The position numbers and the translations under genes were made by a program. A stretch of DNA of 48,818 bases from Candidatus Uhrbacteria bacterium. GTDB lineage: Bacteria > Patescibacteriota > Patescibacteriia > 2-12-FULL-60-25. The notes beneath the pieces are model-generated. The model was not told where the DNA came from and searched no databases. It was given only the letters and a program-made list of their open reading frames with translations. The stretch lies in assembly GCA_903829075.1 (NCBI GenBank), contig CAIKOH010000041.1, positions 1 to 48,818 on the forward strand. The letters run 5' to 3'. Position 1 is the first letter of the stretch, and each line of letters starts with the position of its first letter. Below are positions 1 to 48,818 of the stretch, piece after piece.

Positions 1-162
1 AAAGATGCCGTGGTACATGTGCGATTCATCGATGACGACGAAGGCCAGGTTGCTGAACAGCCTCTTCCACTCAGCGTGGTTGGGGAGCAGGGTTTGATGA
101 GCGCTTGCGAAATGTTGGAGCAGATATCGAGATTGTTGAACCTTCTTGAACGTCATTTTTTT
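1..162 (-). pseudogene. DEAD/DEAH-box helicase fragment, cut at the window edge
   Basis: Read on the minus strand, the frame is open from 162 to 1. It contains HQTLLPNHAEWKR, then a hydrophobic strand and VVIDESHMYHGIF. That is motif II (DESH, a DExH box) and the preceding segment of the large superfamily 2 helicases that carry a DUF1998-type C-terminus (MrfA-like). An in-frame TAG lies at 165-163, so the Walker A domain that should precede this stretch is absent. The family resemblance starts abruptly near base 82; residues upstream of it look unrelated. The gene would continue left of the window. It could be a decayed copy, a frameshifted gene or an assembly junction. The motif identification is firm; the state of the gene is inference. 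Confidence 0.6.
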
Positions 163-164
163 CT

Positions 165-1478
165 ATGTCCTCCCCCGAACATTCCTCAGTTTCTTTCTAT
201 TGGCTGTGTCTGGTTTTGGCCATCGGTCTTGTGTTGGGCATGGGGATCGACCGCGCGTTGGTCACGAGCAACACGTTTACCTCAAATGATGCATCTGCGA
301 GTGGCACGGTGCGTGTGCTTGGCGTTAATCAATCGGCTCCATCAACGATTGATCAGAAAACCGTTCAGTTCGATTTATTTTGGCAGCTATGGAAGACCTT
401 GAAAGATCGCTACTATCAGCAACCGGTTGAGGACCAGTCTCTTTTTTATGGTTCGATGGCCGGTCTTGCCTCGAGTCTTGGCGATCCTTATACCGTGTAT
501 TTTTCCCCGCAACAAGCCAAGAATTTTCAGCAGGTGTTATCAGGTCATTTTGATGGCATTGGTGCTGAGGTGGGGATGAAGGATGGTCAGCTTGTCATCA
601 TCGCTCCATTGCCGGATACGCCGGCGAGCAAAGCGGGTCTACTGGCGGGCGATGCGATTTTGAAAATTAACGGCAAGGACGCGAGCAGCTTTTCCGTTGA
701 TGATGCGGTGAATTTGATTCGTGGGGATGCAGGAACCAGCGTAACCTTGACGCTCTATCGAATAAATGCGCCAGCGGCGAAGCGTGGTCCGTTTGATGCG
801 ACCATGGTGCGCCAACAGATTGAGGTGAAGAGTGTGACCTGGAAGATGACTCAGGATAAGTTAGCGTACATCAAGATCGCGACGTTTGACGCAGATACGG
901 ATGCGCTATTTGATCAAGCGGTCACCGAGCTCTTGAAAGATCATCCCAAAGGAGTTATCATCGATCTCAGAGAAGACCCGGGCGGATTTCTTGACGACGC
1001 GCTGCATGTCGCAGGGCAGTGGTTGGGAGACGATCCTGTGGTTAAAGAACGTCGTCAAGGAAAAATTATTGACACGTTGAAAGGGGTTGGTCCAGCGCGT
1101 TTGCGTGGAATTCCAACGATCGTGTTGGTTGACCAGGGTTCGGCGAGCGCCTCTGAAATTGTGGCTGGTGCGCTTCAGGACGATAAACAGGCAGTACTAC
1201 TTGGCGAAAAAACATTCGGCAAGGGTTCGGTTCAAGATTATCAAAATTTGAGTGACGGCTCAGGCGTCAAGATTACGGTCGCTGAGTGGTTAACTCCTAA
1301 CGAGCGCACGATTAACAAAACCGGACTCATCCCCGATGTAATTGTTGATCGTACGCCTGACGATTATGCGGCACAACGCGATCCACAACTCGACCGGGCC
1401 GTCGGCATCCTCACCGGGCGCGTCAGCGCTTCCTCGACGAGCAGCACGGCCACATCAACACACCCGGCTACGCCGTGA
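165..1478 (+). CDS. ctpA: S41 C-terminal processing peptidase (CtpA/Prc family)
   Basis: This is a membrane-anchored serine protease that trims or degrades exported proteins from their C-termini. Residues 8-28 form one N-terminal membrane segment, placing the enzyme outside the membrane. A PDZ domain spans about 128-200 (GIGAEVGMKDGQLVI, AGLLAGDAILKINGK). The S41 domain follows to about 395. The catalytic pair appears as Ser328 in GSASASEIVAGALQD and Lys353 in EKTFGKGSVQ, a spacing of 25 like that of E. coli Prc. A Ser/Thr-rich tail ends the 437-residue protein. The ATG sits in a TATG context without an SD. The 3' end overlaps the downstream Nudix frame. Confidence 0.93.
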   Translation: MSSPEHSSVSFYWLCLVLAIGLVLGMGIDRALVTSNTFTSNDASASGTVRVLGVNQSAPSTIDQKTVQFDLFWQLWKTLKDRYYQQPVEDQSLFYGSMAGLASSLGDPYTVYFSPQQAKNFQQVLSGHFDGIGAEVGMKDGQLVIIAPLPDTPASKAGLLAGDAILKINGKDASSFSVDDAVNLIRGDAGTSVTLTLYRINAPAAKRGPFDATMVRQQIEVKSVTWKMTQDKLAYIKIATFDADTDALFDQAVTELLKDHPKGVIIDLREDPGGFLDDALHVAGQWLGDDPVVKERRQGKIIDTLKGVGPARLRGIPTIVLVDQGSASASEIVAGALQDDKQAVLLGEKTFGKGSVQDYQNLSDGSGVKITVAEWLTPNERTINKTGLIPDVIVDRTPDDYAAQRDPQLDRAVGILTGRVSASSTSSTATSTHPATP

Positions 1479-1890
1479 GCTTTCGGCTGGCGGAATTATT
1501 TATCGCCGCCGAGCAGGTATCGTGGAGTTTTTCTTTATCAAGCACGGAAGTGGTCGTTGGACCTTTCCAAAGGGGCACCAAAATTTGGGAGAAGCGTTAG
1601 TGGAGACGGCGATTCGAGAAATTAAAGAAGAAACAGGCCTGACCGGTTTGTTTTTTCGTGGATCGATCGGAAAAACTTCGTTTCGTTTTTCTACGCAGGA
1701 CGCTATGGTCGACAAGACGGTTCAATTTTTCCTGTTTGAAGCTCCAGTAGAGGCAAAGGAAGTTTTGACGGGTGAAGAAGCGATTTGGGAATCCGCCTGG
1801 GTTCCACAAAGCGAAGCGCTAGCCTTTTGTGGGTATAGGAATTTGAATGTGCTGCTCGCCCGCGCGATTCGGATGTTGCAGAAACCGTGA
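1366..1890 (+). CDS. Nudix hydrolase (start uncertain)
   Basis: The family hydrolyses nucleoside diphosphates linked to another moiety. A complete Nudix box is visible: G-x5-E-x7-REIKEETGL beginning at FPKGHQNLGE. The recognisable domain begins at ELSAGGIIYRR near base 1477, immediately after ctpA ends. No in-frame ATG, GTG or TTG lies close to that point; the nearest are ATG at 1366 and TTG at 1342, both deep inside ctpA. Residues read from there are low-complexity and do not look like protein, so the true start may be non-canonical or hidden by an indel. Substrate cannot be told; the short single-domain form resembles MutT/Ap4A-type enzymes. Confidence 0.8.
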   Translation: MRHNAIHNSTGPSASSPGASALPRRAARPHQHTRLRRELSAGGIIYRRRAGIVEFFFIKHGSGRWTFPKGHQNLGEALVETAIREIKEETGLTGLFFRGSIGKTSFRFSTQDAMVDKTVQFFLFEAPVEAKEVLTGEEAIWESAWVPQSEALAFCGYRNLNVLLARAIRMLQKP

Positions 1891-1938
1891 CAAGCTTTTT
1901 TTCATCTTCCGTTCCTGCTACTCTGTTCCAACATGACT

Positions 1939-3627
1939 ATGCGAAATTTTTTGATCATGTTGCTGTGCGTTTCGGGCGTGTTGGCGATGAATGCCATTCC
2001 GGTGTTTGCATCTGGGACGTCCACGAGCGGCGTAATGTTTGATGACAGTTCTACAAGTTCTTCAGTTTTGAATACGATTACATGGGTGGTTCCAAGTTCT
2101 TCTATTTCAGCGATACAGGTAACGTCTTCTTCAAGCTCCATTTTATCGGCAACGACATCATCGATGGTGACGGCATCCTCTTCGTCGACAATCGGCCTTG
2201 CTGCGTCCACGATGGCCTCATCAACATCAACGATTGATGTGTGGCCGCTCTCACGCGTGATGAAAGAGGCGCAACAACGTCTACAGGGTGATTTGAAAGC
2301 ACATCCATGGTCAGAGTCAGAACGTACGATCGTGCAGAATCAAGATTCCGGATGGCGTACGCTTACGCTTGCGATTTGGAACGCTTCAACGACGGAGTTC
2401 GCATTGATGCGCGTGCAAAAGAAGGGTGTGCAGTTGAAATGGCCTTCGGATCAGAATCATCCGCCGATTCGAGTGGTTGAATCTGCAGGAATCGAGTCAA
2501 TTTTTGCTTCGTCTGATCCGCGTCATGCGTTGGTTGCGGCGATCGTGTATCCGGTTTCAAGTGGGATGAAGACACGTGTGATGCATGTGCTGAGAAACGG
2601 AAGCAAGAAGCATAAGCGCACAGTTCGTCAGACTGTAGAAGAGCTCACGCCGACTGTGTACACGCCCTACAGTCCAGATTTGCAGAACGCGGAAACCGTG
2701 ACGTACGGTCAGCAGGTATTGAATGACGCACTGGCACAGGTACAGAATCGGTTGCGTCAACAACACGTCATTTCTCGCGCGTATCCAGCGCAGTTGCTTG
2801 CAGACACGATGGATGCAGGGGTCACGAAATCCCTGTTAGTGATCGAACATCTTGGCTGGCCATCACCGATACAGGAGACGCGGCAGATGTTGAACCGCTT
2901 TTTCATTCTCCTCGCGGCAAATCAAGGTCGTGCCTTTGCATTTGATCATGGGTCGTCTGCAGGCGCGCAAGGTCTCGCGCAGTTTATTCCAAGTACCTAT
3001 GCCTTGCTTACGCGCCGAGATACGACATTGATTCAAAATTTTCAACAAGGAATGCGTGATCTACCCAACACCATCCGCGCCCAAACGCTGTATCTTGATG
3101 GGGTGGGGGCGGAGTTACCGTCCCAGATCGTGAGTGCGTCGTCCACGCGCTTACGCGAAGCTTTAGTTGCCGCGTATAACACGGGGAGCATCCGTGTGAA
3201 GCGTGCGTTGAATTCGTTTGGTGATTCGTGGGATGTGGGACGAGGAACTGAAAAAAATCGTCTCGCTACGTTGACGCAGCAGCTATCCTATGAGATCAAG
3301 AGTCTTCAACGAAAAATAAAACGGACCAGCGTAAAAAAAACTAAGCGAAGTTTACGCGCACAGCTCGCGGTTCTTCAGCAAAAGAAGATTGACGCGAGCG
3401 CACAGGGAAATCTTCTGGCCAAAGCAGCTCTTGGAAAAGAAACGGTGCAATATTTGGATAAGTATCGCGTGGTGTATCCGCTGGTGTGTGCTGCACCAAC
3501 ATCTACCGCAACGGGCACGGTGCTTGCGACAACAGGGAATCCGCTTGTGGCGATCGGATCCGTGAGTTCTGTTGGTTCGATTATTCCTTCGGTGACCTCG
3601 ACGCAATCAGGGGGTCATTCCCTTTGA
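1939..3627 (+). CDS. secreted lytic-transglycosylase-like protein
   Basis: This is a probable cell-wall enzyme cleaving peptidoglycan glycan strands outside the membrane. Numbered from an alternative ATG two codons upstream at 1933: a signal peptide covers about 1-27 (hydrophobic core, AIPVFASG), a Ser/Thr-rich linker about 28-100, a domain I do not recognise about 105-265, and an SLT-like domain about 290-430. The SLT signatures are GAQGLAQFIPSTY (344-356) and VAAYNTGSIRVKRAL. The usual catalytic Glu directly before the GAQGL loop is not seen; Glu305 in SLLVIEH is the best candidate. A Lys/Arg-rich coiled-coil-like stretch follows. ATG 1939 is preferred over 1933 because of its TATG context. 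The function is inferred from the SLT motifs only. Confidence 0.7.
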   Translation: MRNFLIMLLCVSGVLAMNAIPVFASGTSTSGVMFDDSSTSSSVLNTITWVVPSSSISAIQVTSSSSSILSATTSSMVTASSSSTIGLAASTMASSTSTIDVWPLSRVMKEAQQRLQGDLKAHPWSESERTIVQNQDSGWRTLTLAIWNASTTEFALMRVQKKGVQLKWPSDQNHPPIRVVESAGIESIFASSDPRHALVAAIVYPVSSGMKTRVMHVLRNGSKKHKRTVRQTVEELTPTVYTPYSPDLQNAETVTYGQQVLNDALAQVQNRLRQQHVISRAYPAQLLADTMDAGVTKSLLVIEHLGWPSPIQETRQMLNRFFILLAANQGRAFAFDHGSSAGAQGLAQFIPSTYALLTRRDTTLIQNFQQGMRDLPNTIRAQTLYLDGVGAELPSQIVSASSTRLREALVAAYNTGSIRVKRALNSFGDSWDVGRGTEKNRLATLTQQLSYEIKSLQRKIKRTSVKKTKRSLRAQLAVLQQKKIDASAQGNLLAKAALGKETVQYLDKYRVVYPLVCAAPTSTATGTVLATTGNPLVAIGSVSSVGSIIPSVTSTQSGGHSL

Positions 3628-3643
3628 TTCTTTGTACGCGTCT

Positions 3644-4672
3644 ATGTCAAACTTATGGGAGGAAGAACCGGAAGTACAGACGCGTACAAAAAAACAGCGC
3701 CCAACCTTCAAGAAAAAATCGGATCGTTCACCTGAATCCAGTAAAACTTGGATTATTCCTTCCTGTCCTGAGCATGCTCAAGCGGGGACGGTATCCTCGA
3801 TTCACAAGAACGCTCTCCAAGTTTTATTTGATGGGCAGTTTATTGAGACGGTTTTTGCAGAAGAGATTCCTGTTTCTGGATGGAATGATTTTGCAGTTGG
3901 TGATCAGGTATGGGTGGTTTTGGGGGCGGAGATGTCGGCTTCGGTGGTGGGAAGGAGAGCGCGAACGAGTTTTGTTGGCCGAACAAAAGGGGATCGAACG
4001 CGTCAAACATCTGCCGAGTGGTATGTGTTGGCGGCAAATGTCGATTGCGGTTTAATCACGGTTCCGTTGGAACAGGCGGATGTGCAGGCACCGTTTATTG
4101 ATCGATACCTTGTGCTTCTTCAAGATGGTGGCGTGCAACCGGTCGTGTGTCTGACCAAGAGCGATCAGTCGACGACGCGGCCAACAAGTTTGGATTTCTA
4201 TGTAACTCAAGAGATTCCTGTATTTGAAACATCGACGCTATCAGGCGAGGGGATACGCGCATTGAAAGAGTATATTTCAAAAAAAGTGGTGGTGTTTGTG
4301 GGACAGAGTGGCGCGGGAAAATCTTCGCTCATGAACGCGATCGATCCATCGCTTGAACTTGCCACGCAGATCGTGAACGCGAAGACCGGTAAGGGAAAGC
4401 ACACTACAACACGGAGCAATCTGTACCAATGGGCCGAAGGTTCGTTTATCATCGACACGCCCGGTATTCGTTCGCTCGGGGTCGAGGATATTCCAAAAGA
4501 AGAGGTGCGTTTTTTATTTCCAGAGTTTTCTGCGCTCAGTACGAACTGCAGGTACCGAAACTGTTCCCATCTGTCTGAACCCGCCTGCGCCGTCAAAAAA
4601 TCACTTGAGCTCGCGGATGGCGTGATCAAGAGCCGACGATATGAAAGTTATGTGCGGATGATGAAAGAATAA
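3644..4672 (+). CDS. rsgA: ribosome small subunit-dependent GTPase RsgA
   Basis: This is a circularly permuted GTPase that assists late maturation of the 30S subunit. In the 342-residue protein the order is G4 (TKSD, 171-174), then G1 (GQSGAGKSS, 220-228) and G3 (DTPG, 271-274), the permutation diagnostic of RsgA/YjeQ. The N-terminal part (about 45-115) fits the OB fold. The C-terminal zinc knuckle is C302, C307, H309, C315. ATG 3644 has the TATG context; a TTG 12 bases upstream is also open. It lies 16 bases behind the transglycosylase gene and is followed by a hairpin terminator. Confidence 0.93.
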   Translation: MSNLWEEEPEVQTRTKKQRPTFKKKSDRSPESSKTWIIPSCPEHAQAGTVSSIHKNALQVLFDGQFIETVFAEEIPVSGWNDFAVGDQVWVVLGAEMSASVVGRRARTSFVGRTKGDRTRQTSAEWYVLAANVDCGLITVPLEQADVQAPFIDRYLVLLQDGGVQPVVCLTKSDQSTTRPTSLDFYVTQEIPVFETSTLSGEGIRALKEYISKKVVVFVGQSGAGKSSLMNAIDPSLELATQIVNAKTGKGKHTTTRSNLYQWAEGSFIIDTPGIRSLGVEDIPKEEVRFLFPEFSALSTNCRYRNCSHLSEPACAVKKSLELADGVIKSRRYESYVRMMKE

Positions 4673-4678
4673 AACAAA

Positions 4679-4701
4679 ACCTGACGATGTGTGCGTCAGG
4701 T
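4679..4701. terminator. bidirectional terminator between rsgA and the DHH gene
   Basis: An 8-bp stem ACCTGACG/CGTCAGGT with a 7-nt loop, T-rich on the plus side and A-rich upstream. The stop codon of the convergent minus-strand gene lies inside the stem. Confidence 0.75.
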
Positions 4702-5838
4702 TTGTCTGCTCATGGCTTGGCGGATGAGGTCGATGATCTGTAGCTGCGTTTGCACGAGATCATGCGTGTGCGGGAGAAGAACGGTGGCGTGATCGCGTGT
4801 GCCATCCCCTCCGAATAGGCGCGCGATATCAGCGGCGATGTACGGCAGCTGCGTGCGTAGGGTGAGCTTGACGCCTTCAGGTGAAGAGGTGATGAACGCG
4901 AAGACGCGGGCATCGCGCGCTTCTTGAATGAGCCGATCAAACACGCCATCAAGAGTTTCGGACGTCGCGTTGCTACGCAGAAAATCCTCGTTGGTAAGCA
5001 CGCTCCACACGAGCGGCAAATTCGGATCCTGTTGCAGATGCTCGAGAGCAGCGCCCCATAATTTCAAACTGGCAAGCGAATGCGTGCGTTCAAGTCCGCG
5101 AACAATCTCGCCGTGTTTTGCGCCCAATTCCATCAGGCGCGCAGCGAGTGTCAATGTGCGTGGATCAATGTGAACGTCGCGAAAACAGTCTGTCTGTTCA
5201 ATCAAACCGGTCAGTGTGCAGGTAGCCAAATCCGTTTCCAGGAGACCGGGGTCGGTTCGTTCAATCCACTGCCAGATGACTTGCGAGGTGGAAAGCGCGG
5301 TTACATCGATCAAATTCACGTGTCCCCATTGTTCATTGGTCGCACGATGGTCAATGGTGATGATAGGGGTTCGTTGAAAGAGATCGCTCGCGTGCGATGC
5401 AAGCGCATGAAGAGTGGCCCGGTCAGGGCAATCAATAGCAATGATGAGATCGTATCGATCATCACCGGATTGAACGCGAATTTCTTCCTGCGACCAAGAA
5501 CCGTGGGCCGGAACCAGGGTGAGGATCAAATGACCGTCTTTTTCCTGCTGTTCAATGTGTACAGCGCCGGTTGTCGCGAGAGGGACATCGATACGCAACG
5601 TGGAAAGGGGACCGAGCTCACGTTGAATGGAAAGAGGGTGTGGAAGAAAAGCTGGAAGTGGCAGAGGCGTGGTCTGTGGAAAAAAAAGATCATATGGTCG
5701 CTGCCAACGAGCGAACAATAATCCAAGCGCAACCAACGAAGACTGGCCATCAACACTTGCATGCGGAGGCAGCACCACGAGTGTTCGAGTGGCGTGTTGG
5801 ATCAGATGCGTTGCTTGTTCGTGAGGAAGGAGAGCCAT
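4696..5838 (-). CDS. DHH-family phosphoesterase-like protein with degenerate motifs
   Basis: The 380-residue protein resembles the NrnA/RecJ-like DHH-DHHA1 group, which hydrolyses nanoRNA or cyclic dinucleotides. The order fits: an N-terminal Rossmann-like part, IIAIDCPD, ITIDHRATN in place of the DHH motif, TGLIEQTDCFR for the next motif, and a C-terminal DHHA1-like FGGDGTRDHA. Key residues have changed. The N-terminal Asp-rich DGDA-type motif reads SVDGQSSLV, the DHH triad reads DHR, and the glycine-rich substrate motif is altered. It is therefore possibly inactive or re-purposed. The minus-strand start has TATCCC 7 nt upstream, a possible -10 box for a leaderless message. Family membership is probable, activity doubtful. 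Confidence 0.65.
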   Translation of the reverse strand: MALLPHEQATHLIQHATRTLVVLPPHASVDGQSSLVALGLLFARWQRPYDLFFPQTTPLPLPAFLPHPLSIQRELGPLSTLRIDVPLATTGAVHIEQQEKDGHLILTLVPAHGSWSQEEIRVQSGDDRYDLIIAIDCPDRATLHALASHASDLFQRTPIITIDHRATNEQWGHVNLIDVTALSTSQVIWQWIERTDPGLLETDLATCTLTGLIEQTDCFRDVHIDPRTLTLAARLMELGAKHGEIVRGLERTHSLASLKLWGAALEHLQQDPNLPLVWSVLTNEDFLRSNATSETLDGVFDRLIQEARDARVFAFITSSPEGVKLTLRTQLPYIAADIARLFGGDGTRDHATVLLPHTHDLVQTQLQIIDLIRQAMSRQT

Positions 5839-6001
5839 GGGATACGGGATAAGGAAATAGAATACGATGCGCTGAGAGGCGTGTCAACCTGTGAAGTGTG
5901 TGTCAGAAATTATTTTGTTCAATGCCTATTTACTTTTTTAGAGCTACTGTATCCGCTCTTCTCGTTTTTGTGTCCATTTGATACGGTGGTGCGCATCCTG
6001 T

Positions 6002-8647
6002 ATGTCTGACCTCTTTGAGTTGCCAAAAGCCTACGATCCCTCGTCTGTTGAAGACGGGTTGTATGCGCGCTGGGAAGCCTCTGGATTTTTTAACCCGGAT
6101 ATGTTGCCAGAGCGCAACCAGCACGGTGAACCCTACGCGATCATGATGCCCCCGCCAAATCGTACGGGGATTTTGCATATGGGCAGCGCGACCATGCTCG
6201 CGTTGGAAGATTTGATGATTCGTTTTGAACGCATGCGTGGCAAAAAGACCGTGTGGATTCCAGGAACGGATCACGCGGCAATCGCAACGCAGGTGAAGGT
6301 AGAACAGTTGTTGATTAAACAGGGGATGAAGGATCCGCGTCGCGAACTTGGCCGCGAGAAATTTTTGGAACGCGTGGTGGAGTATGCGGATTCGTCTGCG
6401 GAGACGATTCGTTTACAGGTTCGCAAGATGGGCTCGTCCTGTGACTGGTCACGTGAATGCTACACCTTTGACGACGCACGCAACCGCGCGGTTAACACGC
6501 TCTTCAAGATGATGTATGACGACGGCATCATCGAACGTGGCGAGCGTCTGGTGAACTGGGATCCGCAATTCAAGACCGTGATTTCAGACGATGAGATTGA
6601 ATGGAAAGAGGAGACCATCCCGTTTTACACCTTCAAGTACGGTCCGTTCGAAATTGGAACAGCTCGTCCGGAAACAAAATTTGGTGATAAGTACGTCGTG
6701 GTGCATCCGGAAGATGTGCGTTATGCCGAATTTAAGGACGGGCAGAAAATTGAGCTTGAATGGATCAACGGTCCGATCACGGCGACGGTTATTAAAGATG
6801 CGATCATTGATCGTGAATTTGGAACTGGAGCCATGACTATCACGCCTTGGCATGACATGATCGACTATGAGTTAGCGGAACGTCGAGGATTGGATAAGGA
6901 GCAGATCATTGATCTTGAAGGAAAATTATTGCCAATTGCGGGCGAAGAATTCGCGGGTTTGTCGATTTTAGAAGCGCGTAAAAAAGTGGTAGAAAAACTT
7001 CAAGCAAAAGGACTGATTGTTAACGTAGATGAGAAATATGTCCACCGCGTGGCGATCGCGCAGCGAGGTGGTGAGATGATCGAGCCGCAGATTTTGCGTC
7101 AGTGGTTTGTGCGTGTGAATAAAACGTTTGCCGTGCGACAGGACACGCTTGGTAGATGGAAAAAGGGGGAGCAGGTTACCTTGAAAGAGTTGATGCAGGA
7201 GGCGGTGCGCTCAGGGCAAACCGTGATCAATCCAGAACGTTTTCATAAAATTTATTTTCATTGGATCGATAATTTGCGTGACTGGTGTATTTCGCGTCAG
7301 ATTTGGTTCGGACATCGGATTCCGGTTTGGTACCACACCGCATCGTCTGACGAGGTGCAGATGGTGTGTTCGCTTGAATCTCCTGGCGAAGGGTGGGAAC
7401 AGGATCAGGATACGCTCGACACCTGGTTCTCCTCTGGTTCGTGGACCTTCTCGACTTTGGGTTGGCCGGATCAGACCAGTGATCTGAACACCTTTCATCC
7501 AACTGCCGTGTTGGAAACAGGGCATGACATTATTTTCTTTTGGGTGGCCCGCATGATTTTGATGTCGACCTATGCGCTTGGCGAGATTCCGTTCAAAAAC
7601 GTGTATCTGCATGGACTGGTGCGCGATGAGCAGGGTCGCAAGATCTCCAAGTCTTTGGGGAACAACATTGATCCGCAAGACATGATCGCAAAATATGGAA
7701 CTGATGCGATTCGTTTGTCGTTGTTGGTTGGATCAGCTCCGGGACAGGACACGCGTTTGTCAGAAGCAAAGATTGAGGGCTTCCGTAATTTTACAAATAA
7801 ACTTTGGAATATTGCGCGGTTCATGCTGATGCAGTTAGCTGAACCATCGTCGGACAACGGACCAGTCTCGCTTGCCGATGAATGGATTCTTGCACGTCTT
7901 CAGCAGACCATCCAAGATGTCACGAAGAAATTTGAAGCCTACGAATTTTCTACAGCCGCAGAATTGTTGCGTGATTTTACCTGGAATGATGTGGCGGATT
8001 GGTATTTGGAAATCGCAAAAGTCGAAAAAAATAAACATGCTATTTTGGGACAGCTTTTGCAATCGTTGCTGAAAATGTGGCATCCGTTCATGCCATTTGT
8101 CACTGAGGAATTGTGGCAACGCGCGAAGTTTGATGGTCTGCTCATGGTTGCCGAGTGGCCAAGCGCGACTGTTCAGGAGGCTCCTTCGTCTCTTTTTAAC
8201 TCTCTCCGTCAGCTTGTTACAGACATGCGTCGTTTGCGTCTAGAAAAAAATGTGGACGCGACAAAGAAAGTTATCTTCGCGATTGCGAGCGACGATGCGC
8301 GCCAACTTGAGCTTGTTCGTGGACAGTCTGCATGGATGGAACGTTTGACGAATGCGCAAGAACTGCAATTCATTGATACGCTGCCAACGGATTGGCCGAC
8401 CGTGATCTCTGGAAGCTTGTCCGTTGCCCTTGATCTCTCTGGCGCGATTGACGTTGAGGCGGAGCAGGCGCGTCTTCAAAAAGAGATTGAATCAACACAG
8501 GCGTATGTTTCAAGCCTGGAGTCACGTTTGGCGAACCAAGAATTTATTTCAAAAGCTCCAGCAAAGGTGGTTGATGACATGCGTGCCAAGTTGTCTGAGG
8601 CGCAGGCGAAGTTGGCACAGCTTGACGGTCGAATCAAGAATGATTAA
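6002..8647 (+). CDS. valS: valyl-tRNA synthetase
   Basis: This enzyme charges tRNA-Val with valine in the cytoplasm. The 881-residue length is normal for the family. The class I signature region is MPPPNRTGILHMGSATM (about 49-65), and the KMSKS loop is KISKSLGN. An editing (CP1) domain lies between, containing GTARPETKFGDKYVVVHPED. The anticodon-binding region follows, then a C-terminal coiled-coil arm. The second His of the HIGH motif is Ser here (HMGS). ATG 6002 starts MSDLFELPKAYDP and has the TATG context; an upstream in-frame TTG at 5978 is less likely. The gene stands alone between the divergent DHH gene and a GC-rich insert. Confidence 0.96.
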   Translation: MSDLFELPKAYDPSSVEDGLYARWEASGFFNPDMLPERNQHGEPYAIMMPPPNRTGILHMGSATMLALEDLMIRFERMRGKKTVWIPGTDHAAIATQVKVEQLLIKQGMKDPRRELGREKFLERVVEYADSSAETIRLQVRKMGSSCDWSRECYTFDDARNRAVNTLFKMMYDDGIIERGERLVNWDPQFKTVISDDEIEWKEETIPFYTFKYGPFEIGTARPETKFGDKYVVVHPEDVRYAEFKDGQKIELEWINGPITATVIKDAIIDREFGTGAMTITPWHDMIDYELAERRGLDKEQIIDLEGKLLPIAGEEFAGLSILEARKKVVEKLQAKGLIVNVDEKYVHRVAIAQRGGEMIEPQILRQWFVRVNKTFAVRQDTLGRWKKGEQVTLKELMQEAVRSGQTVINPERFHKIYFHWIDNLRDWCISRQIWFGHRIPVWYHTASSDEVQMVCSLESPGEGWEQDQDTLDTWFSSGSWTFSTLGWPDQTSDLNTFHPTAVLETGHDIIFFWVARMILMSTYALGEIPFKNVYLHGLVRDEQGRKISKSLGNNIDPQDMIAKYGTDAIRLSLLVGSAPGQDTRLSEAKIEGFRNFTNKLWNIARFMLMQLAEPSSDNGPVSLADEWILARLQQTIQDVTKKFEAYEFSTAAELLRDFTWNDVADWYLEIAKVEKNKHAILGQLLQSLLKMWHPFMPFVTEELWQRAKFDGLLMVAEWPSATVQEAPSSLFNSLRQLVTDMRRLRLEKNVDATKKVIFAIASDDARQLELVRGQSAWMERLTNAQELQFIDTLPTDWPTVISGSLSVALDLSGAIDVEAEQARLQKEIESTQAYVSSLESRLANQEFISKAPAKVVDDMRAKLSEAQAKLAQLDGRIKND

Positions 8648-8715
8648 GCTTGCGGCGCAAAGGAGGTATTGTCCGAGCGAATCTAGGCGATCGAGAACAA
8701 GCAGGAGGTTTCTGG

Positions 8716-9004
8716 ATGTTGGATAAGCTCGACTTTCTGAGGCGCCGTCTTTCCCTCGTGTCTGTTTTTGCCATGATCTACGGCAGCGAGGGGTTCAAGG
8801 TGCCGATCTTCTCCGGATCGACGACCAGCGTCGTTCCCGTGTTCCGCGAGTCGCGGCGTCGGCCGGATGCGTTTCGTATCTACGCCCACAGCCGCGATCC
8901 TTCGCAGCGGTTCGCGGATCGTCGTCGTCGGCACATGTCTCGGCGCGTCCCGCATGGGCATCGCTGCGAGAACGACTGACGGTCTGGTCCCGAGAGGTTC
9001 ATGA
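8716..9004 (+). pseudogene. small GC-rich unknown gene, probably frameshifted
   Basis: I do not recognise this protein. An SD (AGGAGG) lies 8 nt before ATG 8716, unlike neighbouring genes. The first frame, MLDKLDFLRRRLSLVS and onwards to about VPVFRESR, reads well, but its remainder to a stop at 8979 is an Arg/His-rich run. After about 8850 the +1 frame reads better (MRFVSTPTAAILRSG, then RIVVVGTCLGASRMG) and stops at 9004, just before a terminator. This suggests one gene of about 95 codons with a single-base shift. Codons end mostly in C or G, unlike valS and murF. It may be a transferred or decaying gene. Confidence 0.45.
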
Positions 9005-9013
9005 GTGGGTTCT

Positions 9014-9050
9014 GCCTCGAAGCGTCTCTGCTTCGAGGCTTTCCTTTTTC
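9014..9050 (+). terminator. rho-independent terminator after the GC-rich insert
   Basis: Perfect 10-bp stem GCCTCGAAGC/GCTTCGAGGC with a 6-nt loop, followed by CTTTCCTTTTTC. It lies 10 bases past the stop in the better reading frame. Confidence 0.85.
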
Positions 9051-9093
9051 AGCTCTTGCCATTCACGTCCGCCTTTTCTACTATGAAAAAGCT

Positions 9094-10467
9094 ATGTCAC
9101 TGCAAACGATGTTGTACGAGTATCTTGGACGTTGCACAGCGCGTGCGTTGCGCCAGGAGCATCCAGTGGTGATCGCGATTACCGGAACTGTTGGAAAATC
9201 CACCACAAGAAATGCGATTGCTGCCATATTGAATGCGGATGATCCGGCAGCTCGTGTGCGTGTGCCCACAAAAAATTACAACAATGAATTAGGGCTCCCG
9301 CTCACCGTGTTTGATCGTCCTGCGCCGGGCCGATCAATTGCGTTGTGGTTGAAATTGATTTTCTCTGCGCAGTTTGCTGCGTGGGGATGGCGACCGACAG
9401 GGATTCGTACGTTTGTATTGGAGATGGGAGCGGACAAGCCAGGCGATCTCGCATATCTCACGCGTATTGCCCCGCCATCAGTGTCAGTCGTGACGGCCAT
9501 TAGTTCAAGCGAGATGACGTTGACGCCGGTGCATCGAGCAAACTACCCATCGTTACAGGCGTTGATTGATGAAAAATCGACACTCGTTCGAGCGGTTCAA
9601 TCTGGAGGCACGGTGGTTCTGAACGCAGACGATCCACAGGTGTTTAGCATGCGACATCTGACGCGTGAACATGTAGTAACGTTTGGCGAAAGCGATGGTG
9701 CGGATGTTCGCATCCTGTCTGTATCGCCTGTCATGGCTGAGGGTCCGTACGGAAAGGTTCCTCAAGGGATCTCCATTTCACTCGAATGTTTGAACCGACC
9801 GTATACGGTGATGATTCCTGACGTGTTTAGCCACACGGTTGGATCATCGGTGGCAGCAGCGTTGGCCGTGGCTGTAGCTTTGGATATGGATCTGACAGCG
9901 GTTCAACGGATTCATTCGCTTTTTAAATCTCTGCCTGGACGAGCGCGTATCCTTCCTGGAAGCAATCACACGGTGTTATTTGATGGAACGTACAATGCGT
10001 CGCCGCCAGCCGTTGTGTCGAGTATTCGCGATATAGCGGCGCTGCCATTGCTGTCGACGCAACGTCGTGCGGTGTGCGTAGGGGAGATGCGCGAGCTTGG
10101 GGATGAGGCCCAGGCTATGCATTGGCGCATCGGCGAAGAGGCTGCTAAATCACATATTGATTTTTTGGTGGCTTGTGGTACGATGGCGCGGTTCGTGGCT
10201 GATGGAGCGCGAGCGCATGGGATGTCGGATGATCATATTCATGTATGTGTTGACACGCCAGACGCGATTCCTGTATTGCGCGATTGGATGCAGCCGGGGG
10301 ATGTGATTTTCTGCAAGGCTTCAGAAGGTCCGTCGCCATCAAATCCACATTGGCGAACGGTCACAGGTGTGCGCATGGAGCGCATTATCAAAGCTTTGAT
10401 GGCAGAACCACAGCGCGCCGCTGAATTACTGCCACGACAAGAAGCGCGATGGCTGAGTATCGAGTGA
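9094..10467 (+). CDS. murF: Mur ligase, MurF-like
   Basis: This probably adds D-Ala-D-Ala to the UDP-MurNAc tripeptide, the last cytoplasmic precursor step in peptidoglycan synthesis. The 457-residue protein has the Mur ligase ATP loop ITGTVGKST at 29-37 and a central region including LEMGADKPGDL. It also has the C-terminal DGTYNASPPAVVSSI, which corresponds to the DAYNANP motif typical of MurF. The N-terminal domain is short, starting only about 30 residues before the P-loop, so the usual MurF substrate domain is missing or reduced. The start is ATG 9094 in TATG context; the open frame extends to 9001 through a terminator and is unlikely to be used. tRNA-Glu follows 11 bases after the stop. 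Confidence 0.85.
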   Translation: MSLQTMLYEYLGRCTARALRQEHPVVIAITGTVGKSTTRNAIAAILNADDPAARVRVPTKNYNNELGLPLTVFDRPAPGRSIALWLKLIFSAQFAAWGWRPTGIRTFVLEMGADKPGDLAYLTRIAPPSVSVVTAISSSEMTLTPVHRANYPSLQALIDEKSTLVRAVQSGGTVVLNADDPQVFSMRHLTREHVVTFGESDGADVRILSVSPVMAEGPYGKVPQGISISLECLNRPYTVMIPDVFSHTVGSSVAAALAVAVALDMDLTAVQRIHSLFKSLPGRARILPGSNHTVLFDGTYNASPPAVVSSIRDIAALPLLSTQRRAVCVGEMRELGDEAQAMHWRIGEEAAKSHIDFLVACGTMARFVADGARAHGMSDDHIHVCVDTPDAIPVLRDWMQPGDVIFCKASEGPSPSNPHWRTVTGVRMERIIKALMAEPQRAAELLPRQEARWLSIE

Positions 10468-10477
10468 GTACAATCGA

Positions 10478-10552
10478 GGCTCGTTCGTCTAACGGCTAGG
10501 ACGCTGCCCTCTCACGGCGGTAATAGGGGTTCGATCCCCCTACGAGCTACCA
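10478..10552 (+). tRNA. tRNA-Glu (CTC)
   Basis: A full cloverleaf can be drawn. The acceptor is GGCTCGT/ACGAGCT, and the D arm has TCGTCTAACGGCTAGGAC as in bacterial tRNA-Glu. The anticodon stem is CTGCC/GGCGG with loop CTCTCAC, giving anticodon CTC. The T arm is AGGGG-TTCGATC-CCCCT, with discriminator A. The CCA end is encoded. Confidence 0.96.
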
Positions 10553-10585
10553 AAATCACCACCTTATTTGGTGGTGATTTTAGTT
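10552..10585 (+). terminator. terminator after tRNA-Glu
   Basis: A 12-bp perfect stem AAAATCACCACC/GGTGGTGATTTT with a 6-nt loop, beginning at the last base of the tRNA CCA. Confidence 0.85.
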
Positions 10586-10621
10586 AGATAACACAAATAA
10601 CTCTCTCTGTTCGAACCCGCC

Positions 10622-10650
10622 TCGACATGCTGTCTGCCCGTTGCTACACT
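10622..10650 (+). promoter_or_regulatory. promoter for the membrane protein gene at 10665
   Basis: TCGACA (10622-10627), a 17-bp spacer, and TACACT (10645-10650) preceded by TGC, an extended -10. The start codon is 14 nt further on, so the leader would be about 8 nt. Confidence 0.5.
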
Positions 10651-10664
10651 CTTGGCAACCGTCT

Positions 10665-12230
10665 ATGACCGCGTTTTCCCGTAGTAAGATGTTAGAATTA
10701 GCACAATTATTGACGCAGGAAACGGACAAAATCGCCGCGGATGATCATCCGATTAGCGTGAATGTTGCGCTGACCAAGCTTGCGGTCCTGTACGAAAAAA
10801 TGCGCAACGCGGTTGATTACAAGGAGGATCACCGTCTGCGTAAAGCCGCGATCATTCGTATTTTAAAACGGCAGGTGGTGTTTGAATCAGATGCGACGGG
10901 CATTGCGCAACGTTTAATTCGTGAACTGATTTCTGCCGGATATGCGGCGAACAACGTTTTGCCAGAATCGTTGATTCAACGTGTCGCGCTCGTGATCACC
11001 AAGTGGCAGGTCTTGACCGAAGCTGGGGCAGCAAGCGGGGAGCATGGTGCGTGGCTTATCGGCGTGATCGGTGCAGAGATCGAAGAGCTGGTGGATGCGC
11101 GTCGTGGCGAACGGCGCTTGAGTCATTTTTTGTTTGAACAGTTGGCGAACCGCATCACCATGCGCGGTATTGATGATGAGCAACGCTGTTTGCAGATTGA
11201 GATCGCTTGCCATCGGTTGATGTTAAAAGCGGACGACGAGATTCTTTCTTGGATGTTGTTGCGCACATTTTTACCCGTGTGGACCGAACCGGAAGCCTGG
11301 TTGCATGATCCGCGACAGATGGCCGCTGTACTGCCGGCCTGGGAAGAACGTATTCGCCAGGATCTTGCGCATCCATGGCAAGGAAAATTTTTATCCGCGG
11401 TGAAACCCTGGGCGGTTTCCATTTTGGTGTTGCGCGATGTTCTCAAGGAGCATCCAGGTCAGGTTGAAAGTTGGTCCGTCCATCCAGAAGCGTTGTGGCC
11501 AGAAATTATCAAGGTCACGGATCGCCAGCATGAACTTTCAAAAAAGAAGCTGCGCCGCGGAACCATTCGCGCAATCATCTACCTCTTGTTAACAAAAGTC
11601 TTGCTCGCGCTCGCGCTGGAAGTTCCGATCGAGTCATTTTTGTATCATCGTGTTTCAGAGGTGGCTCTTACGGTTAATATTTTATTCCCACCGGTGCTGA
11701 TGTTGGTTGTTGGATCGTTGATTCAGGTTCCAGGAAAAGAAAATCAGCAGCGGATTCGTCAGTGCGTCGAACAGCTTTTGTCAGAAAGCGGACCCTCAAT
11801 CACGGATATCAAGACGCCGGTGGAGCGTCGCGGGTTCGGTGATTTTATGTTTGGCGTCCTGTACGCGTTGACGTTTGTCCTGATTTTTGGGGGTTTATTC
11901 ATGTCGTTACTCTCCTTTGAGTTTACTTGGATCAGTGCCTTGATCTTTTTATTCTTTTTGTGTGTGGTGAGCTTCTTTGCCTTCCGGTTACGACATGCGG
12001 CGCGTGAATACATCGTAGTGAATCGTAGAGATACGGTGATGTCGCAGATTTTAGACTTTTTGTCATTGCCGATTCTGCGCGCTGGGCAGTGGCTGTCTGT
12101 TTCAATTTCGCGTATCAATATCTTCCTGTTCATCTTTGATTTTATTATTGAAACACCGTACAAGATTTTCTTGGAAGTCTTGGAAGAATGGCTGGCGTAT
12201 TTGAAAGAGAAGAGAGATGAACTACAATGA
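10665..12230 (+). CDS. unknown membrane protein, soluble N-terminal half
   Basis: I do not recognise a family. The 521-residue protein has a helical, charged soluble N-terminal part of about 300 residues. This is followed by four or five hydrophobic segments: around AIIYLLLTKVLLALAL, ILFPPVLMLVVG, YALTFVLIFGGLFM, ALIFLFFLCVVSFFAF, and the C-terminal IFLFIFDFIIETPYKI. It ends in a short charged helix. No catalytic motif stands out. ATG 10665 has the TATG context and an upstream promoter. The VTT-domain gene follows after 18 bases, so the two are probably co-transcribed. Confidence 0.75.
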   Translation: MTAFSRSKMLELAQLLTQETDKIAADDHPISVNVALTKLAVLYEKMRNAVDYKEDHRLRKAAIIRILKRQVVFESDATGIAQRLIRELISAGYAANNVLPESLIQRVALVITKWQVLTEAGAASGEHGAWLIGVIGAEIEELVDARRGERRLSHFLFEQLANRITMRGIDDEQRCLQIEIACHRLMLKADDEILSWMLLRTFLPVWTEPEAWLHDPRQMAAVLPAWEERIRQDLAHPWQGKFLSAVKPWAVSILVLRDVLKEHPGQVESWSVHPEALWPEIIKVTDRQHELSKKKLRRGTIRAIIYLLLTKVLLALALEVPIESFLYHRVSEVALTVNILFPPVLMLVVGSLIQVPGKENQQRIRQCVEQLLSESGPSITDIKTPVERRGFGDFMFGVLYALTFVLIFGGLFMSLLSFEFTWISALIFLFFLCVVSFFAFRLRHAAREYIVVNRRDTVMSQILDFLSLPILRAGQWLSVSISRINIFLFIFDFIIETPYKIFLEVLEEWLAYLKEKRDELQ

Positions 12231-12248
12231 ACTTGACCCTGTAGCTGT

Positions 12249-12914
12249 ATGAAGCAACGTCCTCACTGGTTGGTTCTGTTCAAGGCCATCACCCTAGGTG
12301 TGTGGGTGGCGATATTTGCCGTGGGAACTATTTTGCTGCGTGTTCACCATATCCCCTTAAAAAGTTTTCCACACGTTCTTCATCAAGAGGTGATGTTCCT
12401 TGGCCCGTGGGCGCCGGCAGTGATTTTGTTGGCGTATCTTATCTCTGCGATCATTCCGTTACCGACAAGCGCGTTCGCCGTAGCGCTCGGCTCTGTGTAC
12501 GGCTCCGTGTGGGGAGGTGTGATCGCTTGGTGTGGGTTGAATGCATCGGCGAACCTGAGTTTTTTTCTGGCGCGGACCTTTGGCCAAACGCTTATCATAG
12601 ATCTTGAACAGGTGTCACCCTGGATCAAAGCGTCAGACGATGCGTTCACGCAAAAAGGATTTTTTTCTATTTTAGTCATGCGTTGTTTATCGTTTCCGTT
12701 TGAGGTGGTAAGCCTATTCGCGGGATTATCCAGAATGTCATGGAAATCATTTGCTTCTGCGACGGCTTTTGGGAGTATTCCGGCCGTGATCGCGCTCGTG
12801 CTGTTAGCGAACACGAAACATCTGTTGCGTGATGGCGTGATCTTGTTGATCGCTGTTTTGTGTATTGTGGCTGTAGGAGCCATGTGGCAGAAGTGGTTGC
12901 AGGAAAAAAAATAG
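12249..12914 (+). CDS. VTT/SNARE-associated (DedA/TVP38-like) membrane protein
   Basis: The 221-residue integral membrane protein belongs to the TVP38/TMEM64-DedA superfamily, whose members are implicated in lipid scrambling or flipping and membrane homeostasis. The VTT signature is visible: SAIIPLPTSAFAVALGSVYG, then GVIAWCGLNASANLSFFLARTFG. A later segment is MRCLSFPFEVVSLFAGLSRM, followed by SIPAVIALVL. About five or six membrane segments are predicted by eye. It lies 18 bases downstream of the unknown membrane protein. The substrate is unknown. Confidence 0.82.
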   Translation: MKQRPHWLVLFKAITLGVWVAIFAVGTILLRVHHIPLKSFPHVLHQEVMFLGPWAPAVILLAYLISAIIPLPTSAFAVALGSVYGSVWGGVIAWCGLNASANLSFFLARTFGQTLIIDLEQVSPWIKASDDAFTQKGFFSILVMRCLSFPFEVVSLFAGLSRMSWKSFASATAFGSIPAVIALVLLANTKHLLRDGVILLIAVLCIVAVGAMWQKWLQEKK

Positions 12915-12971
12915 AGACCTCACTCCCTTGTTGAACCTTTCAATTCATGCGAGGATGCTTTTTGTAGATGT

Positions 12972-14099
12972 ATGAACCCTTTTGAACAGACCATTCAATC
13001 CACCCGCTCGCGCGCACGCACGGGGGTTTTGACGACACCGCACGGAAAACTGTCCACCCCGTTTTTCATGCCGATTGCCACGCGTGGCGCCGTGAAAACG
13101 ATCTCTACCTTTGATCTTGATCGTCTTGGGACGCCAATTTTATTGTCGAATACCTACCACTTATGGTTGCGTCCGGGTCTTGATGTCCTGCGCGCACGCG
13201 GTGGGCTTCATCATTTTATGGATTGGTCCGGAGCGATCCTGACGGATTCGGGGGGCTTCCAGGTGTTTAGCCTCGAAGGTCTGCGCAAGCTCACGGAGGA
13301 GGGCGTAAAATTTCAATCGCACATCGATGGCGCACCATTGTTGTTGACGCCTGAGCTGTGCATGGAGATTCAGCGCACGATCGGCAGTGACATCTGTATG
13401 TGTCTTGATGTGTGTACGAAGCTTCCGGCGACGCGTGAAGCGATTCAGGGCGCAGCAGAAATGACAACGCGTTGGGCTGCTCGTTCTCGAATAGCGTTTG
13501 ATGTACTGCGTGAAAATTCCTTTAACCCGGGCGCGTTGTTGTTCGGTATTGTGCAGGGTGGGGTTGAAAAGGATGTGCGTCGTTCAAGTGCGACAAGTTT
13601 GATGGAAATCGGCTTCGAAGGGTACTCGATTGGCGGACTCTCCGTCGGCGAACCATTTGAACAGGCCTGTGATATGTTGGATGAGTTAGATACGATCTTG
13701 CCACGTACATCTCCGCGCTATTTTATGGGCGGTGCGCAACCGCATGAAATTCTAGGGTACGTCAAACGTGGGATCGACATGTTTGATTGTGTTTTGCCTA
13801 CGCGTAATGCTCGCCACGGTCATGTGTATCAATTTGTTCATGATGATCTGACTCGTCCAGATTTTTATCAGGTGGTGCATGTCACAAATGAGCGCTGGAA
13901 GCAGTCCGATCAACCTCTCATCGACGAACAGCGCTACGTTGTTGATGTAGAGCTTGCGCGCTACAGTTTTGGATATCTACGCCATCTGTTTAGTGTGCAA
14001 GAGATGTTGGGTGCGCGTCTCGCGACCTTGATGAATTTGCGATTTTATTTTGAGTTGATGCGCAGAATTCGCGAGGGAATTGAACAGGGAACGGTGTAA
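12972..14099 (+). CDS. tgt: tRNA-guanine (queuine/preQ1) transglycosylase lacking zinc ligands
   Basis: The enzyme swaps guanine 34 for preQ1 in tRNAs with GUN anticodons. The 375 residues match the bacterial family. The general-base Asp is at 92 (LTDSGGFQVFSL), substrate loops FGIVQGG and GGLSVGEP are present, and the nucleophile Asp is at 272 (FDCVLPTRNARHG). The C-terminal zinc site CxCxxC...H is gone. The alignment anchored on SFGYLRHLF places Val, Asp and Leu where the three Cys should be, and Met where the His should be (ATLMNLRFYFELM). ATG 12972 has the TATG context. The fur-type gene starts 2 bases after the stop, so the two are co-transcribed. Confidence 0.93.
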   Translation: MNPFEQTIQSTRSRARTGVLTTPHGKLSTPFFMPIATRGAVKTISTFDLDRLGTPILLSNTYHLWLRPGLDVLRARGGLHHFMDWSGAILTDSGGFQVFSLEGLRKLTEEGVKFQSHIDGAPLLLTPELCMEIQRTIGSDICMCLDVCTKLPATREAIQGAAEMTTRWAARSRIAFDVLRENSFNPGALLFGIVQGGVEKDVRRSSATSLMEIGFEGYSIGGLSVGEPFEQACDMLDELDTILPRTSPRYFMGGAQPHEILGYVKRGIDMFDCVLPTRNARHGHVYQFVHDDLTRPDFYQVVHVTNERWKQSDQPLIDEQRYVVDVELARYSFGYLRHLFSVQEMLGARLATLMNLRFYFELMRRIREGIEQGTV

Positions 14100-14101
14100 C
14101 T

Positions 14102-14530
14102 ATGAACCACGCAAAAATAAATCTACAGGTTTCCATTCGCGCGAAGCACCTCAAGGTTACGCCGATTCGTTTGGCGTTGCTGGAGTGTCTTGAGCAGCTA
14201 CAGAAACCGATCAGTATTCAGGAGCTGGTTGAATTGTTGCCAACCGGTTTGGCGGATCAGGTCACGGTGTATCGTGCGATGCAGTCATTTGTGAAGGCCG
14301 GTCTTGCGCGTGAGGTGAACCTGCGTCATGGCCATGTGGATTATGAGTCCGCGTCCTCTTCGGATCACCATCATCTCGTGTGCACATCTTGCGGCCGCGT
14401 GGAGGATTTTGAAGAATGTGGGATGGATGAATTGATTCGAGACGTATTAAAAAAACATCCAGAATTTTCGCAGGTGCAGGAACATGCGTTGGAATTATTT
14501 GGGACGTGTAAGAGCTGCATGAAGAAATAA
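14102..14530 (+). CDS. Fur-family metal-responsive repressor
   Basis: The 142-residue protein has a winged-helix DNA-binding half (LKVTPIRLALLECLEQL, then VTVYRAMQSFVKAGLAREV) and a dimerisation half. The metal sites are DHHHLVCTSCGRVEDFE and a C-terminal CKSCMKK, giving the two CxxC pairs of the structural zinc site. Fur, Zur and PerR cannot be told apart from the sequence. It is translationally close to tgt, which may hint at control by zinc or at simple read-through; a terminator follows immediately. Confidence 0.9.
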   Translation: MNHAKINLQVSIRAKHLKVTPIRLALLECLEQLQKPISIQELVELLPTGLADQVTVYRAMQSFVKAGLAREVNLRHGHVDYESASSSDHHHLVCTSCGRVEDFEECGMDELIRDVLKKHPEFSQVQEHALELFGTCKSCMKK

Positions 14531-14562
14531 AAACATCCCTTGATGAACGATGGATGTTTTTT
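14530..14562. terminator. bidirectional terminator between fur and the DoxX-like gene
   Basis: Stem AAAACATCC/GGATGTTTT around a 13-nt loop that can extend the pairing, followed by further T residues. It separates two convergent genes. Confidence 0.8.
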
Positions 14563-14574
14563 GTTGACCAGTTT

Positions 14575-15060
14575 CTACGCGATTTTCAGTATTCTCACCC
14601 AGAACACCAGCAAAATAAGCTCGATGAGGAGCATTAGCAAATTCAATCCTTCTGTTGAAGGGTTCATCCAGCCTGCCGCGAGAAGAAAATTGAGACTCAG
14701 GAATGCGGCTACGAGGCAGGAAAAGATTCCGACGAGAATAATGATCGATTTGAAGTTCCCGGATGGTCCTGTCGCAAACAGGAGGGCGGTAAGAGCGAGA
14801 CCGAGCCCGGTCAGGACCTCTCCCCATTGGACGAGAGATCCGAAGGTGCCCGCGTGTGCGGATGCGAAGGTGAGGATTGAATGCACATACCAGTCATGGG
14901 GATTTTTTCCTTGAAAGGCCGTCAACGTTTTTGACATCGTGTCCGGAAACGTTCCGGAACGAAGCTTTTCAATGCCTGCGCCTAACCATTCGTAAGCAAT
15001 GACGAGTTGAATGAGAAGGAGAAACCAGATAGAGGTGACGGTGTTGAGAATGATTTTCAT
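14575..15060 (-). CDS. DoxX-like membrane protein
   Basis: This 161-residue protein has about four membrane segments and the general pattern of the DoxX/DoxD family. It has an N-terminal AYEWLGAGIEKLRSG, a central VQWGEVLTGLGLALTALLFATG, and a C-terminal NFLLAAGWMNPSTEG. Relatives include quinone-linked thiosulfate or thiol oxidoreductase subunits, but many have no known role. It follows nrdG by 21 bases, yet has its own -10-like box (TATTAT) 7 nt before the ATG. Confidence 0.7.
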   Translation of the reverse strand: MKIILNTVTSIWFLLLIQLVIAYEWLGAGIEKLRSGTFPDTMSKTLTAFQGKNPHDWYVHSILTFASAHAGTFGSLVQWGEVLTGLGLALTALLFATGPSGNFKSIIILVGIFSCLVAAFLSLNFLLAAGWMNPSTEGLNLLMLLIELILLVFWVRILKIA

Positions 15061-15067
15061 AGGGTCT

Positions 15068-15073
15068 ATAATA
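15068..15073 (-). promoter_or_regulatory. -10 box for a leaderless DoxX-like message
   Basis: On the minus strand TATTAT ends 7 nt before the ATG, so transcription would begin at or next to the start codon. I see no convincing -35 box. Confidence 0.45.
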
Positions 15074-15081
15074 CGAGCTTA

Positions 15082-15783
15082 TCATGCGCGTACGCTGATG
15101 TGCAGCCCGGGTTGATCCTCGCGAATGGACGCGGCCACAGCTTCTAGGTCGATGCGCGCAGATTGAGCCAGGTTTGATACCAGAGTTTTTTCATAGCGGA
15201 GATCTTGCAGCGCATAGGATTCTCCGGCGTGAAGTTGTCGGGCGATGGCTTTAAGATCATCGGCGTTGTGGATGGTAGAGTAGACAGTCGTGCGAAATTC
15301 GTGGGAGATGTTGCTCGCTTGAATGAGATCAAAGGTTTTACGGCAATTGTTGATGACGTTTTGCTGTCGTAGGCCGATGATGTCACCGTAGTGTTTCCAG
15401 GTGTGCTTAATATCCATGGCAAAGAAGTCGACCAGTTTTTCTTTGATTGTCTGTTCGATCAAGCGGGGATGCACGCCGTTCGTGTCGAGCTTGACCCGCA
15501 GGCCGAGTGCCCGAATTTTTTTAATGAATTCAATCAGATCGGCCTGCATGGTCGGTTCGCCGCCTGTGATACACACGCCTTCGAGGAAGTTCGCGCGTTT
15601 TTTGATGGATTCGAGAACGGTTTGCTCCGAGAGCATACGTGTTGTATCTAGAGGTTTTGCCGGAATAAGTTCTGGGTTGTGGCAATACGCGCAGCGAAAT
15701 GGGCACCCTTGTGTGAATATGACCGAGCAGATCACGCCAGGGTAATCGATGAGGCTGAGAGGTTGATAGCCGGCGATGAGCAT
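15082..15783 (-). CDS. nrdG: anaerobic ribonucleotide reductase activating protein (radical SAM)
   Basis: This enzyme installs the glycyl radical on NrdD. The radical SAM cluster motif is CPFRCAYCHNPEL (CxxxCxxC) near residue 30. It is followed by the GGEPTMQ strand (VCITGGEPT) and a Rossmann-like remainder, all in a typical 233-residue length. It begins 2 bases after the nrdD stop in the same direction, in TATG context, so the pair is one operon. It falls in the NrdG2 type, which opens with GYQPLSLIDYPG. Confidence 0.93.
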   Translation of the reverse strand: MLIAGYQPLSLIDYPGVICSVIFTQGCPFRCAYCHNPELIPAKPLDTTRMLSEQTVLESIKKRANFLEGVCITGGEPTMQADLIEFIKKIRALGLRVKLDTNGVHPRLIEQTIKEKLVDFFAMDIKHTWKHYGDIIGLRQQNVINNCRKTFDLIQASNISHEFRTTVYSTIHNADDLKAIARQLHAGESYALQDLRYEKTLVSNLAQSARIDLEAVAASIREDQPGLHISVRA

Positions 15784-15785
15784 AG

Positions 15786-17924
15786 TTACGCAGTTACCGT
15801 TTCGCGCACAGATGTTTTCGTTGTTTCGATCTGGGCCACGGTTCCAAGGGCGTATTCGGTTCGTTCCTTGTATTCACCTTTTTTGCCCTTGTTCCACTGA
15901 TCCACTGGACGGAAGTAGCCCACGATGCGCGACCAAACTTCGCACTCGGTCTGACAAGTCGGACAGTTTTTGATCTCCCCGTTGAGATAGCCGTGCTTTG
16001 GACAGATGCTGAAAGTTGGGGTCAAGGTAAAATACGGCAGGTGATATCCATACGCGACTTTTTTCACAAATGATGCGCAGGTTTTCCAGTCTTGAACGCG
16101 CTCGCCGAGGAACAGATGGAGCACGGTGCCTCCGGTATATTTTGTTTGCAGGCTGTCCTGATGATCGAGCGCGGAGAGCGGGTCATCCGTGTGCGAAACC
16201 GGGAGGTGTGTTGAATTAGTGTAGTACGGTTCGCTTTGCGAGCCGGCTTGGATGATGCCTGGGTAGCGCGTTTGATCTTCCTTTGCGAAGCGATAGGTGA
16301 CGCCTTCGGCTGGCGTGGCCTCAAGGTTGTAGAGGTTCCCGGTCTCTTCTTGGTACGCGAGCAAACGTGCATTCATGAAATCAAGAATTTCTTTGGCGAA
16401 CGCCGTTCCTTCTTCGGTTGCAAGCGATTGACCCATGAGGTTAAGGCAGGCTTCATTCACACCATTTAAACCGATCGTGGAAAAATGGTTGCGCAAAGAA
16501 GGGAGATAGCGCTTCGTGTACGGCAACAGTCCACGATCAATGTTGTTTTGAACCACCTTGCGTTTAATTTCAAGTGATTCCTTGGCGATATCCATCAGCT
16601 TTCCAAGACGCGACAGGAACGCCTCTTTTGTTTTTGAGAGATAGCCGATGCGCGGCATGTTGATGGTGACCACGCCGATACTGCCGGTCATTTCTCCTGA
16701 GCCGAACAGTCCGCCGCCGCGTGCGCGTAAGACGCGCAGATCGAGCTGCAAGCGACAGCACATGCTGCGCACATCGCTCGGGTTCAGCGATGAGTTGATG
16801 AAGTTTTGGAAGTAGGGGATGCCGTATTTAGCGGTCATTTCAAATAACAGTTTGGCATTTTCTGTGTCCCAGCGAAAATCTTTGGTGACGTTGTAGGTGG
16901 GAATCGGGAAGGTGAAAACACGTCCTTTGCTATCGCCGTTGGTCATCACTTCGATGAAGGCTTTGTTGACCAGGTCCATTTCATTTTGACACTCGGCATA
17001 CGTGAATGGCATGTCTTTGCCGGCAATGATCGGATGTTTTTCTTTCAGATCATCCGGACACATCCAGTCAAGAGTGATATTGGTGAACGGTGTTTGCATA
17101 CCCCAGCGTGACGGAACATTCAGGTTGAACACGAACTGCTGGATGCCTTGGAAAATCTGTTCATAGGTCAACTTATCCTGCTTCACGTAGGGAGCGAGCA
17201 TGGTGTCAAACGAGGAGAATGCTTGTGCGCCCGCCCATTCATTTTGCAGCGTGCCAAGAAAGTTCACCATCTGTCCAAGCGCGGTCTCAAAATGTTTTGG
17301 TGGAGCGGATTCGACCTTTCCTGGGACGCCGTTGAACCCTTCTTCCAAAAGTTGACGCAAGCTCCAGCCAGCACAGTATCCAGAGAACATACCGAGATCA
17401 TGCAGGTGAAAATCACCTTCGGTGTGTGCTTCGCGAACCTCCTTTGGATAGACAAAGTTGAGCCAGTAGTTGGCCGTGATTTTTCCTGACGTGTTTAGAA
17501 TCATACCGCCAAGCGAGTAGCCTTGATTGGCATTTTCATTCACACGCCAGTCAGATTGGTTCACGTATTCGCCGATGGTGTGATCCACATCCACCACGAT
17601 TTTGCTGAGATCGCGAAGCTTGGTGTGATGTTCGCGATAGACGATGTAGCTGCGTGCGGTCTTGAAGTAGCCGGAGGTCATTAAGGAAAATTCCACGATG
17701 TCTTGAATCTCTTCAACCGTGACTTCGGGGCGTGTCTTTCCAAGTTTGTTGACGAACATGACGATGGTTTCCGTGATGCGACGAACTTCTGGGGCTGCGA
17801 GTTCTTGGGTGGCATCAGCTGCGCGCTGTAAGGCGTTTGCGATGCGTTCTTTTTCAAATGGAACGTGTTCGCCGGTGCGTTTGACGACTTCTGGCATGGA
17901 AGCGACGGAGGTGTTGGTGGTCAT
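15786..17924 (-). CDS. nrdD: anaerobic ribonucleoside-triphosphate reductase
   Basis: This is a class III reductase that makes deoxynucleoside triphosphates without oxygen. The 712-residue protein opens with an ATP-cone (VVKRTGEHVPFEKERIAN). It has the large catalytic barrel and near the C-terminus the zinc site CPKHGY plus CPTC. The glycyl radical loop follows as RIVGYFRPVDQWNKGKKGE, with the radical Gly in IVGY. Substantial residue motifs include DFHLHDLGMFSGYCAGWSL near 190. It is the only nucleotide reductase in the window and points to an anaerobic or microaerobic life. The start in TATG context lies below a small terminator. Confidence 0.96.
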   Translation of the reverse strand: MTTNTSVASMPEVVKRTGEHVPFEKERIANALQRAADATQELAAPEVRRITETIVMFVNKLGKTRPEVTVEEIQDIVEFSLMTSGYFKTARSYIVYREHHTKLRDLSKIVVDVDHTIGEYVNQSDWRVNENANQGYSLGGMILNTSGKITANYWLNFVYPKEVREAHTEGDFHLHDLGMFSGYCAGWSLRQLLEEGFNGVPGKVESAPPKHFETALGQMVNFLGTLQNEWAGAQAFSSFDTMLAPYVKQDKLTYEQIFQGIQQFVFNLNVPSRWGMQTPFTNITLDWMCPDDLKEKHPIIAGKDMPFTYAECQNEMDLVNKAFIEVMTNGDSKGRVFTFPIPTYNVTKDFRWDTENAKLLFEMTAKYGIPYFQNFINSSLNPSDVRSMCCRLQLDLRVLRARGGGLFGSGEMTGSIGVVTINMPRIGYLSKTKEAFLSRLGKLMDIAKESLEIKRKVVQNNIDRGLLPYTKRYLPSLRNHFSTIGLNGVNEACLNLMGQSLATEEGTAFAKEILDFMNARLLAYQEETGNLYNLEATPAEGVTYRFAKEDQTRYPGIIQAGSQSEPYYTNSTHLPVSHTDDPLSALDHQDSLQTKYTGGTVLHLFLGERVQDWKTCASFVKKVAYGYHLPYFTLTPTFSICPKHGYLNGEIKNCPTCQTECEVWSRIVGYFRPVDQWNKGKKGEYKERTEYALGTVAQIETTKTSVRETVTA

Positions 17925-17951
17925 ACGGGGTTCAAGAGCGAAGATCGATCT

Positions 17952-17979
17952 AAAAAAATAAAAAACTCACATGGGTGAG
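17952..17979 (-). terminator. terminator between the Com-like gene and nrdD
   Basis: On the minus strand, CTCAC-CCAT-GTGAG is followed by TTTTTTATTTTTTT. It ends the zinc-finger gene's transcript, so nrdD probably has its own start of transcription, although I could not place that promoter. Confidence 0.65.
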
Positions 17980-18009
17980 CTTCGATGAGCTTCGATGGGT
18001 ATCTGACGG

Positions 18010-18204
18010 TTACGGGTTTGGGACGATCACGCGATGCGGACACGGGGAGATGAGGCAGAGGAGTTCGTTAAATTTGGTGGCCTGAATCATGTTGAGTTCA
18101 TGGCAGTTCTTGCATTTCACTTCGATGATTCCTTCCACGAGGAATCCTTTAAAGAATAATTTATGGCAGGACGTACAGCGATACTCTTGCAGGGTACAGG
18201 GCAT
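18010..18204 (-). CDS. small Com-like zinc-ribbon protein
   Basis: The 64-residue protein has two CxxC pairs: C10/C13 in YRCTSCHKLFFKG and C31/C34 in EVKCKNCHELN. This is the layout of phage Mu Com, a zinc-binding translational regulator, including the KLFFKG and the acidic-hydrophobic IIEVKC stretch. Stand-alone Com-like proteins occur widely and mostly lack a known role. It lies just upstream of nrdD in the same direction but is separated by a terminator. The start has the TATG context. Confidence 0.7.
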   Translation of the reverse strand: MPCTLQEYRCTSCHKLFFKGFLVEGIIEVKCKNCHELNMIQATKFNELLCLISPCPHRVIVPNP

Positions 18205-18286
18205 AGCATGTGTGAACTCTCACAACTGTTAGGATATCGTCTGAGAACCGTTGGGGCAAGTCCAAGTATTGTTAAAGATTGTAGAG

Positions 18287-18304
18287 TTATCCACAAGATC
18301 TTGT
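18287..18304. promoter_or_regulatory. DnaA box overlapping a 12-bp palindrome
   Basis: TTATCCACA at 18287-18295 is the consensus DnaA box. It overlaps the perfect palindrome ACAAGATCTTGT at 18293-18304. Both lie in the intergenic region between the divergent Com-like/nrd and uppP genes, so they could be an operator. Single boxes occur by chance. Confidence 0.4.
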
Positions 18305-18417
18305 AGGTGAAATAGGTTTTGGGCACTAGATGTAGTATTTACGTGTTTTAAAGATGGTGAGTGATGGTGATGGATCCGTTTGATTCTTCCGCACCGTTCC
18401 GTCATCATATCCGCTAT

Positions 18418-19269
18418 ATGCTGAACTACGCGCAAGCGCTATTCCTTGGTCTCGCCCAAGGTGTGTCTGAACTGTTTCCGATTTCGAGTCTTGGCCATAG
18501 CGTGTTGATCCCCGCGTTGTTGCATTGGCAGGTGGATCAAACGAATGATGGATTTTTATTGTTTTTGGTGGCCACGCATTTAGCAACGGCGCTTGTCCTG
18601 GCGGGATTCTATTGGAAAGAGTGGATGCGAATTCTTCAGGCGATGTGGCGATCGTTTGTGCAGCGGCGGATTGATGCGCAGGATCATCTCGCGCGTCTTG
18701 GATGGGCCTTGGTTTTGGGAACCGTTCCAGCGGGATTACTGGGATTGCTTTTTGAAGATGCTTTGAAAAAAACACTCGGAGCGCCACGCATTGTTGCGTT
18801 CGCTCTTTTAGTGAATGGATTGATGTTATTTTTTGCTGATCGTCTGCAACGTGGAGGTAAGAAGCGGTCGTCTGATCGGTCTGCTGATTCGACGGTAGTG
18901 GTGAGTTGGTGGCAAGCGTTTGTGATCGGTTGTTGGCAATGTCTTGCGCTGCTTCCAGGGTTTTCGCGAACGGGTGCGACTATGACGGGTGGTTTGTCGA
19001 CCGATTTGACGTACGACGATGCGGCTCATGTTTCGTTCTTGTTAGCAACACCGATTATTCTTGCTGCGTCGGTGTTGAAGCTGCCAGAGCTATTAACGCC
19101 TGACTCTGCATCATTCGTTGGACCGATTCTGGTTGGTGCAGTATGTGCGGCATGTGCCGCATGGGTATCGGTTCGTTTTTTAACAAAGTATTTTCAGACA
19201 AAGACCTTGAGACCATTTGCGTATTACTGCCTGATCGTGGGAATCGTGTGTAGTGTTTTGTTGCGATAA
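18418..19269 (+). CDS. uppP: undecaprenyl-diphosphatase (UppP/BacA)
   Basis: This enzyme recycles the lipid carrier of cell-wall synthesis by removing a phosphate from undecaprenyl diphosphate at the membrane. The 283-residue protein has the two family motifs: GLAQGVSELFPISSLGHS (residues 11-28, with the catalytic Glu18) and LLPGFSRTGATMTGG with the essential Ser/Arg. Eight or so hydrophobic segments fit the fold. ATG 18418 matches the usual family N-terminus and has the TATG context; the frame is open to GTG 18361, which would add 19 polar residues. Confidence 0.94.
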   Translation: MLNYAQALFLGLAQGVSELFPISSLGHSVLIPALLHWQVDQTNDGFLLFLVATHLATALVLAGFYWKEWMRILQAMWRSFVQRRIDAQDHLARLGWALVLGTVPAGLLGLLFEDALKKTLGAPRIVAFALLVNGLMLFFADRLQRGGKKRSSDRSADSTVVVSWWQAFVIGCWQCLALLPGFSRTGATMTGGLSTDLTYDDAAHVSFLLATPIILAASVLKLPELLTPDSASFVGPILVGAVCAACAAWVSVRFLTKYFQTKTLRPFAYYCLIVGIVCSVLLR

Positions 19270-19295
19270 TTTTTTAGGCCGTCATTATCAGCACT

Positions 19296-20222
19296 ATGTC
19301 CACATTCTTAAAGGCGTTGCAAAATATCTCCCTGATTCGCGATGTTAAAGAGGTGACGCTTGATGACGAAACGCAGGCGCGCTTATTGACGGCTCCGAAT
19401 GGGAAAGAGCGCGTCGCATCAGCGATGACCCGTAGCAAAGAGGTTCGTGTGTACAGAATCGTATATACGTCTCACGGGCATGCGGTTATTGGATTCGTGG
19501 TTGAGCCGCGCGCGCGAGCCGTGCCGTTTCCCTGTATTATCTATAATCGGGGCGGCTCTGGTGAATTTGGAAAAATCACGACCGAACAATTATTTTTGCA
19601 TCTGGCGCGCGTGGCTTCGTGGGGATACGTGGTGATTGCTTCACAGTATTCTGGAAACGACGGAGGCGAGGGCAAGGACGAGATGGGAGGTGCGGATCTT
19701 GAAGATGTGTTGGTGCTGCAGAAAATTCTCAAAAAAATTCCTCAAGCGGATGCGACTCGTATCGGCATGTACGGAGGCTCTCGTGGTGGCATGATGACGT
19801 ATCTCTGCCTTGCGCGTGTGAAATGGTTGAAGGCTGCCGTGTCAGTTGCCGGACTGGCGGATCTTTTTCGACAGGAGGAGCTTCGTCCGGACATGAAGAA
19901 AAATTTTAAAAACATGTTTGCTGTCAATCGAGAGAGCTTGAAGCGACGGTCAGCTGTTCACTGGGTTAACAAATTTTGCAAGAAGACCCCCGTGCTTCTC
20001 CTGCATGGTTCTGCGGATTGGCGCGTGAGTCCTCTTGATTCGTTGGATCTGTCTCGTGAGATGTTGTGTGAAAAAATTCCGCATCGATTGGTGCTATTTG
20101 AGGGAGCGGACCATAATCTTTCTGAATTTCGTCCGCAGCGTTTTGAACTTATTCGTCTTTGGATGGAACGGTTCGTCAAAAAAGGAGAGGCGCTTCCGGA
20201 TTTAAAACTGCACGGGGAGTAA
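19296..20222 (+). CDS. alpha/beta hydrolase, prolyl-oligopeptidase/dienelactone type
   Basis: This is a 308-residue predicted esterase or peptidase. The nucleophile elbow is GMYGGSRGGMMTY (GxSxGG). The Asp is in LHGSADWRVSP and the His in FEGADHNLSEF, giving a complete triad in family order. There is no signal peptide, so it is probably cytoplasmic. It begins 26 bases after uppP in TATG context. The substrate cannot be inferred. Confidence 0.85.
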   Translation: MSTFLKALQNISLIRDVKEVTLDDETQARLLTAPNGKERVASAMTRSKEVRVYRIVYTSHGHAVIGFVVEPRARAVPFPCIIYNRGGSGEFGKITTEQLFLHLARVASWGYVVIASQYSGNDGGEGKDEMGGADLEDVLVLQKILKKIPQADATRIGMYGGSRGGMMTYLCLARVKWLKAAVSVAGLADLFRQEELRPDMKKNFKNMFAVNRESLKRRSAVHWVNKFCKKTPVLLLHGSADWRVSPLDSLDLSREMLCEKIPHRLVLFEGADHNLSEFRPQRFELIRLWMERFVKKGEALPDLKLHGE

Positions 20223-20223
20223 T

Positions 20224-20451
20224 TTACTTTCCCGATGTAAACCACGCGAGGACAAAGGCTCCCACGCCGAGCAAGAATGCGCCGATCCCATGTTTAAGGT
20301 GAATGGTGGAGGAGTCGCTCAGATAACCTGGGAGCCACATCGGAAGCGCGTCTGCCGGCGTTCGCCAGTAGACGATGGCAAGAATGATCAGAAGAACACC
20401 AACAACCATGCTGATAATGGAAAGAAGGTTTTTTGAAGAAGAGGCAGGCAT
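20224..20451 (-). CDS. small two-helix membrane protein
   Basis: A 75-residue protein with hydrophobic segments IISMVVGVLLIILAIVYW and IGAFLLGVGAFVLAW joined by a polar loop (RTPADALPMWLPGYL). No family recognised. The start has TATG context on the minus strand and the longer open frame to 20598 runs into the divergent ccdA gene, so ATG 20451 is preferred. It ends 1 base from the stop of the convergent hydrolase. Confidence 0.6.
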   Translation of the reverse strand: MPASSSKNLLSIISMVVGVLLIILAIVYWRTPADALPMWLPGYLSDSSTIHLKHGIGAFLLGVGAFVLAWFTSGK

Positions 20452-20499
20452 AGAAAGCGTCAGATGATGTGGTTGAATGATACGGATATGATCGGCTGT

Positions 20500-20528
20500 T
20501 TGAACGTGACCGTCAAGCGGGGTATACT
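20500..20528 (+). promoter_or_regulatory. promoter of the ccdA cluster
   Basis: TTGAAC (20500-20505), exactly 17 bp, then TATACT (20523-20528). The ATG follows after 11 nt, so the leader is about 4-5 nt and cannot hold an SD. Confidence 0.7.
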
Positions 20529-20539
20529 GTGTATAAAAT

Positions 20540-21253
20540 ATGCTACTTTTCTTTTTTGCGTTGTTAGCCGGAGCGATTACGGTTGCGGGACCCTGCATCT
20601 TGCCGCTCCTGCCCGTTATTCTTGGAACCTCGATTGTGAAGAGTCATCCAGCGAGACCATTGTTCATCATTCTTGGATTTGTACTTTCGTTTGTGGTTTT
20701 GGTTTCGGTGTTTGCTTTTTTACGTCAGGTGATTCCGGTGTCTGCGCAGACGATCCGCACCATCGCGATCGTGCTGATTGGATTGTTTGGAGTCACCATG
20801 TTGTTTCCGCAGATTCAAGAAGCGATTTTTTCGCGCGTTGGAACAATTATCGGGCGATTCGCGCCACGGGTTGAAGCGGGACAGGGGGGATTGGTCAGTG
20901 GATTTATGTTGGGGACGTCGCTTGGATTTGTCTGGACACCCTGTGCTGGTCCGGTACTCGGTTCTATTCTCACGCTGGTCGCGAGTCAGCAAAACATCCC
21001 ACAGGCACTCGGGCTTCTGGGTGCGTATGCGATTGGTGCGGCCGTTCCTATGTTGGCGATTGCGTATGGTGGGCGGGCAGCGGTTACGCGAGTTCGCGCT
21101 CTGTCTCAGCATGCGGTGACGATTCAGCGCGTGTTTGGCGGTCTGATGGTGTTGGTTGCGTTTGGGATGGCTTTTGGGTTAGATGCCTCGATTCAGACGA
21201 GTTTGCTTGAGCACGCGCCCTGGTTGTTTCTAAATCGTTTTTTAAATCTATGA
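20540..21253 (+). CDS. ccdA: CcdA/DsbD-type transmembrane thiol transporter
   Basis: This protein carries reducing equivalents across the membrane from cytoplasmic thioredoxin. The 237-residue protein has six hydrophobic segments and the two conserved redox cysteines: C19 in VAGPCILPLLPVILG and C135 in VWTPCAGPVLGSIL. The next gene, a membrane thioredoxin, overlaps it by 4 bases (ATGA) and is the natural partner. Together with the FMN-binding-like and apbE genes this forms a probable export route for electrons. Confidence 0.92.
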   Translation: MLLFFFALLAGAITVAGPCILPLLPVILGTSIVKSHPARPLFIILGFVLSFVVLVSVFAFLRQVIPVSAQTIRTIAIVLIGLFGVTMLFPQIQEAIFSRVGTIIGRFAPRVEAGQGGLVSGFMLGTSLGFVWTPCAGPVLGSILTLVASQQNIPQALGLLGAYAIGAAVPMLAIAYGGRAAVTRVRALSQHAVTIQRVFGGLMVLVAFGMAFGLDASIQTSLLEHAPWLFLNRFLNL

Positions 21254-22326
21254 CCTCTGCGACAAAAATAGGTATCGGTTTTTTTGCGATTATTGTGGTT
21301 GTCGCGTTGTGGCTATCGACCCTTGGATCCACTCCAGCCCCTCTCCGTCCAGCGGAAAGCGTTTCAACATCTACTTCAGCAGACGCGACGACCTCTTCAA
21401 CGCTCCCGGTGTTAAGTGGTGCAGTATCTGATTTTCCGGGGATCGTTCGTTGGTGGAATACGCCAAATAATCAACCGCTAACCGCTAACGGACTTACAGG
21501 GAAGGTGGTCTTGGTAGATTTTTGGACCTATTCCTGCATCAACTGTTTGCGTACACTACCGTTTGTTCGTTCGTTGCAATCGCAGTACGCGGATAAGGGG
21601 TTGGTGATCATTGGGGTGCACACGCCTGAGTTTGCTTTTGAAGCGGATCCGACGAACGTCGATGCAGCGATCAAGAAATTAGGGTTGACGTATCCGATTG
21701 CGCTCGACGCAAACTATCAAACTTGGAATGCGTATCAAAATCAGTACTGGCCGGCAGAATATCTGTTTGATCGTCAGGGACGGTTGCGTCATACGCAATT
21801 TGGAGAAGGAGATTATGATGTGACAGAGCAAGCGATCCGTTCTTTGTTGAATGAAGGAACGTCGACGGTCGCTCTTGGAGCTACGGTTCCTGTGCCTGTG
21901 ATGCCGAATTTTTCTTTGATTGGGACGAATGAAACCTATTTTGGTTTGGCACGTGGACAGGCTTTTGAAAATGCAGGAGGGCCGCATGCGCAGGCGACGC
22001 AGTACACAGCAATTCAGCATCCATCAGCGGATCAGTGGACGGCTGGCGGGACATGGAGTTTTCAGAATGAATACGCTGAATCGCTGGCGCAGAACAATGT
22101 GTTTCGATTTAATGTGCAGGCGAGTCAAGCGCATCTTGTGCTCTCTTCAAGTGATGGGAAGGACAAAAGAATTGAGATATCGATTGATGGAGAACCGTCG
22201 CAAACCCTGACGATCAACGCCCCGACGTTGTATACAGTTGCGCGATTCACGAAACCTGGTCGTCATGAGATCGAGATCAAGATCGATGATGCTGGTGTGC
22301 GATTTTATTCAGCAACATTTTCGTAA
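21250..22326 (+). CDS. membrane-anchored thioredoxin-like protein with DipZ-type C-terminus
   Basis: A 358-residue protein: a membrane anchor at about 7-24, a Ser/Thr-rich linker, a TlpA/AhpC-type thioredoxin domain about 65-205, and a C-terminal beta-rich domain resembling that of mycobacterial DipZ. The redox pair is C96 and C99 in DFWTYSCINCLRTLPF. A cis-Pro region is seen as YWPAEYLFD. It would accept electrons from CcdA on the outer face and reduce exported proteins or peroxides. Translation is coupled to ccdA through a 4-base overlap. Confidence 0.9.
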   Translation: MTSATKIGIGFFAIIVVVALWLSTLGSTPAPLRPAESVSTSTSADATTSSTLPVLSGAVSDFPGIVRWWNTPNNQPLTANGLTGKVVLVDFWTYSCINCLRTLPFVRSLQSQYADKGLVIIGVHTPEFAFEADPTNVDAAIKKLGLTYPIALDANYQTWNAYQNQYWPAEYLFDRQGRLRHTQFGEGDYDVTEQAIRSLLNEGTSTVALGATVPVPVMPNFSLIGTNETYFGLARGQAFENAGGPHAQATQYTAIQHPSADQWTAGGTWSFQNEYAESLAQNNVFRFNVQASQAHLVLSSSDGKDKRIEISIDGEPSQTLTINAPTLYTVARFTKPGRHEIEIKIDDAGVRFYSATFS

Positions 22327-22409
22327 ACGGCGGCGTCTTGACGCACCGACGACAGATTGTTCCGCGTACTATATAGTGCTTCCGAAACTTTTTTCATTTT
22401 ATCTATTCT

Positions 22410-22880
22410 ATGGATCAACACGCCCCGGCTTCATCGCAACCTTCTTCAACACCGAGCTCTTCTTCAAGCAAAACCTCTTTGACCATTGGAATTATTTTGA
22501 CGGTTGTGGTGGTTGGAATCATCGCTGAACTTGCGTGGCATGGAACGCCAAGTGCGACGCAGGGTTCCACGGCAAGCACCGGTTCTTATAAAGATGGTTC
22601 CTACGATGCGATGGGGACCTATCGGACTCCCGGTGGCCAGGAACAGATTGATGTGAAGGTGACGTTGCAGAACAATCTGATCACTGATGCAACCGTGACG
22701 CCAGAAACAACGCATCCGATTTCGCTACGCATGCAGAATACGTTTGCCGCGAATTTCAAGCCGCTCGTGATTGGAAAAAATATTAACGATGTTCAGCTTT
22801 CCGCCGTGTCCGGTTCATCCTTGACCCCCATGGGTTTTAACGACGCCTTGAATCAAATCAAACAGCAGGCAAAGATGTAG
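22410..22880 (+). CDS. membrane-anchored FMN-binding-domain-like protein
   Basis: The 156-residue protein has a Ser-rich N-terminus, one membrane segment (SLTIGIILTVVVVGIIAEL) and a small outer domain. The domain has YKDGSYDAMGTYRTPGGQEQIDV, beta strands, and C-terminal AVSGSSLTPMGFNDAL. The last piece occupies the place of the (S/T)GAT flavinylation motif of FMN_bind domains, but reads SGSS-LT. Directly downstream is apbE, the enzyme that attaches FMN to such motifs, which supports the call. TATG context at the start. Confidence 0.8.
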   Translation: MDQHAPASSQPSSTPSSSSSKTSLTIGIILTVVVVGIIAELAWHGTPSATQGSTASTGSYKDGSYDAMGTYRTPGGQEQIDVKVTLQNNLITDATVTPETTHPISLRMQNTFAANFKPLVIGKNINDVQLSAVSGSSLTPMGFNDALNQIKQQAKM

Positions 22881-22883
22881 GTG

Positions 22884-23759
22884 ATGACCACTTTTTCTTT
22901 TGAAGCGATTGGGACGCATTGGCAGATCGATATTCAGGATCTGTTGACGATGGATCAGTCGCAGGGATTGCAAGAACGCATTCACGCGCGCATCGAGGAA
23001 TTCGATCGCGCGTTTTCGCGTTTTCGTGATGATTCATTGGTGATGCGTATGTCGCGGGAAGCCGGAACGTATCCCTTGCCGGCGGACGGCCGGTCAATGT
23101 TTGATTTGTATCAACGAATTTATCACGAAACAAATGGTGCGGTGACACCGTTGATTGGCTCGCTGCTCGTCGAAGCCGGATACGACGCAAAATATTCCTT
23201 GATTCCTGGAGAGTTGCATCATCCGTCAAAATGGGAAGATATTTTGGACTACAAGTTTCCTTTATTGACCTTGAAGCAACCAGCGCTCTTAGACGTGGGT
23301 GCGCTTGGAAAAGGGGAGCTGATCGACATCGTTGGTCGTCTCATTGAGGACGCTGGCTGTCGATCGTTTTGTGTGAATGCCGGTGGTGATATTTTCTATC
23401 GATCTGCGACCGATCAGCCACTGCGTGTTGGGCTCGAGCATCCGCAGAATTTTTCGCAGGTGATCGGTGTGGCGGAAGTTCGAAATCAAAGTCTGTGTGG
23501 TTCGGCAGGAAATCGACGGGCGTGGGGTGAGTTCCATCACATCATGAACCCGCATACGTTGTCATCACCGAAGCACATCCTTTCCGTCTGGACCGTCGCA
23601 GAAACGACGCTGTTGGCTGATGCGATGGCGACCTGTTTATTTTTTGTACCTGCGTCAAAACTCTTGCAACAACATCTATTTGAGTACGTGATTTTGTATC
23701 CGGATTTCTCCGTGGAGTATTCAAAGGGGTGGCCGGGGGAGATGTTTGTTAGCGCGTAG
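22884..23759 (+). CDS. apbE: FAD:protein FMN transferase
   Basis: This enzyme uses FAD to attach FMN covalently to a Thr or Ser of an exported protein. Motifs follow the family: FSRFRDDSLVMRMS near the N-terminus, LDVGALGKGELID (the GAxxKG motif), FCVNAGGDIFYRS, SLCGSAGNRR, and the C-terminal VAETTLLADAMATCLFF. No signal peptide is evident, unlike periplasmic ApbE of proteobacteria. The start is ATG 22884, or GTG 22881 one base past the upstream stop. It is the partner of the preceding gene. Confidence 0.93.
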   Translation: MTTFSFEAIGTHWQIDIQDLLTMDQSQGLQERIHARIEEFDRAFSRFRDDSLVMRMSREAGTYPLPADGRSMFDLYQRIYHETNGAVTPLIGSLLVEAGYDAKYSLIPGELHHPSKWEDILDYKFPLLTLKQPALLDVGALGKGELIDIVGRLIEDAGCRSFCVNAGGDIFYRSATDQPLRVGLEHPQNFSQVIGVAEVRNQSLCGSAGNRRAWGEFHHIMNPHTLSSPKHILSVWTVAETTLLADAMATCLFFVPASKLLQQHLFEYVILYPDFSVEYSKGWPGEMFVSA

Positions 23760-23908
23760 ATTTTTTGCATTTGAGTGGGGGGATCGCTGTGCAAGAATTG
23801 AGAATGGATCCCTTGTTCGCATCTCCGTTGACAGGTCGGCAAACTCCTGGTATTCTTGTCTCGAATTGGACGAACAACTCCTTTTTTGTTTACGAAAAAA
23901 CCACCCCT

Positions 23909-25705
23909 ATGCCAGCTATCCGAGACATCGCCATCATCGCTCACGTCGACCACGGGAAAACCACCTTGGCTGATTCATTGTTGAAACAATCTGACACCTT
24001 CAAGGACGCCGCTTTGCAGGGCGAAACCATTCTCGACATGAACGAACTCGAACGCGAGCGCGGCATTACGATTTTGGCGAAGAACTGCGCGGTCATGTAC
24101 AACGGTGTCAAAATCAACATCGTCGACACCCCAGGACACGCGGATTTCGGCGGCGAGGTTGAGCGTATCATGAACTTGGTTGATGGTGCGTTGTTGCTCG
24201 TCGACGCCAAAGAGGGTCCGATGCCACAGACCCGTTTTGTGTTGAAGAAGGCGATCGAGGCTGGTCATCGCATCATTGTGGTTATCAACAAGATCGATAA
24301 ACCAGACGCTCGTCCAGATTGGGTGCTTGATCAGACCTTTGATCTGTTTGTCGCGCTCGGCGCTTCTGATGCGCAGACGGATTTTCCGGTGGTGTACGCA
24401 TCTGCCAAACAAGGCAAGGCTGGTTTGACGACTGATCTCGCGTCCATGACAGACATTCGTCCATTATTTGAAACCATTGTCAAAGAAATTTCTGAACCAA
24501 AAGTTGAGGCCGTGGGTCCGTTGCAGGTTTCCGTTGCCAACGTCAGCTACGACAACTACAAGGGCAAGATGGGTCTTGGCCGCGTGGTCCGTGGAACATT
24601 TCGTCCGGGTCCCGTTATGTGGATCAACCGTGAAGGAAAACAAACCCCGTCAAAAATTACCAGTTTGATGACGTTTATGGGCATGGGTAAGGTTGAGGTG
24701 AGCGAGGCTGTGGCTGGTGACATCGTGACCTTTGGTGGCGTCGCGGATATTACGATCGGTGAAACCATCGCTGACGCGCTTCAGCCAGAGGCGTTGGTGC
24801 CAATCACGATCGAAGAGCCAACGGTCAAAATGACCTTTGGGGTGAACGCCTCTCCATTTGGTGGACAGGAAGGTCAGTACACCACCTCACGCAACATTAG
24901 CGATCGTTTGACCCGTGAGTTGCAGAACGACGTTGCTCTGCGCGTCGAGACTGCCAGCGGTGAAGGAAGTTTTATCGTGTCTGGTCGTGGAGAATTGCAC
25001 CTGGCGATTTTGATCGAAAAAATGCGCCGCGATGGATTTGAACTTGAAGTGTCACGTCCTCAGGTCATTTTTAAAACGATTGACGGACAAAAAACAGAGC
25101 CGTTTGAAGAAATATCCATTGAATGTCCGGAGGGTGCGAGTGGTGGGGTGATCGAAAAAATGGGACGCCGCAAGGGTGAAATGAAGGACATGCGCGTCGA
25201 AAATGGCATCGCCTATCTCGAATTTGTCGGACCAACACGCGGACTCATCGGCTACCGCAACGAATTCATGATGGACACGCGTGGACAGGGGATTATCAAC
25301 ACAATTTTTATTGGCTATCAGCCGTGGCTCGGTGAAATCGAGACAGCTCCGCACGGTTCGCTTATCGCGCACGAGACAGGTGAATCGAACACCTATGGCA
25401 TGCAGGTCGCGCAAGAACGTGGACAGTTGTTTATCAAGCCGGGCATGAAGGTGTACGAAGGGATGGTGATCGGCCAGAACGCCAAGCCGGAAGATCTGAC
25501 CGTCAACGTCTGTAAAGAGAAGAAGTTGAGCAACATGCGCTCCAAGGGAGACGGCGTTGCCGAAGGTCTCGACACCCCACGCAGCCTGAGTTTGGAAGAG
25601 TGTCTCGAATATCTTGGCGAAGATGAGTTGCTCGAAGTCACGCCAAAAACCCTACGCATCCGCAAACAGTACCTGAAAGAATTTGAACGCAAGCGCCACG
25701 GATAA
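23909..25705 (+). CDS. typA: translational GTPase TypA/BipA
   Basis: This ribosome-associated GTPase acts in stress and cold adaptation and 50S assembly. The 598-residue protein starts MPAIRDIAIIAHVDHGKTTL with G1 at about 10-17, followed by RERGITI, DTPGHADFGGEVERI (G3) and NKIDKPDARP (G4). The BipA-specific C-terminal domain carries GSLIAHETGESNTYGM. An in-frame extension to 23765 exists, but ATG 23909 matches family starts and the TATG context. A strong terminator follows 7 bases after the stop. Confidence 0.96.
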   Translation: MPAIRDIAIIAHVDHGKTTLADSLLKQSDTFKDAALQGETILDMNELERERGITILAKNCAVMYNGVKINIVDTPGHADFGGEVERIMNLVDGALLLVDAKEGPMPQTRFVLKKAIEAGHRIIVVINKIDKPDARPDWVLDQTFDLFVALGASDAQTDFPVVYASAKQGKAGLTTDLASMTDIRPLFETIVKEISEPKVEAVGPLQVSVANVSYDNYKGKMGLGRVVRGTFRPGPVMWINREGKQTPSKITSLMTFMGMGKVEVSEAVAGDIVTFGGVADITIGETIADALQPEALVPITIEEPTVKMTFGVNASPFGGQEGQYTTSRNISDRLTRELQNDVALRVETASGEGSFIVSGRGELHLAILIEKMRRDGFELEVSRPQVIFKTIDGQKTEPFEEISIECPEGASGGVIEKMGRRKGEMKDMRVENGIAYLEFVGPTRGLIGYRNEFMMDTRGQGIINTIFIGYQPWLGEIETAPHGSLIAHETGESNTYGMQVAQERGQLFIKPGMKVYEGMVIGQNAKPEDLTVNVCKEKKLSNMRSKGDGVAEGLDTPRSLSLEECLEYLGEDELLEVTPKTLRIRKQYLKEFERKRHG

Positions 25706-25711
25706 AAAAAT

Positions 25712-25757
25712 AAAAAACATCTCGATCATGTAATCGAGATGTTTTTTATTTTTTTAG
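25712..25757. terminator. bidirectional terminator after typA
   Basis: A perfect 15-bp stem AAAAAACATCTCGAT/ATCGAGATGTTTTTT with a 6-nt loop, T-rich beyond on both strands. It serves typA and the convergent exonuclease gene. Confidence 0.9.
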
Positions 25758-25764
25758 ACAAACG

Positions 25765-26358
25765 TTAAATCCCCAGGGTGAGATTCATTGAAGGTCGTGG
25801 GGATTCTGCGCCCACTGGGTCAATCGAAAGATCGAGGGTCTGTTTCTGTCCCTGTCGATCAAAATAGGAGAAATTATGATGTTGTAAGACATGTTCGTAC
25901 ACGTCACGAGTGACGCGCACATCTTGGAGGCAGTATTCTTTGAGCTTTTCAATTTGACCTTCTTTCCAAAACTTCACTGCCGCAAGCCCATCGCCGCTTT
26001 TGCCCATTCCGAGTGTGGCTGTGGCAACGTCATCAAGTTTGATGCGATGTCCGAGTCTTTTTTCAATCACGTACAGCAGGTCCACCGTCGGCAACTTTGA
26101 CATGTCTCCCGCATAAGACATTTGCAAGCATGGATAATCAAATCCAAGGAGGTTATACCCAATAATGCGTTCTGCGCGTTCTAAGCGCGGCCATAATTTC
26201 GGGAGGTCCTCTTGAAGAAAGGCTTCGAACGTATCAGTTGCATAAAAATAAACACCAACCAAAGACACGTGCAGCAACGTAGGATTATAGGCGCCAACAT
26301 CTTGGAAAGTGTCGCGTGTTTCAATGTCGAGGACGATTTCATTGCGAGGAGAAGGCAT
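25765..26358 (-). CDS. DEDD-type 3'-5' exonuclease (RNase H-like fold)
   Basis: A 197-residue predicted exonuclease of the YprB/RNase H-like group. The Exo I motif is IVLDIETRD (D11, E13), Exo II is IIGYNLLGFDYPCLQ, and Exo III is YCLQDVRVTRDVYEH, giving the four acidic metal ligands in order. There is no polymerase or helicase domain, so it acts alone or as a partner subunit, on DNA or RNA. TATG context at the start. Confidence 0.85.
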   Translation of the reverse strand: MPSPRNEIVLDIETRDTFQDVGAYNPTLLHVSLVGVYFYATDTFEAFLQEDLPKLWPRLERAERIIGYNLLGFDYPCLQMSYAGDMSKLPTVDLLYVIEKRLGHRIKLDDVATATLGMGKSGDGLAAVKFWKEGQIEKLKEYCLQDVRVTRDVYEHVLQHHNFSYFDRQGQKQTLDLSIDPVGAESPRPSMNLTLGI

Positions 26359-26457
26359 AGCAAAAGCGAGTCTAGCATGAAAACTTCTCTAGGGGTAGCC
26401 ACAAGAATACGCAGTTGATATCATTAAATCTATAAAGCAATGATGGAGGATTCCTGT

Positions 26458-27627
26458 ATGACTCATCGACTCTGGACAGCCTGTATTCTGTTATTGACGC
26501 TTAGCTGTCCATCGGTTTTTCCGTTCGCTGCGAATGCGCAACCGATCTCTATTCCGTTTGCCGTGTTGCAGAGCATCGTTCTTGTCGTGTGCGATTCTCG
26601 TCAGGGCTCTGGAACGGTCACGCACGGAGCCGATGGAACCGTGCTCACGAGCGCGCATGTGGTCATGAATAAGGATACGGGGGTGCTCGCCAAGCAGTGC
26701 GTGGTTGGATTTGTAGATTCATCGCTGGGAGTGCCGCATATTTTTTATCATGCGACACCACAGCGCTGGATTTTTGATCAGGCAAAGGGTCAGGATTTTG
26801 CGTTTTTGCATATTGATGCGCCGCTTGATCCCCAACAGACGCTTCCGATGCCGTTCCCTGAACTTTCGACGAATGAATTTTCTCAGGTCAACGATGCTGT
26901 CGACGTTTTTGGGTACTCAGATCAGGATGCAAGCCTTTCGATCCGCAACGGTCGAATCACGGGGTTCTCGGAGGGATTTATTCAAACAAATGTGCAGGTG
27001 GCTCCGGGAGATTCTGGCGGAGCAGCGCTTGACCAGCAATTTCATCTTGTTGGTGTGCCCACGCGCGTAGTGAGAATTACCTCCGACGCAGGTGTACAGC
27101 AGACCCGGTATGAGTTAGTAGATATTCGATCGGTTATGAACTGGCTTGATCAGATCAGCCCGAATTTAGACGAGGCCTATTTTCATCATGCGGATCTGAC
27201 CCGCTATCAAGAGCAGGCGGTATTCGTGCAGCACGCGGATTTAGGCTGTGATCAGTTGGTGCGAACGAGAAATCAATCCACCATTTTTTGTTTACTTCCT
27301 GGTCCGCAGCGTCTGGTGTTTCCAAATTCAGGAACGTTTTTGTCCTGGTTCCCGGATTTCAATGGCGTTCAGCTCGTGCGTCCGGATGGTCTCGCGGAGT
27401 TTCCGATTGCGCGCAATGTCACCTACAAGCCTGGATCACTTATTAAATCCACCTCTACCGCGAAGACGTATCTGGTGACGGATGTATTTGGAACGTTGCG
27501 TTGGATTCCGGATGAGGCGACAGCAAGACACTTGTGGGGATCCGGATGGGCGAGTTTGGTCCACGATGTGCCCGATGAATTCTGGAGTAACTATAGCGTG
27601 GGACAACCCTTGAATCCTCTAACCTAG
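26458..27627 (+). CDS. secreted trypsin-like serine protease with C-terminal surface module
   Basis: The 389-residue protein starts with a signal peptide (about 1-27, ending AANA). A chymotrypsin-fold domain follows with triad His67 (LTSAHVVMN), Asp113 (GQDFAFLHID) and Ser186 (VAPGDSGGAAL). After about 270 comes a module with VFPNSGTFLSWFPDFNGV and LRWIPDEATARHLWG. I recall similar modules on exported proteins of Patescibacteria, but can give no domain name. ATG 26458 has both a TATG context and a GGAGG 8 nt upstream, one of few SD-like sites outside the island. There is no PDZ domain, unlike DegP/HtrA. Confidence 0.85.
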   Translation: MTHRLWTACILLLTLSCPSVFPFAANAQPISIPFAVLQSIVLVVCDSRQGSGTVTHGADGTVLTSAHVVMNKDTGVLAKQCVVGFVDSSLGVPHIFYHATPQRWIFDQAKGQDFAFLHIDAPLDPQQTLPMPFPELSTNEFSQVNDAVDVFGYSDQDASLSIRNGRITGFSEGFIQTNVQVAPGDSGGAALDQQFHLVGVPTRVVRITSDAGVQQTRYELVDIRSVMNWLDQISPNLDEAYFHHADLTRYQEQAVFVQHADLGCDQLVRTRNQSTIFCLLPGPQRLVFPNSGTFLSWFPDFNGVQLVRPDGLAEFPIARNVTYKPGSLIKSTSTAKTYLVTDVFGTLRWIPDEATARHLWGSGWASLVHDVPDEFWSNYSVGQPLNPLT

Positions 27628-27633
27628 TGAGAG

Positions 27634-27661
27634 TTGTATTTTTTTGACGGGGTGGTATACA
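27634..27661 (+). promoter_or_regulatory. promoter of the flavin cluster, leaderless
   Basis: TTGTAT (27634-27639), a 16-bp spacer, and TGG-TATACA with the -10 at 27656-27661. The ATG follows after 7 nt, so the message would begin at or beside the start codon. No FMN riboswitch fits in this short gap. Confidence 0.6.
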
Positions 27662-27668
27662 TGGGCTC

Positions 27669-28040
27669 ATGCAAATTAAGGGAACAGTTGTCCATGGTAA
27701 GGAGATGTCGCGTACGTTGGGATATCCAACGGCAAATCTCGCCTACATTTCACCAGAGACCTTGAAGAAAGGGATGTGGGCCTGTGTGGTGCGTTTGGAG
27801 AACGACGAACGTGTATTTCGTGGTGTTGCCGTGGTCGGCAAGTGGGATCAGGCGGATGGATATCCGGGGATCGAGGTTCATCTGCTCGACTTTTCAGATG
27901 ACCTATATGGAAAAACCCTCCTCGTCGAACCACGTGTGTTTTTGCGGGACCTGTTTGCGTTTTCGCAGATGCAGGAACTCGTGAAGCAGATTCAGATAGA
28001 TGTTCAGCAAACACGAGAGAAGATCGCTCTTCACGAGTAA
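27669..28040 (+). CDS. stand-alone riboflavin kinase
   Basis: This enzyme phosphorylates riboflavin to FMN. The 123 residues match only the C-terminal kinase half of bacterial RibF: GTVVHGKEMSRTLGYPTANLA with the G-x-PTAN metal/ATP motif. VVGKWDQADGYPGIEVHLLDF and YGKTLLVEPRVFLRDL follow. The FMN adenylyltransferase half is absent, so FAD must be made by another protein or taken up. It is 4 bases upstream of riboflavin synthase and thus in one operon with it. Confidence 0.9.
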   Translation: MQIKGTVVHGKEMSRTLGYPTANLAYISPETLKKGMWACVVRLENDERVFRGVAVVGKWDQADGYPGIEVHLLDFSDDLYGKTLLVEPRVFLRDLFAFSQMQELVKQIQIDVQQTREKIALHE

Positions 28041-28044
28041 CCCT

Positions 28045-28653
28045 ATGTTCACCGGAATCGTTCAAGGAAAATTCCCTCTTCAGTCTCTTCAGCAAGAGAA
28101 GGGATTGTTGCATGCAGAGATCGACATGGGATCGCTCAGCCAAGATCTTAACATTGGTGCTAGTGTCGCGATCGCGGGCGTGTGTTTGACGGTGGTGGAG
28201 ACCCGCGGTGCTTGCGTACGTTTTGATGTGATACAGGAGACGCTTGATAAGACGACGCTGGGAGGTCTGCGCGTTGGACAGCTCGTCAACGTGGAGCGTT
28301 CTGCCCGCGTGGGTGATGAGATCGGGGGTCATCGCGTGTCTGGTCATGTGACGGGGACGGTTACTGTTCGTGAACGCAAGGAAAGCGTGAATAATTGTGT
28401 GCTAACGTTCGCATGTGATCCGAGTTGGATGGAGCACCTTCTTCCCAAAGGATTTGTGGCGCTTGATGGCTGTAGTCTGACGATCGTCGATGTGGGATCC
28501 GACTGGTTCACTGTCCATCTCATTCCAGAAACTCTGCGGGTCACAACATTCGGTGAGCGGCGGGTGGGTGACAAAATAAACCTCGAATTCGATCCTGAGA
28601 CACAGGCGATTGTCGCAACTGTGAAGCGCTATCTTGAAACAAAACATTTATGA
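28045..28653 (+). CDS. ribE: riboflavin synthase alpha subunit
   Basis: This enzyme dismutates two lumazine molecules to riboflavin. The 202-residue protein shows the internal duplication of the family: MFTGIVQGKFPL at the first repeat and HRVSGHVTGTVTV at the second. GVCLTVVE and GCSLTIVDV are matching strands of the two lumazine-binding barrels. The start at ATG 28045 is in TATG context; a longer in-frame start at 28000 lies inside the kinase gene. It overlaps the next gene by 4 bases. Confidence 0.95.
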   Translation: MFTGIVQGKFPLQSLQQEKGLLHAEIDMGSLSQDLNIGASVAIAGVCLTVVETRGACVRFDVIQETLDKTTLGGLRVGQLVNVERSARVGDEIGGHRVSGHVTGTVTVRERKESVNNCVLTFACDPSWMEHLLPKGFVALDGCSLTIVDVGSDWFTVHLIPETLRVTTFGERRVGDKINLEFDPETQAIVATVKRYLETKHL

Positions 28654-29123
28654 ATTCCAACACATTTCAGCCGCTGAATGGAAAAGGTTTTCGTTTTGCT
28701 GTGATCGCTGCGCGTTTTAACGCAGAATTGACCGATGCGATGCTCGCGGATTGCGTGGCGGCTTTACGTGCCTGCGGCGTGACCTCACAGGATGTCGCAA
28801 CGTATCGTGTGCCGGGTTCATTTGAACTGCCGGTCGCGGCAAAGGTTTGTGTTGACATGGGCCGATTTGACGCCGTGATCTGTCTTGGGGTCATCATCAA
28901 AGGAGAGACCACGCATGATCAGTACATCGCGAATTCGGTTGCAAACGCTCTAAACGAGATTGCTGTTCAAGAAAAAACGCCAGTCGTGTTTGGCGTACTG
29001 ACGACGAATGATCGAGCGCAAGCAGAGGCGCGTGCACTCGGTGGAGAGAAAAAAGGGTATGAAGCCGGCATGTCCGCGGTCGAGATGGCGATCCTCACGC
29101 GTGAGATGAAGGGCGTTGTTTGA
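28650..29123 (+). CDS. ribH: lumazine synthase (6,7-dimethyl-8-ribityllumazine synthase)
   Basis: This enzyme condenses the ribitylaminouracil and dihydroxybutanone phosphate precursors to lumazine. Of 157 residues, the active-site parts are visible: AARFNAELTDAM, VPGSFELPVAAKV, and CLGVIIKGETTHDQYI with the catalytic His. The C-terminal basic-acidic GYEAGMSAVEMA is typical. It is coupled to ribE. No ribA, ribB or ribD is present nearby, so precursors come from genes elsewhere or from outside. Confidence 0.95.
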   Translation: MNSNTFQPLNGKGFRFAVIAARFNAELTDAMLADCVAALRACGVTSQDVATYRVPGSFELPVAAKVCVDMGRFDAVICLGVIIKGETTHDQYIANSVANALNEIAVQEKTPVVFGVLTTNDRAQAEARALGGEKKGYEAGMSAVEMAILTREMKGVV

Positions 29124-29160
29124 GAGTGAACAAGGAAGGCTGCACGTACATAAAAAAAGA

Positions 29161-29169
29161 TGATATACT
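29161..29169 (+). promoter_or_regulatory. extended -10 box for the gene at 29179
   Basis: TGA-TATACT, with the -10 at 29164-29169. The start codon is 9 nt downstream, giving a leader of at most about 3 nt. The -35 region is weak. Confidence 0.55.
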
Positions 29170-29178
29170 GAGGTTACT

Positions 29179-29670
29179 ATGTGTCGTCCAGAATCGTATG
29201 AGTCCTCATTTTATGTACAGCGGGATTTACGCGCGCAAGAACGGCGCTTGCGACAACAGCGAGAAGCGAAGCGTCTGAAAGAACATCTTGACTATAATTT
29301 TAAGGGCGCGAACCGTTTGCTGAATGGCTTCATGTATCTAAATAGACGTCCTAATGAATACATCGCAGAACCCGAAGAGATGTTGACGCCAAAACATTTT
29401 CGCGAAGTCTACATCGAACCGATTCGTTGGTTTCAGCGGTTTTTGAATGGAGAATTGAAGGCATACGAATTTTCGCACAGCATGCCGCACGATCATCATG
29501 GTGACACGATGCGTGGCCTCATCCAATCATTTTTGGACCATCGGTATGATCCAGACTGGTTTTCTGAGCAAGATGTCGTTGCTATTTCGGATTGGGTAGA
29601 GCATTTGGTTCGTCGTTTTGATGAATACGAATACGGAGTGAGCGATACGCAGGAGGCGGAAGCGGCTTAA
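29179..29670 (+). CDS. unknown charged helical protein
   Basis: I do not recognise this 163-residue protein. The N-terminal third is a highly charged helix (RDLRAQERRLRQQREAKRLK). The rest is mixed, with aromatic and acidic residues and a His-rich HSMPHDHHGDTM. No signal peptide or membrane segment is visible. It has its own -10 box and TATG start, and its stop overlaps the end of the convergent flavoprotein gene by 4 bases. Confidence 0.65.
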   Translation: MCRPESYESSFYVQRDLRAQERRLRQQREAKRLKEHLDYNFKGANRLLNGFMYLNRRPNEYIAEPEEMLTPKHFREVYIEPIRWFQRFLNGELKAYEFSHSMPHDHHGDTMRGLIQSFLDHRYDPDWFSEQDVVAISDWVEHLVRRFDEYEYGVSDTQEAEAA

Positions 29671-30962
29671 TGTTTGCCGGAGAACAGGGGTAAGTCGGTT
29701 TTTTCATTTACAATATTTCTGGCCGCAGATTCTCCCGCTAGTCTCCCTGTGGCCCACGAGGCTTGAAGGTTGAAGCCACCGGTAAACCCATCTATATCTA
29801 AAACTTCACCGGCGAAAAATAATTCAGGACAACGAGTGGATTCCATGGTACTTGGGTTGACCTCTTGCAAGGAGACTCCGCCAGCGGTGACGAATTCATC
29901 GCCCGCCCCACGAGCGATCACGTGAAGAGGGATTGCTTTTAGCCACTGTGCACAACGCAACACGTCGCGTTTGGAAAATTCGCCGGCGTGTTTGTTCAGA
30001 GTGAGTTTAAGCTGTGCGCACAAGATTTCTGTAAAAGATTTTGGGATGAATCCGAGCATGGCATTGACGAGATTCTTTTTTGGAGAGGTTGCGATCTGTT
30101 TGGTGATCCGCGTTTGAATTTCTTCGATGGATTGGTCGGGAAACAGGTCGATGGAAATTTTGAGTGGTTGGTTTGCGTCGTATGCTTCAAAAGCAACGAG
30201 CGAGGACACAGCGAACACAGCTGGACCGCTTACGCCTTTATGGGTGAACAGGAACGGTCCCGTATAGCTTGCGCTGCGTCCATTCTGCATGTGGGCCGTG
30301 ATGGTTGCGCGTTGAAACGAGAGACCGGAAATTTCCTGTGGCCAGGTTTCGTGTGTGAAAAAAGCATTCAAGCTTGGCGCAAGCGAGGTGATGGTGTGGC
30401 CAAGGGCTTGCGCGAACGCGTAGCCATCGCCCGTCGAACCTGTGTGACGATAGGCTTGACCTCCAGTGGTGATGATGAGTCGGTCAACGAGGAGAGGGGA
30501 GGATTGGCCTTGAAAATAGAGTTCAAATTTATTCGTTCCTCGCAACGATGATATGCGCACGACATTCGTTCCCAGTAGAACATGCACTGACGGATCGTCT
30601 AATATTTCCTCAAATACGCGGACAATATCCTTTCCATCATTTGATTGTGGAAAGACTCGCAGGTCGTCCTCGATTTTTAGTGGCACGCCATGCGCTTCAA
30701 ACCACGCATAGACTTCAGCGGGTGGAAATTGACGGATGGCAGAATTCAAAAACTTTTCTCCACGTGGGTACCGTGTGAGTACGGTTCGGACATCGGTGAT
30801 CCCCGTGGTGACGTTGCAGCGTCCACCGCCAGAAATAATTACCTTTTTTCCGAGACCGTTATTTTTTTCAATCAAAAAAATCTCGTGTTCAGGCGAGAGT
30901 TCGCGGATGGTCGCCGCAGCCATGAGGCCAGCGGCACCTCCGCCGATAATCGCGATCTTCAT
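29667..30962 (-). CDS. BaiN/HI0933-like FAD-dependent oxidoreductase
   Basis: This 431-residue flavoprotein belongs to the HI0933 family (annotated variously as aminoacetone oxidase or BaiN). It starts MKIAIIGGGAAGLMAAATI, a GxGxxG dinucleotide site, then GKKVIISGGGRCNVT, diagnostic of the family. It ends ELFFAGEVLDIDGFTGGFN, the second FAD contact. The physiological substrate is not known. ATG 30962 fits the family; the frame extends back to 31079 inside the ABC-F gene. It lies 32 bases downstream of that gene and is probably co-transcribed. Confidence 0.92.
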   Translation of the reverse strand: MKIAIIGGGAAGLMAAATIRELSPEHEIFLIEKNNGLGKKVIISGGGRCNVTTGITDVRTVLTRYPRGEKFLNSAIRQFPPAEVYAWFEAHGVPLKIEDDLRVFPQSNDGKDIVRVFEEILDDPSVHVLLGTNVVRISSLRGTNKFELYFQGQSSPLLVDRLIITTGGQAYRHTGSTGDGYAFAQALGHTITSLAPSLNAFFTHETWPQEISGLSFQRATITAHMQNGRSASYTGPFLFTHKGVSGPAVFAVSSLVAFEAYDANQPLKISIDLFPDQSIEEIQTRITKQIATSPKKNLVNAMLGFIPKSFTEILCAQLKLTLNKHAGEFSKRDVLRCAQWLKAIPLHVIARGAGDEFVTAGGVSLQEVNPSTMESTRCPELFFAGEVLDIDGFTGGFNLQASWATGRLAGESAARNIVNEKTDLPLFSGKH

Positions 30963-30994
30963 GAGGGAAGTTGTAACAGAAAATGAAGCAGACG

Positions 30995-32803
30995 TCACCC
31001 ATGCGCCTCTTTCGCCGTCTTCATCTCTAATTCTAAGTGCTCTAATCGATCGTGGCTCGCGAACCATTCGGCCTCGCAATCCATGGATTCTTTTGAAATC
31101 TCTTTCAGTCGGCGTGCTTGTTGTGGACCTTGAGTGAGCGGGGAGTTGGCATAGGCTTGGTAGATGGACTGTTGTTCTTTCAGGAGAATTGCCATCTGTT
31201 CTTCAAGGCGTTTAAGCGTACGTTTTTCTTTTTGCATGTCTTGATAGACGTCGCTTTGGCAGCGGACATACGGGACGTCACCTTCATTGAGCGATGGGTT
31301 ATCTGTGGGTGGTGCAAACGTCTCGTGTGTTTTTAATTCGTAGACGTAGATGTCGTATGGATACGGATAACGACGCACCTGGCCGTTCTTGACCTCGAGG
31401 ATGGTCGTCGCGATCTGTGAGACGAACGTTCGACTATGGCTCACAAACAAAATCGTCCCAGGAAATTCCTCCAGCGCTTCACCCAGAGCTTCAACGGTAT
31501 CAAAATCAAGATGGTTGGTGGGTTCATCTAAGATCAAGGCATCATATTTTCCAAGACAGATACTGGCGAGGCACAGACGAGCGCGCTCACCGCCGGATAA
31601 AATCGAAATCGGTTTTTCAAGATCATCCTTGGTAAATAAAAAGTTTCCTGCCATGCGTAACAGCTCTTCCGGAAGAATTGTTCCAGCGGATTGCGAGAGG
31701 TATGCGCCGGCGGTTCCTTGAGTCGGCAGCATCTTTGGAACGTGTTGAGCGTAGTAGGCGATGCGCATCTTGTAGCCCCATTTGTAGGAACCTTCGATGG
31801 GCGCGAGTTCGTCGGCGAGCGTCTTGAGTAGTGTTGATTTGCCTTGACCGTTTTCGCCCAGAATCGCGACATGTTCACCGCGCTGAATCTCTGCGTTGAC
31901 GTTATGCAAGATTGTTTTATCGGCCCCGTAGCCGACAGATAGGTTTTTGCATTCAAGCGCTGTCCCTTTTTTAATTTGTGGTTCAGGGATGTGCATGCGG
32001 ACGGTCCGCAATGAGTGCGCAATCTCAATCGTTTTAAGACGCTCGATCTGTTTGAGTTTGGATTGCGCTTGTGACGCGAGGGCTGCTTTGTAGCGAAAGC
32101 GATCGACGAAGGTTTGTAGATGCTTACGTTGCGCCTGCACTTTTTTATTATAGCGCTGCGCCTCTTCAAGGCACTGTTCCTTGTAGGCGAGATACGCTTC
32201 CACATCACCAGGGAAGAGGGTGAGCTTTTGATGTTCGAGTTCAAGGGTGCGTGTGCAGACGTTTTTCAGAAATTCACGATCGTGCGAAACAAGCAGGAGC
32301 GCGCCACGATACGCACACAGAACTTCTTCAAGAAGAACAATGGTTTGCAGATCCAGATAGTTGGTTGGTTCGTCAAGGAGAAGAAGATTTGGCTCACGCG
32401 CCATCACGCCCGCCAAACGTACGCGCATCTGATAGCCGCCAGACAGCAGGTGAAACGGCGTCGTTAGTCGTTCGTGAACAAGGTCGAACGAAGCTGCAAC
32501 CTTCGCGCATTCCCAAGATTCTCGTTGCGACACGCGCATCAGGTATTCGAGGACGCATTCGTTCGGTGGAATCACTTCATGCTGTTCAAGGTAGCCAAGT
32601 CGCGTAGTTGGATGAAAGACGATCTGTCCGTTATTAAGTTCTTCCTGTCCAAGAATCATTTTTAGCAAGGTTGTTTTGCCGGAACCGTTGGCGCCAATGA
32701 GTCCAATTCGCTGTCCTTCAGCAACCGAAACCGTGGCCGCGTCAAAAATGACCCGTGGTCCAAAGGATTTAGAAATGTTTTGCAATTGGAGAACGATGGA
32801 CAT
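30995..32803 (-). CDS. ABC-F family ATPase
   Basis: A 602-residue soluble protein with two ABC domains and no membrane segments, the ABC-F type that acts on ribosomes. Walker A sites are GANGSGKTT and GENGQGKST. The signature loops are LSGGYQMRV and LSGGERARL, and the Walker B motifs are LLLLDEPTNYLDL and ALILDEPTNHLDF. A basic linker lies between them and a C-terminal coiled coil follows. It could be Uup, EttA or an ABCF3-like factor; the C-terminal coiled coil favours Uup-like. ATG 32803 starts MSIVLQLQNISKSFG. Confidence 0.92.
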   Translation of the reverse strand: MSIVLQLQNISKSFGPRVIFDAATVSVAEGQRIGLIGANGSGKTTLLKMILGQEELNNGQIVFHPTTRLGYLEQHEVIPPNECVLEYLMRVSQRESWECAKVAASFDLVHERLTTPFHLLSGGYQMRVRLAGVMAREPNLLLLDEPTNYLDLQTIVLLEEVLCAYRGALLLVSHDREFLKNVCTRTLELEHQKLTLFPGDVEAYLAYKEQCLEEAQRYNKKVQAQRKHLQTFVDRFRYKAALASQAQSKLKQIERLKTIEIAHSLRTVRMHIPEPQIKKGTALECKNLSVGYGADKTILHNVNAEIQRGEHVAILGENGQGKSTLLKTLADELAPIEGSYKWGYKMRIAYYAQHVPKMLPTQGTAGAYLSQSAGTILPEELLRMAGNFLFTKDDLEKPISILSGGERARLCLASICLGKYDALILDEPTNHLDFDTVEALGEALEEFPGTILFVSHSRTFVSQIATTILEVKNGQVRRYPYPYDIYVYELKTHETFAPPTDNPSLNEGDVPYVRCQSDVYQDMQKEKRTLKRLEEQMAILLKEQQSIYQAYANSPLTQGPQQARRLKEISKESMDCEAEWFASHDRLEHLELEMKTAKEAHG

Positions 32804-32838
32804 CGTGCGAATGATGACAGAAAAACAGGAAAAATGAA

Positions 32839-32882
32839 AACACACCTCACGAAGACCGACGGCTTATCGTGTGAGGTGTGTT
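32839..32882 (-). terminator. terminator of the purine nucleoside phosphorylase gene
   Basis: A 12-bp stem AACACACCTCAC/GTGAGGTGTGTT with a 20-nt loop holding a further ACGA/TCGT pair. On the minus strand it is followed by TTCATTTTTCC. It also marks the edge of the GC-rich island. Confidence 0.8.
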
Positions 32883-32896
32883 GAGGGGGAAGGGAG

Positions 32897-33844
32897 CTAC
32901 GCGTTCAATGGCGTTGCCGAGGACTCGGGGAGTGAGGCGACCAGGGTTTCGAGGAAGGTTGCCAGAGACGCGCCCTTCTCTTTGGCGCGCCGTTGGTTTT
33001 CTTCGTGGGAATGCGGTTCGGTGTCACCATTGGTGTAGAGCGACACAGCGACGACCCGCGGTTGGTAGGTTTCGGTCGTACGAGCCGCGATCACGTCAGC
33101 TTCGGGAATCGTGCTCATGCCGATCGCGTGCGCACCGGCGTTTCGCAGTACCCTCTTGTCGGCTTTTCGTCCTTCGAAGCGAGGACCGCGCACTGCGGCG
33201 TAGATCCCGGAATGCATCTTGAATCCGGCGCGTTCACCGGCAGACAGGGCCCGACGCTGCAGCTCTTCATTGAGCGTGTCTTCCGGTGAACAGAATTCAC
33301 CACCGCAGAGCGGAGACGGCATCCAGAGCGTGATGAAGCCGTTGTGCACCATCAGATCCCCGACGTTCCGCTGTTCGGACGAAGGCGTGGCCGGGTCGTT
33401 GAGCGCGCCTGCTCCATTGGTCAGAATGAAGGTCGTCACGCCCAGTTCGCAGAACATCTCGATTTGCAGACGTACCGCATTAGAGATCGCTTGACCGCCT
33501 TCATTCATGTGCACGCGGCCGTTGAGCAGCATCACCGGTTGATTCGCAAGCATTCCCGTCATCACGCGTCGAGCGTGACCGGGAATTTTCGGAGTGCCTT
33601 TGAGCAGGGCTGCGAAAAACGGAAGGCTCTCGAGATCGACCGAACGTTCGTTGACGAGGCTGTTTGTGACGTTGTTCCACCCGGTTCCGAGTACGATGCC
33701 GATGCGCGGCGTGTTGATCGGATCGAGAGAGAGTGTCGCTTTCAGGCGGAGCGCGGCGTGCTTGGCGCGGATGCGTGCCTGCGTGACGAGGTCAACATCC
33801 TCGTAGTTCCGGATGAGATCCAAATCGATGTCTGTTGCCGTCAT
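32897..33844 (-). CDS. purine nucleoside phosphorylase
   Basis: This enzyme splits inosine or guanosine with phosphate for purine salvage. The 315-residue protein has GIVLGTGWNN (phosphate loop), GHARRVMTG, LNGRVHMNEGG, LTNGAGALN and AVRGPRFEGRKADKR. NAGAHAIGMSTIPEADVIAAR is the purine site of the trimeric PNP family. It is longer than the usual 270-290 residues by an N-terminal extension. Codons prefer C or G in third position and an SD (GAGGG) lies 4 nt before the ATG, unlike the genes around the island. Purine salvage fits a host-dependent or scavenging life. Confidence 0.93.
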   Translation of the reverse strand: MTATDIDLDLIRNYEDVDLVTQARIRAKHAALRLKATLSLDPINTPRIGIVLGTGWNNVTNSLVNERSVDLESLPFFAALLKGTPKIPGHARRVMTGMLANQPVMLLNGRVHMNEGGQAISNAVRLQIEMFCELGVTTFILTNGAGALNDPATPSSEQRNVGDLMVHNGFITLWMPSPLCGGEFCSPEDTLNEELQRRALSAGERAGFKMHSGIYAAVRGPRFEGRKADKRVLRNAGAHAIGMSTIPEADVIAARTTETYQPRVVAVSLYTNGDTEPHSHEENQRRAKEKGASLATFLETLVASLPESSATPLNA

Positions 33845-33931
33845 ATCGCCCTCTGTTTCTTGGGTTGCATCAGGGGCGTTGATGAGTGAACGGACAGAAC
33901 GTCCGCGCGTTCAAGGAAGACAAGTTTATTT

Positions 33932-34537
33932 TTACGGAGCGATCTCGTTCCTGCTGAGCTGCGCAAGCATCCTCGAACGCACGAACAACAGCAGCGTAAG
34001 GCCTCCGTTGATGAGGGTGAAGGTGATCGGCTGGATGAGTGAGGTGGCCGACCAGCGCGGGAGCGAGATCAGCGACAGGACGCAGGCGACGGTGCCGATT
34101 CGCCAGGCTAAGGCGGGTTCGCTGGCAGGATTGCTCCAGACCTTCTTCGCCACAGACCAGGAGCCGACGAAATTTCCACCCGCGCACAACCAGAGACTCC
34201 ACACGGGATCATGCACGGTTACGAGAAGGGCGGTTGCGATGGCCGCGAGGATTCCGCTGACGAAGTCCGTGAGATCGCGAGCGAGCGAACCGTATCTGAA
34301 CGAGAGGAGCATCACCATGGAAGAACCGAAGAGCGCGCCGAGGAGTACGTAGTTGATGGCGTGCTCGCGGTACATGCCCACGAAGGTGACCGCATCCATC
34401 GTAAACCAGATGGTCCACGAAACCTTGGATGGAATCGTAGGGCGTGTTGCACGCAGAATCGAGTGGATATAGGGGATGAACCCTCCGAGAAACAAGATGC
34501 CGGATGCGCACGCGATGGCCGACAGAAGGGTTTTCAA
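33932..34537 (-). CDS. unknown multi-pass membrane protein
   Basis: A 201-residue hydrophobic protein with about seven membrane segments. SILRATRPTIPSKVSWTIW after the first segment loosely recalls the Pro-rich motif of PQ-loop/SWEET-type carriers, but that link is weak. The start is TTG 34537 with AAGGA 7 nt upstream. Codon use matches the PNP gene, from which it is separated by 87 bases, so the two may form an operon in the island. Role unknown. Confidence 0.65.
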   Translation of the reverse strand: MKTLLSAIACASGILFLGGFIPYIHSILRATRPTIPSKVSWTIWFTMDAVTFVGMYREHAINYVLLGALFGSSMVMLLSFRYGSLARDLTDFVSGILAAIATALLVTVHDPVWSLWLCAGGNFVGSWSVAKKVWSNPASEPALAWRIGTVACVLSLISLPRWSATSLIQPITFTLINGGLTLLLFVRSRMLAQLSRNEIAP

Positions 34538-34632
34538 AGTACGATCCTTTCACGACGCAAGATAGGCGAATTTTGAAGAGATGTCAAGGAAGGCGCACGG
34601 CGAGATCGTTGAAAAAAGAAATGCGAAAAGGG

Positions 34633-34662
34633 TTGTATTCTTTCTACAGATTCTGTTATACC
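34633..34662 (+). promoter_or_regulatory. promoter of the gene at 34670, leaderless
   Basis: TTGTAT (34633-34638), an 18-bp spacer, then TGT-TATACC (-10 at 34657-34662). The ATG follows after 7 nt. Confidence 0.6.
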
Positions 34663-34669
34663 TTTTCTT

Positions 34670-35067
34670 ATGTTATTTCCTGCTTTACGCGGTAAAAATT
34701 TCGGATATATTCATTTGAACACCGAGGCGCGACACTGGCTGTGCGAACAGAAGTATGCCGAACAGTTAAATCCGTTGCTCGATCCAGAGATTTGTTCGCG
34801 ATTCATCCAGGATACGCACGTAAAATACGGTTTGGATTTTTCCTATGGTGGTTGGTTAGAGGATCGAAGCGATCTCTGGCGTGGCAAACGAGCAGATGCC
34901 GACAGGTTGGTCGTGACATGGGTCCACGCGTTCAACGAAGTGGACTTCATCGAACACGCCGCTGAAGACTGTCCGCTCTTGCAGGCAAGGGTGTGCCCAT
35001 CAACCTCGTCCCGGGATACGGTGAGGCCTTCGTCACCAAGATGGGAGGTCAGCCGCCGTATCAGTGA
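34670..35067 (+). pseudogene. broken or frameshifted gene of unknown function
   Basis: The first frame from ATG 34670 reads well to about 34980 (MLFPALRGKNFGYIHLN, then FSYGGWLEDRSDLWRG). It then runs through a terminator to 35149 as nonsense. From 34981 the neighbouring frame reads AGKGVPINLVPGYGEAF and VTKMGGQPPYQ and stops at 35067, before the terminator. One missing base near CTCTTGCAGG would join them. Base and codon use shift from native-like to GC-rich near 34890, inside the gene, so a fusion of a native 5' part with foreign DNA is also possible. The YGGWLEDR piece faintly recalls small M23-type peptidases; that is not secure. Confidence 0.5.
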
Positions 35068-35093
35068 CGGAGAACGAACAGAAAGAAAACGCT

Positions 35094-35136
35094 GCGGCTT
35101 GATCCATGCCTTCGGTCAAGCCGCTTTTATTTTTTA
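35094..35136 (+). terminator. terminator, island type 1
   Basis: GCGGCTTGA/TCAAGCCGC stem extended by CC/GG, followed by TTTTATTTTTTAT. It shares the GCTGCGGCTT lead and the CCGCTTTT-TTTT-ATCG tail with the terminator at 36462. Confidence 0.9.
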
Positions 35137-35145
35137 TCGTTTATA

Positions 35146-35173
35146 TTGACAAAGCCTAATTTTCTGCCATACT
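35146..35173 (+). promoter_or_regulatory. promoter of the gene at 35222
   Basis: TTGACA (35146-35151), a 16-bp spacer, then CATACT (35168-35173). The leader would be about 40 nt and carries an SD (GAGGT) 5 nt before the ATG, unlike the leaderless genes outside the island. Confidence 0.65.
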
Positions 35174-35221
35174 TCCGAATAGGTCTTTTCACTTCAACAG
35201 CGCACTCCACACGAGGTCATC

Positions 35222-36430
35222 ATGTATCCTGTCGCCTGGAAAGAGTTCGTCGATATTTGTCACAGGGCGTTCATCGTCAGCGCGCTGATCTTCTGCGCCT
35301 TGGGGGTGAGCATTCCCATCGATCGGTTTCTGGTCAGTGACTGGAATGACAGCAAGGCGCCTCAGTTCAACGCAGAACGTTTGCAGCAATGGCGAGACGA
35401 TGTTCGAGAGGTTAACCGATACAACGCAGTGCTCACGGCATACCGTGACCGTCGACACGATCAAATCGGATGGCTTCCGAGCGACAACAGAGTCGTCAGC
35501 TATGTCTCGTTCGTGATCGACCTTGAAGAAGTGACAACGCCTCAAGCTCGTGAAGCCGCCTATCTTCGTTACCGCCGTATCGGTAGCGTCGACGAGCACG
35601 CTTTGACCTTGTTCCAGTACCGAGCCATCACTGACCCGGGTATGGATCTTGGTCAGCGCTTGGAGCGACTCGCTCCTGCGAAAAGCGAGAACGAACTCGT
35701 CGATCGAGTCACGAGCGATTTCCTCCGTGGGCAACGTTCACCGCAATCACCCCCTCCTCGTCCTCGGCATGTCGTTGCGCACAACAAGATCACTCCCGAG
35801 ATCTTCCGCATGCTGCTGATTCTTGCCGTCAGTCTGAGTCAGTTGAGCATGCTGATTTACTTCTTCTGCTACGGCACAAAGAACGTCAACGGAAAGCGAC
35901 AATGGGCGGTGCCAATCAACGTTGGATCATGGCTCATCATGCTTCTCTATGCTCCAGCTTTTCTGCTTCCGTGGATCGGTCGGCTGCTCTGGTACATCTT
36001 GACCCATGCCGTGTTTGTTCCCGTTGCCTGGATCATCGCAAAGTTCGGATGGTTGCTGTTTCAGGCAGACATGATGAGCTTCATGCATTACGCAACCCAA
36101 CAGGCGCGTGCACGGCGCGACGAGGAGCACCGACGTTTGGAGGAGATCGCGGTTATTGGACAAGACGTGATCGGCTGCCGTTTGGAGCTGGCGCAGGCCA
36201 GAAAACGCGCAGAGAGCACCGAGGACACCGTTGCGCGCCACATCCAGCTCCAGAAAATCGACGCGGCAGAAAAACTCCTTGATGCCGTAGCGAAGCAGAA
36301 AGGCGCAAGAGCCGCCACCACCGCACGAGCAACAGCAGACAGTTCCAGCGCACGCACTGCGTCGCTCGACGACCTCCTGATCCGGATCGAGGCGCTTCAC
36401 GAGACAGAGAAGCTGACTCCGATCGAGTAG
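35222..36430 (+). CDS. unknown membrane protein with coiled-coil tail
   Basis: I do not recognise this 402-residue protein. A hydrophobic segment at about 13-30 precedes a soluble, charged region of about 150 residues. A second hydrophobic cluster of two or three segments spans roughly 195-285 (LLILAVSLSQLSMLIYFF, SWLIMLLYAPAFLLPWI, HAVFVPVAWIIAKFGWLLF). The tail is a long Arg/Glu/Ala-rich coiled coil. Topology suggests an outer loop between the first and second clusters and a cytoplasmic coiled coil. It has SD, leader, promoter and terminator of its own and C/G-ending codons, so it is a self-contained island unit. Confidence 0.7.
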   Translation: MYPVAWKEFVDICHRAFIVSALIFCALGVSIPIDRFLVSDWNDSKAPQFNAERLQQWRDDVREVNRYNAVLTAYRDRRHDQIGWLPSDNRVVSYVSFVIDLEEVTTPQAREAAYLRYRRIGSVDEHALTLFQYRAITDPGMDLGQRLERLAPAKSENELVDRVTSDFLRGQRSPQSPPPRPRHVVAHNKITPEIFRMLLILAVSLSQLSMLIYFFCYGTKNVNGKRQWAVPINVGSWLIMLLYAPAFLLPWIGRLLWYILTHAVFVPVAWIIAKFGWLLFQADMMSFMHYATQQARARRDEEHRRLEEIAVIGQDVIGCRLELAQARKRAESTEDTVARHIQLQKIDAAEKLLDAVAKQKGARAATTARATADSSSARTASLDDLLIRIEALHETEKLTPIE

Positions 36431-36461
36431 AGGTGTCCACGAAGAAAAAGAACGGCACGCT

Positions 36462-36502
36462 GCGGCTTAACCCCTCCCTTGGGTTGAGCCGCTTTTGTTT
36501 TA
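36462..36502 (+). terminator. terminator, island type 2
   Basis: A 12-bp stem GCGGCTTAACCC/GGGTTGAGCCGC (one G-T pair) with a 7-nt loop, then TTTTGTTTTA. Closely similar in design to the terminator at 35094. Confidence 0.92.
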
Positions 36503-36527
36503 TCGATCGTGAATACCTCTGCTGTCT

Positions 36528-36556
36528 TTGACAAAGAAACAAAAAATATTTAACAT
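36528..36556 (+). promoter_or_regulatory. promoter of an orphan transcription unit
   Basis: TTGACA (36528-36533), exactly 17 bp, then TAACAT (36551-36556). About 20 nt later a strong SD (CGGAGGACGAC) precedes ATG 36586, but that frame stops after six codons. Confidence 0.6.
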
Positions 36557-36562
36557 CGTGTC

Positions 36563-37000
36563 ACACCAACAACGCGGAGGACGACATGCCCGAACTGATC
36601 ATGTAGACAAGGTGAACGACTTTTTCTGTCTTCTTGATTGAAGACGATCGGGGAGATTCAAATCCCGATGACCGCTCTTACGGAGCATGTGGATACGAAT
36701 GATTCGTTCAAGGGCAAGAGGAGCAACGCCCATGGGGATCATCTCGATCTCGATCACGATGATCATCTGCGGAGGGATTTCGCAGGTGGACATCGGAATG
36801 ATCCAGCGCGACACGTCGTCCGACGGGGAGTGCGGATAGCGCTGTGAGCCAAATTCGTTTCCCCACGGGCGAGGCCTGCGCGGTCGGCGGCGTAGGTGAC
36901 CATGATACATGGGAGTGGGACTGGCACCGCCTGAGGTAACTCAAACGGGACGTGCGACGGCTCCGGCTTCGCACAGTCTCTACCTCTCGGCGGTGTTTTT
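36563..37000 (+). other. orphan transcript without an intact ORF (decayed gene or structured RNA)
   Basis: Between the promoter at 36528 and a terminator at 36925-37000 no frame is open throughout. ATG 36586 encodes only MPELIM. A 50-codon frame from ATG 36687 (MWIRMIRSRARG, then MGIISISITMIICGG) ends at 36839. The next frame then reads coding-like (RFPTGEACAVGGVG, then WEWDWHRLR) to a stop near 36935. This could be a small gene broken by several indels, or an RNA whose reading frames are accidental. I could not match it to tmRNA, RNase P RNA or 6S RNA. Confidence 0.35.
36925..37000 (+). terminator. nested hairpin terminator of the orphan unit
   Basis: Outer stem CACCGCC (36925-36931) with GGCGGTG (36989-36995), extended by the TGAGGTA/TACCTCTC region, encloses an inner hairpin GTGCGA/TCGCAC (36952-36974). 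TTTTT follows. More elaborate than the other terminators here. Confidence 0.6.
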
Positions 37001-37080
37001 AATTGGAATGAATGGATGCGCCGACATTGACAAAAAGACGAACGATGATTAATCGTGCGTTTTTTTCTATACCCAAACGC

Positions 37081-37111
37081 AAAACAAAAATCCCTCCGAT
37101 GAAGAAGGGAT
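37081..37111 (-). terminator. terminator after tRNA-Lys
   Basis: On the minus strand ATCCCT/AGGGAT (37111-37090) is followed by TTTTTGTTTT. Confidence 0.75.
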
Positions 37112-37118
37112 CTTTGCG

Positions 37119-37194
37119 TGGTGGGACCGGCGGGGATCGAACCCGCGACCGTTGGCTTAAAAGGCCACTGCTCTACCGACTGAGCTACAGTCCC
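37119..37194 (-). tRNA. tRNA-Lys (TTT)
   Basis: Read on the minus strand: acceptor GGGACTG/CGGTCCC, D arm TAGCTCAGTCGGTAGAGCA, anticodon loop CTTTTAA in a GGC/GCC-closed stem (anticodon TTT), and T arm GCGGG-TTCGATC-CCCGC. The discriminator is A and the CCA end is encoded. The bottom pair of the anticodon stem is a mismatch. Confidence 0.95.
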
Positions 37195-37208
37195 ATGCGA
37201 ATGACGAC

Positions 37209-37237
37209 AGGATACAGAAGTTTGGCGAAGTGGTCAA
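37209..37237 (-). promoter_or_regulatory. promoter of tRNA-Lys
   Basis: On the minus strand TTGACC (37237-37232), exactly 17 bp, then TATCCT (37214-37209), 14 nt before the tRNA 5' end. The rest of the 37195-37359 gap shows no gene. Confidence 0.75.
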
Positions 37238-37359
37238 TTTTTAAGGACTGCACCTGTCGGTTCGCGGTGAGACTGTGGTTGGCTGGATTATGAGCCTGTC
37301 CTATACACGAATTGATGAGGTCTACCGAGATCTGCCAAATATGGTATCCTTTTCTTCAT

Positions 37360-37956
37360 ATGCTTGATAAAAAATACGCCAAGAAGGTCATGGAAAATCA
37401 GTCACAAATCGATAAGGCGCGGCGAGATCTACAGGCTTTTTCCTCACAGATTCTTGGGTCAAGCAAGCGTGCCATTTTTGCATTGCACCGAGACGCACCG
37501 CAGGACGCGCGCAAGGAGCTCGATGAAGCAAAGCAGGGGATCAAGCGGGGGAACGAGCTCACAAAGAAGCAGGGGAGACTCACGTTCGAAGGGGCCTGGC
37601 GAGCGGCGCAGGAGGAGTACGCAGAGGCGTGCGTGTTTGAGCAGTATGTGAGAACGGGGAGCGTGGGACCAGTGGAGGGGGTGTCCGCAGACCCGGACAT
37701 CTTTATCGGAGCGATCTCGGATTTATTGGGGGAGATGGTCCGTCTAAGTATTACTCGAGTGGTCGCAGGTGATCGGTCCTTCGTTGCTACAGCGTTTTAC
37801 GACGCAAGAGAGATCGTCTCTTTCTTATTACAAATGGATTTAACCGGCGGCCTTCGCTCCAAAGTTGACCAAGCAAAACAACACTTACGTAAAATTGAAG
37901 AGATGAATTACGACGTACAATTACGGGCAGGGGATAGCCGTAGGTCTGTTGCTTGA
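37360..37956 (+). CDS. translin-family protein
   Basis: The 198-residue all-helical protein resembles archaeal and bacterial members of the translin family, single-strand nucleic acid binding proteins that in eukaryotes form the C3PO RNase with TRAX. The match is in order: an N-terminal helix with Arg/Lys, WRAAQEEYAEACVFEQYV, IFIGAISDLLGEMVRLSI, and C-terminal LLQMDLTGGLRSKVDQAKQHL, where LTGGLRRK-D-AR is a family hallmark. ATG 37360 is in TATG context with TATCCT 9 nt upstream. It lies 33 bases before murD. Confidence 0.78.
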   Translation: MLDKKYAKKVMENQSQIDKARRDLQAFSSQILGSSKRAIFALHRDAPQDARKELDEAKQGIKRGNELTKKQGRLTFEGAWRAAQEEYAEACVFEQYVRTGSVGPVEGVSADPDIFIGAISDLLGEMVRLSITRVVAGDRSFVATAFYDAREIVSFLLQMDLTGGLRSKVDQAKQHLRKIEEMNYDVQLRAGDSRRSVA

Positions 37957-37989
37957 CGCGTTCGTTCTTGCGTGATGGACTTTTTGCAT

Positions 37990-39328
37990 ATGATCGTTCT
38001 AAAACAAAAAAAACAAATTGTTGTTGTGGGGCTCGGACAATACCCGAAGGGAAGCGGTGTTGCGGCAGCCTTGTTTTGCGCGAAACGAGGTGATGAGGTA
38101 ACGGTGTTTGAGCCCTATCCAACACCAGCCATGGAAAAAAACTTCGCGCGTCTTCGAGCTCTGCGCAATGTCGAGCTAACATTGAAAGATGTGCCCAAAG
38201 AAAAAATTCTCCAAGCTGACCTGATCGTAAAACATCAACGTCTGCGCATGGATGAACCGGCCATCCGACTCGCAATCAAAACAAAGAAAAAATTTGCGTC
38301 GGATATTTCCTTATTTTTAGAACACTGCCCTGCCCGTGTAATCGCCGTCACGGGAACGCGCGGTAAAAGCACGACATCCGCACTGATCGCACATCTGCTA
38401 GAGACGGGTCGACCAACCGGTCATGTTTGGCTTGGTGGGAATAATCTCGTCTCTCCGTTGACGTTTGCCTCTAAGGTCAAGGCGGGGGACTGGGTCGTAC
38501 TTGAGTTGAGTAGCTGGCAGCTTGAGGAGCTTGGCCGCCTCTCACTCTCGCCTGCGATCGCCGTGTGGACGAATCTCATGCCAGACCATCTCAACACATA
38601 TCCCGACATGGAGGCGTACGCAACTGCCAAGGCGCAGATTTTTCTCCATCAGAAAAAGGATGGGCTTGTATTTCTCCCTTCAAGTCGTTCCTTTGATGCG
38701 TGGGCAAAACGCGCGAGGGGACGGGTTGTACGCGTTGGAACAAACGGCGAAGCACGTCGGATCGTTGATGCAAGTCACTGGTCAATACCAGGAGAACACA
38801 ACGCATTAAACGCCTTCTTTGCCGTGAGCGTCGTGCGCGAACTCGGGATGTCTATCACGGATATAAAAAAAGGACTCGCGACATTTCAGGGACTTCCTGC
38901 GCGACAGGAGGTCACGGCAATCATTCGCGGTGTTACCTACGTCAATGATTCTTCCTCCACGACCCCAGAAGCCACTCTCGCCGCGCTGCAAACTTACCGA
39001 GACCGACCGATCCATCTGATTTTTGGAGGTTCAGACAAAGCGCTCGTGTTTGACGTGGTCGCAAAAAAAATCAGCCAGCAAAAAATAGAGGTGATTCTTC
39101 TACCAGGAACGGCGCACGAAAAAATCGTGAACGCCTTCAAACAAATGGGCGGCGATTTTTCAAGAGGCAATCGATATGCGACAGGCCGTCCGCTTGGCAA
39201 CTGACCGTGCGAAGAAAGGAGACGTTGTCCTGCTCTCTCCGGGAGCGACCAGTTTTGGTTTGTTTAAAAACGAGTTTGATCGAGCAGACGCATTCGTGCG
39301 AGAGGTGAAAAAAATAAAGACGAGGTAA
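37990..39328 (+). pseudogene. murD: UDP-N-acetylmuramoylalanine-D-glutamate ligase (MurD), frameshifted near the 3' end
   Basis: This ligase adds D-Glu to UDP-MurNAc-L-Ala. The first frame shows VVVGLGQYPKGSG (N-terminal Rossmann), the ATP loop VTGTRGKSTTS, LELSSWQLEEL, NLMPDHLNTY and YVNDSSSTTPEAT. It stops at 39204 after an odd end. The next frame continues in-family: IFQEAIDMRQAVRLA, then GDVVLLSPGATSFGLF and FVREVKKI, to a TAA at 39328. Removing one T from the TTTTT at 39155-39159 restores a normal protein. MurD is essential where a wall is made, so a sequencing or assembly error is the simplest reading. The start at 37990 has TATG context and fits the family. Confidence 0.85.
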
Positions 39329-39385
39329 TTTGAACATTCGGTAAACTCGTAATGACGGTCGAATAGAGCCATCTTGACGACCAGA

Positions 39386-39414
39386 TTGATTCTTTCCGCA
39401 ATTCGTGTTAGACT
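39386..39414 (+). promoter_or_regulatory. promoter of the ATP synthase operon
   Basis: TTGATT (39386-39391), exactly 17 bp, then TGT-TAGACT (-10 at 39409-39414, extended). The first ATG is 12 nt downstream, giving a very short leader. Confidence 0.7.
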
Positions 39415-39426
39415 CAGGTCGTCATT

Positions 39427-39654
39427 ATGGAACAACCGGTCCGCACGCCGCCTGTCAAGTACGGAGAAGCGATGGCGCTGTGCACGGAAATTCTAATTTC
39501 CATCTTTGTTCCAACAGCCTTGTGCGCACTCGGTGGAAGATGGTTGGATGCGAATTGGCACACGAGTCCCTGGATGACGGTGGTCGGACTGCTCCTAGCC
39601 CTCGTGATCACGACAGTGCTCGTGGTACACAAGGCACGACAGTTCAAACTGTAA
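39427..39654 (+). CDS. AtpI/AtpZ-like small membrane protein
   Basis: The 75-residue first gene of the ATP synthase operon has two membrane segments (LISIFVPTALCALGG and WMTVVGLLLALVITTVLVV). Between them sits GGRWLDANWHTSPW, the GxxxD...TxP motif of the AtpI/AtpZ (F0F1-ATPase subunit) family. These aid c-ring assembly or Mg2+ supply. It is followed by atpB after 5 bases and has the operon's promoter in front. Confidence 0.85.
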   Translation: MEQPVRTPPVKYGEAMALCTEILISIFVPTALCALGGRWLDANWHTSPWMTVVGLLLALVITTVLVVHKARQFKL

Positions 39655-39659
39655 AATCT

Positions 39660-40469
39660 ATGGTCCCTCTTGCTGCTGAACCCATTGCTTTTCTCGGATC
39701 ATTTGCCATCACGAACACATTGTTCAACGCAATTTTGGCGTTGATTTTTTTTACCGTCATCGGACTCCTTGTTCGCTCTCACGTGACCTCTGGCGTTCCA
39801 AAACGATTTCAAACCGCCATGGAACTGCTGACAGACGGTCTGCTAGAATTTTTTGATCAGGTAACAGGAAGTCGCGAACTGTCAAAAAAATTTCTCCCGT
39901 TTGTCGGAACCTGTTTTGTCTTTATCCTCTTCTCCAATTGGTTTGGAATGTTTCCTGGAACCGGTTCTATCGGATTTTGGGTAACGGACGGCTCCACGCG
40001 CGATTGGGTTCCGCTCATGCGCGCGGCGACGAGCGATCTGAATTTGACGATCGGTCTTGCCCTGTCGGCAGTAGTCGTGTCGCATCTCGTCGGTCTTCGT
40101 TCTCAAGGCACGTGGCGTCACATGAACCGCTTTATTCAGATCCAGGGGATCATAAACGCGATCAAACAGTTAAGCTTGATCGGTCTGTTCGTGGCATTGA
40201 TTGAATTTGTTGTTGGCATCATTGAGCTGTTCGGTGAATTTGCCAAGATCGCTTCGCTTTCCTTGCGTTTGTTTGGAAATGTGTTCGCGGGCGATGTGTT
40301 GCTTAATGTCGTCAGCGGACTCATGGCATGGATCGCTCCGCTGCCCTTCATGAGTCTTGAAGTTATCGTCGGCGTGGTCCAAGCAACCGTGTTTTCCGTA
40401 CTTGCGCTTGTGTACATGACTATCATGAACACAGCGCCTCCCGGAACCGAAGAAGGAGCACATCACTAA
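39660..40469 (+). CDS. atpB: ATP synthase Fo subunit a
   Basis: The proton-channel stator subunit. The 269-residue protein has five or six membrane segments and the essential Arg203 in KIASLSLRLFGNVFAGD. GVVQATVFSVLALVYM at the C-terminus carries the conserved Gln. ATG 39660 is in TATG context; the long frame back to 39405 runs over atpI and is not used. Confidence 0.96.
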   Translation: MVPLAAEPIAFLGSFAITNTLFNAILALIFFTVIGLLVRSHVTSGVPKRFQTAMELLTDGLLEFFDQVTGSRELSKKFLPFVGTCFVFILFSNWFGMFPGTGSIGFWVTDGSTRDWVPLMRAATSDLNLTIGLALSAVVVSHLVGLRSQGTWRHMNRFIQIQGIINAIKQLSLIGLFVALIEFVVGIIELFGEFAKIASLSLRLFGNVFAGDVLLNVVSGLMAWIAPLPFMSLEVIVGVVQATVFSVLALVYMTIMNTAPPGTEEGAHH

Positions 40470-40666
40470 ATCAAACTCCGTCATGGCGAGTTCGACGAAG
40501 CAATCTGATCGGTCGACCGAACAGACTACCTCATCAGACTCGCCATGACGACAATATATCGTCACGACGAGGATACTACCCCTGTGGGCGCCAGCGACGT
40601 TAAACCTTCCCCATCTTTTTCTGTCGACTGTCTCGTCCATCTTATTCTTCTTGTCTCGTTATCCGT
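40470..40666. other. 197-base gap inside the atp operon
   Basis: Holds the palindromic repeat at 40479-40550 and about 115 bases of pyrimidine-rich sequence before atpE. No ORF is supported. A -10 or SD for atpE is not evident, so atpE is read from the operon transcript across a potential hairpin. Confidence 0.6.
40479..40550. repeat. REP/MITE-like palindromic repeat, copy 1
   Basis: Terminal inverted repeat CGTCATGGCGAGT / ACTCGCCATGACG with an inner GGTCGACC palindrome. Its left 42 bases match copy 2 (46831) at about 37 positions. It lies between atpB and atpE. Confidence 0.8.
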
Positions 40667-40885
40667 ATGGATCCACTTTTTGCTCGTCTACTTGTGAAGG
40701 GAATGACCATGGCTATCGGCGGTTTCATGCCAGCCTATGCGATCGGTAAAATCGTCGCCAAAGCCATGGAATCGATTGGCCGCAACCCAGAATCTGCCAA
40801 GGCGTTGTTCGTTCCGATGTTGCTCGGCGCTGCCTTCGCAGAAGCTATCGCCATTTATTCCTTGTTCGTCGTGTTGACCTTGTAA
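40667..40885 (+). CDS. atpE: ATP synthase Fo subunit c
   Basis: The rotor-ring hairpin subunit, 72 residues with two membrane helices joined by the polar loop GRNPESAK. The ion-carrying residue is Glu59 in GAAFAEAIAIYSLFVV. The extra Na+ ligands of sodium-type rings (Gln in helix 1, Ser/Thr after the Glu) are not present: helix 1 has Pro-Ala-Tyr there and Ala follows the Glu. This favours proton coupling. Confidence 0.96.
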   Translation: MDPLFARLLVKGMTMAIGGFMPAYAIGKIVAKAMESIGRNPESAKALFVPMLLGAAFAEAIAIYSLFVVLTL

Positions 40886-40916
40886 GATTGTTTATTCGGC
40901 GCATCCATCCATTGCT

Positions 40917-41441
40917 ATGACTGACCCCGCCTCCACCAGCGTCTTCACTACGCTTGGCCTCAACCTGCCGCTGTTTATCGCCCAGCTCGTCAACTTTGGG
41001 TTGATTTTGCTTGTGGTGTGGCGTTGGGTTTGGCGACCGCTCGTTAAAGCCATGGATGAACGCCAAGAAAAAATTTCAAAAGGGCTGCAGAATGCTGAAC
41101 AGGCCACAAAAGATCTGCAGGCCCTGACGGTTCGTGAAAGTCAGGTGATCGCAACAGCCGAGCGCTCCGCGACCGACATTATCGAAGCGGCAAAACAAAC
41201 CGCGGAAAAAGAACGCCGCCAAATCATGAACGAAACTAACCAATCCCTGGAGCGTCAGCTCGTGGAAGCGCGCGAACGTCTCAAGCAGGAACGCGAGGTC
41301 GTGCTCACCAGTATCCGACAGGAGGCAGTCGGTCTCATCATGCAAGCGACTGAGCGCGTGCTCGGTTCTGCATTAACAGACAAGCCGTCTCAAGCCCTGA
41401 TCGAAGAAGCGCTCAAGGATGTGGCAAAACAAACCGTATGA
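40917..41441 (+). CDS. atpF: ATP synthase Fo subunit b
   Basis: The peripheral stalk: one N-terminal membrane segment (FIAQLVNFGLILLVVWRWVW) followed by a long charged helix rich in Glu, Arg and Ala, 174 residues in all. PLVKAMDERQEKI after the anchor is typical. The stop overlaps the start of atpH by 4 bases. Confidence 0.95.
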   Translation: MTDPASTSVFTTLGLNLPLFIAQLVNFGLILLVVWRWVWRPLVKAMDERQEKISKGLQNAEQATKDLQALTVRESQVIATAERSATDIIEAAKQTAEKERRQIMNETNQSLERQLVEARERLKQEREVVLTSIRQEAVGLIMQATERVLGSALTDKPSQALIEEALKDVAKQTV

Positions 41442-41983
41442 AGCAGACCTCACGCATACTCGCAAGCTGGATGAACGCGCTAGCCGAAGCGGTCTGTCTT
41501 GAGAGTGGCGACCAACTCGAACGCATCGTGCGCGAACTTGAGGTGGTTAGTCAGGCCTGTCGTACAACAGCATTACGCGACCAGCTACAAACACTCAACG
41601 CGCACGATGCCTACACGCTGATCGAACAGGCTTGGAAGACCTCTCTGTCAGAGCACTCCCTACGCGTGATTCGCCTCCTACTTGATCGACATGCGTTAAA
41701 CGGTCTGTCCGTTTTTAATCAGCGTCTACGAACCACGTGTGAACGTCACGGTTTTTACCGCGTACGTGTCACAACCTACGAAGCACTACACGCCACAGAC
41801 CAACAACAACTCATAAAACATCTTGAGCGCGTGCTCCAAGGGAACGTCTTCCTCGAATCAGTCCTGGATCCGCATGTGCTCGGGGGAATGCGCCTTGAGA
41901 GTGAACGCTGGTTCTTTGATACAACCGTGCAACAACAGTTGAAACAACTCCGCGAGACCCTGCTCCGACCCGCCACGACATAA
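41438..41983 (+). CDS. atpH: ATP synthase F1 subunit delta
   Basis: This 181-residue stator subunit links the b stalk to the F1 head. Sequence conservation is low, as usual, but helices in the N-terminal half and the C-terminal pattern [22 protein letters not shown] match the end of the family (usually GG...G...DTS). The position between b and alpha supports the call. Translationally coupled to atpF. Confidence 0.9.
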
Positions 41984-41996
41984 ACTTTCTCCTCCT

Positions 41997-43535
41997 ATGC
42001 CCGCCCCATCCACCAAACACAACGTCACGACCGCACACGAACTCGTCGAATCTTTGCGCGAGCAGCTGCGCTCCTTCAAGCCCACGGCCGACACCACGGA
42101 ACACGGTGTTGTGCTCGACGTGGCTGATGGCATCGCCTCGGTTTCCGGTCTGCGCAAAGCACGCAGCATGGAAATGCTGTCCTTCGAGAACGGCGCGCGT
42201 GGAGTTGCACTGAACCTTGAAGAGGAGCGCATCGGTGTGATGTTGCTAACCGGACCGGAAACCGTTCGCGCGGGTGAACGTGTAACCGCGACAGGGGAGC
42301 TTCTGAGTGTTCCTGTGAGCAACAGTTTACTTGGACGTGTCGTGAATGGCCTTGGTATCACAATCGACGGCCGGGGACCCATCAAAGCAGATAAACGCTA
42401 CCCGGTAGAAAAAATCGCCGCAGGCGTGATGGCGCGTGAACCCGTGACCGTTCCACTGATGACAGGGATTAAAGCCGTGGACGCTATGATCCCGATCGGT
42501 CGCGGACAACGCGAGCTGATCATCGGCGACCGTCAGGTAGGGAAGACGGCCATCGCGATTGATACTATTTTAAATCAAAAGGGGAAGGACGTGATCTGTC
42601 TGTATGTCGCCATCGGACAGAAGGCTTCCAAGGTCGCGCAGATCGCGGCCAAGCTTCAGGCTGCTGGCGCGATGGACTACAGCATTATCGTGAGTGCAAG
42701 CGCAGCTGATCCTGCAGCCCTGCAATTCATCGCTCCCTATGCTGGATGTGCCATGGGAGAATTTTTTATGGATCAAGGCAAGGATGTGTTGGTCGTCTAC
42801 GATGATCTGTCGAAACATGCCTGGGCGTATCGTGAAGTATCTTTGCTGCTTCGCCGTCCTCCGGGTCGTGAAGCGTATCCAGGTGATGTTTTTTACCTCC
42901 ACTCACGCTTACTTGAACGTGCAGTGCGCTTGAACAAGGATAATGGCGGTGGTTCATTGACGGCTCTGCCTATCATCGAGACGCAGGCCGGCGATGTGTC
43001 TGCCTACATTCCAACGAACGTTATCTCTATTACGGATGGTCAGATTTATCTTGAGAGCGATTTATTTTATCGTGGCGTGCGCCCTGCGTTGAACGTCGGT
43101 CTCTCTGTTTCGCGTGTAGGAGGTGCTGCGCAAACCAAGGCGATGAAGAAGGTTGCCGGACAGCTGCGCCTTGACCTCGCACAATTCCGTGAGTTGGAAG
43201 CGTTTTCGCAATTTGCGACCGACGTCGACGAAACCACCAAGAAGCAGATCGAACGTGGACGCCGCACCGTCGAAATCTTGAAACAACGCCAGGACAGTCC
43301 ATTCAGACTCGCGCACCAGGTCGCGACTCTCTACGCCGTCACGCGCGGATATATTGATCAAATTCCTGTGAAGAGTGTTGGAGCGTGGGAAAGTGGTTGG
43401 CTGACATTCATCGACACGAAACACGCCGCTCTCGTTCAGGACATTGACACGAAGCGCGTACTTGATGAAGTGATCGAAACCTCCCTAAAGAAGGCGCTGC
43501 AAGAATGGAACACAAAATTTGAAGCAACGAAGTAA
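41997..43535 (+). CDS. atpA: ATP synthase F1 subunit alpha
   Basis: The non-catalytic nucleotide-binding subunit, 512 residues. The P-loop is [30 protein letters not shown] lies in the N-terminal barrel, and [15 protein letters not shown] carries the conserved Arg finger region. The start is preceded by CTCCTCCT, the complement of an SD rather than an SD. Confidence 0.97.
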
Positions 43536-43540
43536 TCCTT

Positions 43541-44473
43541 ATGCCCGCCTCCCCACGTCTCATCCGCAGACGACTCAAATCCACGCGCTCAACGCGCAAG
43601 ATCATGAAAGCCATGGAACTGGTGGCGGGTTCGAAAATGCGAAAAACCACGCAACAAACTCTGGCCGCCAGACCATTTCACCTCTTGCTTGAACAGATGC
43701 GTGAACGCGTCGAACAGGAATCACACCACGCACATGAATTGCTACGTGGACGCCCTGGACCAAAATCTGGACGCTCATTGCTTGTTATCGCCGCCTCTGA
43801 TCGAGGGTTGTGCGCAGGATTTAACAATCAACTTATCAAGTACTCTCTGGAATTTCTTCGCACACACGAAACTGAACGATTTGATCTGCTGACGATCGGT
43901 CGACGTGCCGAGGCAGTTGCACGTCGCAGTGGGAATGAGCTTGTCGCCTCCTTTCCGGCAATTTCAAACGCGCCAAGCTTTGCGCGTGCAAAACCGATCG
44001 TTGAATATATTCGTGACGCTTTTTTAAGTGGAAGGGTAGACAGAATCTTTTTCGCCTACACCCATTTCAAAAGCGCCCTCGTTCAACAACCAACAATCAT
44101 TCAGCTCCTTCCCATCTCCAACGAACAGCTCGCGAAGGACGATCAGACGGAAGAAGAGCAACCGTCACGTACAGGTTTCTACTCGCGCTACTTCAAATCA
44201 GAACCGGAATCAGACAGTACCATGATCTTTGAACCGACCTCTGACGCCATTCTCGAAGCTCTGTTGCCACGTCTCGTCGAAACACGAGTCTACACCGCCC
44301 TTCTCGAAAGCGCCTCGTCTGAACACAGTGCACGCATGATGGCCATGAGAAGCGCAGGAGATGCCGCCGCTGAAATGGCCGACGATCTCACTTTCACCTT
44401 GAATCAAGCGCGACAGTCCGCCATCACCAGAGAGATCTCAGAGATTTCAGCCGGAAAAGCCGCGATCGAATAA
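43541..44473 (+). CDS. atpG: ATP synthase F1 subunit gamma
   Basis: The rotor shaft, 310 residues, slightly longer than usual because of an insertion near residues 200-235 (acidic EEEQPSRTGF, then YFKSEPES). Conserved ends are present: RRRLKSTRSTRKIMKAMELVAGSKM at the N-terminus in fragments, SDRGLCAGFN in the middle, and LNQARQSAITREISEI at the C-terminus. Confidence 0.96.
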   Translation: MPASPRLIRRRLKSTRSTRKIMKAMELVAGSKMRKTTQQTLAARPFHLLLEQMRERVEQESHHAHELLRGRPGPKSGRSLLVIAASDRGLCAGFNNQLIKYSLEFLRTHETERFDLLTIGRRAEAVARRSGNELVASFPAISNAPSFARAKPIVEYIRDAFLSGRVDRIFFAYTHFKSALVQQPTIIQLLPISNEQLAKDDQTEEEQPSRTGFYSRYFKSEPESDSTMIFEPTSDAILEALLPRLVETRVYTALLESASSEHSARMMAMRSAGDAAAEMADDLTFTLNQARQSAITREISEISAGKAAIE

Positions 44474-45895
<1,422 letters not shown>

Positions 45896-45897
45896 CT

Positions 45898-46320
45898 ATG
45901 TCCTTCCGTTTTAAACTCGTCACCCCAGACCGCGTCCTATTCGAACAGGAGGTCGAAGCTGTCAGCCTACCTACGCCTGACGGTCAAATTGAGGTTCTGA
46001 CGCATCATGTGCCACTATCGACACTTCTCGCGACCGGGATCATCCAACTTCACGAGGCGGGTAAGGAGGAAGAGGTCGCCGTATCCGGCGGATTCGTCAC
46101 CGTAGGGGAAGATGGAACTCTGACCGTCCTTGCGGAGACCGCGGAACGCGGCGAAGAGTTGGATCTGTCCGTCATCCAAGAAGCTAAACAACGCGCCATG
46201 GATGTGATGAAGAAAGCTGTGTCCACCGATGATCTCTCATTTGCAATGGCAGCTGCCGCGTTAGAACGAGAGCTCTCGCGCGAAAAACTCGCCCTGAAAA
46301 GAAAACATCACGGAAAATAA
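45898..46320 (+). CDS. atpC: ATP synthase F1 subunit epsilon
   Basis: The regulatory rotor subunit, 140 residues. It starts with the beta-sandwich FKLVTPDRVLFEQEVEAV, SLPTPDGQIEVLTHHVPL and AVSGGFVTV, and ends in the helical hairpin. It begins 2 bases after atpD and is the last gene of the operon; a terminator follows. Confidence 0.95.
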   Translation: MSFRFKLVTPDRVLFEQEVEAVSLPTPDGQIEVLTHHVPLSTLLATGIIQLHEAGKEEEVAVSGGFVTVGEDGTLTVLAETAERGEELDLSVIQEAKQRAMDVMKKAVSTDDLSFAMAAAALERELSREKLALKRKHHGK

Positions 46321-46331
46321 TCCTCTCGACA

Positions 46332-46370
46332 AAATAAAAGGACCGATCGGCATGATCGGTCCTTTTATTT
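46332..46370. terminator. bidirectional terminator after the atp operon
   Basis: A perfect 17-bp stem AAATAAAAGGACCGATC / GATCGGTCCTTTTATTT with a 5-nt loop. It also ends the convergent zinc-protein gene, whose stop is at 46369. Confidence 0.92.
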
Positions 46371-46716
46371 ACAGCTTCGCCACTTTTGAATTTACAATTT
46401 TCTTCGTCACTGACCCCACAAATAATCTATACGCCGGCCTATCTTCCTTCTTGTAGAGCATTGGGATACCGAGATGTTCTTTGCAGCCATGACAAATAAG
46501 CTGCGGAAGATTTTTGATCGATCCGGACACCCCGTTAGACCCATCGCGTTCAAACATTCGATCGAGATACATGCGCTTCAACAATCCTGGTCCATCTTTT
46601 TGGTACAGACAGACACGCTTGCCGCACTTCGTACACACGATCTCCAAAAGTCGCGAGTAACCACCACGTGCTTTTTTGAATGCATCCGAAGTAAATTTGA
46701 ATTGAGATTTTTTCAT
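46369..46716 (-). CDS. small zinc-ribbon-like protein
   Basis: A 115-residue basic protein with two CxxC pairs, C28/C31 (EIVCTKCGKRVCLYQKDG) and C75/C78 (QLICHGCKEHLGIP), likely binding one zinc. The intervening stretch carries GLLKRMYLDRM, and the tail is Lys-rich, so nucleic acid binding is plausible. No family recognised. ATG 46716 has TATG context with TGC-TACACT ending 6 nt upstream, a leaderless arrangement; the longer frame to 46851 would run into a repeat. Confidence 0.72.
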   Translation of the reverse strand: MKKSQFKFTSDAFKKARGGYSRLLEIVCTKCGKRVCLYQKDGPGLLKRMYLDRMFERDGSNGVSGSIKNLPQLICHGCKEHLGIPMLYKKEDRPAYRLFVGSVTKKIVNSKVAKL

Positions 46717-46722
46717 AGAAGA

Positions 46723-46728
46723 AGTGTA
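46723..46728 (-). promoter_or_regulatory. extended -10 box for a leaderless zinc-protein message
   Basis: On the minus strand TGC-TACACT, then 6 nt, then ATG. No clear -35 box. Confidence 0.5.
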
Positions 46729-46830
46729 GCAGCTTGCCCAACGAAAAAACAATTCGTCCGGTAGATCGGTCCATGGCCATGAAGAATCAAAGAGGAGGGG
46801 ACCTCCGATAATCTCGAGGCACTTGTCTTT

Positions 46831-46919
46831 CGTCATTGCGAGTTCGACCAAGTAATCTGACTGGTCGACCGAATCGGTTGATCGATCAAATAAATTGCTT
46901 CATCGAACTCGCAATGACG
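46831..46919. repeat. REP/MITE-like palindromic repeat, copy 2
   Basis: CGTCATTGCGAGTTCGA at the left end pairs with TCGAACTCGCAATGACG at the right end. The inner part contains GGTCGACC and GATCGATC. The most complete of the three copies. Confidence 0.85.
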
Positions 46920-47147
46920 AAGAAAAGCGTAGCCTTGTTTTCTTGTCTAACCGGAAGAGGTGAGTAAGGCGTAGGTCGGTCGCTGAAGTGGTTTGTGGAT
47001 AACATTATGCGTCGCACAATATACCTTATACGCCACATGAGGGTATTTACATGCAAATCATTCATAAAATACCTCGCTTGAGCTTCTGCTTCCGTGCTTC
47101 CCGTCCTTTATCTATGGTGTGTCCGAATCGCCCCGATTCATTAATCA
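46920..47147. other. intergenic stretch between repeat copy 2 and ftsQ
   Basis: I see no convincing gene. It holds a consensus DnaA box and AT-rich sequence with TATACCTTATACG. A 24-codon frame starting MRRTIYLIRH at about 47009 is too short to call. Confidence 0.5.
46994..47002 (-). promoter_or_regulatory. DnaA box
   Basis: TGTGGATAA, the complement of the consensus TTATCCACA. A single box in an AT-rich intergenic stretch; no cluster of boxes is seen. Confidence 0.35.
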
Positions 47148-47999
47148 TCACGAACTAAAAAATAGTTTCCCTGGTATTCGTGCATCGATCAATTCGTTTT
47201 TCGTAGGCGGTATTTTTACATGATCTCGATAGTACGTGTAGGTCTTTATCTGTGACTCGAGATGATCCGCAAAATCAACCTGGAGACGCGTATCGTCTTC
47301 GCAACTAATAATGGCTTGTGTACTAGAAGGTCCTACAGGGCTCAACTCGCGATATCCAAGTCCTAGATGACCTAGGATAGCCAATCCACTCAACCAGCGA
47401 CCCATATCCGGCGTATCTATGTACTGCAAACCCGGAACCAAATCCGTAGAAACATCTTGATGAATAATAGAAGAATCATTGGCGCGCATCAAGCGTTGGC
47501 CAAGAATACGTGCCTGCGTATCCTGAATCTCCTGGGGACTTAACAGGTCTGTCACAAACCCTTGCGCATTGATCCAGGCGTATTGTTGATGCGAATGAAA
47601 AACAATGTGATTTGCCTGTTCCGTGACATTGAGTCGTAAAATGCCGGTATAGGAGATATCCACAGACACATCATCAAACAAAAACATTTGCTTGAGTTGA
47701 TCCGCGAGACTTTGTCTATCAACGAACCAGGCGTGACGCGTCGACCACGGTCTCCAAACCGGCCGCTCATCTAGAATCGTGTACGCCGTGCGCGTAACAT
47801 CAACGGGATCAACTCGTCTCACTCCCCTCACCTCAACCCGGCGAACGTTTAATGCATTGCTAAAAAAAATCAGATACACCCATCCCATCACCGCGCACAC
47901 CAGCAACAATCGAAACACTAACGCGCGGCGCTTCATCGGTTCTTGAATGCGCGGACGAGAGACTTCGATCCCCCCGCCGTAGCCGCTGTGCGAACTCAT
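47148..47999 (-). CDS. ftsQ: FtsQ/DivIB-like cell division protein
   Basis: The 283-residue bitopic protein has a short cytoplasmic N-terminus, one membrane segment (LVFRLLLVCAVMGWVYLIFF) and a POTRA-like start of the outer domain (NALNVRRVEVRGVRRVDPVDV). A beta domain follows with ILRLNVTEQANHIVF and YAWINAQGFVTD, the FtsQ-type pattern. It belongs to the divisome. In most bacteria it lies with mur and ftsA/Z genes; here it stands apart, with unrelated neighbours. Confidence 0.85.
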   Translation of the reverse strand: MSSHSGYGGGIEVSRPRIQEPMKRRALVFRLLLVCAVMGWVYLIFFSNALNVRRVEVRGVRRVDPVDVTRTAYTILDERPVWRPWSTRHAWFVDRQSLADQLKQMFLFDDVSVDISYTGILRLNVTEQANHIVFHSHQQYAWINAQGFVTDLLSPQEIQDTQARILGQRLMRANDSSIIHQDVSTDLVPGLQYIDTPDMGRWLSGLAILGHLGLGYRELSPVGPSSTQAIISCEDDTRLQVDFADHLESQIKTYTYYRDHVKIPPTKNELIDARIPGKLFFSS

Positions 48000-48354
48000 G
48001 GCACCAGTTTACAGAAAAATGAGCGAGTTGAGAACACGTACCATCAACAATAGATAAAAAACCTGAATAACGCCGAGGACTCTCCCCTGCTCCAAACCTA
48101 TCCTTTAAAAGGCGGCTGACTATTTTTGCTCTGCTGATTAATTAAGCGCCTACAAGGTCGATCGATCGATTCGACCGATAGGTCAGATTGCTTCGTCGAA
48201 TTTGCGATGACCAAGAGGTACAGTGAAAAAGTCAGAACACATGTCACCAATTCGCGGACTGTTCGAGTAATTGAATTCGGGATTTGACCCCACAACTTGC
48301 GTCGTAAAACGTTTTTACTTGTGCTGTGAAGCACGCTATCCTGTTATTTACCCT
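48000..48354. other. intergenic stretch before the ASCH gene
   Basis: About 355 bases between divergent genes. It contains repeat copy 3 and, near the right end, TTTACT-17-TATCCT ending 12 nt before ATG 48355, the probable promoter of the next gene. No gene is supported here. Confidence 0.55.
48156..48213. repeat. REP/MITE-like repeat, copy 3 (one arm)
   Basis: On the minus strand, ATTCGACGAAGCAATCTGA matches copy 1 closely, preceded by GGTCATCGCAA and followed by a GGTCGA/GATCGATCG stretch. The opposite arm is missing or diverged. Confidence 0.65.
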
Positions 48355-48693
48355 ATGCAGCACTCCATGCGTCTTCATGTCGGTCCGTTCAGTCGAATTA
48401 AGGACGGTTCACAAATTATTGAAGCACGCCTTCTCGATGATAAGCGCCGGCTCCTTGTTGTCGGCGACACACTCCTCTTCTCTCTTGTAACTGACCCATC
48501 TCAAACGTTTCTTGCGCGTATCACCAACCTCCTCCCCCATCCGACCTTTCTCGAACTCTACACCTCCCTCTCCCCGACTGAACGCGGTCATCGATCGATT
48601 GACGAACTTCTAGAAGAGGTCTGTACACACTACACAAAAAAACAGGAAGCCGAGCTGGGTGTGCTCGGCATCAAGTTGGAACGTTTGTTGTGA
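48355..48693 (+). CDS. ASCH-domain protein
   Basis: The 112-residue protein fits the ASCH fold (PUA-like, RNA-binding). MRLHVGPFSRIKDGSQIIEARL corresponds to the K-x-G-x-K-x-E-x-R start, here IKDGSQIIEAR, and LLVVGDTLLF is the following GD strand. A helical C-terminus follows. Members act in RNA modification or nucleotide metabolism (EVE and YqfB amidohydrolase relatives). The start at 48355 is in TATG context; ATG 48367 is a second option. Confidence 0.75.
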   Translation: MQHSMRLHVGPFSRIKDGSQIIEARLLDDKRRLLVVGDTLLFSLVTDPSQTFLARITNLLPHPTFLELYTSLSPTERGHRSIDELLEEVCTHYTKKQEAELGVLGIKLERLL

Positions 48694-48695
48694 GG

Positions 48696-48818
48696 CTACG
48701 CAAGATCATCGATAGGCTTGTCCAGCAGCTGTGTTTGCACGCCAATGGCTTCGCCGGAAATTTTCAACACGTCCTTATCGATCATAGCGAAATCCTTGTT
48801 TGCTAAATTGTATTGACT
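48696..48818 (-). CDS. C-terminal end of an unidentified protein
   Basis: On the minus strand the frame enters from the right edge and reads YNLANKDFAMIDKDVLKI, then SGEAIGVQTQLLDKP and IDDLA, ending in TAG. It looks like a genuine protein end with native codon use, but I cannot name the family from about 40 residues. It converges with the ASCH gene, 2 bases apart. Confidence 0.55.
   Translation of the reverse strand, partial: SQYNLANKDFAMIDKDVLKISGEAIGVQTQLLDKPIDDLA

Follow-up and report, generated by a model that had tools for sequence, protein, structure and literature searches.

The window (the whole 48,818-nucleotide stretch of DNA that was analysed) is contig C41 of a Candidatus Uhrbacteria genome of 1.04 Mb, which is 98% complete and distributed over 79 contigs. 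Four genes lie contiguous and co-oriented on its forward strand at positions 20540–23759. The first, ccdA (20540..21253), encodes a CcdA (DsbD_TM) protein (PF02683, 2.4e-7), and the second (21250..22326) encodes an anchored thioredoxin (Trx) with a DipZ C-terminal domain. They are followed by the genes of an anchored FMN_bind protein (22410..22880) and an ApbE-type FAD:protein FMN transferase (22881..23759; PF02424, 1.2e-38). The families match and the key residues are present, which confirms the gene row that an earlier note had read at this locus. Within the thiol pair (CcdA and Trx) the two genes share 4 bp, within the flavin pair (FMN_bind and ApbE) they follow each other directly, with 0 bp between them, and the two pairs are separated by a gap of 83 bp (22327..22409, forward strand). 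Positions 22349–22377 in this gap give a weak promoter-like match by consensus alone (the regional count of such matches is 13, compared with 7.8 in shuffles, sd 2.5), and the two pairs may be separate transcripts. A small ORF on the reverse strand (20224..20598), which encodes a protein with two transmembrane (TM) segments, is divergent from ccdA and was not counted in the module. As listed, it runs into the start of ccdA, and its true start is probably internal. A homologue of this ORF adjoins FMN_bind and ApbE genes at locus L176 (5516–9199), where the row consists of FMN_bind, ApbE, the homologue, UppP, a DsbA-like ORF (identified by eye) and DsbB (PF02600).

CcdA holds only two cysteine residues, Cys19 and Cys135, both of which are kept in 11/11 family members. 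Trx has a redoxin domain, in which the CxxC motif is CINC (residues 96–99), and a DipZ tail (PF17991, 1e-24). The Mycobacterium tuberculosis DipZ sequence 2HYX matches it over both the thioredoxin and the tail domains (phmmer, E 2.9e-63). The features of DipZ, namely a CcdA membrane domain, a CxxC thioredoxin domain and the PF17991 tail, are thus all present and spread over two genes. M. tuberculosis DipZ and the fused DipZ proteins of other Patescibacteria have the same three domains but, unlike them, the window version is split into two overlapping genes, which encode the putative first and second halves. The genome search located CcdA in the host genome at the window locus only. DipZ-type Trx is present in 13 of 57 relatives, and CcdA is adjacent to it in seven and fused to it in one of the 11 same-family loci that were read. 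No FMN_bind or ApbE gene was found near CcdA-Trx in these 11 loci. Elsewhere, fused DipZ genes lie beside MsrA/MsrB-like genes (L190) or beside an MsrB-like gene, three genes past RnfD/NqrF (L133), the Msr identities having been assigned by eye. Because the pair recurs without flavin genes and fused DipZ occurs next to Msr-like genes, CcdA-Trx, a split DipZ, fits an independent role in thiol repair. Such a pair would move thiol electrons outward, from the thioredoxin of the cytoplasm to disulfides, with methionine-sulfoxide reductases as a possible further target.

For the flavin pair, we used a phylum sample of 380 genomes, 59 of which contain an ApbE match. The long, close form of ApbE, which we designated type A, occurs in 17 of these 59 genomes, with a cut that was chosen by eye from the match list. 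The window ApbE belongs to the type-A branch, and its FMN_bind partner belongs to a divergent branch of FMN_bind proteins that goes with it. Against PF04205, the window FMN_bind protein scores 21.6 bits in hmmscan (curated cut-off, 22) and 22.5 bits in the genome search. Type-A FMN_bind proteins mostly fall under the Pfam cut-off; at E 0.01, PF04205 matches 12 of 36 FMN_bind relatives and misses the other 24. The window protein has one N-terminal TM-like helix, no Cys and the sequence SGSSLT at residues 134–139, a motif that is conserved in alignments. SGSSLT aligns with SGAT, with Ser instead of Ala as the third residue, and Ser137 is aligned with the Thr of SGAT. A PDB profile search with the FMN_bind alignment found no chain, and a fold search was therefore used. 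The AlphaFold model contains a confident domain (pLDDT about 97), and the best Foldseek match of this model in the PDB is the FMN_bind domain of 8p2a (E 0.012, which is weak; probability 0.99), followed by RnfG (E 0.013, also weak; probability 0.92). NqrC/RnfG and the multi-flavinylated FMN_bind domains of 8p2a share the domain fold and, by alignment, the position of the flavin site, whereas the window protein is short, anchored and single-domain and has a low sequence score. Based on this alignment, the flavin site is probably Ser137.

All catalytic motifs of ApbE (DxGxxxKG, HHI and ADxxxT) are present in the window protein, as DVGALGKG at residue 138, HHI at 219 and ADAMAT at 246. Twelve solved ApbE sequences match it, including 4xgw at E 7e-14. 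Periplasmic ApbE proteins usually, but not always, have an export signal or lipobox. Neither was found on the window ApbE, which lacks a hydrophobic N-terminus (the E. coli Ftp control passes). By the plain hydrophobicity rule that we used in place of SignalP, 124 of 125 ApbE proteins are leaderless, and the sole one that passes, at L061, probably does so through an upstream overlap. By the same rule, 110 of 111 FMN_bind proteins pass the cut-off for a hydrophobic N-terminus and look exported or anchored; 13 of them have a lipobox-like site. Leaderless ApbEs are known elsewhere, with cytosolic substrates (review PMC12052999). The missing leader, the departure of SGSSLT from the canonical SGAT and the PF04205 score under the cut-off might together indicate a pair that is not a working carrier, either because the ApbE and the exported FMN_bind protein never come together or because SGSSLT stays unmodified. 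We consider this very unlikely, because both genes are intact with their key residues present, and the same pairing and motif are kept in dozens of divergent genomes, which argues for selection on FMN_bind–ApbE. In the reading that we prefer, ApbE would attach FMN to the anchored FMN_bind protein, probably at the serine designated above, and the flavinylated protein would act as an electron carrier on the outer face, ahead of a presumed terminal acceptor.

ApbE proteins close to that of the window are rare among its relatives, and a close pair was found only in G015. The window ApbE is 52–59% identical to ApbEs of other families and 38% identical to that of G015, which belongs to the same family. 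This greater nearness to other families hints at horizontal transfer of the gene. In the ApbE tree, the sister of the window protein is that of a Magasanikbacteria locus, L105 (SH-aLRT 93). Three loci from Actinomycetota records (L172, L178 and L183) have a type-A ApbE with RnfD/NqrF and group with Patescibacteria on this tree.

A named survey collected 80 type-A loci, 79 of which have ApbE in the ORF calls. In 72 of the 79 loci, ApbE is directly preceded by a same-strand FMN_bind gene, and in 42 it is directly followed by RnfD/NqrF. Profiles, motifs and this recurring pairing show that the earlier note was right about the gene identities and about ApbE and FMN_bind as flavin transferase and substrate. 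No CcdA/Trx gene directly adjoins the type-A pair in any of the 79 loci, and fused DipZ occurs within five genes of it in one (L133). Among the loci surveyed, the thiol pair adjoins the flavin pair in the host genome only. The gene-neighbourhood survey across Patescibacteria that had been proposed as a check on the row therefore found it not to be conserved at either the thiol loci or the flavin loci, and we rejected one conserved four-gene module. The single electron-export module of the earlier note is retained in its gene identities and its ApbE/FMN_bind pairing and loses its thiol–flavin linkage, as the thiol pair recurs in its own family without flavin genes and the flavin pair recurs across the phylum without adjoining CcdA-Trx. 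UppP is near the type-A pair in three of the 79 loci (p about 0.08 by a rough estimate). A literature search, with thin coverage of subscription papers, found no description of type-A pairs in Patescibacteria.

Contig C75 of the same genome carries a complete FMN_bind–ApbE–RnfD/NqrF operon, the second flavin pair of the genome, which includes its sole PF03116 protein (two matches in one frame). The combination of FMN_bind, ApbE and an RnfD/NqrB–NqrF fusion is that of the NQR/RNF-like flavinylation clusters described from Actinobacteria and CPR (eLife 2021, PMC8238504). The C75 operon fits this layout, as do the majority of the window pair's type-A relatives, whereas the window pair itself differs in having no adjoining RnfD/NqrF, SGSSLT in place of SGAT and a leaderless ApbE. 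The absence of an Rnf-type donor nearby, as had been claimed, holds for the window, in which we found neither an RnfD-type gene nor an RnfD/NqrB–NqrF fusion. It does not hold for the genome, where the supposedly missing donor exists on C75, albeit with its own FMN_bind and ApbE. A third FMN_bind gene, with the SGAT motif, was observed on contig C40 (L007, 1321–2235), a 7.1-kb contig without ApbE.

Full RnfD/NqrF is present in 14 of the 17 type-A genomes and in 47 of the 363 others (Fisher p 9e-10, relatedness ignored). Among 28 genomes whose type-A pair lacks an RnfD/NqrF neighbour, 24 have no full RnfD/NqrF anywhere, with the caveat that MAGs may be incomplete, and this donor therefore appears not to be obligatory. 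The other four have it elsewhere, in each case within a complete FMN_bind–ApbE–RnfD/NqrF operon of the C75 kind. Mapped on the ApbE tree, the presence of RnfD/NqrF as neighbour requires about 14 changes. Electrons for the window FMN_bind protein would most likely come from NADH via a membrane donor of the RnfD/NqrF type and not from thioredoxin. Because FMN_bind and ApbE are also encoded on C75 itself, the RnfD/NqrF fusion of this contig may serve that pair only, and we give the use of this fusion as the donor to the window protein slightly less than an even chance. At L068 (5028–7801), FMN_bind and an ApbE of lower similarity adjoin the gene of a protein that resembles ferric reductases and contains FAD/NAD domains (PF01794, PF00175); other loci of this kind give partial matches to the RnfD/NqrF profiles.

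The four contiguous, co-oriented genes could also be a single export chain, in which the FMN of the FMN_bind protein receives its electrons from CcdA by way of the DipZ-type Trx. DsbD-type flavinylation clusters, of which 285 were described (eLife 2021, PMC8238504), likewise bring together DsbD/CcdA, a thioredoxin-like protein and ApbE, and the operational feature of that study, a DsbD/CcdA gene in a flavinylation-associated cluster, is found here with CcdA two genes from FMN_bind. However, the usual partners in the published clusters are DUF3570 and DUF4266, neither of which is among the Pfam matches of the window cluster, so that a DUF4266-like CXC partner is missing from these matches; the substrate in the window is an FMN_bind protein without Cys, and the adjacency occurs in one genome. 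DipZ-type Trx is commoner in type-A genomes (8/17) than in the others (57/363; p 0.003, or 7/16 and p 0.009 without the host genome; relatedness ignored), an excess that could stem from a common lifestyle or from a genuine link. The fused DipZ three genes past RnfD/NqrF at L133 also speaks for such a chain. In contrast, genomes that lack the RnfD/NqrF neighbour have CcdA/DsbD no more often (11/25) than those that possess it (12/25), and a thiol branch that replaces a missing RnfD/NqrF is unsupported. With the pairs adjacent in the host genome only, a thiol-to-flavin wire lacks the support of conservation, and feeding of the flavoprotein by the thiol branch, as the earlier note had suggested, appears quite unlikely to us.

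A DoxX-family gene lies directly before FMN_bind or after ApbE in 17 of the 34 loci without an RnfD/NqrF neighbour, some of which are near contig ends where that neighbour may be cut off, and in none of the 45 loci with it (p 3e-8, which overstates independence because the loci share ancestry). PF07681 is matched by 16 of the 17 genes. The association seems recurrent, since DoxX requires about six changes on the ApbE tree, and L105, the tree sister of the window ApbE, has a DoxX-family gene next door. According to PMC7907618, which cites Nambi 2015, a DoxX protein of M. tuberculosis is part of a membrane thiol oxidoreductase complex. These observations suggest that type-A pairs without RnfD/NqrF might receive their electrons from a DoxX-family membrane protein or some other donor, and that the window pair might descend from such a version. 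On the other hand, no member of the pair-adjoining DoxX family was found within the window, the pair-adjoining DoxX proteins have no invariant Cys, and five of the 25 genomes tested lack adjacent DoxX, RnfD/NqrF and CcdA alike. For the window pair, this origin is conceivable but unlikely. The window ORF at 14575–15060 was considered as the missing DoxX and rejected, as it has no Pfam match and an hhalign probability below 1%. Should DoxX prove to be a genuine alternative partner, the association would give a testable role to a poorly understood membrane family.

Taken together, the parts are ordinary and, as judged from their sequences, the flavin pair is real. We favour, with a probability of roughly 0.6, two independent envelope redox units that happen to adjoin. 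As electron donor of the window pair, we place most weight on RnfD/NqrF, followed by a DoxX-like or other protein and then by Trx. It is also conceivable, but improbable in our view, that type-A FMN_bind and its leaderless ApbE form a portable carrier that has swapped donors several times, using NADH-fed RnfD/NqrF in most lineages, DoxX-family membrane proteins in others and the CcdA-thioredoxin thiol branch in the host genome; if true, a minimal genome would here contain a covalent flavin carrier that is fed by thiols. The wire between thiols and flavin would be of consequence only once demonstrated biochemically, and we find the partner swapping, the leaderless ApbE and the divergent FMN_bind protein missed by Pfam more interesting. 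An earlier study depicted Patescibacteria as markedly poor in extracytosolic flavinylation (PMC8238504). In our phylum sample, whose genome set differs from that of the cited study, a relative of ApbE at E 1e-8 or better, or else a full RnfD/NqrF fusion, is encoded in 97 of 380 genomes. A divergent FMN_bind protein with a leaderless ApbE could slip past surveys based on Pfam and leaders.

Two further loci in the window were observed. At 15082–17924, an anaerobic ribonucleotide-reductase-like ORF (15786–17924) adjoins an activase-like ORF, both assigned by sequence only. About 4 kb past ApbE, at 27669–29123, a riboflavin kinase gene (PF01687) is followed by genes that, as judged by sequence, resemble those of riboflavin synthase and lumazine synthase, and relatives of the latter two lie near the flavin pair of the Magasanikbacteria locus L107.
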